Below are positions 1-64,000 of a stretch of 64,000 bases of DNA, piece after piece; position 1 is the stretch's first letter, and each line of letters opens with the position of its first letter. A model generated the notes under the pieces. It was not told where the DNA came from, made no database searches, and was given only the letters and a program-made list of their open reading frames with translations. The stretch covers positions 3,038,001 through 3,102,000 of the forward strand of contig NC_003552.1 of assembly GCF_000007345.1 (NCBI RefSeq), in the 5' to 3' direction. Both the position numbers and the translations under genes were made by a program. The DNA comes from Methanosarcina acetivorans C2A. Lineage in GTDB: Archaea > Halobacteriota > Methanosarcinia > Methanosarcinales > Methanosarcinaceae.

Positions 1-1723
1 AAACTGCTTCATTCCTTGTAAACCGGTAGATAAGGGAGTAAGTATAGTCCCTGAACACATGGCCACCGTCGAGAGGGACGGCAGGCAGGCAGTTGAACAG
101 GCCTACGTAAAAGTTCAGCCAGCCAATCCAGAGCAGGGAGTTTGCAATCCAGAAAATTCCGACTCCTAGAGGCTCTGCCCAGCCAACAGGCTGATAGAAC
201 TGAGCGATTGTGCCTGAAAAGCCGCGGAAGCCTTCCCCTGCAAACCCGTAGATAGGAAGCCCGAAAAGGATGATCCAGCCCACGGGCTGGTTAAGGAAGG
301 AAGGAATCTGCTTCAGTGCCTCAAGATAGGATTCGGACTGGGGCATCCAGATGGAAACCCCAAGCATCTGGCACTCAAGTACTCCGTTGCTTCCGTAAAT
401 CACTCCAAGGAAACCGTTTTCACCTCCCGAAGGATTGGAAATTAGCTCGACCTCAAAGACAGCAGTGCCGTTTTCAGTAAGTTCTCCCGTATAATTTGCA
501 GAGGGGAGCATCTCTACTTCTATGGTCTGGTTTGCCTCTGTTCCTTCCATGAAGTCAATGAAACTTGCAATGCTTCGCATTCTTGTATCGTTAATCCGGA
601 GCATTGTCATTCCGGGCTCGATTCCTGCAGCTTCTGCAGGGCTTCCTTCCACAACCCCTCCTATAGGCACTCCACTGAAACATTCCTCCGATGAGGAAGG
701 CGCCTTCAGGTCATAAACTGAAACGACCCCGTCTTTTGAGGCATGGACATGCAGAGTGTCTCCGGGTTCGACGTTCTCGAGATAGGAGAGAAAGTCCATG
801 CCTGTTGAGACGGGCGTGTCATTGACCTGTGTAATTATCATGTCTTCCTGAAGCCCTGCAAGCTGAGCTGGGGAACTTTCGTTTATGCCCACGATCATGG
901 CATCACTGAGAGGAGCAATCGCCCCCAGCACGGGTCCGAAAAAGAGCAGGAGAGCTATGAAAGCAACGCAGAAATTAGCCATAACTCCGGCAGCAAGGAT
1001 GCGGGCTCTCTGAGTCCTTGTGGCAATTACTGCCGACTCAGGCTTTGCTTCTGGTCCAGAAACATCGGTTTTCCCGTTTTTCATTTCTTTTAGCTGTTTT
1101 TCTTTTTCTTCTTTTTGCCGCTGTTCCCACTCTTCAATTTCCTCAATTGTTGCCGTTAGCGGCAGCTCTTTTTTTACTTCTTCTTTTTTGCCGAAAAGCT
1201 GCTCGTCATCAGGTTCCGCAAAACCCCCAATAGGAACAAGAGCAAGCAGGATTCCCATGGATTTGACCCTGATGTTTTCAACCCGGCAGAGGATTGCATG
1301 GGAAAACTCGTGGACTATAAGCGTAACTATGAGGGCGATCACACCCCAGGTGAAGGGAATAAACTCGTTTACTCCGGGGATCAAAAGGATATTCCTGGGG
1401 GCGTTATACTTTCCAGGCTCTGGCACGCTGTCGTTCAGAAATGAAGTATAAAGTGCAAGATCCGAAACAGCAATGACCAGGAACATGGCAATCATGCCGA
1501 CAAACATCATCAGGATCCCGATGTTTGCAAAAACTCTCCAGTAACGTTTCGGTCGGGCAAGTACATCCAGTAGCTTAAGCCCTTTTGTTGTCCTGATCAT
1601 AAGGATAGGAAGAGGCCCGAAAGTGCTTATGTTATACTTTTCCAGAATTCCTTTTCTGTCAAGAGCAGAAATAAGGAACCAGTATATTAAAAAAATACCC
1701 AGTATAATGCTTGTGCCACTCAA
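1..1723 (-). CDS. Site-2 protease (M50) family membrane metalloprotease with PDZ domains, 3' end outside window
   Basis: About 574 residues are visible, and the C-terminus lies beyond base 1. Regulated intramembrane proteases of this family cut membrane-bound substrates within the bilayer. The zinc motif HEFSH is at residues 138-142 (bases 1298-1312), inside a hydrophobic segment. The second metal-ligand motif LDGGH lies near base 80, so only a short tail is missing. Between them are a charged Glu/Lys-rich loop, a membrane segment and two PDZ-like stretches, followed by further hydrophobic segments. The most plausible start is TTG at 1723, preceded by GGAG, because no in-frame ATG lies near the first membrane helix. 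The gene is divergent from cutA. The family is clear; the substrate is unknown. Confidence 0.9.
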   Translation of the reverse strand, partial: MSGTSIILGIFLIYWFLISALDRKGILEKYNISTFGPLPILMIRTTKGLKLLDVLARPKRYWRVFANIGILMMFVGMIAMFLVIAVSDLALYTSFLNDSVPEPGKYNAPRNILLIPGVNEFIPFTWGVIALIVTLIVHEFSHAILCRVENIRVKSMGILLALVPIGGFAEPDDEQLFGKKEEVKKELPLTATIEEIEEWEQRQKEEKEKQLKEMKNGKTDVSGPEAKPESAVIATRTQRARILAAGVMANFCVAFIALLLFFGPVLGAIAPLSDAMIVGINESSPAQLAGLQEDMIITQVNDTPVSTGMDFLSYLENVEPGDTLHVHASKDGVVSVYDLKAPSSSEECFSGVPIGGVVEGSPAEAAGIEPGMTMLRINDTRMRSIASFIDFMEGTEANQTIEVEMLPSANYTGELTENGTAVFEVELISNPSGGENGFLGVIYGSNGVLECQMLGVSIWMPQSESYLEALKQIPSFLNQPVGWIILFGLPIYGFAGEGFRGFSGTIAQFYQPVGWAEPLGVGIFWIANSLLWIGWLNFYVGLFNCLPAVPLDGGHVFRDYTYSLIYRFTRNEAV

Positions 1724-1818
1724 GGAAATTCTCCGAAATTATTAAGCTGAACCAATCATAGGGTTTGGATTATGAGAGATTGAATGTGAGATATTAATGT
1801 GATAGATATAAAATTAAA

Positions 1819-1903
1819 GGTAGGGATTTTACCATTGGCAGTAGGGATTTTACCATTGGCAGTAGGGATTTTACCGTAGGCAATAGGGATTTTTACCATC
1901 GGC
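1819..1903. repeat. Four tandem copies of a 21-bp repeat
   Basis: The core TAGGGATTTTACCATTGGC recurs at 1819-1839, 1840-1860, 1861-1881 and 1882-1903. The first two copies match almost exactly; the third and fourth carry substitutions and a one-base insertion. The array sits in the divergent intergenic region between the S2P protease and cutA, about 100 bp upstream of the protease start. There are no spacers, so it is not a CRISPR array. Confidence 0.85.
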
Positions 1904-2156
1904 ATAACTGTTGATCAATTGGTCGATTAAACTGTTAAGCAATTACAACTGTATATAGAACATGCCTTCCATAAAGAAGTTGACGCCAGCAACCTCTAGA
2001 CGTCCTTTACAAGCTTCAAGTTGTTGTTTTAAGCGGTGAATACGGGAAAGCAGGCATGCATTCAATTAATTAATGCTGTTAATCCCGTAGTCGATCTTAT
2101 TATAAAAGCGTTTTAGTTCTTCTTTAGATAACATGAGATCCAGTTTTGAATTATTT

Positions 2157-2185
2157 CTTTTTCGAAAACCTTTGTCTCGAAAAAG
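2157..2185. promoter_or_regulatory. Perfect inverted repeat with AT-rich box upstream of cutA
   Basis: The arms CTTTTTCGA (2157-2165) and TCGAAAAAG (2177-2185) are perfect 9-bp inverted repeats with an 11-base loop. They are followed by AT-rich sequence containing TATATAA-like boxes (about 2188-2215) that could serve as the TATA element of cutA. A second, imperfect hairpin (GCTTTCGG / CCGAAAAGC, 2234-2255) lies in the presumed leader. It could be an operator or the end of an upstream transcript; sequence alone cannot decide. Confidence 0.4.
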
Positions 2186-2374
2186 GCATTATATAATACA
2201 TCATAATTATATAAAAATCCGTATGGAATAACGGCTTTCGGTTAGTCCGAAAAGCTCGGGTTTAAATGTGTATTTTTCAGAATCAAAGGGAATAGATAAT
2301 AATTATGCGAATAATAATATCCTGTATTATTGTGGCAATTGTTGTTAAATAACTTTGTGTGAGGTGCCTGTTTC

Positions 2375-2680
2375 ATGCTTGGAATCGTCTACATTACAGC
2401 CGGAGATATGACAAATGCATCCGAGATCGCAAGAGAGCTGGTTTCAAGAAGGCTTGCGGCCTGCGTGAGCATGTTTCCGATATTTTCAATCTACAGGTGG
2501 AACGAGCAGGTAGAAGAGCAGAACGAGATAGCCCTGCTTGTTAAAACTGACTCCTCCCGCCTTGACGAAATTATCAAAGCCGTAAAATCTCTTCATACCT
2601 ACGACCTGCCTGCAATCGAATTCTGGGAAATCGAAGGCGAGCAGGAGTACCTCGACTGGGTCCATGTAAACAGCTCGTGA
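2375..2680 (+). CDS. cutA: CutA-type divalent cation tolerance protein
   Basis: This 101-residue protein is the normal length for CutA1, a small ferredoxin-like trimeric protein linked to copper and divalent-metal tolerance. Recognisable family blocks are the N-terminal beta strand (GIVYITAGD), the helix with ARELVSRRLAACV, the segment IYRWNEQVEE and the C-terminal YDLPAIEFWEIEGEQEYLDWV. The ATG at 2375 is supported by GAGGTG eight bases upstream. An overlapping frame on the same strand is a shadow. The gene appears monocistronic, between an AT-rich leader and the tRNA-Leu gene. Biochemical function in archaea is inferred from the family only. Confidence 0.93.
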   Translation: MLGIVYITAGDMTNASEIARELVSRRLAACVSMFPIFSIYRWNEQVEEQNEIALLVKTDSSRLDEIIKAVKSLHTYDLPAIEFWEIEGEQEYLDWVHVNSS

Positions 2681-2808
2681 GAAAAACTGACGAGCCCACA
2701 GCCTGAGCCCGGAACCGGAAAGTCTGAAACCGGAAAAATGAGATAAAAATCTCGGCGCCCATTCTCTGACTCAAAAATTAGCAGGATGAGCTTCTTTTCA
2801 GGATTAGC

Positions 2809-2816
2809 TTTATATG
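2809..2816 (+). promoter_or_regulatory. TATA-box-like element for tRNA-Leu
   Basis: TTTATATG lies 37-44 bases upstream of the mature tRNA 5' end. That fits an archaeal box A followed by a short 5' leader removed by RNase P. The call rests on motif and position only. Confidence 0.5.
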
Positions 2817-2852
2817 TTAGTTATAACTTTACCTAATTGGATTTCAAAAAGC

Positions 2853-2935
2853 GCGGGAGTAACCAAGCGGTCAACGGTGGCAGACTCAAGATCTGTTCGT
2901 GCAGACGTTCAGGGGTTCGAATCCCTTCTCCCGCA
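2853..2935 (+). tRNA. tRNA-Leu (anticodon CAA)
   Basis: The acceptor stem GCGGGAG pairs with CTCCCGC, and the discriminator is A. The anticodon stem CAGA/TCTG encloses the loop CTCAAGA, giving anticodon CAA (leucine). A long variable arm is present and the T-loop is GTTCGAATC. CCA is not encoded (CAT follows). No intron is visible. A degenerate restriction gene lies directly downstream, which is a common arrangement where elements have integrated next to a tRNA gene. Confidence 0.95.
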
Positions 2936-2961
2936 CATAATTCATTATTATTTCTTATTTT

Positions 2962-3777
2962 TTAATCCAAATTTCGGTTCAAAGTTTCTCGAATAATTGC
3001 TTTTCTATAGGAGTTATGGCAATCGAAAAGATACGCCATAAATGAGAATTTGCCAATTCGGATTAAGATCAAGATGCATTCGGGAGAGCATCTCTCACAT
3101 GTTTTTGCAAAGCCGTATGAGATTTCCGCAACCTTTTCATCCTCCACTTCCCTTTCCCGGATCTTTGCATCAAACCCATACTGGCTACGGTGGACTTTGT
3201 CAGCAATTACAATAATATTTCTCCTTTCCGAAAGGGTAGGAAACTGGTCCTCTTCTACTTCGGGAGAGAACTTCTGGATCGTAGTAAATACAATCCTTCC
3301 CGAGGCAACAGCAAGGAGTTCCCGCAGGTAAGCCCTGGTTTCAGCCTGCGCCGGCTGCTGGCGCAGGACTTCGCTGTAGCAGGCAAAGTTCTCGAAGAGC
3401 TGCCCGTCAAGGTCGTTTCTGTCCGTAAACACGACAATGGTAGGGTTGTCAAGTTCAAGTGCCAGTTTTCCCGTATAAAAGACCATTGAAAGGCTCTTTC
3501 CCGACTCCTGCGTATGCCAGACAACCCCGCATTTTCGGTCTCCTCCGGGCATAGAAGCAATCTTTGTTTTCTTCACATCCCTGTTCACTGCATGGTACTG
3601 GTGATACCGGGCAAGTTTCTTTATAACCTTTCCCCGGTCATCCTCAAAAACGATAAAGTGCCTGACAAGGTCAAGGAGGATTTCCGGCCTGCACATCCCC
3701 CGGAGCAGGATTTCCATAGGCGTTACCTTAAAATCCGCAACCTTTTCCCGTCGATTGTCTTCCAGGGCACAAACCAT
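2962..3777 (-). pseudogene. Relic of type I restriction endonuclease R subunit (hsdR)
   Basis: The open frame of about 270 residues matches the middle of HsdR, the ATP-dependent DNA translocase/endonuclease subunit. Family blocks are [15 protein letters not shown] (motif I), [15 protein letters not shown] and HRSQYGF after the DEAD-like motif. The usual motif-I Gly is Glu (TQESGKS) and the DEAH box reads DKVH. Near base 3101-3106 a run of A has one base too many: removing it restores a family-like [10 protein letters not shown] directly after YGFAK. Full-length HsdR is roughly 1000 residues, and both ends are missing here. No hsdM or hsdS is visible. A dead fragment left after loss of a restriction island beside the tRNA gene is the best reading. 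Confidence 0.85.
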
Positions 3778-4073
3778 TCCCTGTTTTTAGTTCATTGAAT
3801 CTTTTTCCGGCGCTTTTTATTGTTTTTTCTTCAGAGTCAAATAACGATGTGTCAGGAAAAGGTTTTCTTTTTCTATAAATTTTGGGTTTTTATTATGATA
3901 TTTGTTGAGGTACTGGCGTTGAGGGTACTGGCGTTGAGAATTCTTGCATGTTCCCTAAATTATTCACGGACATTTTATGCAGAAATTTTACGTGTGGGCT
4001 GGCATAATTGAAAAATATGTTAATTGAGATTAACGTAAAATCGAGAAATATGTTCATCAGGATTAACATAAAA

Positions 4074-5180
4074 TTAAAACTCTTTATCGCTCTCAGATTT
4101 TTTCTTTGAAGCTCCTTTGCTGCTTTTGCCGCTTTTGCATGTCTTTTTGCCTTTTTTGCTCTCAGCGGCTTTTTCCTCAACTTCTTCAGGGGATTCTTCA
4201 AAGAGGAGAGTTGTTAGATATTCAATATGATTTCTCAGTCCCTCTTTTAGTTCTTCAGGCAATTCTTTTGATTCCTGTACCGATCTTAGGGCTTCCTTAA
4301 AATAGGACTTTGCGAGAGCAGGATCTTTCTCAGCATAGATGGTTCCAACCATAACCTGAAGGGGAGAAAAGTTGCTGTGCTTTTCATTGAATTTCGTGTA
4401 AAATTCCTGGATTTTATCAAAATCTCCTTTTCCCATAAGATCCAGAAGATAATCCTGCATAAGTTCCATATAATCCGAGCCTTTGTCCAGCAGAAAATCG
4501 AATTTTTCATCCTCGGTCATTAAAAAGAAACCGGTTTCAAGGTCATCTGCCTTTCTGTCCTCTCCTAAAATATCTTCCGGGCTCAGACCTTCGAAAAAGC
4601 TTCCTTCTTCAAAAAGATTTTCATCCTCAAAAAAGTCTTCAGCCTCTTTTTTCATGAGGAGCATATCAACCTGAGCCCCGGATATTCCCATTTTGCGGGC
4701 AAATTTTTTGAACTTGCTTTCGTATTTTTTCTCTTCGGCTTCTGAAAAAAAGTCGAGTACATACGTGATCCACTTCACATAGGCCTGTTTGTCTTCAAGC
4801 CAGGACCTGTTGTCAATGGACCATAAAACATAGTCAAGGACAAGGGTGAATTCATGGTCGTAAAGCGGGGATTCCTCAAGAGGCTCGACCAGGCTTTTTA
4901 CAATTTCTTTTTCAATGGGTTTTTCAAAGAAACTGATTGGCTTGTCACGGTTTTCCTTTATATTCTTCAATGCCCTGATGACGTCTTTGTCCGTTACTTT
5001 CCGGTTCGCGTTGTAGTAATAGTCGGCAATTGAAAACTCGATTTCACTCAAATACTCGCTGTACTCGTATTCTTTATTGTAAATGCTTTTAATTTCCTTA
5101 ATCTCCGGAGTATCCGGGACGAGAAATTCGGACAGGGATAAATTGTCCTCAACAAATTCATTGTTCTCATCGGGATTCAT
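4074..5180 (-). CDS. Hypothetical acidic protein with lysine-rich tail
   Basis: A soluble 368-residue protein with no signal peptide or membrane segment. It is strongly acidic for most of its length (Glu/Asp-rich blocks around residues 175-235) and ends in a basic low-complexity tail of Lys and Ser from about residue 335. The region around residues 240-325 has alternating amphipathic helices, with Tyr, Phe and Ala spaced as in TPR-like repeats. I do not recognise a named family. The gene stands alone, with AT-rich non-coding DNA on both sides. The composition would suit a cytoplasmic scaffold or nucleic-acid-associated protein, but that is speculation. Confidence 0.8.
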   Translation of the reverse strand: MNPDENNEFVEDNLSLSEFLVPDTPEIKEIKSIYNKEYEYSEYLSEIEFSIADYYYNANRKVTDKDVIRALKNIKENRDKPISFFEKPIEKEIVKSLVEPLEESPLYDHEFTLVLDYVLWSIDNRSWLEDKQAYVKWITYVLDFFSEAEEKKYESKFKKFARKMGISGAQVDMLLMKKEAEDFFEDENLFEEGSFFEGLSPEDILGEDRKADDLETGFFLMTEDEKFDFLLDKGSDYMELMQDYLLDLMGKGDFDKIQEFYTKFNEKHSNFSPLQVMVGTIYAEKDPALAKSYFKEALRSVQESKELPEELKEGLRNHIEYLTTLLFEESPEEVEEKAAESKKGKKTCKSGKSSKGASKKKSESDKEF

Positions 5181-5704
5181 AAGACTGCTTTCTGATTATT
5201 GGTTTATATGGATTTCTAATGGCTAGTCTGGATGTTTTATCCCATTTAGATTTCTTTTAAGTTACAGCAGTTATAAGGAAATTTAATACCTTCAAATTTG
5301 TGAAGCAGATTGAAGGTAGTAGAAAAATAGGGATGTCTATCTTGCCCTTTCAGATTTTTATTTCGTTCATCAAAGAATTAGTTTATATTTTTACGATTTT
5401 ATTCATAAATTTTTAAATTAACGACAATATTTTATCCGATCCTAGTAAAAAAGAAATAGTTATTTTATTTGTCAACTACAATTAGTATATTGAAAGTTAT
5501 CTGCATTAATTTATATGTTTATTGAATTTGGTTTATGAACGACTTAGCTTGTCATGTTGAGACATAGTTGATCCGGTAATGGCATGGTTTACAGGAAAAA
5601 TGACACAGGTATTCTGGTTGATCTTCAGGATACAAAGTTCCAGTTATTTCGGGTTTCTTATAGCTTAGAAATTTGAGGATGAGGATTCGAAAGCAAGGGT
5701 GTAA
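5181..5704. other. AT-rich intergenic stretch, nothing recognised
   Basis: About 520 bp separate the acidic hypothetical gene from the next coding traces. No ORF with family resemblance, RNA gene or repeat was seen. Several TATA-like AT runs occur. Confidence 0.5.
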
Positions 5705-6002
5705 ATGATGAAAATTAATAGGCAAATGATCTTTTCACTTATATTTGTTATTTTTTTTGCAATAGTTACAGATGCAGCAATGGCTTCTGATGTTCATGTA
5801 GAGCAAGTTGGACATCCGGGTGGACGAAGATTCAGCTGCTGTAAACTCTGAAACTGCAGCCCTTCATATTGCACTTCTTGCACATAACATTGGAAAAGAA
5901 GCTGAAGGAATTACAAGTTCTTTCACATTTATTGTCAACTCAAACAGTATTATATACACAGAAAAATCCGGGGGTAAGAGGACATGGACAGAGAAAAGCT
6001 GA
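5705..6002 (+). pseudogene. Frameshifted gene for a small exported protein
   Basis: An ATG pair at 5705/5708 opens a frame with a convincing signal peptide: basic start, then a hydrophobic run SLIFVIFFAIVTDAAMA ending in an Ala-X-Ala-like cleavage site. After about 35 codons this frame runs into TGA near 5848. The adjacent frame, open from 5808, continues with a soluble stretch containing NSETAALHIALLAHNIGKE. The two frames differ by one base, so a frameshift between about 5795 and 5815 is the simplest explanation. The second frame ends at 6002 and overlaps the start of the XpaC-like gene. The family is not recognised. Confidence 0.45.
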
Positions 6003-6727
6003 TTAAACTATCGGGCCTGAATTTAGGCATTGCTGCAGCCAACATAATTACCTTTTCTCCAAGATTGGTCGGACTGGGGTTGTTAGGGACCAGTGCACTG
6101 GAAACAGCCCTTGGCACCACATTCATCTTCTTAAGCGGCGCCGGGTTAATCTACGGCAATTATGAGCTCCTTACCAGACCGGAGAAAGAAACTCAAACCA
6201 ATAAAATAAGGACGGTGGAAGATTATATTGAAGCACTGAATATTCACAGAGGGCTCAAAACATTCGAAAAAACCGTTGACTTGCTGCTGGATCAGATTGA
6301 ACGGCTGCAAAAAAAGAATAAAACTATCCGGGATATCCTTCTGAAGATCTTCAGTGCCTCAGAGATGAGCTACAAGAAATTTGATGCGGTCATCGCCGAG
6401 GTGGAGAAAATATTCCTTATGAATATCGGCAGCATCCTCAATAAATTGGATGCATTCGATGAAAAAGACTACAATTTCGTTAGAAAGGAATACAAAGAAG
6501 GGGCCTTTCCGGAAGAACTTGTGAAAGAAAAATTTAAAGTTTATAATGAATATATTAAGTTTGTGAAAGCTGCCACTGAAGATAATGAGCAGATCCTGCT
6601 AAAGCTTGATAAACTGCTGCTGGAGATCTCAGGCTTAAACAGTATAGAGAGCGGCCAACTGGAGCAAATGGCCGGCATGATCGAGATCGATAATCTGATC
6701 AAACAGGCAAAATACTATAAGAATTGA
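5984..6727 (+). CDS. XpaC-like membrane-anchored coiled-coil protein
   Basis: A 247-residue protein with two hydrophobic segments at its N-terminus (about residues 12-32 and 40-60), followed by a soluble, helix- and coil-rich domain to the C-terminus. This layout, and its position just before a TelA-family gene, match the XpaC family (annotated as 5-bromo-4-chloroindolyl phosphate hydrolysis protein), which neighbours a TelA homologue in bacilli. No catalytic motif is visible. A purine-rich stretch (GGGGGTAAGAGGAC) precedes the ATG. It is the first gene of a three-gene operon, with a 16-bp gap to the next gene. The XpaC assignment is partly contextual. Confidence 0.65.
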   Translation: MDREKLIKLSGLNLGIAAANIITFSPRLVGLGLLGTSALETALGTTFIFLSGAGLIYGNYELLTRPEKETQTNKIRTVEDYIEALNIHRGLKTFEKTVDLLLDQIERLQKKNKTIRDILLKIFSASEMSYKKFDAVIAEVEKIFLMNIGSILNKLDAFDEKDYNFVRKEYKEGAFPEELVKEKFKVYNEYIKFVKAATEDNEQILLKLDKLLLEISGLNSIESGQLEQMAGMIEIDNLIKQAKYYKN

Positions 6728-6743
6728 AGAAGGGAGCATCGGC

Positions 6744-8399
6744 ATGCTGAACGAAAGCAACAATAAAGTAATTTTGAAGATAATCGGAGCAGCAGTTGTA
6801 GTATTTGTCTTAGTTTATCTGGCGATTACTATAATCGGGCCCAGTGAGGGATCACTTGATGACATCATTGAAGACATCAATGTGAATACAGTTTCGCATC
6901 CTATGGGCCATGTTGTCATCTCCCCGAACCTGGATGACTCCTTGACTGAAAACTTGCCTGAAATCTCCAATTACCCGCCGCAGGTTAATAACAGCACCCC
7001 CACCTACATCGAAATATTCTCCTCAACGGAAAAAGCTGGCAGCGGTGCTGATGGCTGGCTGACAGAAGTGGCCAGAGACTTCAATAGCGCGGCAATAACG
7101 ATTGACGGAAAACAGGTATCTGTAAGGCTTAGAGGAATCCCCTCCGGGGAAGCCGCCGATTATATTACTTCCGGGAAGTATTTGCCGGATGCATATACGC
7201 CGTCCAATGAGCTCTGGGGGGAGATGATCATCTCCAAAGGGGTTAAAGCCGAGTTAGTGCAAGAAAGGCTTGTCGGCAATGTGGCCGGGATCCTGCTCAC
7301 TAAATCCAAGAAAGACGAGCTTGTAGACAAACACGGGGAAATCAATACCAAAACGATTACCGATGCTGTCGCGAACAAGGAACTGGCGATGGGCTACACC
7401 AATCCTTTTGCCAGTTCAACCGGGCTGAACTTCCTGATCTCATCTTTATACACCTTTGACAGCAGCAACTTATTGAGCGACAAAGCAAAATCAGGATTTG
7501 AGAGCTTCCAGATCAATATTCCCCTGGTTGCCTATACTACTCTGCAAATGAGGGAATCTGCCAAATCAGGTGTTCTGGACGGTTTTGTCCTGGAATACCA
7601 GACCTATGTGAATACACCGGATATCAGGTACTACGAATTTACTCCCTTTGGGTTCAGACATGACAACCCGATGTATGCGATCGGCGAACTATCGGGAGAG
7701 AAAAGAAAAACCCTGAACGAATTCGTTGAATTTTCCCAGCAGGAAAAGTACCAGACCCTGGGTACTGAGTATGGTTTTAACGGCTTTAACGAATACCAGT
7801 CCGAAACTGAACCCGTCAGCGGCGATGTGATTTTTCAGGCCCAAAAGCTCTGGAAAGAAAAGAAAAAACCTATTTGTGCAGTATTTGTTGCCGATGTCTC
7901 CGGCAGCATGATGGGCGAGCCGCTGAACAATTTGAAAGATTCATTGCTCAGAGGTCAATATTACATCGGCGAGGACAATATGATTGGCCTGGTATCATAT
8001 TCCAATGATGTCAATATCGATCTGCCGATTGCCAAATTCGATCTGAACCAGAGAGCCTCGTTTGCCGGAGCAGTTAATGATTTGCAGGCTGGCGGCGGCA
8101 CGGCAACCTTCGATGGGATTGCTGTCGCAATGAAGATGATTCAGGAACAGCGGGCTGCAGATCCCAATATTAGACCTGTTATCTTCGTTCTCAGCGACGG
8201 CGAGACCAATAAAGGCCATCCGCTGAATGATATTAAAGGCATCGTGGAGGATACTGGAATACCTATATACACAATTGGCTATAATGCGAATATCCCGGCC
8301 CTGCAGGCTATCTCCAGCATCAATGAGGCTGCCAGCATTAACGCCGATACCGATGACGTTGTTTATAAGCTGGGAAATCTGTTCAATGCTGAAATGTAA
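6744..8399 (+). CDS. Membrane-anchored solute-binding plus von Willebrand A domain protein
   Basis: A 551-residue protein with an N-terminal membrane helix (about residues 8-32), a linker, a periplasmic-binding-protein-like region (about 90-360) and a C-terminal vWA domain (about 380-550). The MIDAS signature DVSGS starts at residue 384. The downstream metal ligands are the Thr in GGGTATFDG and the Asp in VLSDGETN, so the metal site looks complete. The combination suggests a surface protein that binds a ligand and partners by a metal-dependent contact. It sits between the XpaC-like and TelA genes with gaps of 16 and 17 bp, which indicates one transcript. The ribosome site is GAAGAAGGGAG. The higher GC and Shine-Dalgarno strength suggest acquisition from Firmicutes. 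Confidence 0.85.
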   Translation: MLNESNNKVILKIIGAAVVVFVLVYLAITIIGPSEGSLDDIIEDINVNTVSHPMGHVVISPNLDDSLTENLPEISNYPPQVNNSTPTYIEIFSSTEKAGSGADGWLTEVARDFNSAAITIDGKQVSVRLRGIPSGEAADYITSGKYLPDAYTPSNELWGEMIISKGVKAELVQERLVGNVAGILLTKSKKDELVDKHGEINTKTITDAVANKELAMGYTNPFASSTGLNFLISSLYTFDSSNLLSDKAKSGFESFQINIPLVAYTTLQMRESAKSGVLDGFVLEYQTYVNTPDIRYYEFTPFGFRHDNPMYAIGELSGEKRKTLNEFVEFSQQEKYQTLGTEYGFNGFNEYQSETEPVSGDVIFQAQKLWKEKKKPICAVFVADVSGSMMGEPLNNLKDSLLRGQYYIGEDNMIGLVSYSNDVNIDLPIAKFDLNQRASFAGAVNDLQAGGGTATFDGIAVAMKMIQEQRAADPNIRPVIFVLSDGETNKGHPLNDIKGIVEDTGIPIYTIGYNANIPALQAISSINEAASINADTDDVVYKLGNLFNAEM

Positions 8400-8416
8400 A
8401 TACAGGAGGGGTTAAG

Positions 8417-9556
8417 ATGGCTTTTACTATGGAAGTGCCCGATGAAGCGGCGATCAAGAGTGAAGTAGATGAGCAAGTTAAACCGGTATCGGAGGAAATA
8501 GCCCAGCTTCAGGCTGTGGCAGAGAGAAATGTTGCGGAAATTCTGACCCTGGATATCGATGAATTTGCCAAAAAGAAGGATATACTCCAGTCGATCGAGT
8601 CTTTTGGGGCTGCCTCGATGAAAAGCTCGGCAGCTAAAAATTCTTTGCTGCAGGTGACAGTCGGGAACCTGTCCAGAGACGGCGACGAAGGCGGTGTTGT
8701 GGCAAAAGGCTTAATGAATTTGAACCGAGAACTAAAAGACCTGGACCCCAGCCTGGTTGATTTCACCAGGACCAAGATCTTAGGCAAGCTGTTCGACCCG
8801 GTCAGGGACTATTTTGCCAGATACCAAAAAGCAGATTCGGCGATTGCGGATATCATTGTCTCTCTGGACAAAGGGAAAACAATTCTGAAAAACGATAATA
8901 CTACTCTGGAGCTCGAACAACAGGCATTGCGCAATTTGACTAAAAAGTTAATGAAAGAGGTCCAGCTCGGTACCCTGATGGACAAATCGATTGAAACGCA
9001 GATCGGAGCGGCTAAAGCCAGGAACGAAGACCCGGAAAACGTTAAATTTGTCACTGAAGAAGTCCTATTTCCCCTGCGGCAGCGGATTATGGATATGCAG
9101 CAGATGATTGTCGTCAATCAGCAGGGTGTTATGGCGACAGAGCTGGTGATACGAAATAATAAGGAACTGATGCGCGGGGTAGAAAGGGCCAAAAATGTGA
9201 CGATTACCGCCTTGCGGACCTCAGTGATGGTTGCCGGGGCCCTCTATAACCAGAAGATTGTCCTGAAGAAGATTCAAATGCTCAATGAGACCACGAATAT
9301 TATCATCAGCAGCACCTCCCAAATGCTGAAGGAAAATGGGGTGGAAATCCAGAAACAATCAATGGAAAGCAATATCTCTGTCGAGACGCTGAAGACTGCC
9401 TTTGCCGATGTCATGGAAGCGCTGGATTCCATCAGCACCTATAAGCAGGAAGCTCTGCCCAAAATGCGGGATACTATCAATCAGTTCAAGGAATTGGCCA
9501 CCAAAAGCGAAGAACAGATTCAGCAGCTGGAGAAGGGTCATAAACTGGAGTTATAG
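8417..9556 (+). CDS. telA: TelA-family toxic anion resistance protein
   Basis: A 379-residue, almost entirely helical protein of normal TelA/KlaA length. Family blocks include the N-terminal stretch ending near SIESFG, the central ARNEDPENVKFVTEEVLFPLRQRI and the later VIRNNKELMRGVERAKNVTITALRTSV segment. No signal peptide is present, so it is cytoplasmic or membrane-associated. The family is named after tellurite resistance, but a biochemical mechanism is not established. A strong AGGAGGGG precedes the ATG by six bases. It is the last gene of the XpaC-like / vWA / TelA operon. A role in envelope-stress or metal/anion response is an inference from family and context. Confidence 0.9.
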   Translation: MAFTMEVPDEAAIKSEVDEQVKPVSEEIAQLQAVAERNVAEILTLDIDEFAKKKDILQSIESFGAASMKSSAAKNSLLQVTVGNLSRDGDEGGVVAKGLMNLNRELKDLDPSLVDFTRTKILGKLFDPVRDYFARYQKADSAIADIIVSLDKGKTILKNDNTTLELEQQALRNLTKKLMKEVQLGTLMDKSIETQIGAAKARNEDPENVKFVTEEVLFPLRQRIMDMQQMIVVNQQGVMATELVIRNNKELMRGVERAKNVTITALRTSVMVAGALYNQKIVLKKIQMLNETTNIIISSTSQMLKENGVEIQKQSMESNISVETLKTAFADVMEALDSISTYKQEALPKMRDTINQFKELATKSEEQIQQLEKGHKLEL

Positions 9557-9783
9557 CTGAAGAAAGCCGATGCCTGCAGGGCTGTTCAGGCTGGGACGGG
9601 TAGATATTCAATATGTAAACTCCTTGAGGCGAGTGGAACAACTGCGAGAAAACAAAATTTGGTACACATGTTCTCTTGTTGGAGCAATAATCATGGGTGT
9701 TTAAGGTTTCCAGGTCAGTTTTTTCCATGGGGTAGTATTAACCGCCAGATAAATACCTACCGGAGTCACCCGCTTCATAAAAC

Positions 9784-10044
9784 TTAAACGAACTCCTTGT
9801 AATAATCGCATCTCATACAATCGGCACAATGTTCTATATTCCTGTTTCTGCGGAGTTCGGCTGCAGCCTGCACCATTTCGGAGCGGGTTTTGTCGTGAAG
9901 GTCTTCCAGTACTTTAAACCGCCTCACCTTAAGCTCGTAGCAGTTCGGATTTTTAGCAATTTCAAGATCGAGGTTGCGTAGTTTCAAAGCGACATCCACA
10001 ATGTACTTGCTCTGGTCAAGAATATGTTCGTCTATAACACTCAT
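9784..10044 (-). CDS. Small hypothetical protein with C-terminal CxxCxxC motif
   Basis: An 86- to 89-residue soluble protein, helical and charged, ending in HCADCMRCDYYKEFV. The three closely spaced cysteines could bind zinc or an Fe-S centre. Two in-frame starts exist. The ATG at 10053 lies directly on GGAAGGG with no spacing, whereas the ATG at 10044 has the same Shine-Dalgarno nine bases upstream, so 10044 is preferred. No named family is recognised. It is a stand-alone gene in an otherwise non-coding stretch next to a MITE. Confidence 0.7.
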   Translation of the reverse strand: MSVIDEHILDQSKYIVDVALKLRNLDLEIAKNPNCYELKVRRFKVLEDLHDKTRSEMVQAAAELRRNRNIEHCADCMRCDYYKEFV

Positions 10045-10237
10045 ATAATTCATCCCTTCCTAATGCGACTTTTTGGAAAAAGGGGCTCAGGGCCTGGAAA
10101 TTCTTCCTCTTTTCTGTCACTGCTCCCAGGGGTCTCAAGCTCTTTCTACTTTCGCCTATATTTTTGCCATGTTATTTCTCCCATAGATAATAAATTATTC
10201 TAGGTATAAAATATATAATAGTTTCTGATACGAGTAA

Positions 10238-10369
10238 GAACCTATCCGAAAAGTGCTGCAGTTTGCTATAACTTTTACATTGGGCAATACGCAACCGGAA
10301 GGGAACCCGGATATTATAGCCTTCTCGTAATCTTTGCAACATGCCATTATCGACTTTTCGGATAGGCTC
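10238..10369 (+). mobile_element. 132-bp MITE, copy 1
   Basis: A non-coding 132-bp element with terminal inverted repeats GAACCTATCCGAAAAGT (left) and ACTTTTCGGATAGGCTC (right), which pair over 17 bp with one mismatch. It is flanked by a direct TAA on both sides (10235-10237 and 10370-10372), the likely target duplication. An identical copy lies inverted at 22816-22947. Short open frames across it are fortuitous. Terminal sequence and 3-bp duplication resemble IS5-group behaviour, so a related IS elsewhere in the genome probably mobilises it. Confidence 0.9.
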
Positions 10370-10400
10370 TAAATAGGGATCCTTGACCAACCTTTAGCCA

Positions 10401-10520
10401 GGAAAAAGAGTAAATAAAAAAGAGATAGAGTAAATAAAAAAGAGATAGAGTAAATAAAAAAGAGATAGAGTAAATAAAAAAGAGATAGAGTAAATAAAAA
10501 AGAGATAGAGTAAACAAAAA
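10401..10520. repeat. 20-bp minisatellite, about six copies
   Basis: The unit AGAGATAGAGTAAATAAAAA is repeated with a strict 20-bp period. The internal copies are identical; the first and last carry one or a few changes. It begins 31 bp after the MITE. No spacers are present, so it is not a CRISPR array. Copy number is likely variable between strains through slippage. Confidence 0.95.
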
Positions 10521-10934
10521 AAGGCATTGTGCCGATTTTTCTGTAAAACCACAAATCCCAAAAAATTGTTAGAAAGAAAATAACAACCTGAAAGAATCAA
10601 ATCACATACGGTACCCAAAATTTAACTTTGGATTTTGCGGTAAAATTACAACACTGCCTGTTATAACTACATTCAATTAACGATATTCAATTTCATAGGA
10701 TTTACGGAAATGAGCGTTGCCGTCATGATATCAGCCGCATAAATCCCGTATTAAATCAATTTTGTCGTTATACCACACCTTTCTCATGTTTTTTCTAAAT
10801 CCCGGACTTAACCAGGAGAACCCCGGAGAAAAAAACGGTCCCGGAATCATGAGAATCAGTTCTTCCTTTCTCACCTGCTGGACCACTCTTGGATTGTTCT
10901 CCGGCAAGACCGGAATTAAGCTCCCTAAGGCTCC
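10521..10934. other. Non-coding stretch, nothing recognised
   Basis: About 410 bp between the minisatellite and the 3' end of the beta-helix/thioredoxin gene. No family-like coding signal or RNA gene was seen. Confidence 0.4.
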
Positions 10935-12431
10935 TTATCTGGATTTTTCTTGTCTTTCATGCAGAAGGGCGAGGTCCAGAACTTTTTCAAGCACTTCTTT
11001 ATCCATTATTCCGACTAACCTTGCCTGGTCTATGTCTTTACTGACGTTCCCGTCCGATTTCATATAAACATATTCCCCGTTTTCGATGCCCACAATTACG
11101 GAGAAATCAGGAATATGACCTACTCCGAAATAGCTTTTAAAGTCAGGGTTTCGATCCGCATCTATTAACATGATTGTTGCTTTTTCTCCGTATTCTGATG
11201 CCAGTTCAGTAACGGTAGAACTCATAGCCCTGCATAACGGGCACCATTCGGCTCCGATTCTCAAAAAAACCGGACCTTCCTGAAGGGATGTGTTTATCTG
11301 TTCCAGCCGGGTTATTTCCACAACAGTACCCTTTTCCGGATTCCTGGGGTTTATGGAGTAACCTTTATTTAACAGAGCTATTAAGGCACTCATTCTCTTG
11401 GTAGTGTTTTCAGAATTGTTGCTTGATAAAGTCTCGTTTACCTCAGGCATGTAATCTATGCTTCCGGTTGCCCGGTTGATCAGATACGGAGTATCTGCTA
11501 TGCCATTTCCGTCAGTGTCTTTTCCGGTATGGTCATTCCAGAAATTACCTTCCGAACTGCTGTTCCAGAAGTTATTTCCTTTGTCAACTGCATTAAGAAG
11601 GTTAATAAATTCATTCCTGTAGAGTGTGTTGTCCGATGACTCGTTAAGGTATACTCCGATACCGTTCAGGTACAGGCTGTTATCGACCAGAGTATTGTGC
11701 CCTGCCGCCTGACCGGAAATCCCGTATTCGTTAGTCAAAATATGGTTATAGGCAAGTTTATTCCCGTGAGACATTCCCAGGAAAACTCCTATCGTGTTTG
11801 AGTCTGCGATGTTCTTAACAAGGGTGTTATTAACGGAATTGTGCAGCGAAATTCCCTGCTTATTTGTTACCACAATATTATTCGAAAGTATATTGTCTTC
11901 AGAGTCGCCAAGAGCGATTCCGCAATCTCCAAGGTTTACAAGATTGCTGTCAAGATAATTGCCCTGGGAATCGTTGAGTAAAATGCCTTGGCCATTGAAT
12001 ACCAGTGTATTGTTACTTAACGAACAGTCCTGCACTCCTTCAAGGTGAATCCCGGCTTCTGATCCATCCGTTCCAGACTGATACCCTAAGATATAGAAAC
12101 CGTCTATTGTCACACTGTTGGAGTTAACATAAAAAACGTCATTATTCGGGACAGTACCTATGATAAGGATACGGTTTGTCCGATCTTCCGCGAGAGTAGA
12201 ATGCGAAATAATTGTGAGCTCTTTATCCACTTTTATATTTTCTTGATATACTCCAGGGCTCACAAGGATCGTATCCCCATCTTGTGCATTATCGACAGCT
12301 TCCTGAATCGAACTACAATTTCCTCCTCCACTATCGTCTACGATAATAACTGCAGCACCTGCTTGAGTAACGGCTGGCCCAAGCATAAAAACGAAAAATA
12401 TGGAAATGATTTGAATTGAGCTTCCTTTCAT
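10935..12431 (-). CDS. Exported right-handed beta-helix protein with C-terminal thioredoxin domain
   Basis: A 498-residue protein with a signal peptide (about residues 1-27, cleavage near AGA-AV). It carries NosD-like parallel beta-helix repeats from about residue 40 to 300, with recurrent N-rich turns such as LSNNTLVFNGQGILL and a family-typical final repeat GNFWNDHTGKDTDGNGI. From about residue 375 a thioredoxin-fold domain follows, with the redox motif CPLC in EWCPLCRAM. Beta-helix surface proteins are common in Methanosarcina; fusion to a thioredoxin module is less usual. The protein should act outside the membrane, perhaps in disulfide exchange tied to a carbohydrate- or surface-bound scaffold. 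It stands alone. The start ATG at 12431 is the natural start of the signal peptide. Confidence 0.85.
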   Translation of the reverse strand: MKGSSIQIISIFFVFMLGPAVTQAGAAVIIVDDSGGGNCSSIQEAVDNAQDGDTILVSPGVYQENIKVDKELTIISHSTLAEDRTNRILIIGTVPNNDVFYVNSNSVTIDGFYILGYQSGTDGSEAGIHLEGVQDCSLSNNTLVFNGQGILLNDSQGNYLDSNLVNLGDCGIALGDSEDNILSNNIVVTNKQGISLHNSVNNTLVKNIADSNTIGVFLGMSHGNKLAYNHILTNEYGISGQAAGHNTLVDNSLYLNGIGVYLNESSDNTLYRNEFINLLNAVDKGNNFWNSSSEGNFWNDHTGKDTDGNGIADTPYLINRATGSIDYMPEVNETLSSNNSENTTKRMSALIALLNKGYSINPRNPEKGTVVEITRLEQINTSLQEGPVFLRIGAEWCPLCRAMSSTVTELASEYGEKATIMLIDADRNPDFKSYFGVGHIPDFSVIVGIENGEYVYMKSDGNVSKDIDQARLVGIMDKEVLEKVLDLALLHERQEKSR

Positions 12432-12677
12432 GAACCAATGCTCCCCTTAATCAATATATCAGCAAAAAAGAAGCCTGTTATTATAATTTATATGAATAAT
12501 AATTCGATACGATAAAATGATTTTGAAATAAATGTTCTGAAAATAAATCTGAACCTCGGCTCTCTTTAATGTTTTTATTCTTAACCATGGAGTTTTTTTT
12601 TGAGTTTTCAGATTGCCTTCATAAGCCGGAACTCGATTTTTACTCCCATCCAGGCCTTCTACATCCAGGCCTTCTAT

Positions 12678-15443
12678 TTAGATATCTCGCTCCAGAGCTC
12701 GCTCCAGAACCTGTACAAAGCCCCTTGTACCGTCAACACGGACATACTGGCCGTCTTTTAATATCTTGGTTACGTTTTCTATGCCGACAACGGCAGGAAT
12801 ACCGTACTCCCTCGCGATGACCGAGCCGTGTGTCATCATACCGCCGATCTCCACCACCAGGGCTTGAGCGGAATAAAACAGGGGAGTCCAGCCCGGATCG
12901 GTAAATGGCGCAACCAAAATATCTCCTTTATTCAACTTTGCTTCTTCGGGTTTGAGGACAACCTTTACGTACCCTTCCGCAACACCGGCAGAGACAGGAG
13001 TACCGATTAAAGCGCCTTTCGGAGCCTCAACGTCGCTTCTCACCCCCGTAATAACTTCCCCTTCACTGGTCATAACCCGAGGAGGAGTCAACTTTTGATA
13101 TTGTTCGTGGGCTCTTTTACGAAAAGCTATGAGGCATCTCACATCTTCGCCGGAATGGTTTTCCAGCAATGCAATCAGCTCATCCAGATACAGATAGAAC
13201 ACATCTTCATCCCTCTCCAGAATTTCTCTTTCATGTAAAGATCGTGCCTCTGCCAGGATAGCCTGCCGATAGATGTCAAAAAATCGAACAATGACATACT
13301 TGGGAAACTCGCGTAAGCCTGTGGAATTTCGGTAAATGGAAATGAGTCTGGCCATAAGCCCTGTTTTGAGCCTTCCGGCGGGAGTATTACGCATACGTTC
13401 CAGAAGTTTTTGCACGTATTCCTGAGCCTCTTTCTGGCCCTGGCTGAACCGTTTCCGGTGTTCACCCGGAGCGTTGCTTTTCATGTGGTTTATAATGGAG
13501 GGAACAAGCAAGGTAGGAGCTTCTCGCCATCGAAGGTTTGAGATATCGATCTCACCCGGGCAGCGCATGCCGTACAGTTCCATGAACCTATCCAGTTCGG
13601 GCCTGAACGCATCCCCACCCTTTACTTTACTCAACCCCTGATAGAAAGTGATGTCTTCAGCTCTTTTCAGGTAATTCTCAACTTCAGGATATCTCCGTAC
13701 CGTATCGGCCAGATCCCCTATCATTAACCCCATCTCACCGGTCACATTGCCAGGCGGGGATTTACTCAGCGTATCCACATCCAGATCCTCCCCCAACCAT
13801 CTTCTGGTCAGGCGGCTTGCCATTGGCAGGACAATGAATGGCAAGGGTACGTACATCATGCTGTCATTCAGGTCTTGCAGTAAGTTTTCCATACTTTCCC
13901 TGACCCGTTTAATCCGTTCCACTCCTGACAGCTGCATGATGCTGTTTCTGTACTTACTAATGGTCTGTTCAGGAGGAACTGTGGCCCGTTCGATAATGCC
14001 TGAAGGGTCCAGAAAAAATAAACTGTTGATAATTATCGGAATACCCTTTAGATAAAACGGAAGCATTGGTTTGAATAATCTAAACAGCTGCTTTGTTGCA
14101 CCCTTGTTTGCTTTAGCCTCCTGTTGAAAGGCCTCACTTGTCACTATTTTTTCCAGGGCATTTCCCATTAATTCGTCCAGGATGGTAATTTTCCAGGTAA
14201 AATATTTCCGAAAAAACTTACTGTATAAAAGAAGAGTGACGTCGAAAAAAAGCCTGTCTCCGGCTTCCACTATCACTGAATTGGGAAAGGCAGCGGGATC
14301 CTTCCCAAGGGGAAATACCCCCTGAAAAATAGAAATCCCCATGGGTTTCATGGCATCCGTCATCATCTGCAGGTGAGCAAAAGAAAAAAAAATGTGAAGT
14401 TTATTGTCATGGACCTTGGGGACGGGATAAAGAGAGGTAATAGGACGGCTTTGTAAGATATAGAACTTATCGCCTGCCAGGCACCATTCGATATCCTGTT
14501 CCAGACACTGTTCGGCACCCCCTCCCGGACACCTTTCAGAACCACGTTCAGGACGCTGTTCAACACCACGTTCAGGACAGTAGTGTTTTTCTATCCTTTG
14601 GCCGAGTCGGGCCAGCTCCAGAATTTTGTCATCAGAGAGGGCCTGTTTGTTTTGCAGTTCGGGAGCAAGTTCCTTAATCTTCGTTCCCCCTTCTGCGGCC
14701 GGATAAATAGCTTTCTTCTTTTCTGCAATTTGCTTTTTAACAATCCTATCCTTGAGGACCTGATAAGAGTCGGCGGAAACAATTCCTGAAACCAGCGCTT
14801 CACCCAACCCGAAGCTGGCGTCAATGGAAATAATATTCCTGTGCCCTGTAACGGGGTCTGCAGTAAACATAAGCCCGGAAACATCCGGAAATACCATTTG
14901 CTGCACCACTATGGACAGATACACCGAACGGTGATCGAATCCGTTTTTCATGCGGTAAAGAATTGCCCTGTCGGTAAACAGCGAAATCCAGCACTTCCGC
15001 ACAGCCTGTAGCAATTGATCTGCTCCCCTTACATTCAAATAGGTCTCCTGCTGGCCGGCAAAAGAAGCGGTAGGTAAATCTTCGGCTGTGGCGCTTGACC
15101 GAACGGCATACGCCTGTTCTTCTCCCACCATTTTCCATGCATCAATGATTGACGACTTGATTGTACGGGGTATGGGAACGATTAGCAAGTGGTCCCTGAT
15201 CCGCTGTCCCAGCCTGTTAATTTCATCAGTTTGGTTCGGTTTCAACCGGGCAAGCAAGTCCAGCAATTCGTCCATCTCACCGCTTTCTGCGATAAAGTCA
15301 CGGTAGCCCGATGTTGTAATGCAAAATCCCGGAGAAACAGGAAAGCCTGCCTTGCTCATTTCTCCCAGATTGGCACCTTTTCCCCCGACTTCAGGCAAAT
15401 TCCTTCTATCGACTTCATTAAAATGCATCACATAAGCGCTCAT
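12678..15443 (-). CDS. Dikinase-type phosphotransferase (PEP-synthase-like ATP-grasp plus phospho-His domain)
   Basis: About 921 residues from the preferred start. The N-terminal half is the PPDK/PEP-synthase ATP-grasp domain (GGKGANLGEMSKAGFPVSPGF; AVRSSATAEDLPTASFAGQQ; GLMFTADPVTG; YILQSRPIT). A long helical middle follows, and the C-terminus is the swivelling phospho-His domain with GGMMTHGSVIAREYGIPAVVG, the His lying 49 residues from the end. The PEP/pyruvate-binding barrel of true PEP synthase is absent. The order resembles rifampin phosphotransferase, so it probably uses ATP to phosphorylate another acceptor. An 8-residue repeat expansion interrupts the ATP-grasp domain near bases 14495-14582. 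ATG 15443 has AAAGGTG upstream and is preferred over 15479. It may be misannotated as ppsA in databases. Confidence 0.85.
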   Translation of the reverse strand: MSAYVMHFNEVDRRNLPEVGGKGANLGEMSKAGFPVSPGFCITTSGYRDFIAESGEMDELLDLLARLKPNQTDEINRLGQRIRDHLLIVPIPRTIKSSIIDAWKMVGEEQAYAVRSSATAEDLPTASFAGQQETYLNVRGADQLLQAVRKCWISLFTDRAILYRMKNGFDHRSVYLSIVVQQMVFPDVSGLMFTADPVTGHRNIISIDASFGLGEALVSGIVSADSYQVLKDRIVKKQIAEKKKAIYPAAEGGTKIKELAPELQNKQALSDDKILELARLGQRIEKHYCPERGVEQRPERGSERCPGGGAEQCLEQDIEWCLAGDKFYILQSRPITSLYPVPKVHDNKLHIFFSFAHLQMMTDAMKPMGISIFQGVFPLGKDPAAFPNSVIVEAGDRLFFDVTLLLYSKFFRKYFTWKITILDELMGNALEKIVTSEAFQQEAKANKGATKQLFRLFKPMLPFYLKGIPIIINSLFFLDPSGIIERATVPPEQTISKYRNSIMQLSGVERIKRVRESMENLLQDLNDSMMYVPLPFIVLPMASRLTRRWLGEDLDVDTLSKSPPGNVTGEMGLMIGDLADTVRRYPEVENYLKRAEDITFYQGLSKVKGGDAFRPELDRFMELYGMRCPGEIDISNLRWREAPTLLVPSIINHMKSNAPGEHRKRFSQGQKEAQEYVQKLLERMRNTPAGRLKTGLMARLISIYRNSTGLREFPKYVIVRFFDIYRQAILAEARSLHEREILERDEDVFYLYLDELIALLENHSGEDVRCLIAFRKRAHEQYQKLTPPRVMTSEGEVITGVRSDVEAPKGALIGTPVSAGVAEGYVKVVLKPEEAKLNKGDILVAPFTDPGWTPLFYSAQALVVEIGGMMTHGSVIAREYGIPAVVGIENVTKILKDGQYVRVDGTRGFVQVLERALERDI
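14495..14582 (-). repeat. In-frame 24-bp (8-residue) repeat inside the dikinase gene
   Basis: Between EKHY and DIEWCLAGDKFYILQ the protein carries about 25 extra residues built from an 8-residue unit of the form C/R-P-E-R-G-x-E-Q. At the DNA level CCACGTTCAGGAC occurs at 14542-14554 and 14566-14578, 24 bp apart, with degenerate neighbours. Relatives normally pass from the helix before EKH into the DIEW strand without this segment. Confidence 0.75.
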
Positions 15444-15744
15444 TTTGGATACACCTTTGAAAAAGATGAAAATATTCAACTTTAATTCATTGATCTTCAG
15501 TCCAGAGTTTATTTCCTTCGCTTCTTCTTTTTTAAATCCAATTCCTTCATTTCTTATTCAAACCATTCGTAGCTGGGGGATGATGAGACATATGACGCTG
15601 AGAGACTTCTGATATAGATAGATTTTGAGAATTATTATAAAAATATATACAATAAATGGAATTTAATACTTAACCAACGGCATGAAATGTAATTTATTAC
15701 TATAAAGCAAATAAAGCTTGGAATAATCAAAAAGAATGAAGAAT

Positions 15745-17130
15745 ATCTCATTGGTCATCGGTTAAGGAATTTTCTTGCCTGAAGGATATCGATTTTGCAC
15801 CAAAAGTCGCCTTAAATTTTGTCCTCTTTACATGAACTCGATACCCAGTTCCAATCCCCAATGGAATACAATTTTTGACTTTGAGTCTATCCCAAAACTC
15901 AAAATTTGCTTTTTTGGATCTCTCAATTTAAGTAACCAACAAAGCTTCTGATTACGAAAGCAATCTTGAATTATTCTGATAATTGAGATTAAAACTGGGT
16001 TTTGGGATGAGCTCGCTAACAATTATGATGACGAGAGCTAACTGCTTCATAAAGGGTATAACAAAAAGCACAGAAAAGACAAAAATCAAATATGTGTTTC
16101 GCTAGCTGTAAACGAGGACAACATACCTTTTATTCATGAAACATATCCTGGAAATGTTCATGACTCTGAAGAATTTTCAGGCATAGTAGATATAAATCAT
16201 AAACAGACTGACTGAATTAAATATCTGTTCTGAAGCTCTTGTTCTTGTTTTTGATAAGGGTAACAACTCAAAAGATAACATTGAAAAGGTAACCTCAAAA
16301 ATGAGTTTTGTAGGAGCTGCAAAAGCAAATCAGACTGAGGAACTTCTCGATGTTCCGCTTTCCAAATATGAGTGTTTATACAAGAATTCGAAAGGTAACA
16401 AAATTTTTGGATACGGGACAAAACACCAGTTTTGCGGAACAGAATACACAACCGTAATAACATACAACGAAGGAACTTACAAGCTTCAAAAGAGCCCTTA
16501 TGAAACAAACAAATCAAGAATAATTGACAGTTTGGAGGAGTTCCGGAAAAGATTAGAAAGCAGTAAAGGAAAAGAAAGAAACAGGAGCAGTGTAGAACAT
16601 GATCTTGAAGGTATTATTCTGAAAAAATACAGTAGCATTATAAAATATGAAATAATTGATGCCCTGGAAGGGAAGAAAAAACCTCAGTTAAAGTTCTGGA
16701 TTGATGAAGAAAACGAAAAAAAGTGCGAAAGGACGTTTGGGAAGAACATCCTATTTACGGATAAGCATAAATGGCAAACTAAAGAGATAGTGAAAACATA
16801 TAGCAGTAAGAACCTTGTTGAAGATGATTTTAAACTGTTGAATGATCACTTGCTTGTCCCTACTTGCTTGTTTCTGTAGGACCGGTATACCATCACAAGG
16901 ATGAAAACATTAGAGTTCATGTGTTTTTGGCTATGATTGGCCTACTTTTCTACAGATACTTGGCCTGAGAGACCAAAATATACGGTTATTCTATGAAAAA
17001 GCTCATTGAAAAACTGTCTGAGATCAAGATTGCGGTAGTTCAGGAAAAAGAGTCAAAAAAAGCAAAATTATTGTGGAAGAAATGGATACAAAACAAGCAT
17101 CGTTATTTTCTTTTCTGAACATGGAGAAAC
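15745..17130 (+). pseudogene. Decayed IS1634-type transposase
   Basis: Several frames together spell an IS4/IS1634-like transposase broken by stops and frameshifts. The longest intact piece (16301-16879) holds the central region (FVGAAKANQTEELLDVPLS, GYGTKHQFCG). Upstream traces in other frames give VNEDNIPFIHETYPGNVHDS and EALVLVFDKGNNS. Downstream traces give KDENIRVHVFLAMIGLLFYRYLA, then a C-terminal stretch around EKLSEIKIAVVQEKE and ending near 17120. Bases 15745-15868 share a related sequence with 27523-27645 in the opposite orientation. The element is dead; family assignment is by motif resemblance. Confidence 0.75.
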
Positions 17131-17289
17131 CTGCCATATTAACAAAATCGTTATTGTCAGGGTTATACTTTTCATAGACATACACAAACAAAGCCAGAGG
17201 ATAACGGAAAATCACCCATCTTTGAAAGGTGAGATAACATGAAGGAAAAGCAGAGAAATCCCTCCCAAATGGAGTGGGGGAGGAGTTCA

Positions 17290-18432
17290 TTACCCGCTAT
17301 AGCTCATGTTGATCTCGGATAGAGCTTCCCAATGATCATCACTTAAATAATGGCTGGGCGTAATCCAGAGGTTACCGATACCTCCCCTGATGGAGGAATG
17401 CATAGCTTGCTTGAGTTCCTCCGAAGAAAGGATATCGTTACCGCTTTTCCAGAGTCCGATAGAAATAATTATTCTGCTTGGATCGTATTTTTGCCCATAC
17501 TCATGGGCGATCTCCCTTGTAACTTCTGGGTCATAGCCTTTTAGCCCAAAGTAATCCCATATCACTATCTTATCAACATGTTCCAGCATAACATGATACG
17601 ATTGGCCCTTTTCCGTCGATTCTTTGCTTAAGTCGTCCCAGCTAACTTCCACATCCATGTAAAGCTTCTTATCATTTTTGTGGACGATCTTTGCAGCTCG
17701 ATCCAAAAAGCGCCCAACTTCATAAGAGCGCCACTCACCAATCGACGGATCGTCTATGTTTATTAATCCATTGGGAAGTCTAGGCCAATCATCACGGCCA
17801 GTATAGGACATATAGGCAGCTTTATCATCATCACCATAGCCATCAGTGTAGTATGCCAGTTCAGTCAAGGATATCGAATTCGCTGGGTAGTTAGTAGAAA
17901 TGTATTCCAACATTTGCAGGATCTGTTCGCCAAAATCGCCCTCAACTAGCTCCATTGTGCTGACCAGATTGCTGCTAGGTTCCCCTAACCATGAGATAGC
18001 TGAAGATTTTGGATGCTCTCTGATGTAGTTTGGTGCATATAAATCTACGACGATATCTACATTTGCCCACTTACTAAAGCGCTTCGAATCTTCCGCCAAA
18101 AAATCAATGCCTGTATCCTGTACATCCTGTGACCAGTAATTCTCATGGTTCTTCCATTTAAAATAGTTCCAATCCAGCCGACCAGCGCCTAAGGCTACGG
18201 TACTGACACCGGCGGATTTCATCTTTTCCTCCAAAGCAGGTATCTCTTCTCGACTATTTTCCAGGGAGGAAAAATCTACTCTGACCGTCAGTGCAGGAGA
18301 AGTAGAGGCAGGATACCATATGCTGATTACAAGAAGAATGAATATTACGATAAAACAACAGGCTATACCGCATATTATTGCTTTGGAATCTCTCCGCGGC
18401 TTACAATGCCGGTCCGATCCAGCTTGTTCCAT
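17290..18432 (-). CDS. Membrane-anchored TIM-barrel glycoside-hydrolase-like protein
   Basis: A 380-residue protein with a short basic N-terminus, one membrane helix (about residues 19-40) and an extracytoplasmic domain whose pattern of strands and acidic motifs fits a (beta/alpha)8 barrel. Examples are VDIVVDLYAP, ISLTELAYYTDGYGDDD, LYMDVEVSWDD, IVIWDYFGLKGYDP and IIISIGLW. This resembles the glycosidase-like barrels that accompany polysaccharide synthases, such as the C-terminal half of PgaB. I cannot assign a CAZy family. GAGGAGG four bases before ATG 18432 makes this start secure, so the gene overlaps the upstream glycosyltransferase by 58 bp. It is the last gene of the polysaccharide operon. 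It probably trims or releases the polymer. Confidence 0.75.
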   Translation of the reverse strand: MEQAGSDRHCKPRRDSKAIICGIACCFIVIFILLVISIWYPASTSPALTVRVDFSSLENSREEIPALEEKMKSAGVSTVALGAGRLDWNYFKWKNHENYWSQDVQDTGIDFLAEDSKRFSKWANVDIVVDLYAPNYIREHPKSSAISWLGEPSSNLVSTMELVEGDFGEQILQMLEYISTNYPANSISLTELAYYTDGYGDDDKAAYMSYTGRDDWPRLPNGLINIDDPSIGEWRSYEVGRFLDRAAKIVHKNDKKLYMDVEVSWDDLSKESTEKGQSYHVMLEHVDKIVIWDYFGLKGYDPEVTREIAHEYGQKYDPSRIIISIGLWKSGNDILSSEELKQAMHSSIRGGIGNLWITPSHYLSDDHWEALSEINMSYSG

Positions 18433-19607
18433 TTTGCCTCCTCTCTACGCAGCTCAACGATGATCGCCCATAGCATTACTGCATCCATCATTAAGGAATA
18501 TGGTACCCATAACGGAATCACGTAGAAGTATTTTAAATCGATCCAAGCTCGGTCAAGGGCGATAGCGAATAGTGATGCAATGAAGGCAAAGATCAGACCA
18601 AGCCAACCAATGATGCTCATCCAGCCCAAAGGGATGGGATTGATGTTGAGAAATAGCAAGATTGGCAGCAGTATGATTGATATCAACTGCAGCAAAGGTA
18701 TGATAATCATTGATGCCAAGTTAATCGGCAAATATAAGGCAAAAAGGCCATACCTGGGATTGAATAACATATCTCGGTGAATATAAGCAGTCTTAAGTAG
18801 CCCACGCGCCCATCGCACTCGCTGCTTCCACAGGCCCTTGATAGTTGAGGGTACTTCTACATACACTATGGCCCAGGGTTGAAACGCTACCTTGTAACCT
18901 GCCTTGTGCACACGCCAGGTCAATTCTATGTCTTCGCCTATAAATCCCTCTAAGAAGGGACCAGTCTTTTCAAGAGTGATACGTCGGAAGGCGCCTATAT
19001 TGCCAGACACGACAGGAAGGCAATCGATAGTATCCAGCGCTCTACGCACAAAGCCTGTGCCTACGTGAGTGAGCAAGTTCGCCAGTAGTGTCTGAAGCTT
19101 ATCAAGGTTAACGGGAGCATCGCTGCCACATACTGCACCTACATCTTCGCTGCTAAAACCACCGAGCATCTTGCTTATGGTATCAGGAGCAAAGATGCCG
19201 TCAGCATCGACGAAGAATATTACTTCTCCTTTGGCTAGGTTCAGTCCCATGTTAAGAGCTGAGGCTTTGCCTCCGTTTTTCTTGGTTACCACAATTACAC
19301 GGGAGTTCGTTTCATAACGCTGCATCTCTTCAAGCGTATTATCAGACGAACCGTCATCCACTAGGATGACCTCATATTCTGAATAGTCCGATGCCAGAAT
19401 GGAGTCTATGCAATGGGCTATCACTTTTTCTTCATTATAGGCTGGTACCACTATAGAGATGAAGGGATTATCGCTGTTGAATATATGCTGTTTACTTTTG
19501 CGCATTTCGAAAGCTAGAGATAGTGGAAAATATGTAATTGTCAGAATGCCTACAGAAAAGCAGGTGAATCCTATAATATAGAAGAATAAAAGAAGCATCT
19601 CCATCAT
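18375..19607 (-). CDS. Processive family 2 glycosyltransferase (PgaC/hyaluronan-synthase-like)
   Basis: About 410 residues. An N-terminal membrane helix precedes the GT2 domain, with PAYNE, DDGSSD (near residue 85), DAD (135), GED (225) and QRVRW (263): the full D,D,D,Q/RxxRW set of processive synthases. Three to four membrane helices follow from about residue 285 and would form the export pore. Substrate is likely a UDP-sugar, but which one cannot be read. The ATG at 19607 overlaps the stop of the ATP-grasp gene (TGATG) and has GGAG four bases upstream; an upstream TTG at 19610 is less likely. It is the core synthase of the four-gene operon. Confidence 0.9.
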   Translation of the reverse strand: MMEMLLLFFYIIGFTCFSVGILTITYFPLSLAFEMRKSKQHIFNSDNPFISIVVPAYNEEKVIAHCIDSILASDYSEYEVILVDDGSSDNTLEEMQRYETNSRVIVVTKKNGGKASALNMGLNLAKGEVIFFVDADGIFAPDTISKMLGGFSSEDVGAVCGSDAPVNLDKLQTLLANLLTHVGTGFVRRALDTIDCLPVVSGNIGAFRRITLEKTGPFLEGFIGEDIELTWRVHKAGYKVAFQPWAIVYVEVPSTIKGLWKQRVRWARGLLKTAYIHRDMLFNPRYGLFALYLPINLASMIIIPLLQLISIILLPILLFLNINPIPLGWMSIIGWLGLIFAFIASLFAIALDRAWIDLKYFYVIPLWVPYSLMMDAVMLWAIIVELRREEAKWNKLDRTGIVSRGEIPKQ

Positions 19608-20455
19608 CAAACTCCAAAATCTTCCAAAACTGCATCCAGTACTTCTTTGGCCTGGGTAATATTTGCTCCAAACCTGGCATTGATCTCCAGAACTACAGGA
19701 TTGTTATCGTTTCGACGGCGAATATCTATGTCCATTGGACCGGTCAGATTCATAGCCTTTGCTGCAGATATAGCTATATCCGCCACGTCAGGAGCGTTTA
19801 CGCGCTTCACTTCAGCTGCGTTGCCCACGATTCCCTCTTTAAGCATAGTCTTTTCTAAAACTACGATAGCAGATTTTTTCCCGATATATACATTAGGTGC
19901 GTAATCCGTTCCTGGGATAAATTCCTGCAATATATATCTGTCATCAAGCATGGAGATTGCAGGCCAGTCCTTTACGTTTCTGATAACTACTTCTCTACCG
20001 CCTCTACCTACCCGCGGCTTACTCAGACATGGCCATCCCAAATTGAGCGAGATCTCCTCAGGCGAAGAGACCTGGGAAGGCAGTAAGTACCTGGGAACGC
20101 ATACTCCGTGGTTCGAAAGCCGTTTAGATGTCAGAAATTTATCATCTGCATCGTAGACTGCTTGCTTTTGGCTAATGACCGCCGGTATATCACTCCATTT
20201 AATCCATTCTGAGGCTAAGATTGGCAATTCCTCGCTCACAGTTGGAATCATCAGTTGAATGCTCTCCTCGACTGCAAGAGTGCATAGTTTTTCCAAGAAC
20301 GATGGGTGTGAAGCAGGAGGAATCCTATGCACTTTGACCCCCGGAAGCGAAATCCTCTGCATATCAACACCGATGACGGAATGTCCTCTTTCTAAAAGGA
20401 GTGATGCAACATTACGACCGGCTGGTCCTCCAATACCAGTCACCATAATCTTCAT
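19607..20455 (-). CDS. ATP-grasp ligase (carbamoyl-phosphate-synthase-like)
   Basis: A 282-residue protein. An N-terminal Rossmann-like pre-ATP-grasp domain (MVTGIGGPAGRNVASLL) is followed by an ATP-grasp fold with CLSKPRVGRGGREV, ILQEFIPGTDYAPNVYI and the metal-binding end MDIDIRRRN...VVLEINARFGAN. Such stand-alone proteins join a carboxylate to an amine, or another nucleophile, through an acyl-phosphate. The ATG has GAGGGATGAT upstream. Its position between a PIG-L deacetylase and a polysaccharide synthase suggests that it acts on a sugar or amino-acid building block of the same polymer. No signal peptide is present, so the reaction is cytoplasmic. The specific substrate is unknown. Confidence 0.85.
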   Translation of the reverse strand: MKIMVTGIGGPAGRNVASLLLERGHSVIGVDMQRISLPGVKVHRIPPASHPSFLEKLCTLAVEESIQLMIPTVSEELPILASEWIKWSDIPAVISQKQAVYDADDKFLTSKRLSNHGVCVPRYLLPSQVSSPEEISLNLGWPCLSKPRVGRGGREVVIRNVKDWPAISMLDDRYILQEFIPGTDYAPNVYIGKKSAIVVLEKTMLKEGIVGNAAEVKRVNAPDVADIAISAAKAMNLTGPMDIDIRRRNDNNPVVLEINARFGANITQAKEVLDAVLEDFGV

Positions 20456-20522
20456 TATTAATCATCCCTCGTGCCCAATTTATTATGTGCCCTTTCAAAT
20501 TTGCGCTTGTTCATTCATATCA

Positions 20523-21452
20523 TCACGGACACAAATAAATTGGCAAACTAATCCGAATTGCCTCAAAGCCTTCTGCTTGTTTCAATTTTGCTTGAGCACC
20601 TCGGAAGATGGCATTTCCATAGACCTGCTCTGGCTGTACATATCTCTTTTTATTTTGATCTTCATGTTCCCGGATACTCTCTATTTTGATATCGATATAG
20701 GGTTCGATGTCTATGAAAACATTTGGCTGGAAGGACTGGGTAGTGGAAGGGCTTTCATAGCATAATATCGTGCTCAGGTTGCGGCAAGCACGCAGTGTTG
20801 CACGGTGAACCGATCTATGATCCTGATGTAGATCGTGAATTGAATGTGTAAATACTACATCCGGTTTCAACTCGTCTACGATTATTTCGATTTGCTTGGT
20901 AATCTCTAAGATGAAATGATCCAGTCTCGTATCAGGAAAATCCCTAATTTCAAGCTTACTCAGACCTAAGAATTCAGCGCTTTTCTTTGCTTCTCTAAGC
21001 CTGGATGGACTATTGCCCCCCATTTCTCCGTTGCTTAAGACCAAGCCCCATATAGTGTGCCCTGCGTCGCAAAGCTTTGCGAGAGATCCTCCACAGGCGA
21101 TCTCCATGTCATCTGGATGGGCTCCAATTACCAGAATCTTCATCGATTTTAGACTAGGTTCAGCTATCACCTTCATCCTCACAATTCCTATCATGAGTGC
21201 ACTCAGTCCTATGATGCTCAGGCAATCACAACCAAGATGGAGCCATATGTCCGAATTTATGCTTATCAGGCAGTAAAATTGGAGGGCAGCGAAAAAGATA
21301 TTGCTGGCCAATATGACCCTGAATATGGTTCTAGACTTACGGACCATTCTTCTCAGCGACTGGTTTTTAATTAAAAGGCATACAGCCACTGTAATGAAGA
21401 CTATAGTATCAATCAAATGTATAAATTCTACTAAGCTAAACATAAGTACCAT
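20523..21452 (-). CDS. PIG-L family deacetylase with N-terminal membrane domain
   Basis: A 309-residue protein. Residues 1-93 form three to four membrane helices. From residue 104 comes a PIG-L/LmbE domain with the zinc motifs AHPDD (111-115) and HDLHQDH (196-202). Family members remove N-acetyl groups from GlcNAc-containing lipids, mycothiol precursors or similar amino sugars. The membrane fusion would place deacetylation at the membrane, next to the GT2 synthase encoded downstream. It is probably the first gene of the operon; 67 bp separate it from the ATP-grasp gene. Start choice (21452 or the ATG three codons on) is uncertain because no clear Shine-Dalgarno is visible. Confidence 0.88.
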   Translation of the reverse strand: MVLMFSLVEFIHLIDTIVFITVAVCLLIKNQSLRRMVRKSRTIFRVILASNIFFAALQFYCLISINSDIWLHLGCDCLSIIGLSALMIGIVRMKVIAEPSLKSMKILVIGAHPDDMEIACGGSLAKLCDAGHTIWGLVLSNGEMGGNSPSRLREAKKSAEFLGLSKLEIRDFPDTRLDHFILEITKQIEIIVDELKPDVVFTHSIHDLHQDHRSVHRATLRACRNLSTILCYESPSTTQSFQPNVFIDIEPYIDIKIESIREHEDQNKKRYVQPEQVYGNAIFRGAQAKLKQAEGFEAIRISLPIYLCP

Positions 21453-21512
21453 CTAGTTCCAACCGAACCTCTTGGTTGCGAGTCCCATCATCATCTGAAC
21501 TTTGCTTTACTA

Positions 21513-21668
21513 TCAATTTAATAAATTAGGTACACGAGTAATCCTGAACCATTCCACGTTTGACTTGTAAACCCATAGCGTCCAGTTGCCTTTGAAACTC
21601 TGCCAGACTATCTCTTCTTTTCCGGTCTCATCCACGGTTCTTTGAATAACTATATAGTTCTGGAATAG
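21513..21668 (-). pseudogene. C-terminal relic of an unidentified gene
   Basis: In one minus-strand frame the stretch reads IVIQRTVDETGKEEIVWQSF, then KGNWTLWVYKSNVEWFRI to a TGA at 21513. The composition is protein-like (Trp-rich, no stops), but no start is available and the upstream side merges into the glycosyltransferase relic. The family is unknown. It could be the tail of a larger membrane or glycosylation protein. Confidence 0.4.
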
Positions 21669-21724
21669 GGGAACGGATCAGGAAAGTAGAGAAAATCCAT
21701 AAAAGATATGCGGTCAGCCATTTT

Positions 21725-22212
21725 TTACTTTTCAACTTCTAAATCACTTAAACCATACCACTTGCCGTTGACCATATCTGCTTTGCCTTCAATGATCGGG
21801 ACAACCAGATTGGAATATCAGCAGGATTGTGCTGACCATCAGAATCCATGGTTACGAGAATATCGGAACCTTCGGCAGCTTCAAAGCCTGTTTTAAGAGC
21901 CATGCCTTTACCTTTGTTTGTCTCATGAACAATCACTTCAGCTCCGGCTTTTTCTGCTATCTCTACAGTCCGGTCAGAACTGCCATTATCTACCATGATC
22001 ACTCTATCGGCATATCTTTTCGTATGCAGGACAGTACTTCCTATTGATACTTTCTCATTAAAAGCTGGAAGGACTACGGTTATTTTCTGGCAGACTGCTT
22101 CCTTTGAACGACAAATCTCTTTCTCTTGTTGGAAGCGCGGGGAAAAGCTGGTTAAAAAAAGTTCATTTTTTACTTTAAATTCCTTTATAGGAACATAGTT
22201 AACACTAACCAA
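21725..22212 (-). pseudogene. Frameshifted dolichol-phosphate-mannose-synthase-like GT2 fragment
   Basis: The N-terminal GT2 fold is clear: ITVVLPAFNEKVSIGSTV, RVIMVDNGSSDRT, ALKTGFEAAEGSDILVTMDSDGQHNP. After ADIP the frame goes wrong. Reading one base differently from near base 21812 restores the expected LVVPIIEGKADMVNGKWYG, then a stop at 21725. A base lost from an AAAT run explains it. Even with the frame repaired, the usual C-terminal half is missing. The gene is therefore broken twice. It probably belonged to a surface-glycan locus related to the neighbouring operon. Confidence 0.8.
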
Positions 22213-22615
22213 GAAGATATAAAAACCTCCTATAATATATTATTACCTGTCGTGTATAATATAAACAACCATATATATACATATCTTAATAAAAGTAGAG
22301 AAAATTCGAGTCTGTTAAAAAGTAATATTGAACCAATATATTTTCAGGGAACGGGAAGCCTAAATACGCTGAGAAGTACCAATTGTGAAAACGTTGCTTT
22401 TTCCAGCCCTTCCGGGTAGTATAAGAGACTACAAAGATTACTTTTGTGCTACATTTCTTCAGGATATTTCTAATGGAATAAATATTGGCAGTGATGTTGG
22501 ACTTAAGACATATGAGAATTAAGATATTCAAACTAGTGTCGAGCCAATAATCAAGTATTGAATAGTAATGAATGACTGTAATCCGGTTCATACGACATTA
22601 CTTAATTGACAGAAC
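22213..22615. other. AT-rich stretch with weak traces of coding sequence
   Basis: About 400 bp. The minus strand around 22340-22560 has an open, Lys-rich frame (KVIFVVSYTTRKGWKKQRF) that might be a decayed transposase or other relic, but no family motif is firm. Nothing else was recognised. Confidence 0.3.
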
Positions 22616-22619
22616 ACTA

Positions 22620-23405
22620 GATTATGGATCTTTTTTGTGGGAATTCCCGACAGCTACAGCTAAAAGCGATTAAGTTTATGAACTAATTTTTCCCCCATTT
22701 TAGCCTTATCCATATTGGAATTTTGCTCTTATTAAAGGTGAGAAACCGTTACATATTCCAGTGCTGAAACACCGTTTGTTGAAAAAAGTAAATAGATTGT
22801 AACAAAAATTAGTTAGAGCCTATCCGAAAAGTCGATAATGGCATGTTGCAAAGATTACGAGAAGGCTATAATATCCGGGTTCCCTTCCGGTTGCGTATTG
22901 CCCAATGTAAAAGTTATAGCAAACTGCAGCACTTTTCGGATAGGTTCTTAGTCCATTATCGGTTTTGAATGACCATGCTTTGTCTACTATATCACATATC
23001 AAAGAAAATATATGTTCCATTGTATTATCTGTCTCAGGCGTAAAACCTTTTTTCAAGAAGCTCACATTCTTCATGAAAATTTCTTCGGCATAAGAAATAG
23101 CTTTATGAGAAGCTTCAGACAGTTCAAAATCAGAGTTAAATTCTCGTATTTTTTTGAATATGCGCAACAGCACTGATAACCGTATCAGAAAGTATCAATT
23201 GAGATATCTCATTGTAGGTAATCTTATCATTATCTGGAATCTCTTCAATAGAACTGAATTCCTCATAATACCTCTTACTAACGTTTTTTAATTGATGAAA
23301 CACGCAAAAAGAATGAGCCACTTCAGGAAAGACCTTTTTTACGGCTCCAATAATCGCTTTATCCTCATCAGAAACAATTTTTTGATTTTACCTTCAGGAA
23401 ATCGG
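22620..23405 (-). pseudogene. Truncated MULE-type transposase, disrupted by MITE copy 2
   Basis: The minus-strand sequence is a close relative of the transposase at 51878-53068, covering its C-terminal half from GNRFPE/GKIKK to the end plus the IS right end. It is broken in three ways: the 5' half is gone at about 23405, a base change near 23165 shifts the frame after HIQK, and a 132-bp MITE splits the LTN/SFKT region. Unlike the 51.9-kb copy, it keeps TGT at the codon where that copy has TGA. It abuts an ISAzo13-type relic. Confidence 0.85.
22816..22947 (-). mobile_element. 132-bp MITE, copy 2
   Basis: Reverse complement of 10238-10369, matching base for base by eye over 132 bp. It is flanked by TTA on both sides (22813-22815 and 22948-22950), which is TAA in the element's own orientation. 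The related transposase copy near 53050-53070 shows the empty site (ACTAACTAATTTTTG), so this insertion and its 3-bp duplication can be read directly. Confidence 0.92.
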
Positions 23406-23717
23406 TTCTTTACCATTAGCGATCTCATTATTTCCAGCCATGACAGTTTGAAAATGGCAACCTAACACTTTGCTTATATAGATTTGTCCTCCGTGACCTA
23501 ATTTCATTGCTTCGATGGCTGCGTATCTTCTCCGATCTTTCTCGTTCAAACTGTCATAAAATGCTTTCATTTGCTTTTCAATTTCTTCAGAATATTTTAT
23601 GCGTAGCGTCAAATTAGATTCCTTATATTTATTTGTAATAGCTTTCAAAAAAGCATTATAGCTGGTAATAGGAATTCTTGAAATTATATATGTGTTATTC
23701 CTAAATATCCCTACCAC
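23394..23717 (-). pseudogene. N-terminal relic of an ISAzo13-type transposase
   Basis: About 100 residues with the family-like block LNEKDRRRYAAIEAMKLGHGG, then QIYISKVLGCHFQTV, the N-terminal helix-turn-helix region of ISAzo13/ISNCY transposases. The frame is cut at about 23405, where it runs into the MULE-type transposase relic. Its 5' end overlaps the 3' end of the methyltransferase-like gene by a few bases. There is no catalytic domain, so it is dead. Confidence 0.65.
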
Positions 23718-24424
23718 AATAACGGAATCAGTCTGTAACGAACTTTTTGACAGTATTCTTTATAACCCGGCAGATTTTCGGATAGAAACTTTTCTTCCTC
23801 AAGAAGTCTCCAGATGATAACCAGCATAATGGGTACGAGTATAAGCAGTCCCCACCACGAACCAAGCGCAAGAGGAGTACCTGAAAATATAATGAGACCA
23901 GCTGCATACATAGGATGGCGGACTATGCTATAAACTCCTGTGGTTATTACTTGCTGGTCTGAGGATACTTGAATGGTAGCAGCAGCAAAGGGGTTTTCTC
24001 TGAAAACCAGAAAAATGAGAAAATATCCCAGTACTACGAGCATATCTCCTGCAATAACAATATAAACCGGAACATCCGACCACCCGAAACGGTGGTCAAA
24101 TGAGGGAATAATGAGAATAGCACAAAACAAAATTAAAAGAAATAGTTGTATAATCTTCTGAGTCTTTTCTTTCTCTGCCCCTGGCCCCCTTTCAACCCGG
24201 CGTTCCAGAAGTTTCGGGTCTTTTTTCCACAAATAAATAGTTATCATCACTACTGACCCGTAGAAAACAATCAAATAAACCCATGCCTGCCAGAAATCAA
24301 ATGACCACGCAGGGCCAAAAAGACATATCCCTAACATGACAATAAGCCGCACGAAGCCAAATAGAGTTTTCATTTTCAGAGCGGAAGTACTTTTGTTAGT
24401 GATATTCATGAAATTGTTCCTCAT
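23711..24424 (-). CDS. Isoprenylcysteine carboxyl methyltransferase family membrane protein
   Basis: A 237-residue polytopic protein with about five hydrophobic segments. The C-terminal signature of the ICMT/PEMT-like superfamily is clear: GVYSIVRHPMYAAGLIIF, then the EEEKFLSENLPGYKEYCQKVRYRLIP tail that binds S-adenosylmethionine. These enzymes methylate lipids or prenylated thiols at the membrane; the archaeal substrate is unknown. GAGGAG seven bases before ATG 24424 supports the start. The 3' end touches an ISAzo13-type relic, but the conserved tail is complete. It is followed, upstream on the same strand, by another methyltransferase gene. Confidence 0.85.
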   Translation of the reverse strand: MRNNFMNITNKSTSALKMKTLFGFVRLIVMLGICLFGPAWSFDFWQAWVYLIVFYGSVVMITIYLWKKDPKLLERRVERGPGAEKEKTQKIIQLFLLILFCAILIIPSFDHRFGWSDVPVYIVIAGDMLVVLGYFLIFLVFRENPFAAATIQVSSDQQVITTGVYSIVRHPMYAAGLIIFSGTPLALGSWWGLLILVPIMLVIIWRLLEEEKFLSENLPGYKEYCQKVRYRLIPLLW

Positions 24425-24536
24425 GAAATTACTCCTCTATTTATCGTAATGGGAATAAAACATATCCGAAAAAACATGTCTCTGACATAACAACAAGCCG
24501 CACGAAACCAGACCGAATTTTTATTGTAATCCGTAT

Positions 24537-25424
24537 TTATGCGACAGGAACAGGATCATGAGGGCATGAATTAATCTCGGTTTTACCAGCCCTTGCCGAC
24601 GCAATGGCAACACCCGTGGAAATCGGGCGTCCGGCATTCGGACCGGTAAAATAGAGCCGTTTTAGCTCTCCGGTTGTTGCGTTGTGAACCTCACGGAAGC
24701 CGCGCCGGATAAGAAATGGTTCAATCTGGCCTTCATCAATCCCGAAAATCAACCTCTCGCCGATCACCCTTGTTATCCACCTCACGGTCTTCATGTCGTG
24801 CAGAGTTTCGTTGTAGAAATAGTCAAAGATCACAGAACTTCCCGTTCCTGAATGATTGGCGATAAAAGCCAGCGTGCTGTCAATTCCTTCCGGAGTAAGG
24901 TACATGGTTACGCCCTGCCAGATAAACAGCGTTTTGCCCTGCTCGTCATAGCCGCTGGCGAGCAGGCGCTTACCGAGCATCTGGGTATTGAAATCCACCT
25001 GGACGAAGGTGACATGATCAGGCATGGGGTTGATTACCTTCTTCAACCGCTTCAGTTTTACTTCCTGCGTTTCCGGGTGATCGACTTCGAATACCCGCAT
25101 CTTCTCGATTCCTGCGATGCGGTATGCGCGTGTATCGAACCCGGCTCCCAGAATGACTACCTGATCGAGACCTTCATTCAGACACGCCTTGAGGAAATCA
25201 TCTATATACCGCTCCCTGGCTGTGATAAATTCTATTGCTCCCCTGAATATCAGGCCGTAAATACCGGAATCAATCACCAGTTTGCTGAGGGTAAACCTGA
25301 TACGGTTTACCAGTGAAAGGGCAACGGGATCATAGCAAATCCGCACGTCTTCCGGTTTCTGTGCCTCGATCGCACGCACAAGTGCCATTCCTTCGGCTGT
25401 TTTAATGGATTGTTTTTGTCTCAT
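24537..25424 (-). CDS. Class I SAM-dependent methyltransferase (PPM1/LCMT-like, TIGR00027 type)
   Basis: About 295 residues from the preferred start. Family features are TARERYIDDFLKACLNEGLDQVVILGAGFDTRAYRI (SAM-binding motif I, GAGFDTRAYR), VFEVDHPETQEVK, the DFN stretch, FIWQGVTMYLTPEGI and FDYF. This is the leucine-carboxyl-methyltransferase-like family found in many bacteria as polyketide or small-molecule O-methyltransferases. A longer frame reaching 25589 exists, but ATG 25424 has AAGGAG close upstream and starts exactly where the family begins (RQKQSIKTAEGMALVRA). The substrate is unknown. The GC is higher than that of the flanking relics, and bacterial origin is likely. Confidence 0.88.
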   Translation of the reverse strand: MRQKQSIKTAEGMALVRAIEAQKPEDVRICYDPVALSLVNRIRFTLSKLVIDSGIYGLIFRGAIEFITARERYIDDFLKACLNEGLDQVVILGAGFDTRAYRIAGIEKMRVFEVDHPETQEVKLKRLKKVINPMPDHVTFVQVDFNTQMLGKRLLASGYDEQGKTLFIWQGVTMYLTPEGIDSTLAFIANHSGTGSSVIFDYFYNETLHDMKTVRWITRVIGERLIFGIDEGQIEPFLIRRGFREVHNATTGELKRLYFTGPNAGRPISTGVAIASARAGKTEINSCPHDPVPVA

Positions 25425-25601
25425 ACAAACTCCTTCTTTCGATAGAACAGAGCGAGGACGACATGCTGGCGGACAGAGACAGCAGGCCCAGCCTCGTGAT
25501 GAGACGGACCGAACGGCTCGCCAGGATAAGGGTCTTATCCTGCCGAAGAGAATTCCCGGCTTCCATATCTGCCTCGAATTACATAGCAATCTCAGTAGGA
25601 C

Positions 25602-26528
25602 TCAAACGCGGATTCCGTCAAAGGAAAAGGTCCCGGTACCTTGGATTGTGATGTGGCCTGAGATCAAGTCGCCGTCCACAATCCCATCGTATCTGATCTC
25701 CATCTTCAACGGCGTGGTCACTGGTGCCCTGAACGAGAAACGGTTACCTTCAACCGTACCCTCGACAATTTGCACGCTCGTTCCCTGTGAGGGGCTGGTC
25801 ACCGAACCGGAAATCCCCCCACTGCTCGTATCCACAACTAGCGTGAGATCAAGGTCGGCGGCCGGATGGTGAAAGACAACCTGCCATGTTCCGCCTACAG
25901 CCGTGCGCCTCTCCCCGGTGGTTGTTACTCCGTTCTTGATGCTCGTCTCGGGCCGTCTGGGTGCCGGTGATCGCGGGGGGCTGACAACCGGCAGCTGCCC
26001 GAGATGCGGCCTACCGGGTTCAGGCTGTACGCCTGCTGAGTTCAGGAAGCCAGCCGTCATCCGGTAGTAGCCGACTACAAAAAGAATTTCGATTATTTGC
26101 ACATCGTCACGGGTCGTTTTCAACGCCGTCCATGTGTCGTCCGATACACAGTCGTCCGAACACAATTCGTCGACCGCACGGAGAAGCGCAGCATCGGCGT
26201 CAGACCAGGATGCCGACTCACTGGACAGCGCGTCGATCTCGGTCCCAGTGACACCGGCACCGAGAGCGCCCAGGGAGTGGTTTGCCCATTCGTACTCGCA
26301 CTCGGTGCGGAGTGCGACCCGCAGGATCGCCAACTCGCGGTCTCTGGGAGACAGCCGACCTCTGACGAGCAACATCTCACCGAGTGCGAGCCACGACGTG
26401 AACAGATCCTCGTGGCGAACGAGCGTCCGAATGACGTTTGACGCTCCGATACCGGCAAGGACGCGCTGGTTTTCGGTCATCGACGCCGTGTCAACGGGCG
26501 GAATGCGTGGTTCGGTGGGACGCTTCAT
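25602..26528 (-). CDS. Carboxymuconolactone decarboxylase (AhpD-like) domain fused to a C-terminal beta-barrel domain
   Basis: A 308-residue protein. Residues 1-170 resemble the CMD/AhpD helical fold (LSPRDRELAILRVALRTECEYEWANHSLGAL), with Glu and His in place of the usual redox Cys pair, so a hydratase/decarboxylase-like or binding role is more likely than peroxidase. A Pro/Arg-rich linker follows at about 175-200. The C-terminal 105 residues form an antiparallel-strand domain (GTWQVVFHHPAADLDLTLVV; GTVEGNRFSFRAPV) like those appended to secreted hydrolases. GC is clearly higher than its surroundings, pointing to transfer from a GC-rich bacterium. ATG overlaps the stop of a truncated upstream gene by four bases (ATGA). 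Confidence 0.8.
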   Translation of the reverse strand: MKRPTEPRIPPVDTASMTENQRVLAGIGASNVIRTLVRHEDLFTSWLALGEMLLVRGRLSPRDRELAILRVALRTECEYEWANHSLGALGAGVTGTEIDALSSESASWSDADAALLRAVDELCSDDCVSDDTWTALKTTRDDVQIIEILFVVGYYRMTAGFLNSAGVQPEPGRPHLGQLPVVSPPRSPAPRRPETSIKNGVTTTGERRTAVGGTWQVVFHHPAADLDLTLVVDTSSGGISGSVTSPSQGTSVQIVEGTVEGNRFSFRAPVTTPLKMEIRYDGIVDGDLISGHITIQGTGTFSFDGIRV

Positions 26529-26706
26529 GCTATTCTCCCGGGTCGGACTAGCTGCGTATTGATCATTGGCTTCCTCGTCTTACTCACCTTGAATTTGCCA
26601 GAATCGTAATCAATGAAGTAGATCTCATCCTCTGCCCATTGGTCTGGTGAGATGGGGTTCAGCCGTCTGCTCTGCATGGTCTGGGTACACAGGGCCATGA
26701 GCATTC
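26525..26706 (-). pseudogene. 3' end of an unidentified gene, cut off near an IS1-type element
   Basis: In frame and without stops for about 60 codons: AKERMLMALCTQTMQSRRLN and ISPDQWAEDEIYFIDYDSGKF, ending TGA at 26525-26527. The stop overlaps the ATG of the CMD gene, so the two were translationally coupled. The 5' part ends where AT-rich IS sequence begins (about 26710-26725). The family is not recognised. Confidence 0.5.
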
Positions 26707-26719
26707 TTTCTTTGGCTTT

Positions 26720-27446
26720 GGTAATTAAACATAGTTACATATATGAGAACCTATATTTCTGCATGAACTGCCCAAGGTGTAAGAGTTCCAATCACAAAAA
26801 GAACGGTATAGTTTGTGGACGTCAACGATACAAATGCCATGATTGTGGATATAACTATACAGTAGAGATAAAATCAACTGCTAGCTCCACTACTGTTAAG
26901 AGACAGGCTTTGCAACTCTATCTTGAAGGATTTGGATTTCGCTCAATAGGACGATTTTTAGGGGTAAGCCATGTTTCTGTCCAAAAATGGATAAAGAAAT
27001 TTGGTCAGGAGTTAGAGGAGCTAAAAAGCGAAAATGAGATCTCTATTGTTGAACTGGATGAGATGCACACTTACATCGGTAACAAAAAAAATATTGCTGG
27101 ATCTGGATTGCTGTTGATAGAGTTGGGAAAAAGTTCATCAACTGCTCTTTTGGTAGCAGAGGAACGGAAACTGGACAACTACTCTGGGAAAAATTAGAGA
27201 AGAAAGAGATTGGAGAAGTGATGACTGATCACTGGAGAGCATATGCAGCGTTTCTTCCTGAAACTATTCATACTCAATCCAAAGCAGAAACGTATACAGT
27301 TGAAGGATATAACAGCATATTGAGGCACTTTCTGGCAAGGTTAAGACGAAAGACAAAGTGTTATACTAAGAGTCTTGAAATGCTAAAGTACTCTGTACTT
27401 TTATTGATGAAATATAGAAATAGAGAGTTAACTATATTTCATGCGT
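26720..27446 (+). mobile_element. IS1-family insertion sequence
   Basis: About 725 bp with imperfect terminal inverted repeats: left AAACATAGTTAC (near 26728), right GTTAACTATATTTC (near 27437). They bracket an IS1-type transposase. End points are accurate to about 5-10 bp only, and no target duplication could be confirmed. Confidence 0.75.
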
Positions 27447-27460
27447 CTTCGGTTAAGTGA
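26763..27460 (+). CDS. IS1-family transposase in two frames (-1 frameshift at an A8 run)
   Basis: The first frame (from ATG 26763) has a CxxC...CxxC zinc ribbon (CPRCKSSNHKKNG, CHDCGYNY), a helix-turn-helix (SIGRFLGVSHVSVQKWIKKF) and the first catalytic Asp in VELDEMHTYIGNKK. After AACAAAAAAAATATT (about 27080-27095) the catalytic domain continues in the -1 frame: WIWIAVDRVGKKFINCSFGS, MTDHWRAY, VEGYNSILRHFLARLRRKT. The first frame stops at 27197. IS1 elements use -1 slippage on an A-run to make the active fusion; here the slip site is inside the catalytic domain rather than between domains. It is either programmed recoding or a one-base mutation. Confidence 0.8.
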
Positions 27461-27522
27461 GGAATCGTGATAAATTGCCTCCATTCTCACAACAATTATC
27501 AATAATTTTAATGTGTTGTGGA

Positions 27523-27645
27523 CTGGAACTGGGTATCGATTTCATGTAATAAGGCCAAAATTTAGGGCAGCCTTTTGGTGCAAAATCGATAACTTTCAGG
27601 CAAGAAAACTCCTTAACCGATGACCAATGAACTATATTTAGATAA
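27523..27645 (-). mobile_element. Orphan IS fragment related to the 15.7-kb relic
   Basis: On the minus strand this stretch matches 15745-15868 closely: CATTGGTCATCGGTTAAGGA, then TTTTCTTGCCTGAA and the GATACCCAGTTCCA motif. The match ends within about 125 bp. No transposase follows. It is a terminal or 5' piece of the same IS type, left next to the IS1 element. Confidence 0.6.
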
Positions 27646-27727
27646 CAATACCACATTTTCATAACAAATATCAAATTTATTATTTTTTGTTGTCAATTCC
27701 TTTTAAAATAATTTTGTGTGATATATA

Positions 27728-27745
27728 TTGTTATTTAGCTAACAA
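27728..27745. promoter_or_regulatory. Perfect inverted repeat in the AT-rich leader of the exporter pair
   Basis: TTGTTA-TTTAGC-TAACAA has 6-bp arms around a 6-bp spacer and lies in a 340-bp very AT-rich region (27646-27987) upstream of the first ABC half-transporter. Related GTTAC/GTAAC-containing words occur upstream of three solute-binding genes in the same island. It is an operator candidate only, since AT-richness makes chance matches likely. Confidence 0.3.
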
Positions 27746-27987
27746 ATATTATATTTCATAAAAATAATGTTATAGTTGCTAATTTTTATTAATAATTTCT
27801 TTAAATGTTAATCAATATGATATAAATATTGTTATTAATGTTAATTAATAAGTTGTTTATAAATGATTTTTAGCAAATGTATTAAAAATTCATTCAATTG
27901 ATTCTTCTCAAGTCAGCAATAAGTCTAGGAACACAGCCGAAACCACATCAATTAATGACAAAATGCAGTTGTTAACAGAGAGATCAC

Positions 27988-29799
27988 ATGTCAAAAAAAA
28001 CCGATGTCGTCAAAGAGTATACCCGGATAGATTCAAAGCGCGGGCTCTCGATTACAACAGGGGCGAACAGAATGAAACTGTTCGACCGCAGGGTTCTTGA
28101 GCTCGGCCGCGGAGAGTACGGCAAGCTATGGAACGTTATCATTCTCGGCCTTCTCATTTCGTTCAGTTATATTGTCCAGGGACTCCTCATTGCCGTCATA
28201 CTCAACGGAGTATTTGCGGGAACGCCGCTCCATGAATCCAGGCTTTACTTTGCCGCTGTAGCCCTCCTTATCGTCCTGCGATGGATCATGATCCGGGAAA
28301 ACGATCGTATAGCGGCCAGAACTGCCAGCAACATCGCTATGTCTCTACGGCGGCGCATGTACCATAAGTTGTACGAGCTTGGTCCCGGGTGGATCATGAC
28401 CCAGAAAAGCGGCGTTATACAGGCTACGCTGGTAGACGGAGCCGAAGCTCTGCAGAATTACTACGGACGCTTCCTACCTCAGGTCGTAGTGTCTATTGCC
28501 GCCGGTATATCGATTGTAGCGATACTGTTCTACGTTGACATGACCATCGGGCTGGTCATCGGGGGTATGATGATTGCTGCCCTAATCCAGCCGCTCGCCA
28601 TATATAAGGGAGTCGGCAAGGGAATACGGATCTGGTTTGTCGCCATGCCTCGCCTATTCGCGGAGTACGTCGATAACATCCAGGGCATCGTCACGTTGAA
28701 GTCTTTCAACGCCAGCCAGAGGCAGGGGAAAATTCTCTACCAGCGGACTAATGACCTGTACGATGCGGAAATCGGCATTCTGCGGGATGAAATTCTGTGG
28801 AGTGTGCCTCCAGGGCTGGTCGCCGCGATCTGCGGCACTGTGGCTATCATTATCGGCGCCATCCGCATGGATGCAGGTGCCCTGTCCGCAGCAGGCCTGC
28901 TCTTCGTGCTGCTGCTGGTAAGAGAAGCGCTACGCCCGGTCACTGACCTGAGGCAGACGATACACTTTTCTTTTTCCGGAATGGGGGCCGCCGAAGGTGT
29001 GCTGGATATTCTAGAAGCGACCCCGCTCGCGGCAGTTACCGCTAGGCCCACCCCCAGCTCTATCCCCCATTCCTTCGCCTTTGAAGACGTTACCTTCAGA
29101 TACCGGAAAACTGATGCTTCTGCGGTCGAGAATCTTTCATTTAAGGTCGAACCAGGAGATAAGGTCGCGCTGGTCGGCCGTTCCGGAAGCGGCAAAACGA
29201 CAGTGACCTCTCTCCTGATGAGATATTTCGACCCGCAAGCCGGCATCATCAGGCTCGGCGGGGAAGACATCCGGCATATTCCTGCAGACGAGTTACATGC
29301 CATGTACTCCATCGTATCCCAGGACACGTTCCTGTTCCATGGGACTGTACGTGATAACCTGTTGATGGCAAAGCCGGAGGCCTCACAGGAAGAACTCGAG
29401 CGGGCTGCTCGGGCCGCCGCAGCGCACAAGTTCATCGCAACCCTCCCTGACAGCTACGACACATTGATAGGGGAGAGGGGGGTACGGTTATCCGGAGGAG
29501 AGCGCCAGCGTATCGCCATCGCTCGGGCCATTCTGAAGGACGCCCCAATCCTTATCCTCGATGAGGCGACATCCAGCGTAGATGTTGCCAACGAAACGCT
29601 GATTCGCGAAGCAATAGCCGGATTGGCCCATGACCGAACCACCTTGCTCATCTCTCACCGCCTTTCGGCAGTTCGAGATGCCGACCGAATCTACGTGTTG
29701 GAAAAAGGCCGGCTGATGGAGGCGGGTACACACTCGAAGCTGGTGGGCTGTAACGGTAATTACAGTGCTCTGGTCAGGGCCGAAGAGGAATGCATATGA
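27988..29799 (+). CDS. ABC exporter-fold half-transporter (membrane plus ATPase), first of a pair
   Basis: A 603-residue protein. Six membrane helices span residues 50-340. The nucleotide-binding domain is complete: Walker A GRSGSGKT, signature LSGGERQR, Walker B LILDEATSS and H-loop ISHRLS. Length and layout match the YbtP/YbtQ-type and lipid/peptide exporter-fold pairs, some of which import metal-siderophore complexes. The next gene overlaps its stop by four bases, so the two surely form a heterodimer. It is transcribed away from an AT-rich 340-bp region. The position, upstream of peptide/nickel-type importers and methyltransferases, suggests a small-molecule or metallophore substrate. Direction of transport cannot be deduced. 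Confidence 0.9.
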   Translation: MSKKTDVVKEYTRIDSKRGLSITTGANRMKLFDRRVLELGRGEYGKLWNVIILGLLISFSYIVQGLLIAVILNGVFAGTPLHESRLYFAAVALLIVLRWIMIRENDRIAARTASNIAMSLRRRMYHKLYELGPGWIMTQKSGVIQATLVDGAEALQNYYGRFLPQVVVSIAAGISIVAILFYVDMTIGLVIGGMMIAALIQPLAIYKGVGKGIRIWFVAMPRLFAEYVDNIQGIVTLKSFNASQRQGKILYQRTNDLYDAEIGILRDEILWSVPPGLVAAICGTVAIIIGAIRMDAGALSAAGLLFVLLLVREALRPVTDLRQTIHFSFSGMGAAEGVLDILEATPLAAVTARPTPSSIPHSFAFEDVTFRYRKTDASAVENLSFKVEPGDKVALVGRSGSGKTTVTSLLMRYFDPQAGIIRLGGEDIRHIPADELHAMYSIVSQDTFLFHGTVRDNLLMAKPEASQEELERAARAAAAHKFIATLPDSYDTLIGERGVRLSGGERQRIAIARAILKDAPILILDEATSSVDVANETLIREAIAGLAHDRTTLLISHRLSAVRDADRIYVLEKGRLMEAGTHSKLVGCNGNYSALVRAEEECI

Positions 29800-31598
29800 G
29801 CCACGAACACAGCACACACTTCGATCTGCCTGTAGGACAGGTATTTCGAAAAGTAAGAATCATTGATCGGTTGTTGACCATCTATCACCTGGATCTCTGG
29901 AAAGTGCGGATTGCCAGCGTCGTGATTCAGGTGCTGGGCATCCTATCGGCAATTACCGGAGCGTATCTCGTAGGGGCGGTAATCACAGGGGTTCCCGTTG
30001 CCGAGCTATGGCCGGTGATCGGGCTGTTGCTCCTGTTCACCATTACGCAATTCGGGATCTCAAACCTCAACAGCTACTGGTCTCATGTCATCGCGTTCCG
30101 GTCGCTGGCCGAGATTCGCAAGGCGCTATACCGGAAACTGGACGAGCTTGCCCCGGCATATGTGATCAAGCAGCGGTCAGGCGACCTGGCCCGATCCGCG
30201 CTCTCCGATATCAACCTGCTTGAGCTATACATTGCCCACACACTGCCCGAGTTTCTACAGGCGATCGTGGTGACACCTTTAGCGCTGATCTTCATCGGGC
30301 TTATCCACTGGAGCCTGATGATAGTGCTTGCTCCGTTCCTTATAGCCGCAGTAACGGTGCCAGACTGGTTCGCTCGCCGGGCGGAAGCGCAGGGCAAGGC
30401 CCACAGGGAATCGGCGGGAGCGATGAGCGCAGACGTGATCGATTATATCCAGGGCATGAAAGAGATCGTGGCCTTCGGGGCGATAAAATTGTCGATGAGC
30501 CGGCTAGATGCCAGCCAGCAGAAGTACTCGGACACTTACGTAGCCTACGAGAGTCGCAGCGGCATGGAACGTGGAGCCGGCGATGCATTGCTGGCGGGAG
30601 GAATGTTCGTCACCGTAGCGCTAGGAGGTTGGCTCTCTATCATGGGCTACATGAACATTGCACTATACCCTGTAGCAGCAGTCCTCACTGCAATGGCGTT
30701 TTCACCCGTTATGCACTTGCTGAATATCGCCCGACAGCTCAGTCAGACCGCGGCAGCAGCCGACAGAGTGTTCGGCATAATGAATACTCAACCTTCGGTC
30801 GTCGATCGGATAGTTTCCCCTCCTAAGGGGCCGATTATCCCGAAAATACGCTTTGAAGACGTGAGGTTCCGGTATGACCCCGAAGGACCCGAAGTACTGA
30901 AGGGTGTGAACCTGACGGTATCGCCGGGAGAGACGGTCGCACTGGTTGGTCCTTCAGGTGCGGGAAAGTCGACCTGTACTTACCTGTTACTCAGGCTATG
31001 GGACCCTTCTGAAGGCTCGGTCAGGATCGGCGGGTACGACCTGCGTCAGTTCCCTCAGGAGTACCTTCGGGATATGATCGCCTATGTGCCTCAAGATGTC
31101 TACCTGTTCAATATCTCAGTGAGGGAAAATATCCTCCTCGGCAGGAGTGACGCTACCGACGCCGAAGTTCGGGAAGCGGCCCGTCGGGCATTCGCTCTTG
31201 ATTTCATCGAGGCTTTGCCCGATAAGTGGAACACCGTGCTTGGAGAGCGTGGCGAGACACTTTCGGGTGGCCAACGCCAGAGGATTGCGATAGCGCGGGC
31301 ATTTCTGAAAAACGCACCTATACTGGTCATGGACGAAGCAGTTTCCAGCCTGGACACCGAATCGGAGGTCGCAGTGCGCCGGGCTATGGCAGAGGTCTCC
31401 AGGGACAGGACAACGATTATTGTAGCTCACCGTCCTTCGACGATTCGTAGTGCGGATACGGTAGTCATGTTAGACAAAGGCCGTGTAGCAGAATCCGGGA
31501 AATACGACGAATTAGTAATGGCAGGAGGGAATTTCGAGAGCCTTATCACCGGGAAAACATCAGGAGCGATACCGTTTCCCCTTAAAACCCGAATTTAA
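29796..31598 (+). CDS. ABC exporter-fold half-transporter, second of a pair
   Basis: About 600 residues. Six membrane helices are followed by an ATPase domain with Walker A GPSGAGKST, signature LSGGQRQR, Walker B LVMDEAVSS and H-loop VAHRPS. The Glu after Walker B Asp is present in both partners, so both sites may hydrolyse ATP. ATG 29796 overlaps the preceding TGA (ATGA) and has GAGGA six bases upstream. The in-frame ATG at 29790 is poorly spaced. The partner is the preceding gene. Downstream, the strand switches into gene relics of the same island. Confidence 0.9.
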   Translation: MSHEHSTHFDLPVGQVFRKVRIIDRLLTIYHLDLWKVRIASVVIQVLGILSAITGAYLVGAVITGVPVAELWPVIGLLLLFTITQFGISNLNSYWSHVIAFRSLAEIRKALYRKLDELAPAYVIKQRSGDLARSALSDINLLELYIAHTLPEFLQAIVVTPLALIFIGLIHWSLMIVLAPFLIAAVTVPDWFARRAEAQGKAHRESAGAMSADVIDYIQGMKEIVAFGAIKLSMSRLDASQQKYSDTYVAYESRSGMERGAGDALLAGGMFVTVALGGWLSIMGYMNIALYPVAAVLTAMAFSPVMHLLNIARQLSQTAAAADRVFGIMNTQPSVVDRIVSPPKGPIIPKIRFEDVRFRYDPEGPEVLKGVNLTVSPGETVALVGPSGAGKSTCTYLLLRLWDPSEGSVRIGGYDLRQFPQEYLRDMIAYVPQDVYLFNISVRENILLGRSDATDAEVREAARRAFALDFIEALPDKWNTVLGERGETLSGGQRQRIAIARAFLKNAPILVMDEAVSSLDTESEVAVRRAMAEVSRDRTTIIVAHRPSTIRSADTVVMLDKGRVAESGKYDELVMAGGNFESLITGKTSGAIPFPLKTRI

Positions 31599-31679
31599 TC
31601 GATTCCACTAATTAAATAAGTTCTGACCATAAGTCAATAAGTTACTTAAAATGACTGTTAGGAATGGATAAGTGCAACG

Positions 31680-32441
31680 CTAGAATAAATGGCAAGCCAC
31701 TTTCCCGGTTCCTACATTAACCATTTCAGGCGCTACTTTTTCGCACAAATTCATCCTTTGCGGGCATCTTGTATGGAACTTACACCCTGATGGCAGATTC
31801 ATCGGATCCGGTATCTCGCCTTCTATGGGAGAAATTTTTTGTTTATTGTCCAAACCTGCTACCCTACCGGATGCAATCAAAGCCTGTGTATAAGGATGCT
31901 TCGGCGTCTCAAATACATCTTCCGTCCGGCCTGTTTCCACAAGCTTGCCAGGGTACATCACACCCATATTGCTGGTCATTTTTCTTATGACACTCAGGTC
32001 ATGAGATATGAAAAGGCATGAAAAGCCATACTTTTGCTGCATCTCATTCATCAGGGATAATATCTGAGCCTGCACACTGACATACAGTGCAGATGTCGGC
32101 TCATCGGCAACAATGAATTGCGGTCCGAGAGCAAGTACCCTTGCCAGCACTACTCTCTGGTTTTCCCCTCCGCTTAACTCGTGAGGATACCTGTTAAGAT
32201 GCTCTTTTTGAAGCCCAACCATTTCTAACAGCTCAACTACTTTTTTTTCGGTATCTGATTCCGGTACTAGGTTATACAGCTTCAAAGGTTCAGCCACACT
32301 CTCCCGTATCCTCATCCTGGGATGTAAAGAGGAATCCGCATCCTGGAACAGGATCTGCATTTTCGGGCGCATTTTCCTCAGATCCGGTTTGTTGAGCCTT
32401 GTTATGTTTGTCCCGTTAAAGACTACATCCCCGGGAAAGGG
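31680..32441 (-). pseudogene. OppF/DppF-type ABC ATPase lacking its N-terminus
   Basis: The C-terminal two thirds are intact: Q-loop ILFQDADSSLHPRM, signature LSGGENQRV, Walker B FIVADEPTSAL, H-loop FISHDLSV, and the OppF/DppD C-terminal Cys motif (CKFHTRCPQRMNLCEK). Homology begins at PGDVVFNGTNITRL, so the Walker A region is missing and ATP binding is impossible. Just upstream (about 32441-32455) an oppositely oriented methyltransferase fragment starts, also without its 5' end. It is a relic of a second peptide/nickel-type ATPase set. Confidence 0.9.
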
Positions 32442-32450
32442 CTAAGCACT

Positions 32451-33038
32451 CCGGACGTCGGCTGTTGTACGGGCGAGATGAGCCGGATACTGGCTGACGT
32501 GGGGCACAAAGTAACAGGTATCGACCTGTCCGAGAAAATGCTCACTGTAGCGAAGTCGAAGTCTCCTGACGGTATCGAATTTAGGATAGGCGACGCAGAG
32601 AATCCTCCATTCGAAGAAGGGAAGTTCGATGCAGTCGTTACCCGACACGTCCTCTGGACGCTGCCAAATCCGGAAAAAGCCCTTGAAAGCTGGAGAAATG
32701 TACTGAAATCTGAGGGAAAAGTGATCGTCATAGATGGCATATGGGATAACGGAAGCCTTGAGATGCGTCTGAGACAAAAGATAGGTGAGGTTATGATACG
32801 TATCGTTGAAAGGAACGATATCTCCAAAGACAGCTATACTGCAGAAATGAATGCCATGTTACCCAACGCGAAAGGGGTGTCTTTGGATAAGGCCAGGGGA
32901 TACATGGAAAAAGCTGGACTCAAAGACGTGCAGGCGATAGGGCTCGCCGATCTGGTGGGGATCCAGAAAAAGCATATGCCTTTTAGGTATAAGGTCGCCT
33001 ACAAGTATGACTATTATGCGATTTGTGGTTTGAAATGA
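32451..33038 (+). pseudogene. SAM-dependent methyltransferase missing its N-terminus
   Basis: The frame opens in the middle of SAM motif I: DVGCCTGEMSRILADVGHKV, then GIDLSEKML, where relatives read DVGCGTG. The rest looks like an ordinary class I methyltransferase (FRIGDAENPPFEEGKFDAVV, LWTLPNPEKALESW, GKVIVIDGIWDNG), ending at TGA 33038. The family usually has 40-60 residues before motif I. A start at ATG 32478 would exclude the SAM loop. It is a truncated relic facing the truncated ATPase, followed by the tail of an exporter on the same strand. Confidence 0.8.
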
Positions 33039-33065
33039 CATGAAGGACCGTATACGGGGATAAAA

Positions 33066-33161
33066 AACGCTGAGCTCGTCAAAAGAGGTCAATGCGAGGA
33101 ACTGCTCGAAAAGAATGGCCTGTACGTACACCTACCCTCTGTACGCACATCTGTGAAATAA
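33066..33161 (+). pseudogene. C-terminal tail of a third ABC half-transporter
   Basis: Thirty-one codons read AELVKRGQCEELLEKNGLYV, then HLPSVRTSVK and TAA at 33161. This is the standard last segment of exporter-type ABC ATPases (a V-x-x-G-x-x-E-E-L-L-x-x-x-G-x-Y pattern). No upstream part remains; the preceding sequence is the methyltransferase relic 28 bp away. Confidence 0.7.
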
Positions 33162-33257
33162 GCAGCAGGCACATGAGTGGAAGTTTGGGAGTGGTAAATG
33201 TCAGAAAATCGCACCAGACAATGATGAAACAAAAAGGGATAAACCGGGCCTCCCTCT

Positions 33258-34919
33258 TCATGCAGCCTCATGCAAACCCACATAGGTTTCCAGCGATAGA
33301 ATACCCCATACAGGATTAGGGACATATCCTTCATATTTTTTATTATATGGTTGAATGTAGTCCATCGTATAGAGTGGTATCTGCGTCATGTTATCGGCGT
33401 AATAATTTTGCAGGTCTTTTACCAGCATCGCTCTGGTCTGACTATCCGTGGCCGTTCCCAGCTGATCGACTAACGACAGATAATTGGGGTCAACGACATT
33501 AGCCCAACCGAATCGTCTCGAATCCACTACACTGGTATAATAGCCCCGATAATTAAAAGTCGTCCAGAATCCGGCACTGAGAATTGACATATCGTAGTCT
33601 CGATTCTCTTCGATCAGTGTCCAGAGGGTAGAATCATCTACGATATTGATCTCCAGAGATAATCCGGCATCATTGAAATATTTCTTAAGCAACTGTGCCG
33701 TTCTCTCGGAATTAACGTTGTTTACGACGAGAAGTTCCGGTTTTAGTTGTCGGCCATCGGCAGTCTCCCTGAATCCGTCTCCATCAACGTCTTTGAACCC
33801 GATAGAATCGAGAAGTTCCTTCGATTTGTCAAGGTCATACGACAATGGCCTTGTCTCGATATAATATGGCATACCTTCGAGGACCATTCCCGCATTCGGC
33901 GTATATCCATAACCTGCTGTCATCAGATTCCTTAATTCCTCGAAATCAATCGCATAGCTTATCGCCTGTCTATATTCTTTTATATCATACGGTGTCCTAT
34001 TATTATTAAAATATAATACGCTATTTATTCCCTTGCTGTCGTATGACATGATTTTTACCTGTTCATTTTTCAACAACTTAGGCACATAATAATAATTTAT
34101 TCCCGAGGCGTATACGAAAGGTACGTCTACTTCTCCCTTCTCGAAAGCCATCATCAATGTATCGTAATTTTTATAGAATTTAATCTCAAGTTCCCCGATA
34201 GCCGGTATTCCGCCCCAGTAATTTTCGTTTGCCTTAAATCGGATGATACCTGCCGACTGGTCATAACCGTCAAATACATAAGGTCCTGTTCCTGTGAACA
34301 ATGCAGTAGTATTAGAAAATGTCTCCAGGGATTCTACATCCTTAAAAATATGCTCAGGAATAGTAAAAGGCAAGACTGATCTTCTACTGAACACAGTTGC
34401 ATCCGTGTTTTTCAAGTTGATGACTACTGTGTGTTCGTCCGGAGTTTCGATCGAATCGATCATTTTATAGAAGGATTCTCCAGCCGGCAACGAGTTTTTT
34501 TCCATGTAATCGAATGTAAATTTCACATCTTCAGACGTAAAAGGGACACCATCATTCCATGTCGCATTTTCCACCAGGTGGATGACATATCTTTTTGAAT
34601 CGTTCGTTTCCCAGCTTTTTGCAAGCCTTGTAACGACAGAACCGTTTTCATCGTATTCAATAAATCCTTCATTGGTAAATAACGAGAGATAATTAGTTAA
34701 GACGTAATTTTTCAAGTTCATTTGAATTTCTGTCATCGATCCGCTTACGCCGATAACGAGCTTCGATACGTTATATTCTTCTTCTCTGGTCAAATGATTG
34801 TTCGCCTTATCGGTGTCTACCTCAGAAATACAGCCAGCCAGAAGCACACCCAAGAACACAAAAAGTAACCCTCCGGCCATTGCATACATATGTCGGTCCG
34901 CTTTTCGTTTAATATCCAC
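33258..34919 (-). CDS. Family 5 (peptide/nickel type) ABC solute-binding lipoprotein
   Basis: A 553-residue SBP_bac_5 protein. The signal region ends in a lipobox (VLLAGC), so it is lipid-anchored on the outer face of the membrane. Typical blocks are KLVIGVSGS near the mature start, HLVENATWNDGVPFTSEDVKFT, TGPYVFDGYD, FKANENYWGG, YFNNNRTPYD and RQAISYAIDFEEL. The start is GTG 34919 with GGAGG seven bases upstream. This is the most divergent of four paralogues in the island and lies at its 3' end. It has a 384-bp AT-rich region of its own upstream, so it may be transcribed separately. Confidence 0.92.
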   Translation of the reverse strand: MDIKRKADRHMYAMAGGLLFVFLGVLLAGCISEVDTDKANNHLTREEEYNVSKLVIGVSGSMTEIQMNLKNYVLTNYLSLFTNEGFIEYDENGSVVTRLAKSWETNDSKRYVIHLVENATWNDGVPFTSEDVKFTFDYMEKNSLPAGESFYKMIDSIETPDEHTVVINLKNTDATVFSRRSVLPFTIPEHIFKDVESLETFSNTTALFTGTGPYVFDGYDQSAGIIRFKANENYWGGIPAIGELEIKFYKNYDTLMMAFEKGEVDVPFVYASGINYYYVPKLLKNEQVKIMSYDSKGINSVLYFNNNRTPYDIKEYRQAISYAIDFEELRNLMTAGYGYTPNAGMVLEGMPYYIETRPLSYDLDKSKELLDSIGFKDVDGDGFRETADGRQLKPELLVVNNVNSERTAQLLKKYFNDAGLSLEINIVDDSTLWTLIEENRDYDMSILSAGFWTTFNYRGYYTSVVDSRRFGWANVVDPNYLSLVDQLGTATDSQTRAMLVKDLQNYYADNMTQIPLYTMDYIQPYNKKYEGYVPNPVWGILSLETYVGLHEAA

Positions 34920-35303
34920 AGTGTATCCTCCGTATGAATCAGTTAAAATCTTCCGGGTCCTCGGAGGCCATACTTCCGGGAGGGCATCTATTACAGATAC
35001 CGGAAATCCGCATGTGTACAGGCTTAAAGCTACCCTTTTAACTGTTTATAACTCATTCCTCGGGATGGAAAATATAAATATACAGTATCTGTATTTAGTA
35101 TTGATAATTTTTTAATTTTTAATAAATTATTGAAAATTTTTTATTGTAACCTATATTTTTTGCTACTAAATAAAATTTAAGTATGATTTTTTCACTAATT
35201 AATTCTAAATAAGTAATAATCTGTAGAAATGAAAAAATTACGCTTTATACTGGTATCGTGTCTAATTCTTGACGATAAAACAAAAAAATCCTTGGGAAGA
35301 GCC
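34920..35303. other. AT-rich intergenic region
   Basis: Between two solute-binding genes. It contains ATTGTAAC at about 35143-35150 and GCTACTAAA at 35162-35170, an imperfect inverted GTAAC/GTWAC pair resembling words upstream of other genes of this island. Promoter and operator for the 33.3-34.9 kb gene are probably here. No coding signal was seen. Confidence 0.4.
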
Positions 35304-36965
35304 TCATGCTTTATGCAAGTTGTAGAACGTATCTGGACAGATAACGCCATAGTACACGTTGTATGTCCAGCCCTCATATTTCTTATTGTAAGGTTGGATC
35401 AGGTTCATGGAGTACAGCGCTATCTGGGGCATTTCCTCCGCGTAGTATTCTTGGATGTCCGCCGCAAGCACCTTTTTCTTATCTCTGTCCTGCATTTGCA
35501 GCAGGCCGTCAAGGATGGCATCGTACCTAGAATCGTTTACCATCGACCACCCATAATACCTTGTGGCAACGTAACCGCTCCCGTAGCCGGCACCCATGTT
35601 CATGCCCCAGAAAGTAGTACCCGCGAGGCCCATATCAAATGTCTTACGCACGTCCATCGTATCCCAGAAAGTGCTGCTGTCGAGTGGCCTCAGCTCCACG
35701 TTCATGCCCACGGAGGCGAAGTATTTCTTGATTATTTCGCCGAGCCTCACCTGGTCAGATTTACTGGAGTCCATGACCAGATCTAACACGATCTTTTTTT
35801 CGTCGGGGGTTTCCCTGAACCCATCTCCATCAATGTCCTTGAACCCGATCGAGTCGAGCATGGACTTCGACTTGTTGACATCGTAAGTCAGCTTCCTTGT
35901 GTCCACATAGTATAGCGTACCGTTCGGGACGAAGCCGGCGTCAGGCATTTGACCGTAACCTGCAGTGAACAGGTTCAGTATCTCGGCGTAGTTGATGGCA
36001 TAGCTCAAGGCCTGCCGTAAGTCTTTATTGTCGAGCGGTGTGTGATTGGTGTTGATCCAGAGTACATTGCCGAGAGTGCGCGAATCCACTATCATGTAGC
36101 CTAGATTATCGTTTTTCATCAGGTTCGGTACATGGTAATAGTCCACACCCTTGGCATACGTGTAAGGAGCATCGATCTCACCTTTTTGGAGTGCCATCAT
36201 CATGGTCTCCGGGTTCTTAAAGAGCTTGATCTCAATGACGTCTACCGCGGGCTTGCCTCTCCAGTATTGATCGTAGGCTTTATAGGTGATGATGCCGGCA
36301 TTCTTGTCAAAGTTATCGAACATGTATGGACCGGTACCGATAAGCGCTTTTTTATCGTCATACCTTTTGGGATCCGCCACGTCCTCAAATACATGCTCAG
36401 GCACGGCTTTAGCTGCTACTGCCATCGTTGTCAGGAAATTATAGTCAGGGTCTTTGAGATTATAAATGACGGTGTACGGGTCAGGCGTCTCGATCGAATC
36501 GATGTTGCCAAAGATCGATTCCCACGAGTCGGTGTTTTCCTTAGAAAAATCGACCGAATACTTGAAATCTCTGGACGTCACAGACACCCCGTCATGCCAT
36601 GTTACGTTATTCCTCAAGTGAAAAACCCATCTCTTGAAGTCAGTGGTCTCCCATGACTCAGCGATCTCAGGAACAACCTCCCCGTCCTTGTCGAATCGAA
36701 TCAGCCCATAGTTCGTCAGCAGCCAGAAAAAGCTGCTGAGACCGCGATCAAAATAGTTGACACTATTTACTTCTGCAACATTTCCCAGGACTAGCTTAGA
36801 AACGGTCTCGTCTCCAGTATTGACATTTCCGTCATCTGATTTCGTGCCAGTTACGATCAGGAACAGGCTGACGAGTATAAGTAACACGACTATGCCCACT
36901 GCAGATCTCGTTAGCGACTTGTTCGGTTTGCTCAAATTATTGTCTCCTGTAAATTCTATTTTCAT
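35304..36965 (-). CDS. Family 5 (peptide/nickel type) ABC solute-binding protein
   Basis: About 550 residues. An N-terminal membrane helix (VGIVVLLILVSLFLIV) lacks the lipobox Cys of its paralogues, so it is probably an uncleaved anchor or a type I signal. Diagnostic blocks are KLVLGNVAEVN, HLRNNVTWHDGVSVTSRDFKYSVDF, LIGTGPYMFDNFD and RQALSYAINYAEIL. ATG 36965 has no ribosome site, whereas the TTG at 36935 has GGAG about eight bases upstream and gives a more typical N-terminus. It lies 109 bp after the DppF-type gene and may be read through from the transporter operon. It is most similar in motif spelling to the 45.0-46.6 kb paralogue. Confidence 0.9.
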   Translation of the reverse strand: MKIEFTGDNNLSKPNKSLTRSAVGIVVLLILVSLFLIVTGTKSDDGNVNTGDETVSKLVLGNVAEVNSVNYFDRGLSSFFWLLTNYGLIRFDKDGEVVPEIAESWETTDFKRWVFHLRNNVTWHDGVSVTSRDFKYSVDFSKENTDSWESIFGNIDSIETPDPYTVIYNLKDPDYNFLTTMAVAAKAVPEHVFEDVADPKRYDDKKALIGTGPYMFDNFDKNAGIITYKAYDQYWRGKPAVDVIEIKLFKNPETMMMALQKGEIDAPYTYAKGVDYYHVPNLMKNDNLGYMIVDSRTLGNVLWINTNHTPLDNKDLRQALSYAINYAEILNLFTAGYGQMPDAGFVPNGTLYYVDTRKLTYDVNKSKSMLDSIGFKDIDGDGFRETPDEKKIVLDLVMDSSKSDQVRLGEIIKKYFASVGMNVELRPLDSSTFWDTMDVRKTFDMGLAGTTFWGMNMGAGYGSGYVATRYYGWSMVNDSRYDAILDGLLQMQDRDKKKVLAADIQEYYAEEMPQIALYSMNLIQPYNKKYEGWTYNVYYGVICPDTFYNLHKA

Positions 36966-37074
36966 TATTTACGGGTGATATCTAGTGTAGGAGGCACTCT
37001 GGTCGATAGTCTGCGCCGGCCAATTTGTCCAGATACGGGATGAACAAGTATAGACCCCCGAGCATTGCAATGAG

Positions 37075-37839
37075 TCAAATTGTGTCGTGACAGTCTGCGA
37101 TAAGTTTATGCAAGTAAGGCGTTGATGGATCTGTAAAGATCTTATCCGCTGTACCTTCTTCGATAATCCTCCCTTCTTTCATTACCAGTACTCTGTCACA
37201 CATCGCTCGTACGACCTCAAGGTCGTGAGAGATGAACAACATGCCCATATTGTCCTCTCTGGCCTTCTTCTTCAAAAGCTGCAGGATATGAGCCTGCACC
37301 GAGACGTCCAGCATCGAAGTGGGCTCGTCCAGCACGAGATAGCTGGGCTTGAACGCGAACACGCGCGTCAACACGGCCCGCTGGATTTCGCCCCCGCTCA
37401 CCTGGTTCGGATACCTGTCAATGATATCAAGCGGCAGGTTCGCCTCATCCGCCAGCTGTTCCAGCAGAGTCTGATGCTCACTTTTAGGGATGCTGAGCCT
37501 GTTGAATGCCTCCCGAATGGAATCCATTAGTGTGAAATGCGGGTCCAGGGCACTTTCCGGGTGCTGGAAAATGATCTGGATCTTCTGGCGATACTCCCGG
37601 AACTGCCGCTCGGACAGTTCGGTTACGTCTTTCCCGTCGAGGAAGATGCAGCCCCCGGATGGCTGCAGCAACCTGACTGCCAGCCGTCCGAGCGTGGATT
37701 TGCCACACCCGCTTTCGCCGACCAGCCCCAGGATCTCCCCTTCTTTCAACCGGAAGGACACACAGTCCACAGCTACCTTCTGGTTCCTCCCCATGAAGCA
37801 GGTCCGAAAAATTTTCGATATACCTGCCAGCTCAAGCAT
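37075..37839 (-). CDS. DppF/OppF-type ABC transporter ATPase
   Basis: A 254-residue ATPase with Walker A GESGCGKST, Q-loop IIFQHPESALDPHF, signature VSGGEIQRA, Walker B LVLDEPTSMLD and H-loop ISHDLEV: a complete site. It lacks the long C-terminal Cys-containing extension of many DppF/OppF proteins, which is usual for the nickel-type NikE subset. The ATG overlaps the preceding DppD gene by eight bases. With DppD it energises the DppB/DppC permease for uptake of a peptide, nickel complex or metallophore. Confidence 0.92.
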   Translation of the reverse strand: MLELAGISKIFRTCFMGRNQKVAVDCVSFRLKEGEILGLVGESGCGKSTLGRLAVRLLQPSGGCIFLDGKDVTELSERQFREYRQKIQIIFQHPESALDPHFTLMDSIREAFNRLSIPKSEHQTLLEQLADEANLPLDIIDRYPNQVSGGEIQRAVLTRVFAFKPSYLVLDEPTSMLDVSVQAHILQLLKKKAREDNMGMLFISHDLEVVRAMCDRVLVMKEGRIIEEGTADKIFTDPSTPYLHKLIADCHDTI

Positions 37840-38758
37840 AATGGCACCTCACCATGCGATAGTCTTCTATCTTCCGGAGCAGCGGGTGACGACCGCATTC
37901 GCTACGGACACGATCACAGCGATCCCTGAACCGGCACCCTTCGGACGTATGCGAGCCGATGGTATGCCGGCCAGGAATGGGCTTCATGCCCCGGGAGGGC
38001 TGGGCGTCGATGAGGCCCCTGGTGTAGTGGTGTGTGGGCTGCTCCAGCACCACCCGGGTAGGTCCGATCTCGACAATCTCTCCGGAATACATGACTGCGA
38101 TCCGTTTACACATTGCCGCCGCTTTGAAGTCGTGCGTGATCATTATAAGGGTCGACCCTGTAGTCATCTTCTGGAGCATATACAGTATGTTCTTCCGGGA
38201 GAGTGCGTCCAGGCCTTTTGTGGGCTCATCCGCGATGATCAGATCGGGCTCAGTCGAAGTTGACATGGCTATGAGCGCACGCTCGCACATGCCACCCGAC
38301 ATGCGGTGGGGGTACGAATTGAAGATGGCACGGGGATCAGGGAAACCGACGCGCTCCAGATACGTCAGGGCTCTCTGCTCAGCCTCCCTGCCGTGCGCAA
38401 CGCCAGCTTTTTCAATCAGTTCGGTAATCTGCGTCCCGATCCTGATGACCGGGTTGAACGATGCGGAAGGACTTTGCGGCACCAGCGAGATTGCCTTTCC
38501 TCTCAGCTCCAACAGTTCTTCGCGGGACATGGCATAGACCTCCCGTCCGCGATAGATGACGCTGCCCTTGACAACTGCGATGTCGTCCAGCAATCTCATT
38601 GTAGCGTGGCCCAGCACGGATTTTCCGCAGCCAGACTCGCCCACGATGGCAAGTGTATCGAACTCCTCCACATCGAGATCGATGCCTTCGATAGCCTTGA
38701 AGGGCCCCTGCAGCGTGTCAAACGTCACCGACAGGTCTCTTACTTTGAGGAGGCTCAT
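37832..38758 (-). CDS. DppD/OppD-type ABC transporter ATPase
   Basis: A 308-residue ATPase with Walker A GESGCGKSV, Q-loop LVPQSPSASFNPV, Walker B LIIADEPTKGLD and H-loop ITHDFKA. The signature motif reads MSGGMCERAL, with Glu where Gln is usual and Met for Leu. The C-terminal Cys region (CRFRDRCDRVRSEC) is the oligopeptide/dipeptide C-terminal motif, which can hold an Fe-S cluster in relatives. Its ATG overlaps the permease stop (TGATG). It forms a heterodimer with the next gene. Confidence 0.92.
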   Translation of the reverse strand: MSLLKVRDLSVTFDTLQGPFKAIEGIDLDVEEFDTLAIVGESGCGKSVLGHATMRLLDDIAVVKGSVIYRGREVYAMSREELLELRGKAISLVPQSPSASFNPVIRIGTQITELIEKAGVAHGREAEQRALTYLERVGFPDPRAIFNSYPHRMSGGMCERALIAMSTSTEPDLIIADEPTKGLDALSRKNILYMLQKMTTGSTLIMITHDFKAAAMCKRIAVMYSGEIVEIGPTRVVLEQPTHHYTRGLIDAQPSRGMKPIPGRHTIGSHTSEGCRFRDRCDRVRSECGRHPLLRKIEDYRMVRCHYA

Positions 38759-39711
38759 CAGATCAACTCCAGTATCTTACTGGTCTTCCTTCTCTCCATG
38801 GTGAGCATAATGAAGGCCAGCACAGTGATGCATATCATTAGGCCTGGCGGCAGATACCACCACCACATGTCGTTGGCGAAGCCACCCCGACTGAATGCGA
38901 AATGGATCATCTCACCCCAGCTGATGTTCAGGGGATCGCCAAGGCCCAGGAAACTGAGCGATGCCTCCGACAGCATTGCTGAGGCAACGGCCAGCGAAAA
39001 TTTGGCATAGATGATATCCTTTGTGTTGACCAGGACGTGCCTGCTTATGATATAAAGGTCAGAGTAGCCGAGCGCCCGGGTGGACTCGATGAACTGCATT
39101 TCCCGCACCTGCAGCACTCGAGAATGTACCAGCCGAGCGGTCGAACACCACCAGAGGAGTCCGACCACCAGGATGATGTTCCACATACTTGCATTGAGGT
39201 AGGCAGTCAGAATAATCATGAGAGGCAGGCCCGGGATGAGCAGGAACACATCTGTCACGCCCATCAACAGCTCCTCCGTCCAACCCCGGAAGTAGCCAGC
39301 GAAAACACCTACAGTCACGCCGATTATGATGGAAATAATTCCTGCCAGGAAGCCGATAGTCAGGGACACCCTCGTCCCGTAGATCAGCTCTGAGAATACA
39401 TCCTGGCCCAGGTCGTTCGTCCCGAGTATGTGCTCAGACGATGGCAATTGATAGGGAATACCTGTCTGTTTCGGGTCGTGCGGTGCCAGGTAAGGTGCTA
39501 AGAGGGCTACCAGCACCAAGGCTGTCAGCAGGAAAATGCCGAAGGACCGCAACGGATTACGGGTCAGGCTTTTTATGCCTGTGTCGTTGATGTGCTTGAA
39601 GGTGTTATCGGGTAGTGATAGTTCCAAAGGATTGGACCTCCAGGTCGGCAGTCTTATACGGGAATCGAATTGGTATCCGATCAGACGCTTGTCGCTATAC
39701 AGTATGATCAA
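38758..39711 (-). CDS. DppC/NikC-type ABC permease
   Basis: A 317-residue permease. After a variable N-terminus it has the DppC-type helix (GIFLLTALVLVALLAPYLAP), the LGTNDLGQDVFSELIYGTRVSL block and five more helices. The EAA-like coupling loop is ESTRALGYSDLYIISRHVL, and SLSFLGLGDP follows. The start at 39711 is a TTG with no good Shine-Dalgarno, and a downstream start before the first helix is possible. It pairs with the DppB-type permease 36 bp upstream. It is the only DppC-type gene in the island although two DppB-type genes exist, so one permease set is incomplete. Confidence 0.9.
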   Translation of the reverse strand: MIILYSDKRLIGYQFDSRIRLPTWRSNPLELSLPDNTFKHINDTGIKSLTRNPLRSFGIFLLTALVLVALLAPYLAPHDPKQTGIPYQLPSSEHILGTNDLGQDVFSELIYGTRVSLTIGFLAGIISIIIGVTVGVFAGYFRGWTEELLMGVTDVFLLIPGLPLMIILTAYLNASMWNIILVVGLLWWCSTARLVHSRVLQVREMQFIESTRALGYSDLYIISRHVLVNTKDIIYAKFSLAVASAMLSEASLSFLGLGDPLNISWGEMIHFAFSRGGFANDMWWWYLPPGLMICITVLAFIMLTMERRKTSKILELI

Positions 39712-39746
39712 ATCATTGGTGATCTTGTTTTTAGTTAGCCGGGGCT

Positions 39747-40742
39747 TCAGGTCGTAGCACTCTTATTGTCACCTACCCGCGGGTCTACGATCCCGTAAAG
39801 CATTTCGGCTAAGAAATTCATCGTGATGACGAAGATCGTCATGACCAAAAACGCCCCCTGCAGGACGGGATAATCCCTTTTCATGACTGCCTCGTAGATG
39901 AGGCTGCCCATGCCGGGCAGGGAAAATACCACCTCGATCAGCAATGCACCCGTCACCATGTATGAGATGTTGAGTGCGATCCAGCTGATGAATTGGGGAA
40001 GGATGCACCGGAGCACGTGGCGGAACATGATCGATCGCTCCGTCAGTCCCTTCGATCCGGCCACGAAAACGAAGTATTCGTTACGGACCTGGACTATCGA
40101 GTTTTTCACGATAAAGAACGTATAGGAAAGTTCGTACAACGTCAGGACCACGATAGGCAGGCACATGTGCCATGCCGTGTCGAGGTAGTACTCCATACCA
40201 GATATGCCACCGGTCGAAAGGTTGCTGAGCGGGAACCAGCGGAGCTGGAACCCGAAAAAGGTCAGGAAGAGCATCCCGAGTAGGAACGTCGGGGTCGCGA
40301 ATATGATCAGGTTTACGGCAGTCAGCATCCAGTCGATTTTTCCGCCGTGCCAGTATCCTGCGAAGGTGCCCATGGCGAGGGCCAGCAGGTTGCCAATCAC
40401 GATCGACGGGAAGATGATCAGCAGCGTCCAGAAGAGCTTTTCGCCTATCATGTCGGCCACATTTTTATGGGTCACCAGCGAAAAGCCCAGATCGAGGTGT
40501 GCGAGCATGTAGAAATACTTCACGTATTGCACGTGCAGCGGATCGTTCAGGCCGTAGCGATCCCGCAGTGCCTGTATCGTCGAATCGTCTACGTAGCGGT
40601 TCTGGTGGACCATCGTCTGGATCGGGTCTCCCGGCATCATTCGGGGCAGGAGAAAGTTGACGGACAGGATGATGAAAATGACTAGCGCATAACGTAGGGA
40701 CTTATGAAGCAGAAAAGCCTTTTTTTCTCCAATTTTTGCCAT
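39747..40742 (-). CDS. DppB/NikB-type ABC permease
   Basis: About 331 residues from the preferred start. The N-terminal helix ends in FLLPRMMPGDPIQ, then come DRYGLNDPLHVQYVKYF and LDLGFSLVTHKNVADMI. The permease core has the coupling loop VAGSKGLTERSIMFRHVLR and the C-terminal VFSLPGMGSLIYEAVMKRDYPVLQG. A frame extending to 40856 overlaps the previous gene and looks artificial; ATG 40742 has GGTGG upstream and gives a standard N-terminus. It lies 44 bp after the solute-binding gene. It partners the DppC gene downstream. Confidence 0.92.
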   Translation of the reverse strand: MAKIGEKKAFLLHKSLRYALVIFIILSVNFLLPRMMPGDPIQTMVHQNRYVDDSTIQALRDRYGLNDPLHVQYVKYFYMLAHLDLGFSLVTHKNVADMIGEKLFWTLLIIFPSIVIGNLLALAMGTFAGYWHGGKIDWMLTAVNLIIFATPTFLLGMLFLTFFGFQLRWFPLSNLSTGGISGMEYYLDTAWHMCLPIVVLTLYELSYTFFIVKNSIVQVRNEYFVFVAGSKGLTERSIMFRHVLRCILPQFISWIALNISYMVTGALLIEVVFSLPGMGSLIYEAVMKRDYPVLQGAFLVMTIFVITMNFLAEMLYGIVDPRVGDNKSATT

Positions 40743-40786
40743 AGCTTTGCCACCGGGAAAAAGAAAAAGGCTCCTTGAGGGACCGT

Positions 40787-42394
40787 TCATTTCGTCTGGT
40801 TGATGCTGTACATCGTCTCGAGGTTGAAGATGCCCCAGATGTAGTGGTATTTCCATCCCTCGTACTCGTTCGAATAAGGCTGGATCTCATTTCTCGTGTA
40901 CAGCGGCAGTGACGGCAGTTTGTCGGCGTAATAATGCTGCATGTCCGCGAGTATCTTCGCTGTGCCTGCCTGGTCGTTCGTTTTAATCAGCTCATCGACC
41001 ATGGTCGTGTATTCTGGATCGGTCACCGCTGCCCAGCCCCAGCTCCGGGCGTCGAAAGCTCCGGTCCAGTAGCCGGCGTAGTCGGTCAGCATCCAGGTCC
41101 TCGCTTCTCCCAGCCAGAGATCGAAGTCCTCCTTGGTTTCAACCAGGTCCCACTTTGTCGGGTTGTCGAGGTACACTAGTTTGATGTCGATCCCGACATT
41201 GTTGAAGTACTTCTTCAGCAGCTGGCCGATCCGGTAGTTGTCACTCGAGGTGTCCTCCGGCCCCATCAATATTTTCGGCTGGAACTTCTTGCCATCGGGC
41301 ATTTCGCGGAATCCGTCCCCGTCGGTGTCCTTGTACCCAAGGGCGTCCAGCATGGCAATCGACTTGTCCTTGTCGAACGCCATCTTCCGCGTCTCGATGT
41401 GGTTGGGTGCGCTGGCCGGGATGAAGCCGGCGTCGGCCACCTCGCCGAAACCTCCATTGATGAGCCGGTTGATCTCGCTATAGTCGATGGCGTAGCTCAA
41501 CGCGATCCTCAGATCTGCGCTGCTGTATGGGGTCCGGTTGTTATTGAAATAGATAACCTTGGCGACTGCCGGCGGGCTATATATGTCCACTTTCAGGTTC
41601 TTATTGGACAAAATATTGGAGAGGTAATAGTAGTCGATGTTGCCACCATAGATGTACGGCAGGTCGATTTCTCCGTTCTGTAGCGCCAACATCATGACGT
41701 CCTTGGTCTTGTAGGTCCTGATCTCTATAACATCGACGTTGGGCTTTTTGCCCCAGTAATTGTCGTTGACCTTATACGTCAGGACGCCTGCCTGCTTGTC
41801 AAAGTTTACGAACGAAAACGGCCCGCCGCTCAATGATGCCAGTTTGTCGGCGTACTTCAGCGGATCATCGATGCTCTGGAACACGTGCTTCGGGATGACG
41901 GGCGATTCCATATCTTCCAGGAAGCTCTTGAATGGCCCATTGAGCTTGATCACCACTGTGTGGTCGTCGGGAGTGTCCACTGAATCCACGTAAGACCATG
42001 ATGCGCTAAATGTCGGGTGTTTCGCCACCCGGTATTCCATCATGAACTTGACATCCTCTGCGGTGATCGGTACTCCGTCTTCCCAGACGGCACTCTTGTT
42101 GAGATGGAACGTCCAGGTCGTCCCGTTTATATTTTCCCACGAGTCGGCGAGAAACGGCATGATCTCACCCTTCTCGTTGACGGTGATCAGGCTCGGGCGG
42201 CATAACAATTCGGTGAAAACGCCGAAGTTGGTATCCCCGAGGTTGATGTCTGCGGGGATCAGCGTCGTGCCGATTACCAGTTTCGTCGTCGTCTCGATAG
42301 GCTTCGAATCGGTGCCCTTCGTACCTGTACAACCTGCAACGATTAGGCTCAGTATCAATAAGCATAAAACTACGAATATCGTCTTTTGTCTCAT
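40787..42394 (-). CDS. Family 5 (peptide/nickel type) ABC solute-binding lipoprotein
   Basis: A 535-residue protein with a lipoprotein signal peptide (LLILSLIVAGC). Blocks are KLVIGTTLIPADINLGDTNF, HLNKSAVWEDGVPITAEDVKFM, GGPFSFVNFDKQAGVL, YFNNNRTPYSSADLRIALSY and LYTRNEIQPYSNEYEGW. GGAGGG about eight bases before ATG 42394 supports the start. It is the first gene of the complete SBP-DppB-DppC-DppD-DppF operon and therefore its cognate receptor. A 200-bp AT-rich region with TTGTAAC words lies upstream. Confidence 0.93.
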   Translation of the reverse strand: MRQKTIFVVLCLLILSLIVAGCTGTKGTDSKPIETTTKLVIGTTLIPADINLGDTNFGVFTELLCRPSLITVNEKGEIMPFLADSWENINGTTWTFHLNKSAVWEDGVPITAEDVKFMMEYRVAKHPTFSASWSYVDSVDTPDDHTVVIKLNGPFKSFLEDMESPVIPKHVFQSIDDPLKYADKLASLSGGPFSFVNFDKQAGVLTYKVNDNYWGKKPNVDVIEIRTYKTKDVMMLALQNGEIDLPYIYGGNIDYYYLSNILSNKNLKVDIYSPPAVAKVIYFNNNRTPYSSADLRIALSYAIDYSEINRLINGGFGEVADAGFIPASAPNHIETRKMAFDKDKSIAMLDALGYKDTDGDGFREMPDGKKFQPKILMGPEDTSSDNYRIGQLLKKYFNNVGIDIKLVYLDNPTKWDLVETKEDFDLWLGEARTWMLTDYAGYWTGAFDARSWGWAAVTDPEYTTMVDELIKTNDQAGTAKILADMQHYYADKLPSLPLYTRNEIQPYSNEYEGWKYHYIWGIFNLETMYSINQTK

Positions 42395-42597
42395 CTCATG
42401 CCCTCCCCCGTATCTATAACGGTCTTCCGGCAGATTGTAAAGCGAACGTAAAGCTTGATACTATTTGCAGTTATGGTTGATCGTATTAATAATTTTTCTT
42501 TTGTAACAATAATTAGTAAAATATTGTAATTATTTAATTTTTTATGTTAAATTATTAAGAATTATTCATATTTCATCATACTTGTTAATATTTTTAT

Positions 42598-43094
42598 ATG
42601 TCTGACCTGGATAATACTATCTGGCTGGTGGAGCTTGACGAAAAAAAATGATACGTCATCACCTCCGTGGTATGTCCGATCGTAAGTGAGGTACTGGGCT
42701 TGATGCCCTTCGTCATCATATACCTCGTGATCGTGAACTACTCGCCGTTCCTTTCGATCGTTCCGGGATCATGGAGCTGGCGCTGCTGACCAGGATCATA
42801 TTCCCCCGGTTCATCTGCTCGATAGTGATGCCGGGCATACTGTTGCTGGTCTTGCTCACGGTCGCCTGGCGGCTGGCCGGGATTATCCTGGCATCGGTTC
42901 TCGTTGCCGTTCCCCTGCTGATGTGGACTCAGCAGATGGTGGTCCGTTTCGCCCGGCTGGAAGTTCGGGAGCATGAGATCCGTACAGGGGAGAGAGGTGC
43001 CTGCGATCCGCCCGTTGCCGACTTATTTTTGACTCCCTCTGTTCTCGGATTGGCCGGCCCGTGGCAGGTCTCTAGGTATTACCCGAAAAACTAG
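42598..43094 (+). pseudogene. Broken multi-spanning membrane protein gene
   Basis: On the plus strand, ATG 42598 (just after a TTTTTATATG box) opens MSDLDNTIWLVELDEKK, then TGA at 42649. The same frame continues open with VITSVVCPIVSEVLGLMPFV and IIYLVIVNYSPFLSIVPGSW. It next shifts into the frame of ATG 42771: ELALLTRIIFPRFICSIVMP and two long hydrophobic segments, then a charged tail. One nonsense and one frameshift mutation separate three protein-like pieces. The family is unknown. It runs opposite to the flanking transporter genes, so it is an interloper or older host gene. Confidence 0.5.
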
Positions 43095-43124
43095 AAGGCA
43101 ATTGTCGAAGACTGGTTCCGCGAT

Positions 43125-44129
43125 TCAGACCAGGCTCCCGCCTCTGCTCGCATCGCTTATCCTCGGATCGGCGAGGCCGTATAGCACGTCTGCCAGGAAA
43201 TTGGCGGCCAGAACAAAGATCGTCAGGAAGACGAATGCCCCTTGCAGGACCGGGTAGTCTCGCGACATAACCGCGTCATATATAAGCGTGCCCATGCCGT
43301 TTAAAGAAAATACGATCTCTATTATCAGAGCTCCGCTCACCATGAACCCGAAATTCAGGGCCATGATACTGATGAACTGGGGAAGCACGTTCCGCATAAC
43401 GTGGCGGAGCTCAATGGTCCGTGCCGGCAGGCCTTTAGCCTTCGCTACGAAAATGAAGTACTCATCTATTATCTGGGTGATCGAGTTGCGGATGACCAGG
43501 AAAATGTATGCCGCCTCAAAGACCGCCAGAATGGTGATCGGGAGGAACAGGTGCCATCCGACATCCAACAGGTAGGCAAAGCCCTGGGTTTTGCCTGAGG
43601 ATATACTGCCCAGCGGGAACCATCCCAGGTGGAAGCTGAAGATTGTCACGACGACCATAGCGAACAAGAACGAGGGACAGGTGTACATGAATATCGAAGT
43701 CCCGGTGAGCAGTCTATCGATTTTGCTCCCGTACCTGAACCCGGCGATGGCTCCCAGAACCAGGGCAAGCAGTCCCCCGATGACAACCGACGGGAAGACG
43801 AGTACTAGAGTCCAGAAGAGCCGGTCGGAGATGAGGTCGGTTACCTTCAGGTTCTTGTGGATGGAATAGCCGAAGTCCAGGCGGCCTGCGCCCAGCATGT
43901 ACTCAATGTATTGCTCCTGGATAGGCCGATCGAGGCCGTACTGCGCCCGCAGCTCGTCCAGCATTTGCCTGTCGATGCGGACCGCTTCGTCGCCCAGCAG
44001 ATTGATCATAGGGTCGCCAAGCATGGCGCGGGGAATGGCAAAGTTAATGGTGAGAATGATCACTATTGTGATGCCATACCGTAGCGCCTTGTCAGCAAAA
44101 AAGCGCGCCTGCCCCTTAGCTTGGCTCAT
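43125..44129 (-). CDS. DppB/NikB-type ABC permease, second copy
   Basis: A 334-residue permease of normal length with the same signatures as the 39.7-kb copy: FAIPRAMLGDP, QYGLDRPIQEQYIEYM, LDFGYSIHKNLKVTDLI, coupling loop VAKAKGLPARTIELRHVMR and VFSLNGMGTLIYDAVMSRDYPVLQGAF. The ATG overlaps the methyltransferase stop by four bases (ATGA). No DppC gene follows; instead the operon ends and a broken plus-strand membrane gene begins. It could share the DppC/D/F of the neighbouring operon, or be a leftover of a deleted second transporter. Confidence 0.92.
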   Translation of the reverse strand: MSQAKGQARFFADKALRYGITIVIILTINFAIPRAMLGDPMINLLGDEAVRIDRQMLDELRAQYGLDRPIQEQYIEYMLGAGRLDFGYSIHKNLKVTDLISDRLFWTLVLVFPSVVIGGLLALVLGAIAGFRYGSKIDRLLTGTSIFMYTCPSFLFAMVVVTIFSFHLGWFPLGSISSGKTQGFAYLLDVGWHLFLPITILAVFEAAYIFLVIRNSITQIIDEYFIFVAKAKGLPARTIELRHVMRNVLPQFISIMALNFGFMVSGALIIEIVFSLNGMGTLIYDAVMSRDYPVLQGAFVFLTIFVLAANFLADVLYGLADPRISDASRGGSLV

Positions 44130-44971
44130 GTCCCGGCCCTTCCTGGCACATCCCAGCAGATAGCTGCCAGCCTGACGTGTGTCTTTACCTCGAATAAGCC
44201 CGCATCAGACCGGGATTCGAAATATTCACGGATCAGGCGCTCACTGCGGGAATCGATCGCAGTGAAGATGCCGAAATAGGTGACATGCTGCCTGACCAGC
44301 CGGTCCACAGGTACATGTTTTGCGCGCTCCAGCTCGAACATCTCCAGCACAGGCTTTCTGTCAATTTCCCGCAACAAGTTGTATGGATAAACGTAATGAA
44401 ATGCATTGGTCGCCGGCCGTTTACCGATGACCGCCTTCCAGAGATCATTAATTGGTCCGTAGTCCGGATTCTCCCCGTAGGTGACCAGACAGCAGCTCCG
44501 GGAGGAGCACGCTTCCAGCTTCCGGAGCGTAGGCGCATCCTTTACCGCGGGAGACATGGCCGAAAAAGCGAGGTCGTATCTGCCTTCCGGCACGAGCTCT
44601 TCCCACTTTACCTGCAATGGCCGGAGCTTGGCCAGACCCCTGTGCGACGCTTCCCTCGACATCGCGGCCAGCATGGCGGCCGATGAGTCAAGGGCATCGA
44701 CTTGTCGCGCCCGTTCGGCAAATATCAGGGCATAAGTCCCAGGGCCGCAGCCGACGTCCAGCACACGGTCACTATCCCTGAATGCACCCTGTCTCGTCAG
44801 ATAACTGATGATGGCCCTGTACACGGGCTCTCCCGCGATCACATCGCACAGGTACTCGTCTGCGACCTCATCCCAGTAGCCTGCCCATGCAGCCTCATTC
44901 TGCATCCTGACCCTTCCCGGTGATTTCAGCCGGGCCTCATCCCACGCTATTTCCCATTTTGTTTTATTCAT
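44126..44971 (-). CDS. Class I SAM-dependent methyltransferase in a solute-binding/permease operon
   Basis: About 281 residues. The SAM fold is clear: motif I VLDVGCGPGTYALIFAERA, motif II VDALDSSAAMLAAM, then LAFSAMSPAVKD. The N-terminus has the family block AAWAGYWDEVADEY. ATG 44971 has GGAGG five bases upstream and is preferred. A frame extending to 45031 would overlap the previous stop by four bases but lacks a ribosome site. The gene sits between a solute-binding gene and a DppB permease. Methyltransferases in such operons may modify the transported ligand or its carrier; no substrate can be named. Confidence 0.88.
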   Translation of the reverse strand: MNKTKWEIAWDEARLKSPGRVRMQNEAAWAGYWDEVADEYLCDVIAGEPVYRAIISYLTRQGAFRDSDRVLDVGCGPGTYALIFAERARQVDALDSSAAMLAAMSREASHRGLAKLRPLQVKWEELVPEGRYDLAFSAMSPAVKDAPTLRKLEACSSRSCCLVTYGENPDYGPINDLWKAVIGKRPATNAFHYVYPYNLLREIDRKPVLEMFELERAKHVPVDRLVRQHVTYFGIFTAIDSRSERLIREYFESRSDAGLFEVKTHVRLAAICWDVPGRAGT

Positions 44972-45027
44972 AGAGCCTCCGCGATCGGACAAAGGATAAT
45001 AAAAAAATGCCCCTGAAAAGGGGGAGT

Positions 45028-46650
45028 TCATACTTTATGCAGGCTAAATAGCGTGTCGTAGTTCAGGACACCGTTGTACGGGTTGTAGACCCATCCCGCA
45101 TAGTTCTTGTTGTACGGCTGTATGATGTCCATGTTGTACACGGCAATCGCCGGCATCTCATCGGCATAGTAGTCCTGAATCTGACCGGCCAGGGCTTTGC
45201 GCTTGTCCTTGTCGATGGTCGACGTGAGCTGGTCCACGATGGTCTGGAACTTCGAGTCGTTAACCATTGACCAGCCATAGAAACGCTGGTCGATGTAACC
45301 CGACCCGTAACCCGCACACATCTGCATGCCCCAATACGTTGTCCGAGTTAGCGCCATCTCATGCGTCTTGTCGAAGTCAAGGGAATTACTAAAGGACGTA
45401 CGGTCCATGACCTTGAGCTGTACATCGATGCCGACTGCGTTCAGGTACTTCTTCAGCATCTCGACAGCCCGGACGTTGTCTGCCATATCACTGCGCGTCG
45501 AAAGCACCGGCTGGAACTTTTTGCCGCCTAGAGCCTCGCGGAACCCGTCACCGTCCGTGTCCTTGAAACCGGCCGCGTCCAGAAGGTCTCTTGATTTGTT
45601 CACGTCATAGGCAAGTGTTCTTGTCTCTTTGTAGTAGAGAGTGCCCTGGGGTACCAGACCTGCATCGGGAATCGAGCCGTAGCCCGCCGTAAAGATATTC
45701 TTCATCTCTTCGTAGTCGATCGCATAGCTGACGGCCTGCCGGAAGACCTTACTGTCGAAGTATGTCTTGTTCTCGTTGAACCAGAGCACGTTAGTGATGC
45801 CACCGTTCTTCTGGATCATTATGCCAATATCTTCATCGTTGAGCAGCTTGGGCATATAGAAAGGGCTGAAACCCGTCGCGTAGGCGTACGGGACGTCGAT
45901 CTCTCCCTTCTGGAACGCAAGTATCATGGTATCTGTGTTGGCGAAGTAGCGTATATCGATCTGATCAATGGCTGGAGCCGAACCCCAGTACTGGTCGTAA
46001 GCCTCGAAGTGCAGAAGGCCGGTGGCCTTGTCAAAACTTTTGAGCACATAAGGGCCGGTGCCGATCCATGCGTCCGGAGTATTGAACTTCTTAGGGTCCT
46101 CGACTTTCTTGTAGACATGTTCGGGCAATATCCGGTAAACAGCAAGGTTCATGAGAAAGTTGAAGTCTGGCTTGTCCAGAGTCATGATTACCGTCCGGTT
46201 GTCGGGAGCTTCTACCGAAAGAAGATCGCCAAATACCGATTTCCAGTTTGGATCATTCTTTTTTCGGTAGTCCATGGTGAACTTGATGTCCTGCGCTGTC
46301 AACGGCTTGCCATCGTGCCACGTGGCGTTGTCGACTAGGTGGAACGTCCAGGTTTTCAGGTCCGAGGTGTTCCATGATGTGGCAAGCTCGGGCACGATAT
46401 CCCCGTCCGCGGAGATAGTCACCAACGCCTGATGGGACATTTGACGTAAGAAAATCCCAAAGCAGTAATCGTTAATGTTCGTGTCTTCCACCTTGTTGGT
46501 GGTTCCGATGACCAGTTTCTGGACCTGGTTATCCTCCGCAGAGGTCGGTGGCTCCATCGTATTTGCTGACGGCTGTATGCATCCTGATAACAAGAGATAA
46601 ACAACCAGAACAGTAATCATCAATAGCTTTGTCATGTGCCTCATCAACAT
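45028..46650 (-). CDS. Family 5 (peptide/nickel type) ABC solute-binding lipoprotein
   Basis: About 540 residues with a lipoprotein signal (MTKLLMITVLVVYLLLSGC). Blocks are KLVIGTTNKVEDTNINDYCF, HLVDNATWHDGKPLTAQDIKFT, IGTGPYVLKSFDKATGLL, WFNENKTYFDSKVFRQAVSY and YNMDIIQPYNKNYAGW. Three ATGs lie close together (46650, 46644, 46635), and GAGGT best serves 46644. It is the first gene of a second operon with the methyltransferase and the DppB-type permease. Upstream, GTGTTACTAAAT lies in AT-rich DNA. Confidence 0.92.
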   Translation of the reverse strand: MLMRHMTKLLMITVLVVYLLLSGCIQPSANTMEPPTSAEDNQVQKLVIGTTNKVEDTNINDYCFGIFLRQMSHQALVTISADGDIVPELATSWNTSDLKTWTFHLVDNATWHDGKPLTAQDIKFTMDYRKKNDPNWKSVFGDLLSVEAPDNRTVIMTLDKPDFNFLMNLAVYRILPEHVYKKVEDPKKFNTPDAWIGTGPYVLKSFDKATGLLHFEAYDQYWGSAPAIDQIDIRYFANTDTMILAFQKGEIDVPYAYATGFSPFYMPKLLNDEDIGIMIQKNGGITNVLWFNENKTYFDSKVFRQAVSYAIDYEEMKNIFTAGYGSIPDAGLVPQGTLYYKETRTLAYDVNKSRDLLDAAGFKDTDGDGFREALGGKKFQPVLSTRSDMADNVRAVEMLKKYLNAVGIDVQLKVMDRTSFSNSLDFDKTHEMALTRTTYWGMQMCAGYGSGYIDQRFYGWSMVNDSKFQTIVDQLTSTIDKDKRKALAGQIQDYYADEMPAIAVYNMDIIQPYNKNYAGWVYNPYNGVLNYDTLFSLHKV

Positions 46651-46794
46651 ACCTCAATGTCATGACTTATGGAATAACGAACCGTCAACATCCATATGTC
46701 TATTAATTAATACTGATTGCTTTACGATATATTACTATTTAATAATTTTGTGTTACTAAATATGTATTAATTCGACAATATTCAGAATATGGAG

Positions 46795-47110
46795 GGAAGT
46801 TCGCCCAGCTCATCACAGCGATGATGCCTCCGACCGTAGGGCCGATCAAGTAACCGGGGTTATTGCCATTCCTGAGCGTGTTTTAGACTTCAGCCCTTTG
46901 CTTCGCCCACCTTCGGCTAGCACTGCGGAGGGCGCCGTTCAGACCCGATGACATGGGAACAAGATGAGAACTGCGAGGAAATACTCGAAAGAGACATGGT
47001 ACGCTACCGCTGCCAAAAGCCCGGTGAAGCTCATGGAAACGCCGGCAAAGCCTGCCATAAAACTGGCTTTCGGGCGAACCAGCCGCAAGGCTCGCCACTC
47101 GTAAGCTTCA
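46795..47110 (-). pseudogene. Traces of a membrane transporter (MFS-like)
   Basis: Within the 730-bp gap 46651-47381, the minus strand reads GYLIGPTVGGIIAVMSWAN near 46800-46860. This has the G-x-x-x-G-P-x-x-G-G pattern of major-facilitator proteins. Further upstream, in another frame, it reads a hydrophobic VSFEYFLAVLILF stretch (about 46950-47110). No continuous gene is left. The rest of the gap shows nothing recognisable. Confidence 0.35.
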
Positions 47111-47381
47111 TGACCGAGCTGGCAATGGTTTGAAGAAGCCTGGAAAAAAAATTGACCTCGCTCCTTTGTCCGAAAATATGGGAGCCTTAGACCGCACGAG
47201 TACGAGGCTTGCATCCCTCTCCCACCGATGGTCTGGACTGGATCGGCAAGCAGCTTGCCGATCTGCGGGAGAAAAGGAAGAACTTCCACGCTGCCGGAGT
47301 GCCAAAAAAAGTACGTGGAGTTGAAAAAATCTATAGGGATAGGGATGTGTTTCTTCCTTTTGCGTGCTCTGTATTTTCTCC

Positions 47382-48083
47382 TTACTGAACCGTAATTTTC
47401 CCGTCTACAAGCCTGATAATTTTATCAGCTTTTAAAGCCAGGTTCTCGTTATGAGTAACTACGATAAATGTCTGATTATACTCTCTGTTTAGCTGCCTGA
47501 GCAGTTCGTAGATCATGTCGCCCGTTTTTGTATCAAGGTTGCCTGTAGGTTCGTCCCCGAGCACGATTGCAGGAGAACAGCTCAACGCTCTTGCTATTGC
47601 AACCCTCTGGTTCTGCCCTCCTGAAAGTTCACCAGGCCTGTGATCCATCCGGTCTTCAAGCCTTACCTTCTTCAGAAGCTCTTCGGCAATTTCTGTTGCT
47701 TCTTTCCGATTTTTTCCAGAAATCAAAAGTGGCATCATTACATTTTCCAGGGCTGTGAAATCCGGCAGCAGGTGGTGGTACTGGAAGACAAAACCAAGAG
47801 TCCTGTTTCTCATCTCGGAAAGTTCTTTGTCCGACATTTTTGTCACATCATTCCTGTCTATCAGGAGGGTGCCTGAACTCGGAGTGTCCAGCAAGCCTAT
47901 TAGATGCATAAGTGTGCTTTTGCCTGAACCCGATGGCCCGACAATTGCTGCGAATTCCCCTCTCTCAATTTTCAGATTTACACTGTCGAGCGCGTGAAAT
48001 TCCACTCCATTTTTATAGGTTTTTGTCAGATTTTTAAGCTCTATAATTGGGCTTTCTTCTGTCATGCTTTTCCGATGCCTCAT
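47382..48083 (-). CDS. LolD/MacB-type ABC transporter ATPase
   Basis: A 233-residue ATPase with Walker A GPSGSGKST, Q-loop FVFQYHHLLPDFTALENV, signature LSGGQNQRV, Walker B IVLGDEPTGNLD and H-loop VTHNE. The LGDEPTGNLD and LLP-TALENV spellings are typical of the LolD/MacB/FtsE group that drives FtsX-like permeases, usually mechanotransmission rather than classical transport. It ends an operon with two FtsX-type permeases and a surface protein. Two starts are possible, 48083 and ATG 48065 (TEESPIIELKNL); the latter matches the family N-terminus better, but its ribosome site is weak. Confidence 0.92.
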   Translation of the reverse strand: MRHRKSMTEESPIIELKNLTKTYKNGVEFHALDSVNLKIERGEFAAIVGPSGSGKSTLMHLIGLLDTPSSGTLLIDRNDVTKMSDKELSEMRNRTLGFVFQYHHLLPDFTALENVMMPLLISGKNRKEATEIAEELLKKVRLEDRMDHRPGELSGGQNQRVAIARALSCSPAIVLGDEPTGNLDTKTGDMIYELLRQLNREYNQTFIVVTHNENLALKADKIIRLVDGKITVQ

Positions 48084-48152
48084 TAAAATTTGTATATTTA
48101 GACAATAAGTGTTTAATCTGCTGTATCTGCTGTATTTTGATGGTTATTACAT

Positions 48153-49322
48153 TCAGGCGCTTTCAATAGCTTTTACAGGGTCAAGTTTTGCAGCTTTCCG
48201 CGCAGGGTAGATTCCTGAGATTATATTGATAATAAAGGCAAAGAAAGCAGCATACACAAAGTTAAGCGGTTCGATCTCAAGGGGAAGGGTCTGAAGCCCG
48301 AAATACATCTCCTGGGGTACCTCTATTTCATAGCTCTGCAGGCCAACGGTCACAATATAACCGAGAATTGTACCGAGGATAAGGCCTATGGCTCCAAGGA
48401 TCATGGACTGGAATAGAAAGACAAACATTATGCTCTTTTGAGAAGCCCCCATCGCCTTCAAGATACCTATTTCCCTGGTCCTCTGGGCAACGATGGTGAT
48501 CAGGGTATTTGCAATCCCGAAACCTGCAATCCCATAAATCAGGAAGTAGAAAATATTTACAAAAACCGTCTGGGTTTCCAAGAGGTTGAGAATTTCAGCA
48601 TTTTCTTCAATCCAGCTTACGGCATCAAGTCCAGTTTCTCTTTCAATCGAACCTGCAATAATGTCTGCCTGGTAGGGGTCTACAACCCTGACGCCTATAG
48701 TGCTCACAACGCCTGGTTCGTTAAAAAAATCCTGCACAGAATCCAGCCTTGCATAGGCTGTTACCTCATCTTCAGCAGTTCCGGTATTAATCAGGCCCAC
48801 GACCTTAAAAGAAGTTGTTTGAGAACCCGGAAAAACAGCGTCTACCCTGTCTCCTACATGAACCTCAAGGTTCTCCGCAAGCTGGTCCCCAAGCAGGATC
48901 CCATATCTTGTATGAACAAGAGTCATGAAGTCCCCTTCTATAACATCCTCGCTCACCCTCATAACGTTCTCTTCAGCCATAGGATCAACCCCCTGAAGGG
49001 AAACCCCTTCGGCATTATCCCGATATTCCAGGGCCACCTGACCCAGATATTTGGGGGATACAGCTATAACTCCTTCCTTTTCAGCAATTAGGTCAGACGT
49101 ATACCTGTAAAGGTGGATGAACTCTTCTTCCTCGTCTTGAGGATTGATAACAATATGGGGATTATTTTCGATGCTTGAGGTTACAAGTTCATCCTGAAAA
49201 CCAGAAAGCATTGCCATCATTACCGTGATCACGGTAACTGCCAGGGCAACAGCAAGTATGGCAAAAAAGGTTTGCCTTCTTCTGGAAAAAACTTGCCTCA
49301 AAGCGATTTTCAGTTCATACAT
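48153..49322 (-). CDS. MacB/FtsX-type permease, copy 2
   Basis: A 389-residue protein. One N-terminal helix (FFAILAVALAVTVITVMMAML) is followed by an extracytoplasmic MacB-PCD domain (about residues 45-245) and three C-terminal helices with the FtsX block TLITIVAQRTREIGILKAMGASQKSI. It ends in GIYPARKAAKLDPVKAIESA, the family's standard tail. It is paralogous to the next gene and very probably forms a heterodimer with it, energised by the LolD-type ATPase downstream. The ATG is about 100 bp after the previous stop. Confidence 0.93.
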   Translation of the reverse strand: MYELKIALRQVFSRRRQTFFAILAVALAVTVITVMMAMLSGFQDELVTSSIENNPHIVINPQDEEEEFIHLYRYTSDLIAEKEGVIAVSPKYLGQVALEYRDNAEGVSLQGVDPMAEENVMRVSEDVIEGDFMTLVHTRYGILLGDQLAENLEVHVGDRVDAVFPGSQTTSFKVVGLINTGTAEDEVTAYARLDSVQDFFNEPGVVSTIGVRVVDPYQADIIAGSIERETGLDAVSWIEENAEILNLLETQTVFVNIFYFLIYGIAGFGIANTLITIVAQRTREIGILKAMGASQKSIMFVFLFQSMILGAIGLILGTILGYIVTVGLQSYEIEVPQEMYFGLQTLPLEIEPLNFVYAAFFAFIINIISGIYPARKAAKLDPVKAIESA

Positions 49323-49421
49323 CCTAATAAACTCCCAGGTATGATACGCATCAGGGTTTTAGTCATCAGGGAATTTCACGATTTCCAAAATATTAAATCT
49401 GTTCTCACTTTGAATCCGTAC

Positions 49422-50600
49422 TCACTTTGAACTGATCGCCTTCACAGGATCCAATTTAGCTGCCTGCTGGGCAGGATAAATTCCGGCAATCAGGTTCAGC
49501 AGGAAAACAGCAAGAATAATGAGCAGGATATCCCCGATGCGGACTACTATGGGGATGGTTGTAAGACCCCCGTAGAGTTCGGAGGAGGCGCCCGGAATTT
49601 CATACTGGCCTATTGCCAGGGATATTGCAACTCCTGTAAGAGTACCTCCAAGAGCTCCCAGCAAACCCAGAATGCCGCTCTGAAGAATGAAGATTTTTCG
49701 GATACTTGAAACCCTGGCGCCCATAGCGCGGAGCATGCCTATCTGGCTTGTTGCACTGATAACCGAAAGGTTCAGGGTGCTGATCACGCCAAAAGAAGCA
49801 ATAACCACAATCAGGCCAAGGGTAACGTTATTTGAAGTGCTTTCGATCGCAATAGTACGAAGGATTTCCGGATTTGATTCTGTCCACCCTTTTACTTTAT
49901 AACCAGTTTTTCTTATCTCTGCAGCAACTTCCCTGTCCCTGTTAAAATCCGCAAGCCGGACAGAGATTCCGTTAATCACATCAGGAACATCATAAAACTC
50001 CTGCGCAGTGTCCAGGGACGTATAAGTCAGGGACTCGTCCAGAGAAGACCCGGTATGGAAGATTCCGACCACCCTCAAAGAAAGAGATTTTGCATTGGGG
50101 AAAGACACATCGACCGATTCCCCCAGATTAACCTCGAGTTTATCTGCAAGTTTAGAGCCGATTACCACGGTATTTCTGGAAAACTCAAGCTCTCTGAAAT
50201 CGCCTTCCACCATATCGGATTCAATAGAGCTGATTTCATTTTCCTCTAAAGGAATTACGCCTTTTAGCTCAGCATTAAGGGAATTCGTCTTGAATCTGAA
50301 GGAAGCTTTTCCTGCAAGAAAGGGAGAAATGGCAGTAACCCCTTCAATTTTGCTGATATCCTCGATAAGGGTCCTGTAAAGGTAAATATAATCCTCGCCT
50401 TCCTCTGGAGATACCGAAACATGAGGAAGTTTATTTACGGTAGTGTTATAGAGCTCGCCAGTAAACCCAACCATAACGGCCTGAGAAACCGTGAGCACCA
50501 TTACTGCCAGAGCTATAGCTCCTACCGAGAGTAAGGTCTGGACCTTTCTCGCCCAAATCTGCCTGAGTGCGATAAAGAGTTCATAACGCATGGGGTTCAC
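49422..50600 (-). CDS. MacB/FtsX-type permease, copy 1
   Basis: A 392-residue paralogue of the downstream gene: N-terminal helix, extracytoplasmic domain, three C-terminal helices with SATSQIGMLRAMGARVSSI and the tail GIYPAQQAAKLDPVKAISSK. The start at 50600 overlaps the stop of the surface-protein gene by four bases, so the two are translationally coupled; the ATG at 50591 (RYELFIALRQIWARK) is an alternative. Together with the ATPase it should couple cytoplasmic ATP hydrolysis to the surface protein encoded first in the operon. Confidence 0.93.
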   Translation of the reverse strand: MNPMRYELFIALRQIWARKVQTLLSVGAIALAVMVLTVSQAVMVGFTGELYNTTVNKLPHVSVSPEEGEDYIYLYRTLIEDISKIEGVTAISPFLAGKASFRFKTNSLNAELKGVIPLEENEISSIESDMVEGDFRELEFSRNTVVIGSKLADKLEVNLGESVDVSFPNAKSLSLRVVGIFHTGSSLDESLTYTSLDTAQEFYDVPDVINGISVRLADFNRDREVAAEIRKTGYKVKGWTESNPEILRTIAIESTSNNVTLGLIVVIASFGVISTLNLSVISATSQIGMLRAMGARVSSIRKIFILQSGILGLLGALGGTLTGVAISLAIGQYEIPGASSELYGGLTTIPIVVRIGDILLIILAVFLLNLIAGIYPAQQAAKLDPVKAISSK

Positions 50601-51766
50601 AGCCTTGTGTTTTGTTTCAACTTTGCCTCCTTAAAAAGGACAAAAACAGCAACAAGCCCTGAAATTAAAGAAGATGCGGAAAAACCGGGAGTTCTCTTTC
50701 CACTTGAAGCCTCTGTTTCTGAAGTAGAATTGTTTACCGAGCTAAGACTGGAAGCCAGGGAGAGATCGGACTCGATAACAGTTTCCCTGTGCTCAATAAC
50801 GTCTCCGTTATTTCCCAGAAGCTCTATCTCAAGCCTGTAGACTCCTTCAGGAAGTTTCTGGCTCCAGGCAATTTCAACGGTCTCATCGTCATTATTCAGT
50901 AGCACTGGAACCCTTTCCTGGACAGATTCGATCGGGATGGCGTTTCCGGTTCCGAAATTTTCGTTCAGTTTGTATACAGAAAAGGCCAGGCTTCCTTCAA
51001 AAGGCACCTGGGAACGCCCTAAAACAGTTGCACTTGCTCCAGTCTCATCTTCATAAATATCAGTAATCTTTGCATCGTCTCTGGCAGTGAAATTCTCCGT
51101 TGATGCGATAAACCCCCTATTTGGGGAGTAAACCCGGACTTTCACCCTCCCTGTATATTCTCTATTGTTTTCGAGGAGGGTCTCCCATGATGCAGAAAAG
51201 GCTTCCGGAATGCTGGTCAGGGATGCCTTTTCGGTTTTTGTACTGGAAAGGACATCATGTCCGTCTACAAGCATGTATTCGAGATCAAAAAGTGAAGCCT
51301 GATTGGGGGAGAGTATGACAGTTATCCCTTCGGAGTTGGGGATGAGATCATCGACCCGGAGTCTGGACGCGGAGTTGCCGCCGTAAACAAAATCATACTC
51401 CGATTCTGAAAGTATCTGCCCCTGTTCCAGAAGCCTTGCTCTCAGAGTATAAGCCCCGCGTTCGGCGTTCCTTACATCCCATAAACCAACTTTCGTGACT
51501 CTCGTGTTTGCAGGCAAACTGCCAGTCGAGAATTCCTGCGTGGCAATGACCTCTTTGTTTCCATTTTCCGACCTGATCAGAGATACCTCCAGGGTCAGAT
51601 TCTCTTCTGGCTGGATTGAGTAAAGTGTTACATCAAAAGACTCGATATCACTGTAAAGTTCGGCTATGCGGGTTGGAGCTGTTCCGTTGGCCTGGGAGGT
51701 ATTTGCTGCAGAGGCCGGGAGAACTGATATAAGAAATAATACGAGTACGAAAAGCAAGGCTTTCAT
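50597..51766 (-). CDS. Exported surface protein with PGF-CTERM-like anchor
   Basis: A 389-residue protein with a signal peptide (residues 1-20, cleaved near ASA-AN). The ectodomain is rich in beta strands and acidic residues, with repeated Ig-like segments. A Ser/Thr-rich linker precedes a C-terminal TPGFSASSLISGLVAVFVLF helix and a short basic tail. That ending matches the PGF-CTERM signal handled by archaeosortase, which would swap the helix for a lipid anchor. The gene is first in the MacB-like operon and is probably the partner protein of the two permeases. A transposase gene lies immediately upstream on the other strand and may have changed its promoter. Confidence 0.8.
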   Translation of the reverse strand: MKALLFVLVLFLISVLPASAANTSQANGTAPTRIAELYSDIESFDVTLYSIQPEENLTLEVSLIRSENGNKEVIATQEFSTGSLPANTRVTKVGLWDVRNAERGAYTLRARLLEQGQILSESEYDFVYGGNSASRLRVDDLIPNSEGITVILSPNQASLFDLEYMLVDGHDVLSSTKTEKASLTSIPEAFSASWETLLENNREYTGRVKVRVYSPNRGFIASTENFTARDDAKITDIYEDETGASATVLGRSQVPFEGSLAFSVYKLNENFGTGNAIPIESVQERVPVLLNNDDETVEIAWSQKLPEGVYRLEIELLGNNGDVIEHRETVIESDLSLASSLSSVNNSTSETEASSGKRTPGFSASSLISGLVAVFVLFKEAKLKQNTRL

Positions 51767-51809
51767 GGTCTTTTTTCCCGATTCGAGAGACTTTTTATTA
51801 TTTTCTGGT

Positions 51810-53245
51810 TTTTCGTTTTCCCTCTATATCGTGCAAAACAATAAAATTTTAATTATATTGATATATTTTTTCTATTTATGGGAAAAGGAAACATTGCAAT
51901 AGATAAATCAATGATAAAAACGATAGTTGACGGCAAAATAATAATTCCTTTGCCAAAAGTTTTGGTTGAAAATCGATACTATCCTATGTTCTCTATATTC
52001 TCCCCTACTCAGTGTGATAGTTGTGGAAGTAAATTACATGTTAACTCTCATCACACTCGTTTTATTATATCACGTTACGGCACTATATCTCTCAATGTTA
52101 CATACTGGCTTTGTCCCACTTGTAAGAAACATTATCATGATCGGGTTATTGGTGTTCAGGGTTCTGCAAATTACAGTTCTGAATATTATGATACACAAAT
52201 AAATGTCAGATACGATGGACGATGCAGTCTGCACAATTCTCGGCGAATTGGGGAAACATATACAGAAGGAGTAATAAATGTCTGTGGAAGAGCTCCTTGT
52301 CCCACTTCATTGTGGTTATATGAACAGAAACTAGCAAAACTTTCAAAGCAAGAACTTTTGAACCAAGGAGTTAGCTTTGAAGAAACATTGTATGTTGATG
52401 GGAATTGGATCAAGAATGGATGGAAAAAAAAGCTTGAAGAATTTATTGGAACGAAACTCACAAAGAAAGAATGGAAAAAAATGCGATATAAATCTGTTTA
52501 CGTTGTTGCTACCAAAGAGAAGGTCATTTTAGATTTTGAAGTAACTGAGAGGTTACCAACAATTGAGGCTCTGATGCCTCTTTTTATACGAATAAAGAAC
52601 CGATTTCCTGAAGATAAAATCAAAAAGATTGTTTCTGATGAGGATAAAGCGATCATTGGAGCCGTAAAAATGGTCTTTCCTGAAGTGACTCATTCTTTTT
52701 GTGTGTTTCATCAATTAAAAAACGTTAGTAAGAGGTATTATGAGGAATTCAGTTCTGTTGAAGAGATTCCAGATAACGATAAGATTACCTACAATGAGAT
52801 ATCTCAATTGATACTTTCTGATACGGTTATCAGTGCTGTTGCGCATATTCAGAAGATACGAGAATTTAACTCTGATCTTGAACTTTCTGAAGCGTCTCAT
52901 AAAGCGATTTCTTATGCCGAAGAGATTTTCAGCAAGAATGTGAGCTTCTTGAAAAAAGGTTTTACACCTGAGACAGATAATACAATGGAACAAATATTTT
53001 CTTTGATATGTGATATAGTAGACAAAGTAAGGTCATTCAAAACCGATAATGGACTAACTAATTTTTGATACAATCTATTTACTTTTTTCAACAAACGGTG
53101 TTTCAGCACTGGAAAATGGAAAGGTTTCTCACCTTTAATGAGAGCAAGATTCCAATATGGATAATGCTAGAATTGGAGAATAATTAGTTCTTAAACTTGA
53201 TGGCTTATAGCTGTAGCTGTCGGAAATTCCCACAAAAATAGTTCC
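51810..53245 (+). mobile_element. Insertion sequence with MULE-type transposase, right end near 53245
   Basis: Comparison with the truncated copy at 22620-23405 shows shared sequence to about 53235-53250 (CGGAAATTCCCACAAAAA), which sets the right end. The left end is placed between the surface-protein start and the transposase ATG by elimination only. No inverted repeat or target duplication was confirmed. Confidence 0.55.
51878..53068 (+). CDS. MULE-type DDE transposase, ending early at a TGA
   Basis: The 396-residue frame has a zinc-ribbon region (CDSCGSKLHVNSHH, CPTCKKHYHD) and a MULE/IS256-like catalytic domain: first Asp in TLYVDGNW, second Asp in IVSDEDKAI, with FCVFHQLKNVSKRYYEE following, and the Glu in TPETDNTMEQ. 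Translation stops at TGA after LTNF. In the related copy at 22.8 kb the same codon is TGT (Cys), and the frame beyond the TGA here stays open for about 37 codons (YNLFTFFNKRCFSTGKWKGF and more). The protein therefore lost its C-terminal tail by a nonsense mutation. The catalytic residues remain, so activity is uncertain. Confidence 0.8.
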   Translation: MGKGNIAIDKSMIKTIVDGKIIIPLPKVLVENRYYPMFSIFSPTQCDSCGSKLHVNSHHTRFIISRYGTISLNVTYWLCPTCKKHYHDRVIGVQGSANYSSEYYDTQINVRYDGRCSLHNSRRIGETYTEGVINVCGRAPCPTSLWLYEQKLAKLSKQELLNQGVSFEETLYVDGNWIKNGWKKKLEEFIGTKLTKKEWKKMRYKSVYVVATKEKVILDFEVTERLPTIEALMPLFIRIKNRFPEDKIKKIVSDEDKAIIGAVKMVFPEVTHSFCVFHQLKNVSKRYYEEFSSVEEIPDNDKITYNEISQLILSDTVISAVAHIQKIREFNSDLELSEASHKAISYAEEIFSKNVSFLKKGFTPETDNTMEQIFSLICDIVDKVRSFKTDNGLTNF

Positions 53246-53491
53246 ACAATTTGGAAAATTTTGGTGAATGCTTGTGTAAATGAATCAACATTTTTAAATG
53301 AGTGAATTGATTTGCTCAAATTGGGATGAAATTTTGTGGTTGTCTTGAAATTGAAGAAAAACCAGAAAAAATTAAAAAGACTCCGATTCGATGACAAAAA
53401 GATTGTTTTGGTCTCAAAGACTTTTAATTATTTTCTGAGCTATACATGAGTTTTACTGGATTTAATGAATACAGCTTATTATCAGAGCTAT

Positions 53492-53504
53492 TGAACAATG
53501 TTCA
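53492..53504. promoter_or_regulatory. TetR-type operator 1
   Basis: TGAACAATGTTCA has perfect arms (TGAAC/GTTCA) around a 3-bp centre. It lies inside a 36-bp segment repeated 54 bp downstream at 31 of 36 positions. Spacing of about five helical turns would put two dimers on the same DNA face. This is a typical autoregulatory layout upstream of a tetR gene. Confidence 0.7.
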
Positions 53505-53545
53505 CTTAAGAGAAAGTAATACATACAACTTATTAATAAAGCTTT

Positions 53546-53558
53546 TGAACAATGTTCA
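53546..53558. promoter_or_regulatory. TetR-type operator 2
   Basis: Identical TGAACAATGTTCA, 48 bp before the tetR start codon at 53606. The ATG inside this palindrome (53552) opens the same frame but is unlikely to be the start, because it would bury the operator in coding sequence. Confidence 0.7.
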
Positions 53559-53605
53559 CTTATGAGGATTTAATTCTGGCTAAAAAGAGCACCAAAGGCG
53601 ATAAA

Positions 53606-54202
53606 ATGAGTGTCAAACGGGATAAAGAAGCAAAAATAAACTCTATACAGGATGCCACACTTATGCTGATCGAGACTGTTGGTTATGATAAGGTGACCAT
53701 CCGGGACATAGCTGAGGCTGCCGGTGTGAGCATAGGGCTGATCTATAAATATTTCCCGGGCGGCAAATTTGACGTCCTTAAAGAAATCAGTTATAGATAC
53801 ATGGACGAGATATTGAGGATAAAACAGCCGGAAACTATTGATTTTAATGATTTTCCGGGTTACATAAGGGATGTCATAAAAAATATGCAGCAATTCTATA
53901 AGGATAATAGTTCTTTGATAAAAGCATTGATCATGGCCGCACTTTGCGATAGCGAAATCATGGCTGAAGTCAAAAACATAGACATTAAAGATTACAAAGC
54001 CGTATCCGAATTTTTCTGTCGTTTCAATGGCGTTGAGGTAGGAAATAAAGATCCTCTAAAACTCTTCATGTACTGGGGAATCACAGTAGAAGGCACCATT
54101 CTCTCCAATGTTATCTACTCTCTGCCTCTCATAAGCGAAGAAGCCCTAACGGACATGATGGTAGACCTCTCCTTGAAGATATGGGGCTATCAGGCACCAT
54201 GA
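53606..54202 (+). CDS. TetR-family transcriptional regulator
   Basis: About 198 residues. The N-terminal helix-turn-helix is canonical: ATLMLIETVGYDKVTIRDIAEAAGVSIGLIYKYFPG. The C-terminal ligand-binding half is helical and shows no recognisable subfamily. ATG 53606 (SVKRDKEAKINS) is chosen because it follows the twin operators and gives a normal TetR length; the ribosome site (AAAGGCGAT) is weak. No target gene is adjacent: a transposase lies upstream and another downstream on the opposite strand. The visible job is therefore autorepression, and the inducer is unknown. It may have been separated from its target by the insertions. Confidence 0.9.
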   Translation: MSVKRDKEAKINSIQDATLMLIETVGYDKVTIRDIAEAAGVSIGLIYKYFPGGKFDVLKEISYRYMDEILRIKQPETIDFNDFPGYIRDVIKNMQQFYKDNSSLIKALIMAALCDSEIMAEVKNIDIKDYKAVSEFFCRFNGVEVGNKDPLKLFMYWGITVEGTILSNVIYSLPLISEEALTDMMVDLSLKIWGYQAP

Positions 54203-54207
54203 ACTTT

Positions 54208-54229
54208 TTCCGGCTCAAGCCAGCCGGAA
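54208..54229 (+). terminator. Hairpin after tetR
   Basis: TTCCGGCT and AGCCGGAA form a perfect 8-bp stem with a 6-base loop, starting 6 bases after the tetR stop codon. No long T-run follows directly, but TTTTTT occurs within 45 bases. It is likely a transcript end or 3' stabiliser. Confidence 0.55.
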
Positions 54230-54455
54230 GGACACAATTCCATAATTTAGTGATTTCTCATTTTTTTCCATCCTTTAAACTTCAATTTCTCTGCTAACTT
54301 CCTAAATAAACTGTAATATAACCCTTGAGAAACAATTTTTTTGGCATTTCTGCCAAAGAATTCTTTTACTTCTGTAATTTTTCACTGAACCTATTGACTA
54401 AAATCGACACGCTCCGCTATGTCATTCTGAACTACTCTCTCAAAAATAGATATTA

Positions 54456-55760
54456 CTAAAGCTTAAATGGAGAAAATAATCTGAACAATTCCATAAATGA
54501 CTTTTGTGGTTTCTTAAGTAAATTTAATCTTCTCATCTGAGTAAGTTTAATCCGATTTTCAATTCCTTTGTCAGTTCTAAACTTCTTCTTGTTATCCGTT
54601 TTTAGACTTTTTGAATAATAGCTTTCGATAGGGTTATTTGTCGCTGGCGCTCCTGGAAGATAATGGAACAAAGTAAGATTTAACCAGTGTTTATTGATCA
54701 TCCACAATCGTTTTTGAACCTTTTCATCATATATTCTTATATTTTCCATTAATTTATCAAAGTTATATTTTGCTTTTTCAAGACTATTACGTGGAAGATT
54801 TTCCTTTTTTCTTCTGATTTCAAGCTTTAATTTATGTCTATACTGGCAAAATTCCTTTTTTGCTTTTTTAATCCATTCTTGATGCTTTTCTTTGTTATTA
54901 ATTACGTTGAGTTCTTCAGATTGAAGTTTTTGCAGAAATTTAATCTCATTCTCTCTATTATAAAATATACTTAATAACCTGTACTTCAAAAGTTCCTGTT
55001 CTATCGTTGTGTTCTTTGGAAAATCATTAACAATAAGCTTATTTAAATGCATCAAACAATATTGATGGACTAACTTATCCCTAAAAATTTCCTTTAATAT
55101 ATCAGGGTATCTCTTATCAAAATCCGTAACGATAAACACTGGCTCTGATGCATCAAGATTTTTCTTTAGAAATTCCTTGATGGTTTCTGGACTCTTATCT
55201 TTGAAAAGTTCATCTGCTATCGTTCTTTGAGCTTTTGCATCCAGTAAAGTTAAACGGTATTTCTGACATCTTCCTTCTTTTGGATGTTGTTCGTCATAAT
55301 GCACCATATGTATATTTTCTGAATATGGAATAGTTTCCTGTTCCATTTCTTTGTAGAATGCTCTAAAAATCGTGCTTCTTGATCTTGGATATATGAAATC
55401 CATTAGATCAGAAATTCCATCATATGAAACGTTATGGTATCTGAGTAACTGGAAAAAATCATTGAATGTATCAAAAAGTAAAGTCTTCATATCTTCCCAA
55501 AAACTATAATCTTCTTCGTGTGTACTACCACAGTTTGAGCATTTATACCGACCAATGTTGATTTCCCCAAGACCGTCTTTGGTATGGGGATTATAGCCAT
55601 TATGAACCATTGGAGTATTACAAATTGAACAGACGGGAGGAATTTTTCTACGAAAAATTCCTCGTGTAGTATATTCATAATCGTTTCCAAAACAACCAAA
55701 AACGTCTAAGAGAGCATGGAGCTCAGAAAAGTTATTAAGTGTAAGATTTATAGTCACCAT
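54456..55760 (-). CDS. ISM1/ISNCY-type DDE transposase
   Basis: A 434-residue, apparently intact transposase. An N-terminal zinc ribbon (CSICNTPMVHNGYNP, CSNCGSTHEED) precedes a helix-turn-helix region (YDGISDLMDFIYPRSRSTIF) and a MULE-like catalytic domain: Asp in MVHYDEQHPKEG, Asp in FIVTDFDKRY, HQYCLMHLNKL, and Glu in ATNNPIESYYSKSLKT. This spelling resembles the methanogen ISM1 group. The low GC matches the host. A 50-bp palindrome lies 11 bp upstream of the start codon and may be part of the element's end or control its expression. Confidence 0.85.
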   Translation of the reverse strand: MVTINLTLNNFSELHALLDVFGCFGNDYEYTTRGIFRRKIPPVCSICNTPMVHNGYNPHTKDGLGEINIGRYKCSNCGSTHEEDYSFWEDMKTLLFDTFNDFFQLLRYHNVSYDGISDLMDFIYPRSRSTIFRAFYKEMEQETIPYSENIHMVHYDEQHPKEGRCQKYRLTLLDAKAQRTIADELFKDKSPETIKEFLKKNLDASEPVFIVTDFDKRYPDILKEIFRDKLVHQYCLMHLNKLIVNDFPKNTTIEQELLKYRLLSIFYNRENEIKFLQKLQSEELNVINNKEKHQEWIKKAKKEFCQYRHKLKLEIRRKKENLPRNSLEKAKYNFDKLMENIRIYDEKVQKRLWMINKHWLNLTLFHYLPGAPATNNPIESYYSKSLKTDNKKKFRTDKGIENRIKLTQMRRLNLLKKPQKSFMELFRLFSPFKL

Positions 55761-55770
55761 TGCTTCTGCC

Positions 55771-55820
55771 GTAACATCATTACATAATTATAGGATTATA
55801 ATTTTGTGTAGTGATGTTAC
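55771..55820. repeat. 50-bp palindrome beside the transposase start
   Basis: The left arm begins GTAACATCATTACATAATTATA and the right arm ends TGTAGTGATGTTAC; they pair over about 22 bp with few mismatches around a GGAT centre. The outer 9 bp (GTAACATCA / TGATGTTAC) are perfect. It lies between the transposase ATG and the presumed element end. It could be an IS terminus, an operator or a transcription-blocking hairpin. Confidence 0.7.
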
Positions 55821-55894
55821 ACTTACTTTTATCACTAGATTTTGGGACTGAGTCGCCGGAAGTTATTCTCTATAAAAATTCGATAGTGAATTTT

Positions 55895-55989
55895 CCGATT
55901 GGGGATTATCAAATAACGATTAATCCCGAATAGCTCACAGGTAGAGGACGAATCTTTGAATTGCTGTAACCGGTAATTCCCCAATCCGG
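55895..55989. other. Long-range inverted repeat upstream of the iron-sulfur flavoprotein gene
   Basis: CCGATTGGGGATTA (55895-55908) and TAATTCCCCAATCCGG (55974-55989) are complementary with two single-base bulges, enclosing about 65 bases. It ends 76 bp before the isf start. It might be a structured leader, a small RNA or an element relic. TATA-like AT runs lie on both sides. Confidence 0.4.
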
Positions 55990-56065
55990 GAGGATAATAA
56001 AGTTTTAATTAAATACAATACTCTGTTATTTTGCAAAAGAATTGTAAAATTCAAAGAAGGTAACC

Positions 56066-56737
56066 ATGAAAATAGTCGGAATATCATCAAGCCCGAGAGG
56101 CAAGAACAGCAATACCTTAAAACTGCTGGATGCAGCCCTGGAAGGGGCTGAAAAAGCAGGAGCAGAAGTTGAATCCATCGACGTTGCAAAACTGAAGGTC
56201 AAATACTGCACAGCATGTAACAAATGCCAGGAAACAGGCGTCTGCTCAATAAAAGATGACTATAACGGTGTGCTGGAAAAGCTGCTGGATGCTGATGGTA
56301 TAATCTGGAGCAGCCCTAACTACATAACAAACGTGACAGCCCAGCTCAAGACAGTCTTTGACAGAAGTCCGCTTGTCATTCACGAACAGCTCTTTGATGG
56401 AAAATGCGGCCTTTCCTTAACAACTGCTGGCAGTGATGAACTCGATTTTGTCTTGGGTATTATGGATAATTTTATGCTACACTGCGGAGGGAACTCTATC
56501 GGAGGAGTGGGCTGTGCGGTAGCACGGGGACCTGAAGCAATGGAGGTAGCTATTGAAAAATCGCGTGATAAGGGAAAAGACCTAGTTGAAGCGATAAAAG
56601 AAAAGAGAAAATATCCTGAACAGGAAGCTGTACATGAGGCATGGAGAGAACACTTCAAGTATGTTATCCTTGCCAACAAAGAACAATGGACGCATAATTG
56701 CGATTACTGGATTGAAAAGGGCTGGATGAAAGTGTGA
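56066..56737 (+). CDS. Iron-sulfur flavoprotein (Isf-like NAD(P)H:FMN oxidoreductase)
   Basis: A 223-residue flavodoxin-fold protein. The FMN phosphate loop is SSSPRGKNSNT (residues 7-17). The compact motif C48-x2-C51-x2-C54-x5-C60 (YCTACNKCQETGVC) binds the 4Fe-4S cluster in Methanosarcina Isf. The flavin-contacting WSSPNY follows. Isf proteins pass electrons from ferredoxin and reduce O2 or H2O2. GAAGGT before the ATG gives a good ribosome site. It stands as a single gene, with a DUF169 gene 95 bp downstream on the same strand. Confidence 0.93.
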   Translation: MKIVGISSSPRGKNSNTLKLLDAALEGAEKAGAEVESIDVAKLKVKYCTACNKCQETGVCSIKDDYNGVLEKLLDADGIIWSSPNYITNVTAQLKTVFDRSPLVIHEQLFDGKCGLSLTTAGSDELDFVLGIMDNFMLHCGGNSIGGVGCAVARGPEAMEVAIEKSRDKGKDLVEAIKEKRKYPEQEAVHEAWREHFKYVILANKEQWTHNCDYWIEKGWMKV

Positions 56738-56831
56738 AATTTTCGAAGAGGCTGTATTGATCAAAGAACAGGATTTTCAAGATAAGATTCCAAAGATGAG
56801 ATTCTAAAGGTTGTACCTGGGGGAAGCTGCA

Positions 56832-57623
56832 ATGTTAAGCGTTGAAGAGCTTGGGAAAAAGCTTACCGAAGCCGGAAGGCTGAAACTGCGCCCTCTGTGC
56901 GTCTACGGCACGGATGAGATCCCGAAGGGAGCAGTACCATCGTACGCGGTAGACCGCTGTGTAGCAAAGGCAATATACACTTCTGCCCTCTTTGAAGAGA
57001 CACCTGCTCTTTACATTGAGGCAAGCCATGAGCAATGCTGTCCCGGCGGGCTTACGTGGATGGGGCTTGCTGAACCGCACCCGAAGCTGAAGTACTTCGT
57101 AACCGTAGGCACACCGGACTTCCGGGGTGGAGCTGCTGAACATTTAAAAGCAACCCCGGAACTTTTCGATGAGCAGAAAGAACGTGCCGGGAAAATTACT
57201 CCTCACAGCAAATACACAGTTATCGCGCCGTGTACTGATGAGATTGCACCTGAGACTGCCAGCGCCTTTATCCTGTTCGCAGGCAGTGAACAGATCCGAA
57301 ACCTCTGCGGGCTGGCGCAGTTCAGTAACTCCGACCCTTTCTTCAGGACAATAATACCCGGAGGGCCTGTCTGTGCTACGATGATCGCTTTTCCGGCAGG
57401 AATGGCAGAAAATGCACCTGCGGACTCTGCTTATGTCGGACCTGTAGATCCTACAGGAAACTCCTGGCTTCCACCCGAGTTAATGATTATGGGAATCCCT
57501 GCAGGGCTCGTGCAGCAGATGGCAGCCGACCTGGGAGATTCCTTTATCTGCAAACGGAGCAGGATAGCGTATCCTGAGAAGCGTATTAGCATAAAGCTTC
57601 CTGTTACGGATCTGCCAAAATGA
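56832..57623 (+). CDS. DUF169 family protein
   Basis: About 263 residues, soluble. Family-like elements are LKLRPLCVYGTDEIPKGAV near the N-terminus, the Cys-containing block SHEQCCPGGLTWMGL (residues about 62-76), then VIAPCTDEI and later GPVCATMIAFPAG. DUF169 proteins are widespread in methanogens, and their function is unknown; the conserved Cys pair may bind a metal or cofactor. ATG 56832 follows GGGGGAAG and is preferred over an upstream frame start at 56811. It may be co-transcribed with the iron-sulfur flavoprotein, suggesting a redox link, but this is only positional. Confidence 0.85.
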   Translation: MLSVEELGKKLTEAGRLKLRPLCVYGTDEIPKGAVPSYAVDRCVAKAIYTSALFEETPALYIEASHEQCCPGGLTWMGLAEPHPKLKYFVTVGTPDFRGGAAEHLKATPELFDEQKERAGKITPHSKYTVIAPCTDEIAPETASAFILFAGSEQIRNLCGLAQFSNSDPFFRTIIPGGPVCATMIAFPAGMAENAPADSAYVGPVDPTGNSWLPPELMIMGIPAGLVQQMAADLGDSFICKRSRIAYPEKRISIKLPVTDLPK

Positions 57624-57828
57624 GAATAAAGCATGTCTCGAAATAAAGTATCCTAGCATATACGGAGGAAAAGAAATTATTTAATTAAAGAACCCAATTC
57701 TCAGAAAGCCAGAGATCTATTCGTCAGGCGTTTGGAACCAAAATTCCTTCTCCTGCAATTATTTTCCGTTTATCTTACACCCGTCTTCTAACTATCATCA
57801 ATCCATTTTAGCCATTTTGGTGGTCTTT

Positions 57829-58671
57829 TTGTCTTCAAAACTAAACCGTGAAACCTTTATCCGTTCTATTGCAGACCTTCTCAGAAAAGCGGAAATCGAG
57901 CTTCCCGACGATGTGGTCGAAACCCTCAGGAAAGCCGAAGCCCGGGAAGAAAAACCGGTTGCAAAGTCCCAGCTCCGGGCAATCCTTAAAAACATCGAGC
58001 TTGCAAAAAATCATGGAGTTCCCATGTGCCAGGACACAGGCATTATGATCTTTTTTGTCGAACTCGGGACAGAGCTTCAACCGGGCTTTGACCTTGAAGC
58101 CGCAATCCGGGAAGCTGCCGTCCTTGCGACCCGGGAAATCCCCCTCCGCCCGAATGCCGTGGACCCCCTGACCCGAAAAAACAGCGGAGATAATACCGGC
58201 GCAGGAATCCCGGATATTCACTGGAAACTCGTGCCCGGAAAAGAGCTCAGAGTCACAGTTGCCCCTAAAGGTGCGGGTTCGGAAAACATGAGTGCTCTTC
58301 GGATGCTAAACCCGACCGAAACCGGTAGTATCAAAAACTTCGTGCTCGAAACGGTGATTAACGCAGGCGGGATGCCCTGTCCTCCCCTGACGCTTGGCAT
58401 AGGGATAGGAGGGTCCTTTGACAAAGCCGCAAGGCTTGCAAAAGAAGCCCTGCTAGAACCCCTTGACACCCCCATGAACGAGTTTGAAAAGGAAATCCTG
58501 GAAGCAGTAAACGCCCTTGGAATCGGCTGTATGGGACTTGGAGGCAGCACAACCGCCCTTGCCGTGCATGTGAAAACCGCACATTGCCATACGGCTTCCC
58601 TGCCTGTTGCCATAAACATCCAGTGCTGGGCGAACAGGCATGCTTCCGTCGTTTTCGGGGGTGAAGAATAA
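57829..58671 (+). CDS. fumA: Class I fumarate hydratase, alpha (N-terminal) subunit
   Basis: About 280 residues. It interconverts fumarate and malate, with the beta subunit encoded next. Three cluster-ligand cysteines are visible in the expected contexts: [28 protein letters not shown] and [10 protein letters not shown], consistent with a 4Fe-4S hydro-lyase. Substrate-loop motif [22 protein letters not shown] is also present. The start is probably TTG 57829 (SSKLNRETF), with GGTGGT five bases upstream; an upstream TTG at 57817 has no such support. The stop overlaps the next ATG (TAATG), so translation is coupled. In methanogens the enzyme serves the partial citric-acid pathway. Confidence 0.95.
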
Positions 58672-59261
58672 TGGAGTACCACCTGCAGACCCCGCTGAAG
58701 ATTGAGGATATCAAGAAACTCAATGCCGGAGACATTGTTTATATCTCAGGAGAGATCCTGACAGCCCGGGACGAAGCCCATGCAAGAATTCTTGAAATGA
58801 AAGAAAAAGGAGAAGAACTTCCGTTCTCCCTTACAGGGGCAGTTATCTACCACTGTGGCCCCCTTATGCAAAAGACAGGAAACGGCGAAAAGGAGGAATG
58901 GAAAGTAGTGTCAGCAGGTCCCACAACCAGCGGCAGGATGTCAAAAATGACTCCTCCTCTCCTGAAAGCACATGAAGTTAGGGCGATTATCGGAAAAGGT
59001 GGGATGAAAGGGGTCTCAGATGCGTTAAAAAACAGATGCGTCTACCTTGCATATACAGGAGGATGCGCAGCCCTTGCCGCCGAACTTATAAAAGAGGTAA
59101 AAACCGTCCACTGGCTTGACCTTGGCATGCCTGAGGCTGTCTGGGTACTCAGGGTGCAGGAGTTCGGGCCTCTCATAGTAGGAATCGATGCAAAAGGGAA
59201 AGATATTTTTGCAGAGGTCAGGGAAAAAGCTGAGAAAGTGTATGAAGGAATGCAGAAGTAA
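58671..59261 (+). CDS. fumB: Class I fumarate hydratase, beta (C-terminal) subunit
   Basis: A 196-residue protein of the swivelling Fe-S hydro-lyase family. Characteristic blocks are [72 protein letters not shown] and the C-terminal [20 protein letters not shown]. It pairs with the alpha subunit; the gene's ATG overlaps the alpha stop by one base. No third gene follows. The full set of active-site Arg, Ser and Thr residues in AGPTTSGRM is present, so the enzyme looks functional. Confidence 0.95.
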
Positions 59262-59823
59262 AAATCAACGTTTAAGGTAGTGCAGTCCTCAGATGAAGCA
59301 ATCTTCAGGTAGTACAGTCCTGAAGGTAGTGCAATTTTCCGGCCTGCACCAGTTATCTGAAATCTTTTCAGTTTGTACTTGCATTCCCCGCTAGTACCTG
59401 AAAAATAATTTCTCTACCCTGAAAACCATTTGTTAATCAAAGTTAAATATCAGACTTATCCGCCAGCTTGCCTGGCGGCCCTTCCCAAAATTCATAAAAA
59501 GAAGAAATGATAGGAAAATAAAGACCGAAATTTCTTACTGTTTGCCTTTCAGGTTCTCTTACTTCCTCACAAGCGTATTCGGTAGCTGTAACTTTTCTTG
59601 TTTTCCTCTTTTCCTACTTTTAGGTTCTTTTGTCTCTCTTTTTGCCTTTTTGAGACAGACCGCTCTCCTTCGTCGAGCGGAACACGAACGACACAATAAA
59701 GCGAATAAGGTTGTACGGGGAAGGAAAATCTTAATTTATTCCGCTTGAGAGCTGCGAAACAGACATATGCTGCCGAAAATAAACTCAGGTGGGACAGGTG
59801 CTTTTAGAAAAGCTTTTGTCCTC
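59262..59823. other. Intergenic region with two hairpins
   Basis: About 560 bp between convergent genes. A perfect 6-bp stem CCGCCA/TGGCGG lies at 59460-59478, and another, CCGCTC/GAGCGG, at 59660-59680. Short repeats of the word GGTAGTGCAGTCCT (and GGTAGTACAGTCCT) occur at 59275-59330. No convincing gene was seen. The hairpins may end the fumarase transcript or the facing regulator transcript. Confidence 0.45.
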
Positions 59824-60651
59824 TTAACCTTCGCCTCTGCGGCCCTCAAGGTATAATCGCTTTGATGGATCAGGCCCCAGAGGTTCAGCCAGCACCCTGA
59901 AGTGTTCAAAAAGTTCTTTTCCCCACCGTACAGCTTTTTCTCCGAAAACGACCATACTATTGTCCTCACTGTCGTCCATTTTTCCGGATGAAAAGTATAT
60001 AAGGACCATTGTATCGGTTACAGCAACCGTAGGAGGATTAAAATCATTACCCAGTATATACATCTCTGAGTTTTCAAGAAGAAGGAGGGTGTCAAGGTCT
60101 TCTTTAAACTCTTCTGCGAGTTTTTCAAAGATTAGCCGAGTAAGTATCACTGAGACCTTCAGTCCTTTTTTTGCGTGCTCCGCACAGATACCCGAGTAGC
60201 TCATGTGGAGGCATGAGATGATGAGGAGAAGCTGTTTTGAGCTGCAAAAAGCTTCGGTCACTTCCCTGTACATCGAAGAAACATCATCACCGTGACAGAG
60301 CGCCGGGAAACAGACTATAAGTTCTTCCATTAGCTTGAAAAAAACAGGAGGGATTCCTCCGGGTTTAACTCCAGGGCAGTAATCGTAATCGTCTTCAAGC
60401 AGCCTGAAAGCTTTAACAAGCGATTCCATTCTTCGGACAAGAATTTTTCCTGTAAGGGAAAGGCTGTATAGATTGCCCTGTTGAACCACAAGCCCGTTTT
60501 CTTCCAGCCTTTTGAGCCGGGAAAGGATTGCATCCGGACCGATTCCAAGTTCGGAGTTTATTTCTTCGACTGTCCCGGGTTTTTCTTTTAAAAACAAGAA
60601 CAGATCTGTCTTCTTGGAAGGCAGAAAGACTGTGACCAGAGAAGAGCTCAT
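59824..60651 (-). CDS. Winged-helix regulator with DUF1724 (FilR1-type) domain
   Basis: About 275 residues. The N-terminal winged helix (TDLFLFLKEKPGTVEEINSELG, then ILSRLKRLEENGLVVQQGNLYSLSLTG) is followed by a C-terminal DUF1724-type domain (DVSSMYREVTEAFCSSKQLLLI; NPPTVAVTDTMVLIYFS; AVRWGKELFEHFR). This is the Msr-like family of Methanosarcina regulators, some of which control methyltransferase and methanogenesis genes. The start is uncertain: 60651 (SSSLVTVFLPS) fits the family N-terminus, 60696 adds 15 residues, and neither has a clear ribosome site. It is divergent from the IS605-type remnant, and no obvious target gene is adjacent. Confidence 0.88.
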   Translation of the reverse strand: MSSSLVTVFLPSKKTDLFLFLKEKPGTVEEINSELGIGPDAILSRLKRLEENGLVVQQGNLYSLSLTGKILVRRMESLVKAFRLLEDDYDYCPGVKPGGIPPVFFKLMEELIVCFPALCHGDDVSSMYREVTEAFCSSKQLLLIISCLHMSYSGICAEHAKKGLKVSVILTRLIFEKLAEEFKEDLDTLLLLENSEMYILGNDFNPPTVAVTDTMVLIYFSSGKMDDSEDNSMVVFGEKAVRWGKELFEHFRVLAEPLGPDPSKRLYLEGRRGEG

Positions 60652-60869
60652 CAATTTTACTGCAGAAGCTACGGATATATATCTTTTCTTCAGCAATTAT
60701 AGTGCCGGTATAAATTGGTTCATATGAAGAAGCGCAAAACCCTGAGTTTTTAAGTTCAGGAGGATAAGCGTCAACTTCTCAACATTCTCCTGATATTGCT
60801 TCTGCAAATAAGCTTGTATTCTTAACTATATTATAATATTCGATACTGTCACCACAACCAAAATGCGAA

Positions 60870-61090
60870 AACCAAGCTGAGGAGTTGGATAACAGGGTAT
60901 CCTCATACCTGAAGGGATCGGGAACGTCAAGCCGGAGAAAACCAGAAGCTGGAAAGCATCTCAAGTATAATCTCACGTTCATACTCTGTTTTACCTTTGG
61001 AACGAGGGGCAGAGCCTGTATGACTCGTCAACATTGGCTGGGAGGAGGATTCAGGAAGCCGCTGAATCTTTAGTTTAGCGGTAGTTCACC
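60870..61090 (+). mobile_element. Remnant of an IS200/IS605-type element (right end)
   Basis: The segment ends in a stem CCGCTGAA-TCTTTAG-TTTAGCGG (61059-61081) followed by TAGTTCAC. This hairpin-plus-TTCAC arrangement is typical of the right end of IS605/IS1341 elements, where the guide (omega) RNA also ends. An open frame from 60885 to 61073 (VSSYLKGSGTSSRRKPEAGK and on) overlaps it, as the 3' part of tnpB or its RNA would. The transposase and most of tnpB are gone. This is a pattern-based call. Confidence 0.55.
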
Positions 61091-61111
61091 AACTTACATA
61101 CCTCCTTTGCG

Positions 61112-61660
61112 TCATAGATTTGAAGGATAACTAGCTGTCCATTCTGTAGGGTCAAATACAATTGGACACCCTCCATTTACCCATGAATCTATACCACCCT
61201 GAATGTTATACACATTTTTGTAACCCGAATCTGCTATCAACTGGCTTGCAGCAGCGCCTCTGTTTCCTGCTTTACAATAAACGAATACTTTTATATCTTT
61301 ATTTTTTGGTAATTCATTTATTCTATTCGGCAATAGCTGGCTATCGGATAAATTAACTGGATCATATGCTGGCACATTTTTTAATGGGATCAGTTTTGCT
61401 CCTCCTATATGCCCGTGCTTGTATTCAGCAGGGGTACGAACGTCCAGAATGAACACACATTTTTGTTCGAGTATCTCACTGGCAACACAGGGCGTAATAT
61501 TCTGGTACCCAACTGAAGTAGTATAATCAGTCTCAGTATAATCAATCTCAGTATAATCAGTCTCAGTATAATCAGTCTCAGATACCGCTTCTGCAATGCC
61601 CGGGGCAATTATGAGAAGCGCAATAAGAATTGCAAAACCTGGCAAGTATTGTTTATTCAA
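61112..61660 (-). CDS. Exported rhodanese-domain protein
   Basis: A 182-residue protein with a signal peptide (residues 1-26, ending AEA). A low-complexity linker with four TETDY-like repeats follows. Residues about 55-175 are a single rhodanese domain: FILDVRTPAEYKHGHIGGAKLIPL, the catalytic loop VYCKAGNRGAAAS with the active Cys, and VYNIQGGIDSWVNGGCPI. Such exported domains move sulfane sulfur or sense redox state outside the cell. The length is normal for a single-domain protein. It is monocistronic, facing the IS605-type remnant. Confidence 0.92.
   Translation of the reverse strand: MNKQYLPGFAILIALLIIAPGIAEAVSETDYTETDYTEIDYTETDYTTSVGYQNITPCVASEILEQKCVFILDVRTPAEYKHGHIGGAKLIPLKNVPAYDPVNLSDSQLLPNRINELPKNKDIKVFVYCKAGNRGAAASQLIADSGYKNVYNIQGGIDSWVNGGCPIVFDPTEWTASYPSNL
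61520..61579 (-). repeat. Four 15-bp in-frame repeats in the rhodanese gene
   Basis: AGTATAATCAGTCTC is repeated four times with a 15-bp period (one copy has a G-to-A change, giving Ile for Thr). It encodes the T-E-T-D-Y linker between the signal peptide and the rhodanese domain. Copy number can change in frame by slippage. Confidence 0.9.
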
Positions 61661-61793
61661 CTAATTCCTCCACTCAAATTGATTCACACTCAAATTGATT
61701 CATTCTCACATTCCAACTACATCCTGGAGATTCACCCCGGTAATTGCGGGCGTATCACAATGATTTCAGATGTTTTTGCCTGGATGTTTCCGC

Positions 61794-64000: not shown

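What the first reader, a model, noticed from the sequence alone, without database searches (positions are those of the whole stretch)
10238..10369. Two identical 132-bp MITEs in opposite orientation with readable TAA target duplications
10238-10369 and the reverse complement of 22816-22947 agree over the full 132 bp by eye. Ends are 17-bp inverted repeats with one mismatch, and TAA (or TTA in reverse) flanks both copies. Copy 2 lies in a transposase relic whose relative at 53.05 kb shows the empty site. Identity implies recent or ongoing movement.
Basis: seen in the sequence. Interest (0 to 1): 0.7.

Follow-up and report, generated by a model that had tools for sequence, protein, structure and literature searches.

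The report
Mobile MITE related to acetate-operon leader
The two identical 132-bp sequences are small non-coding transposons that jumped recently in a methanogenic archaeon, and an old immobile branch of the same family sits at the predicted start of the messenger RNA for a key acetate/CO-metabolism operon, where it may have become a control element.

Summary
Confirmed. The 132-bp copies at 10238-10369 (+) and 22816-22947 (-) are identical, with 17-bp terminal inverted repeats (one mismatch) and TAA/TTA target duplications. The genome (5,751,492 bp, the size I remember for Methanosarcina acetivorans C2A) has a third identical copy and about 47 family members. All three identical copies have base-precise empty sites: copy 2 at a paralogue in the window (53055-53057), copies 1 and 3 at orthologous sites in other Methanosarcina. 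The likely transposase source is an ~870-bp IS5-family element with the same 17-bp ends and TTA/TAA duplications; it shares nothing else with the MITE. Kamoun 2013 (PMC3852290) lists a similar M. acetivorans MITE (IS5, 140 bp, 24 copies, IR 16, DR 3), so the mobile element is probably catalogued.

New: the family includes a single immobile clade (99/100 support) fixed on the sense strand between a conserved TATA-like promoter and cdhA (CODH/ACS operon) in 17 genomes of three genera, in 2-4 tandem modules. Its constraint has moved from the ends to the centre, which carries an 18-bp motif found only three times in the genome, all in cdh leaders. That 5' leader is reported to regulate CODH/ACS by an uncharacterised mechanism. 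Regulatory function is inferred.

The parts
10238..10369 (+). MITE copy 1 (132 bp)
   Evidence: identical to copy 2 and to G000:2981539-2981670; orthologous empty sites in six congeners
10238..10254 (+). left 17-bp terminal inverted repeat of copy 1
10353..10369 (-). right 17-bp terminal inverted repeat of copy 1
10235..10237 (.). target duplication TAA, left of copy 1
10370..10372 (.). target duplication TAA, right of copy 1
22816..22947 (-). MITE copy 2 (132 bp, inverted)
   Evidence: paralogous empty site in the window
22816..22832 (+). 17-bp terminal inverted repeat of copy 2 (GAGCC end)
22931..22947 (-). 17-bp terminal inverted repeat of copy 2 (GAACC end)
22813..22815 (.). target duplication TTA, left of copy 2
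22948..22950 (.). target duplication TTA, right of copy 2
53055..53057 (-). unoccupied TTA target in the intact paralogue of the copy-2 host gene
   Evidence: joined flanks align through it, 94% over 659 bases
51878..53068 (+). intact MULE-type transposase gene (396 aa), relative of the relic hit by copy 2
   Evidence: PF10551
9787..10053 (-). 89-aa ORF whose upstream region copy 1 entered
   Evidence: no Pfam match

Best explanation
The two window copies are non-autonomous transposons (MITEs) that an IS5-family transposase moves in trans. Inferred steps: the transposase of the resident ~870-bp element binds the shared 17-bp ends, mobilises the MITE and joins it to a TNA target (preferably YTWAR), leaving a 3-bp duplication. 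Shown steps: identical copies, matching ends and target duplications in MITE and IS, and empty sites for all three identical copies. The MITE interior is not an internal deletion of this IS; it is an independent sequence that has been kept and re-amplified across the genus. One branch of the family stopped moving long ago: it lies between promoter and gene at a cdh (CODH/ACS) operon in three genera, and its centre carries a cdh-specific 18-bp motif, so it was probably domesticated as a regulatory leader (arrangement shown, function inferred).
For: Three copies 100% identical over 132 bp, two at 96%, one at 88%. Empty sites: copy 2, copies 1 and 3 in congeners. 110/148 copies with a perfect 3-bp duplication, 109 TTA/TAA; C/T before and G/A after. 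The IS: 869-872 bp, ends GAGYCTATCCGAAAAGT, TTA/TAA duplications in this genome and congeners, ~274-codon frame matching NF033580 transpos_IS5_3 at 5e-79 with DUF4096 and DDE_Tnp_1, matches in 27 of 31 Methanosarcina genomes. MITE-IS similarity is confined to the 17-18 bp ends. MITE profile hits all 31 Methanosarcina, 5 genomes of two sister genera and 7 of another family. cdh branch: 42 modules in 17 genomes, one clade 99/100, interior 84% identical to the mobile consensus, z 8.9, motif: 3 of 3 genome hits in cdh leaders.
Against: No transposition has been observed. Thirty-eight of 148 copies lack a perfect duplication; 12 of these are TAA/TTA pairs, more than random single-base decay should give, so some copies may have recombined. 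For the cdh branch no transcription start was mapped here, RNA covariation is weak, and the motif differs by 4-9 bases in the mobile copies.
Confidence: 0.92

Rival explanations
1. The sequence is a conserved RNA gene or fixed regulatory element rather than a transposon.
For: Holds for one branch: fixed place and strand before cdhA in three genera; strong predicted hairpin.
Against: The window copies and the third identical copy sit at sites that are empty in relatives, with target duplications; the window copies match no Rfam family.
Confidence: 0.03
2. The family began as the cdh leader and became mobile when its inverted-repeat ends came to be recognised by the IS5 transposase, so the cdh copy is the ancestor and not a domesticated insertion.
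For: The tree is unrooted and the leader branch is long (0.19); the cdh branch carries the cdh motif that mobile copies lack.
Against: Leader modules show TAA/TAA duplication traces in several genomes (G036, G022, G006); the other cdh leaders have the motif but no such element; mobile copies also occur in genomes of another family.
Confidence: 0.15
3. The window copies were spread by segmental duplication or gene conversion, not transposition.
For: None found beyond their identity.
Against: Identity ends exactly at the duplicated TAA on both sides and the flanks are unrelated; empty sites exist.
Confidence: 0.01
4. A transposase other than the ~870-bp IS5-family element mobilises the MITE.
For: The GAACCT end of the window copies is not letter-identical to the IS ends (GAGTCT/GAGCCT); Kamoun 2013 names ISMma12 as partner of a similar MITE, and I could not compare sequences.
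Against: 16-17 of 17 bp and the duplication match; four full-length IS copies with an open frame are resident. ISMma12 may be the same IS lineage.
Confidence: 0.1

Closest known systems
M. acetivorans MITE listed in Kamoun et al. 2013 (PMC3852290, Table 4; partner ISMma12, IS5)
   Different: No sequence is given in the text held, so identity is inferred; no genus-wide spread, empty sites or link to cdh is reported in the section read
IS5-family insertion sequences (NCBIfam NF033580 transpos_IS5_3)
   Same: Ends, 3-bp TNA duplication, transposase family of the resident partner
   Different: The MITE has no gene and no internal similarity to the IS
cdh (CODH/ACS) 5' leader of Methanosarcina (Anderson et al. 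2009, cited in PMC3600222 and PMC5112694)
   Same: Upstream leader of the same operon type, with substrate-dependent regulation of unknown mechanism
   Different: A link between a MITE family and a cdh leader is not mentioned in the papers I could read; the 2009 paper itself was not available, and the other cdh leaders (cdh2 type) lack the element

Membership tests
MITE | Short, non-coding, terminal inverted repeats | tested here: met
   132 bp, 17-bp TIR with one mismatch; no gene of its own
MITE | Target-site duplication | tested here: met
   TAA/TTA at both window copies; 110/148 copies
MITE | Multicopy and inserted (empty sites) | tested here: met
   about 47 copies besides the two cdh modules; empty sites
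MITE | Ends shared with an autonomous element | tested here: met
   869-872 bp IS5-family elements
MITE | Mobilised in trans by that transposase | not testable with these tools
   needs an experiment
Internal-deletion derivative of the IS | Subterminal or internal similarity to the IS | tested here: not met
   interior scores within shuffles
Kamoun 2013 ISMma12-associated MITE | Same sequence | not testable with these tools
   table only; size, IR, DR, family and copy number agree
Domesticated cdh leader element (family branch, outside the window) | Fixed position and strand in orthologous loci | tested here: met
   17 genomes, three genera
Domesticated cdh leader element (family branch, outside the window) | Single origin | tested here: met
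   one clade, 99/100; few columns, root unknown
Domesticated cdh leader element (family branch, outside the window) | RNA structure kept by compensatory change | tested here: inconclusive
   94% of cells paired, covariation score reached by 15/500 shuffles, six pairs with double changes
Domesticated cdh leader element (family branch, outside the window) | Part of the transcript and regulating it | not testable with these tools
   TATA-like box about 25 nt upstream of the element end is only a prediction

The most novel reading that the evidence does not exclude
An ancient insertion of this IS5-type MITE at the transcription start of a CODH/ACS (cdh) operon was domesticated in the ancestor of Methanosarcina and two sister genera. 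It became the first ~135 nt of the leader, gained or kept a cdh-specific 18-bp regulatory motif (GGATAATAAACACTAATT, also near the predicted start of the other cdh operon on the opposite strand), and was multiplied with its promoter into 2-4 tandem modules, while sister copies such as those in the window still jump.
Probability: 0.6. Interest if true: 0.8.

Novelty: new variant of a known kind. Interest (0 to 1): 0.58.

Why it matters
As mobile elements the window copies are ordinary for Methanosarcina. The family matters because it links a recently active small transposon with a fixed, promoter-proximal element of the operon that handles acetate and CO in the main acetate-using methanogens. 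That operon's 5' leader is reported to regulate expression by an uncharacterised mechanism (PMC3600222), and this gives a defined segment and an 18-bp motif to delete or mutate. It would also be an unusual archaeal case of a MITE turned into a control element, with mobile relatives in the same genome for comparison.

Tried and rejected
MITE as internal deletion of the IS: rejected, only the ends match. RNA covariation in the mobile copies: none, only the ends pair. RNA covariation in the cdh copies: suggestive at best; the lower folding energy of their interiors (Mann-Whitney p 7e-9) uses related sequences and is not a clean p-value. A joined-flank query for twelve copies was not searched because most of those flanks are intergenic. 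A decayed MITE in cdh2-type leaders: not found in the cdhA loci examined. The key papers on the cdh leader (PMC2772459, PMC3457241) are not held.

Full report
OBSERVATION. The two 132-bp sequences at 10238-10369 (+) and 22816-22947 (-) are identical, base for base, and so is the TAA on either side; beyond that the flanks are unrelated. The ends form a 17-bp inverted repeat with one mismatch. Within the window this end sequence is far above chance (5 matches against 0.26 expected).

MOBILE ELEMENT. In the whole genome the 132-bp query finds three identical copies (the third at 2981539-2981670), two at 96%, one at 88% and some 35 more, mostly at 71-78%. A profile of the family finds 49 distinct places, two of them the cdh modules described below. 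Among 148 copies extracted from this genome and congeners, 110 have a perfect 3-bp duplication (60 TTA, 49 TAA, one TAG), and the base outside is mostly C or T on the left and G or A on the right, so the target is close to YTWAR. Of the 38 others, 12 read TAA on one side and TTA on the other, which may reflect recombination between copies.

EMPTY SITES. Copy 2: the joined flanks align without a break to 53250-52593 at 94%, with one TTA at 53055-53057; the host is the end of a MULE-type transposase relic whose intact relative is at 51878-53068. Copy 1: in G011, G001, G028, G026, G014 and G003 the sequence upstream of the relatives of the 89-aa ORF runs on through the site without the element. 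Copy 3: in G010, G007, G020, G023 and G009 the orthologous intergenic sequence runs on without it, for example TTAGTTACTGAGGTCTTAATTCAAACC against TTAGTTACTAA[MITE]TAAGGTCTTAATTCAAACC. So all three identical copies are insertions. This excludes segmental duplication and, for these copies, a fixed RNA gene. Identity of three copies at unrelated sites argues for recent movement; ongoing movement is not shown.

PARTNER. Searching the genome for the end sequence gave pairs about 870 bp apart. These are IS5-family elements: ends GAGYCTATCCGAAAAGT, TTA/TAA duplications here and in congeners, a frame of about 274 codons without stops in four copies, matching NF033580 transpos_IS5_3 (5e-79), DUF4096 and DDE_Tnp_1. 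Related sequences occur in 27 of 31 Methanosarcina genomes. MITE and IS share the 17-18 terminal bases and nothing else above shuffled sequence. The mechanism of choice is therefore mobilisation in trans by this transposase; this step is inferred.

WHAT IS KNOWN. Kamoun et al. 2013 (PMC3852290) list for M. acetivorans a MITE with partner ISMma12 (IS5), 140 bp, 24 copies, IR 16, DR 3, and remark that such MITEs resemble their IS only in the ends. Size, duplication, family and the 20-copy B subfamily found here fit well; the sequence could not be compared. I treat the mobile element as probably catalogued, with the 132-bp subfamily of the window as a small young branch.

SPREAD AND INTERIOR. The full-length profile, interior included, is found in all 31 Methanosarcina genomes, in five genomes of two sister genera and in seven genomes of another family of the order; one of the latter has TTA on both sides. 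In mobile copies the ends are the most conserved part (0.94-0.98) and the interior less so (about 0.81-0.93). No consensus RNA structure beyond the ends is seen in them.

THE CDH BRANCH. Some profile hits came in same-strand pairs 1.2-1.4 kb apart. Reading them showed that they lie upstream of, and on the same strand as, cdhA, the alpha subunit gene of CODH/ACS (Prismane/CO dehydrogenase family PF03063; the gene name is from my own knowledge of the sequence), in this genome (about 1214518-1214653 and 1215722-1215855) and in genomes of the two sister genera. A search with the leader found the arrangement contiguous with cdhA in twelve further Methanosarcina. In all, 42 modules were read in 17 genomes; the proximal ones mostly end 262-455 nt before the cdhA ATG (933 nt in one), and one to three further modules stand upstream, some with a truncated cdhA start between them, so the unit promoter-element-leader has been tandemly duplicated. 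The modules are preceded by a conserved GAACAAAAATG-AAA-TATTTATAA-ACGTCGCTTATGTGTAATTTAA, a BRE/TATA-like promoter about 25 nt before the element, so the transcript is predicted to start near the element's left end (spacing rule from PMC11409679). This is a prediction; no start site was mapped here. TAA/TAA duplications survive in several modules.

WHY IT IS THE SAME FAMILY BUT IMMOBILE. Leader and mobile consensus agree at 79% over 124 columns; with the 17-bp ends removed, 74 of 88 aligned interior bases agree and the score is 8.9 s.d. above shuffles. The 35 leader copies form one clade (99/100), so a single origin fits and repeated insertion does not; the root is unknown. Constraint is reversed: in leader copies the outer ten bases drop to 0.78 while the centre (GGATTCCGGATAATAAACACTAATTGT) reaches 0.93-0.98. 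Leader copies fold as RNA into one long hairpin (z -4.3 to -5.3 in four examples); 39 pairs are shared, 94% of cells are paired, six pairs show double changes, and the covariation score is reached by 15 of 500 shuffles. Interiors of leader copies fold better than shuffled ones, those of mobile copies do not. I call the RNA evidence suggestive only.

THE 18-BP MOTIF. GGATAATAAACACTAATT, in the centre of the leader element, occurs three times in the genome with up to two mismatches (reversed control: none): in both modules of this cdh operon and in the leader of the second cdh operon at 4741962-4741979. In the second operon, and in its relatives in congeners, there is no MITE and the motif lies on the opposite strand close to the predicted start. 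Mobile copies differ from it by 4-9 bases, leader copies by 0-4. Occurrence on both strands suggests a protein-binding DNA site more than an RNA signal. Published work holds that the cdh 5' UTR regulates CODH/ACS by substrate, by an uncharacterised mechanism, perhaps early termination or RNA cleavage (PMC3600222); the original papers were not available, and I do not know which of the leaders they used.

VERDICT. The window copies are ordinary, recently mobile IS5-type MITEs, probably of a catalogued family. The unexpected result is that this family has an old, immobile, position-fixed branch at a cdh operon. Domestication is my preferred reading; the reverse direction (MITE born from the leader) is not excluded.

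Noticed in passing
G000:C1:1214519-1214654 and 1215723-1215855 (L244); also L245-L248, L253-L264: MITE-family elements fixed between a TATA-like promoter and cdhA in 17 genomes of three genera, in tandem modules with truncated cdhA pieces.
   Followed up: yes
G000:C1:1214566-1214583, 1215769-1215786, 4741962-4741979: 18-bp motif GGATAATAAACACTAATT restricted to the cdh leaders, on opposite strands relative to transcription in the two operons.
   Followed up: partly
L244 1480-1518 and equivalents: Directly after most leader elements comes a conserved small inverted repeat GATCTC-(about 13 nt)-GAGATC.
   Followed up: no
L244, L245, L246, L248 beyond the distal module: A small regulator-like gene (KRRVSCFPKATYYKP..., DUF134-like from memory) accompanies the cdh locus in several genomes.
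   Followed up: no
G000:C1:4415418-4416422 (L060): An IS5-family copy and a MITE stand side by side, TAA-[IS]-TTA-[MITE]-TAA; the outer TAA pair could mean they moved as one unit.
   Followed up: no
G000:C1:2589252-2589514 (L076): Two B-subfamily MITEs in tandem sharing a single TAA/TTA between them.
   Followed up: no
window 10407-10521: Tandem array of a 20-bp unit (AGAGTAAATAAAAAAGAGAT, 5.8 copies) just right of MITE copy 1; a similar array was hit in G008.
   Followed up: no
12 of 148 copies: Excess of copies flanked by TAA on one side and TTA on the other, perhaps from recombination between copies.
   Followed up: no
window 8417-9556: TelA-family (toxic anion resistance) gene; its 92% identical relative in G011 has a different right-hand neighbourhood.
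   Followed up: no
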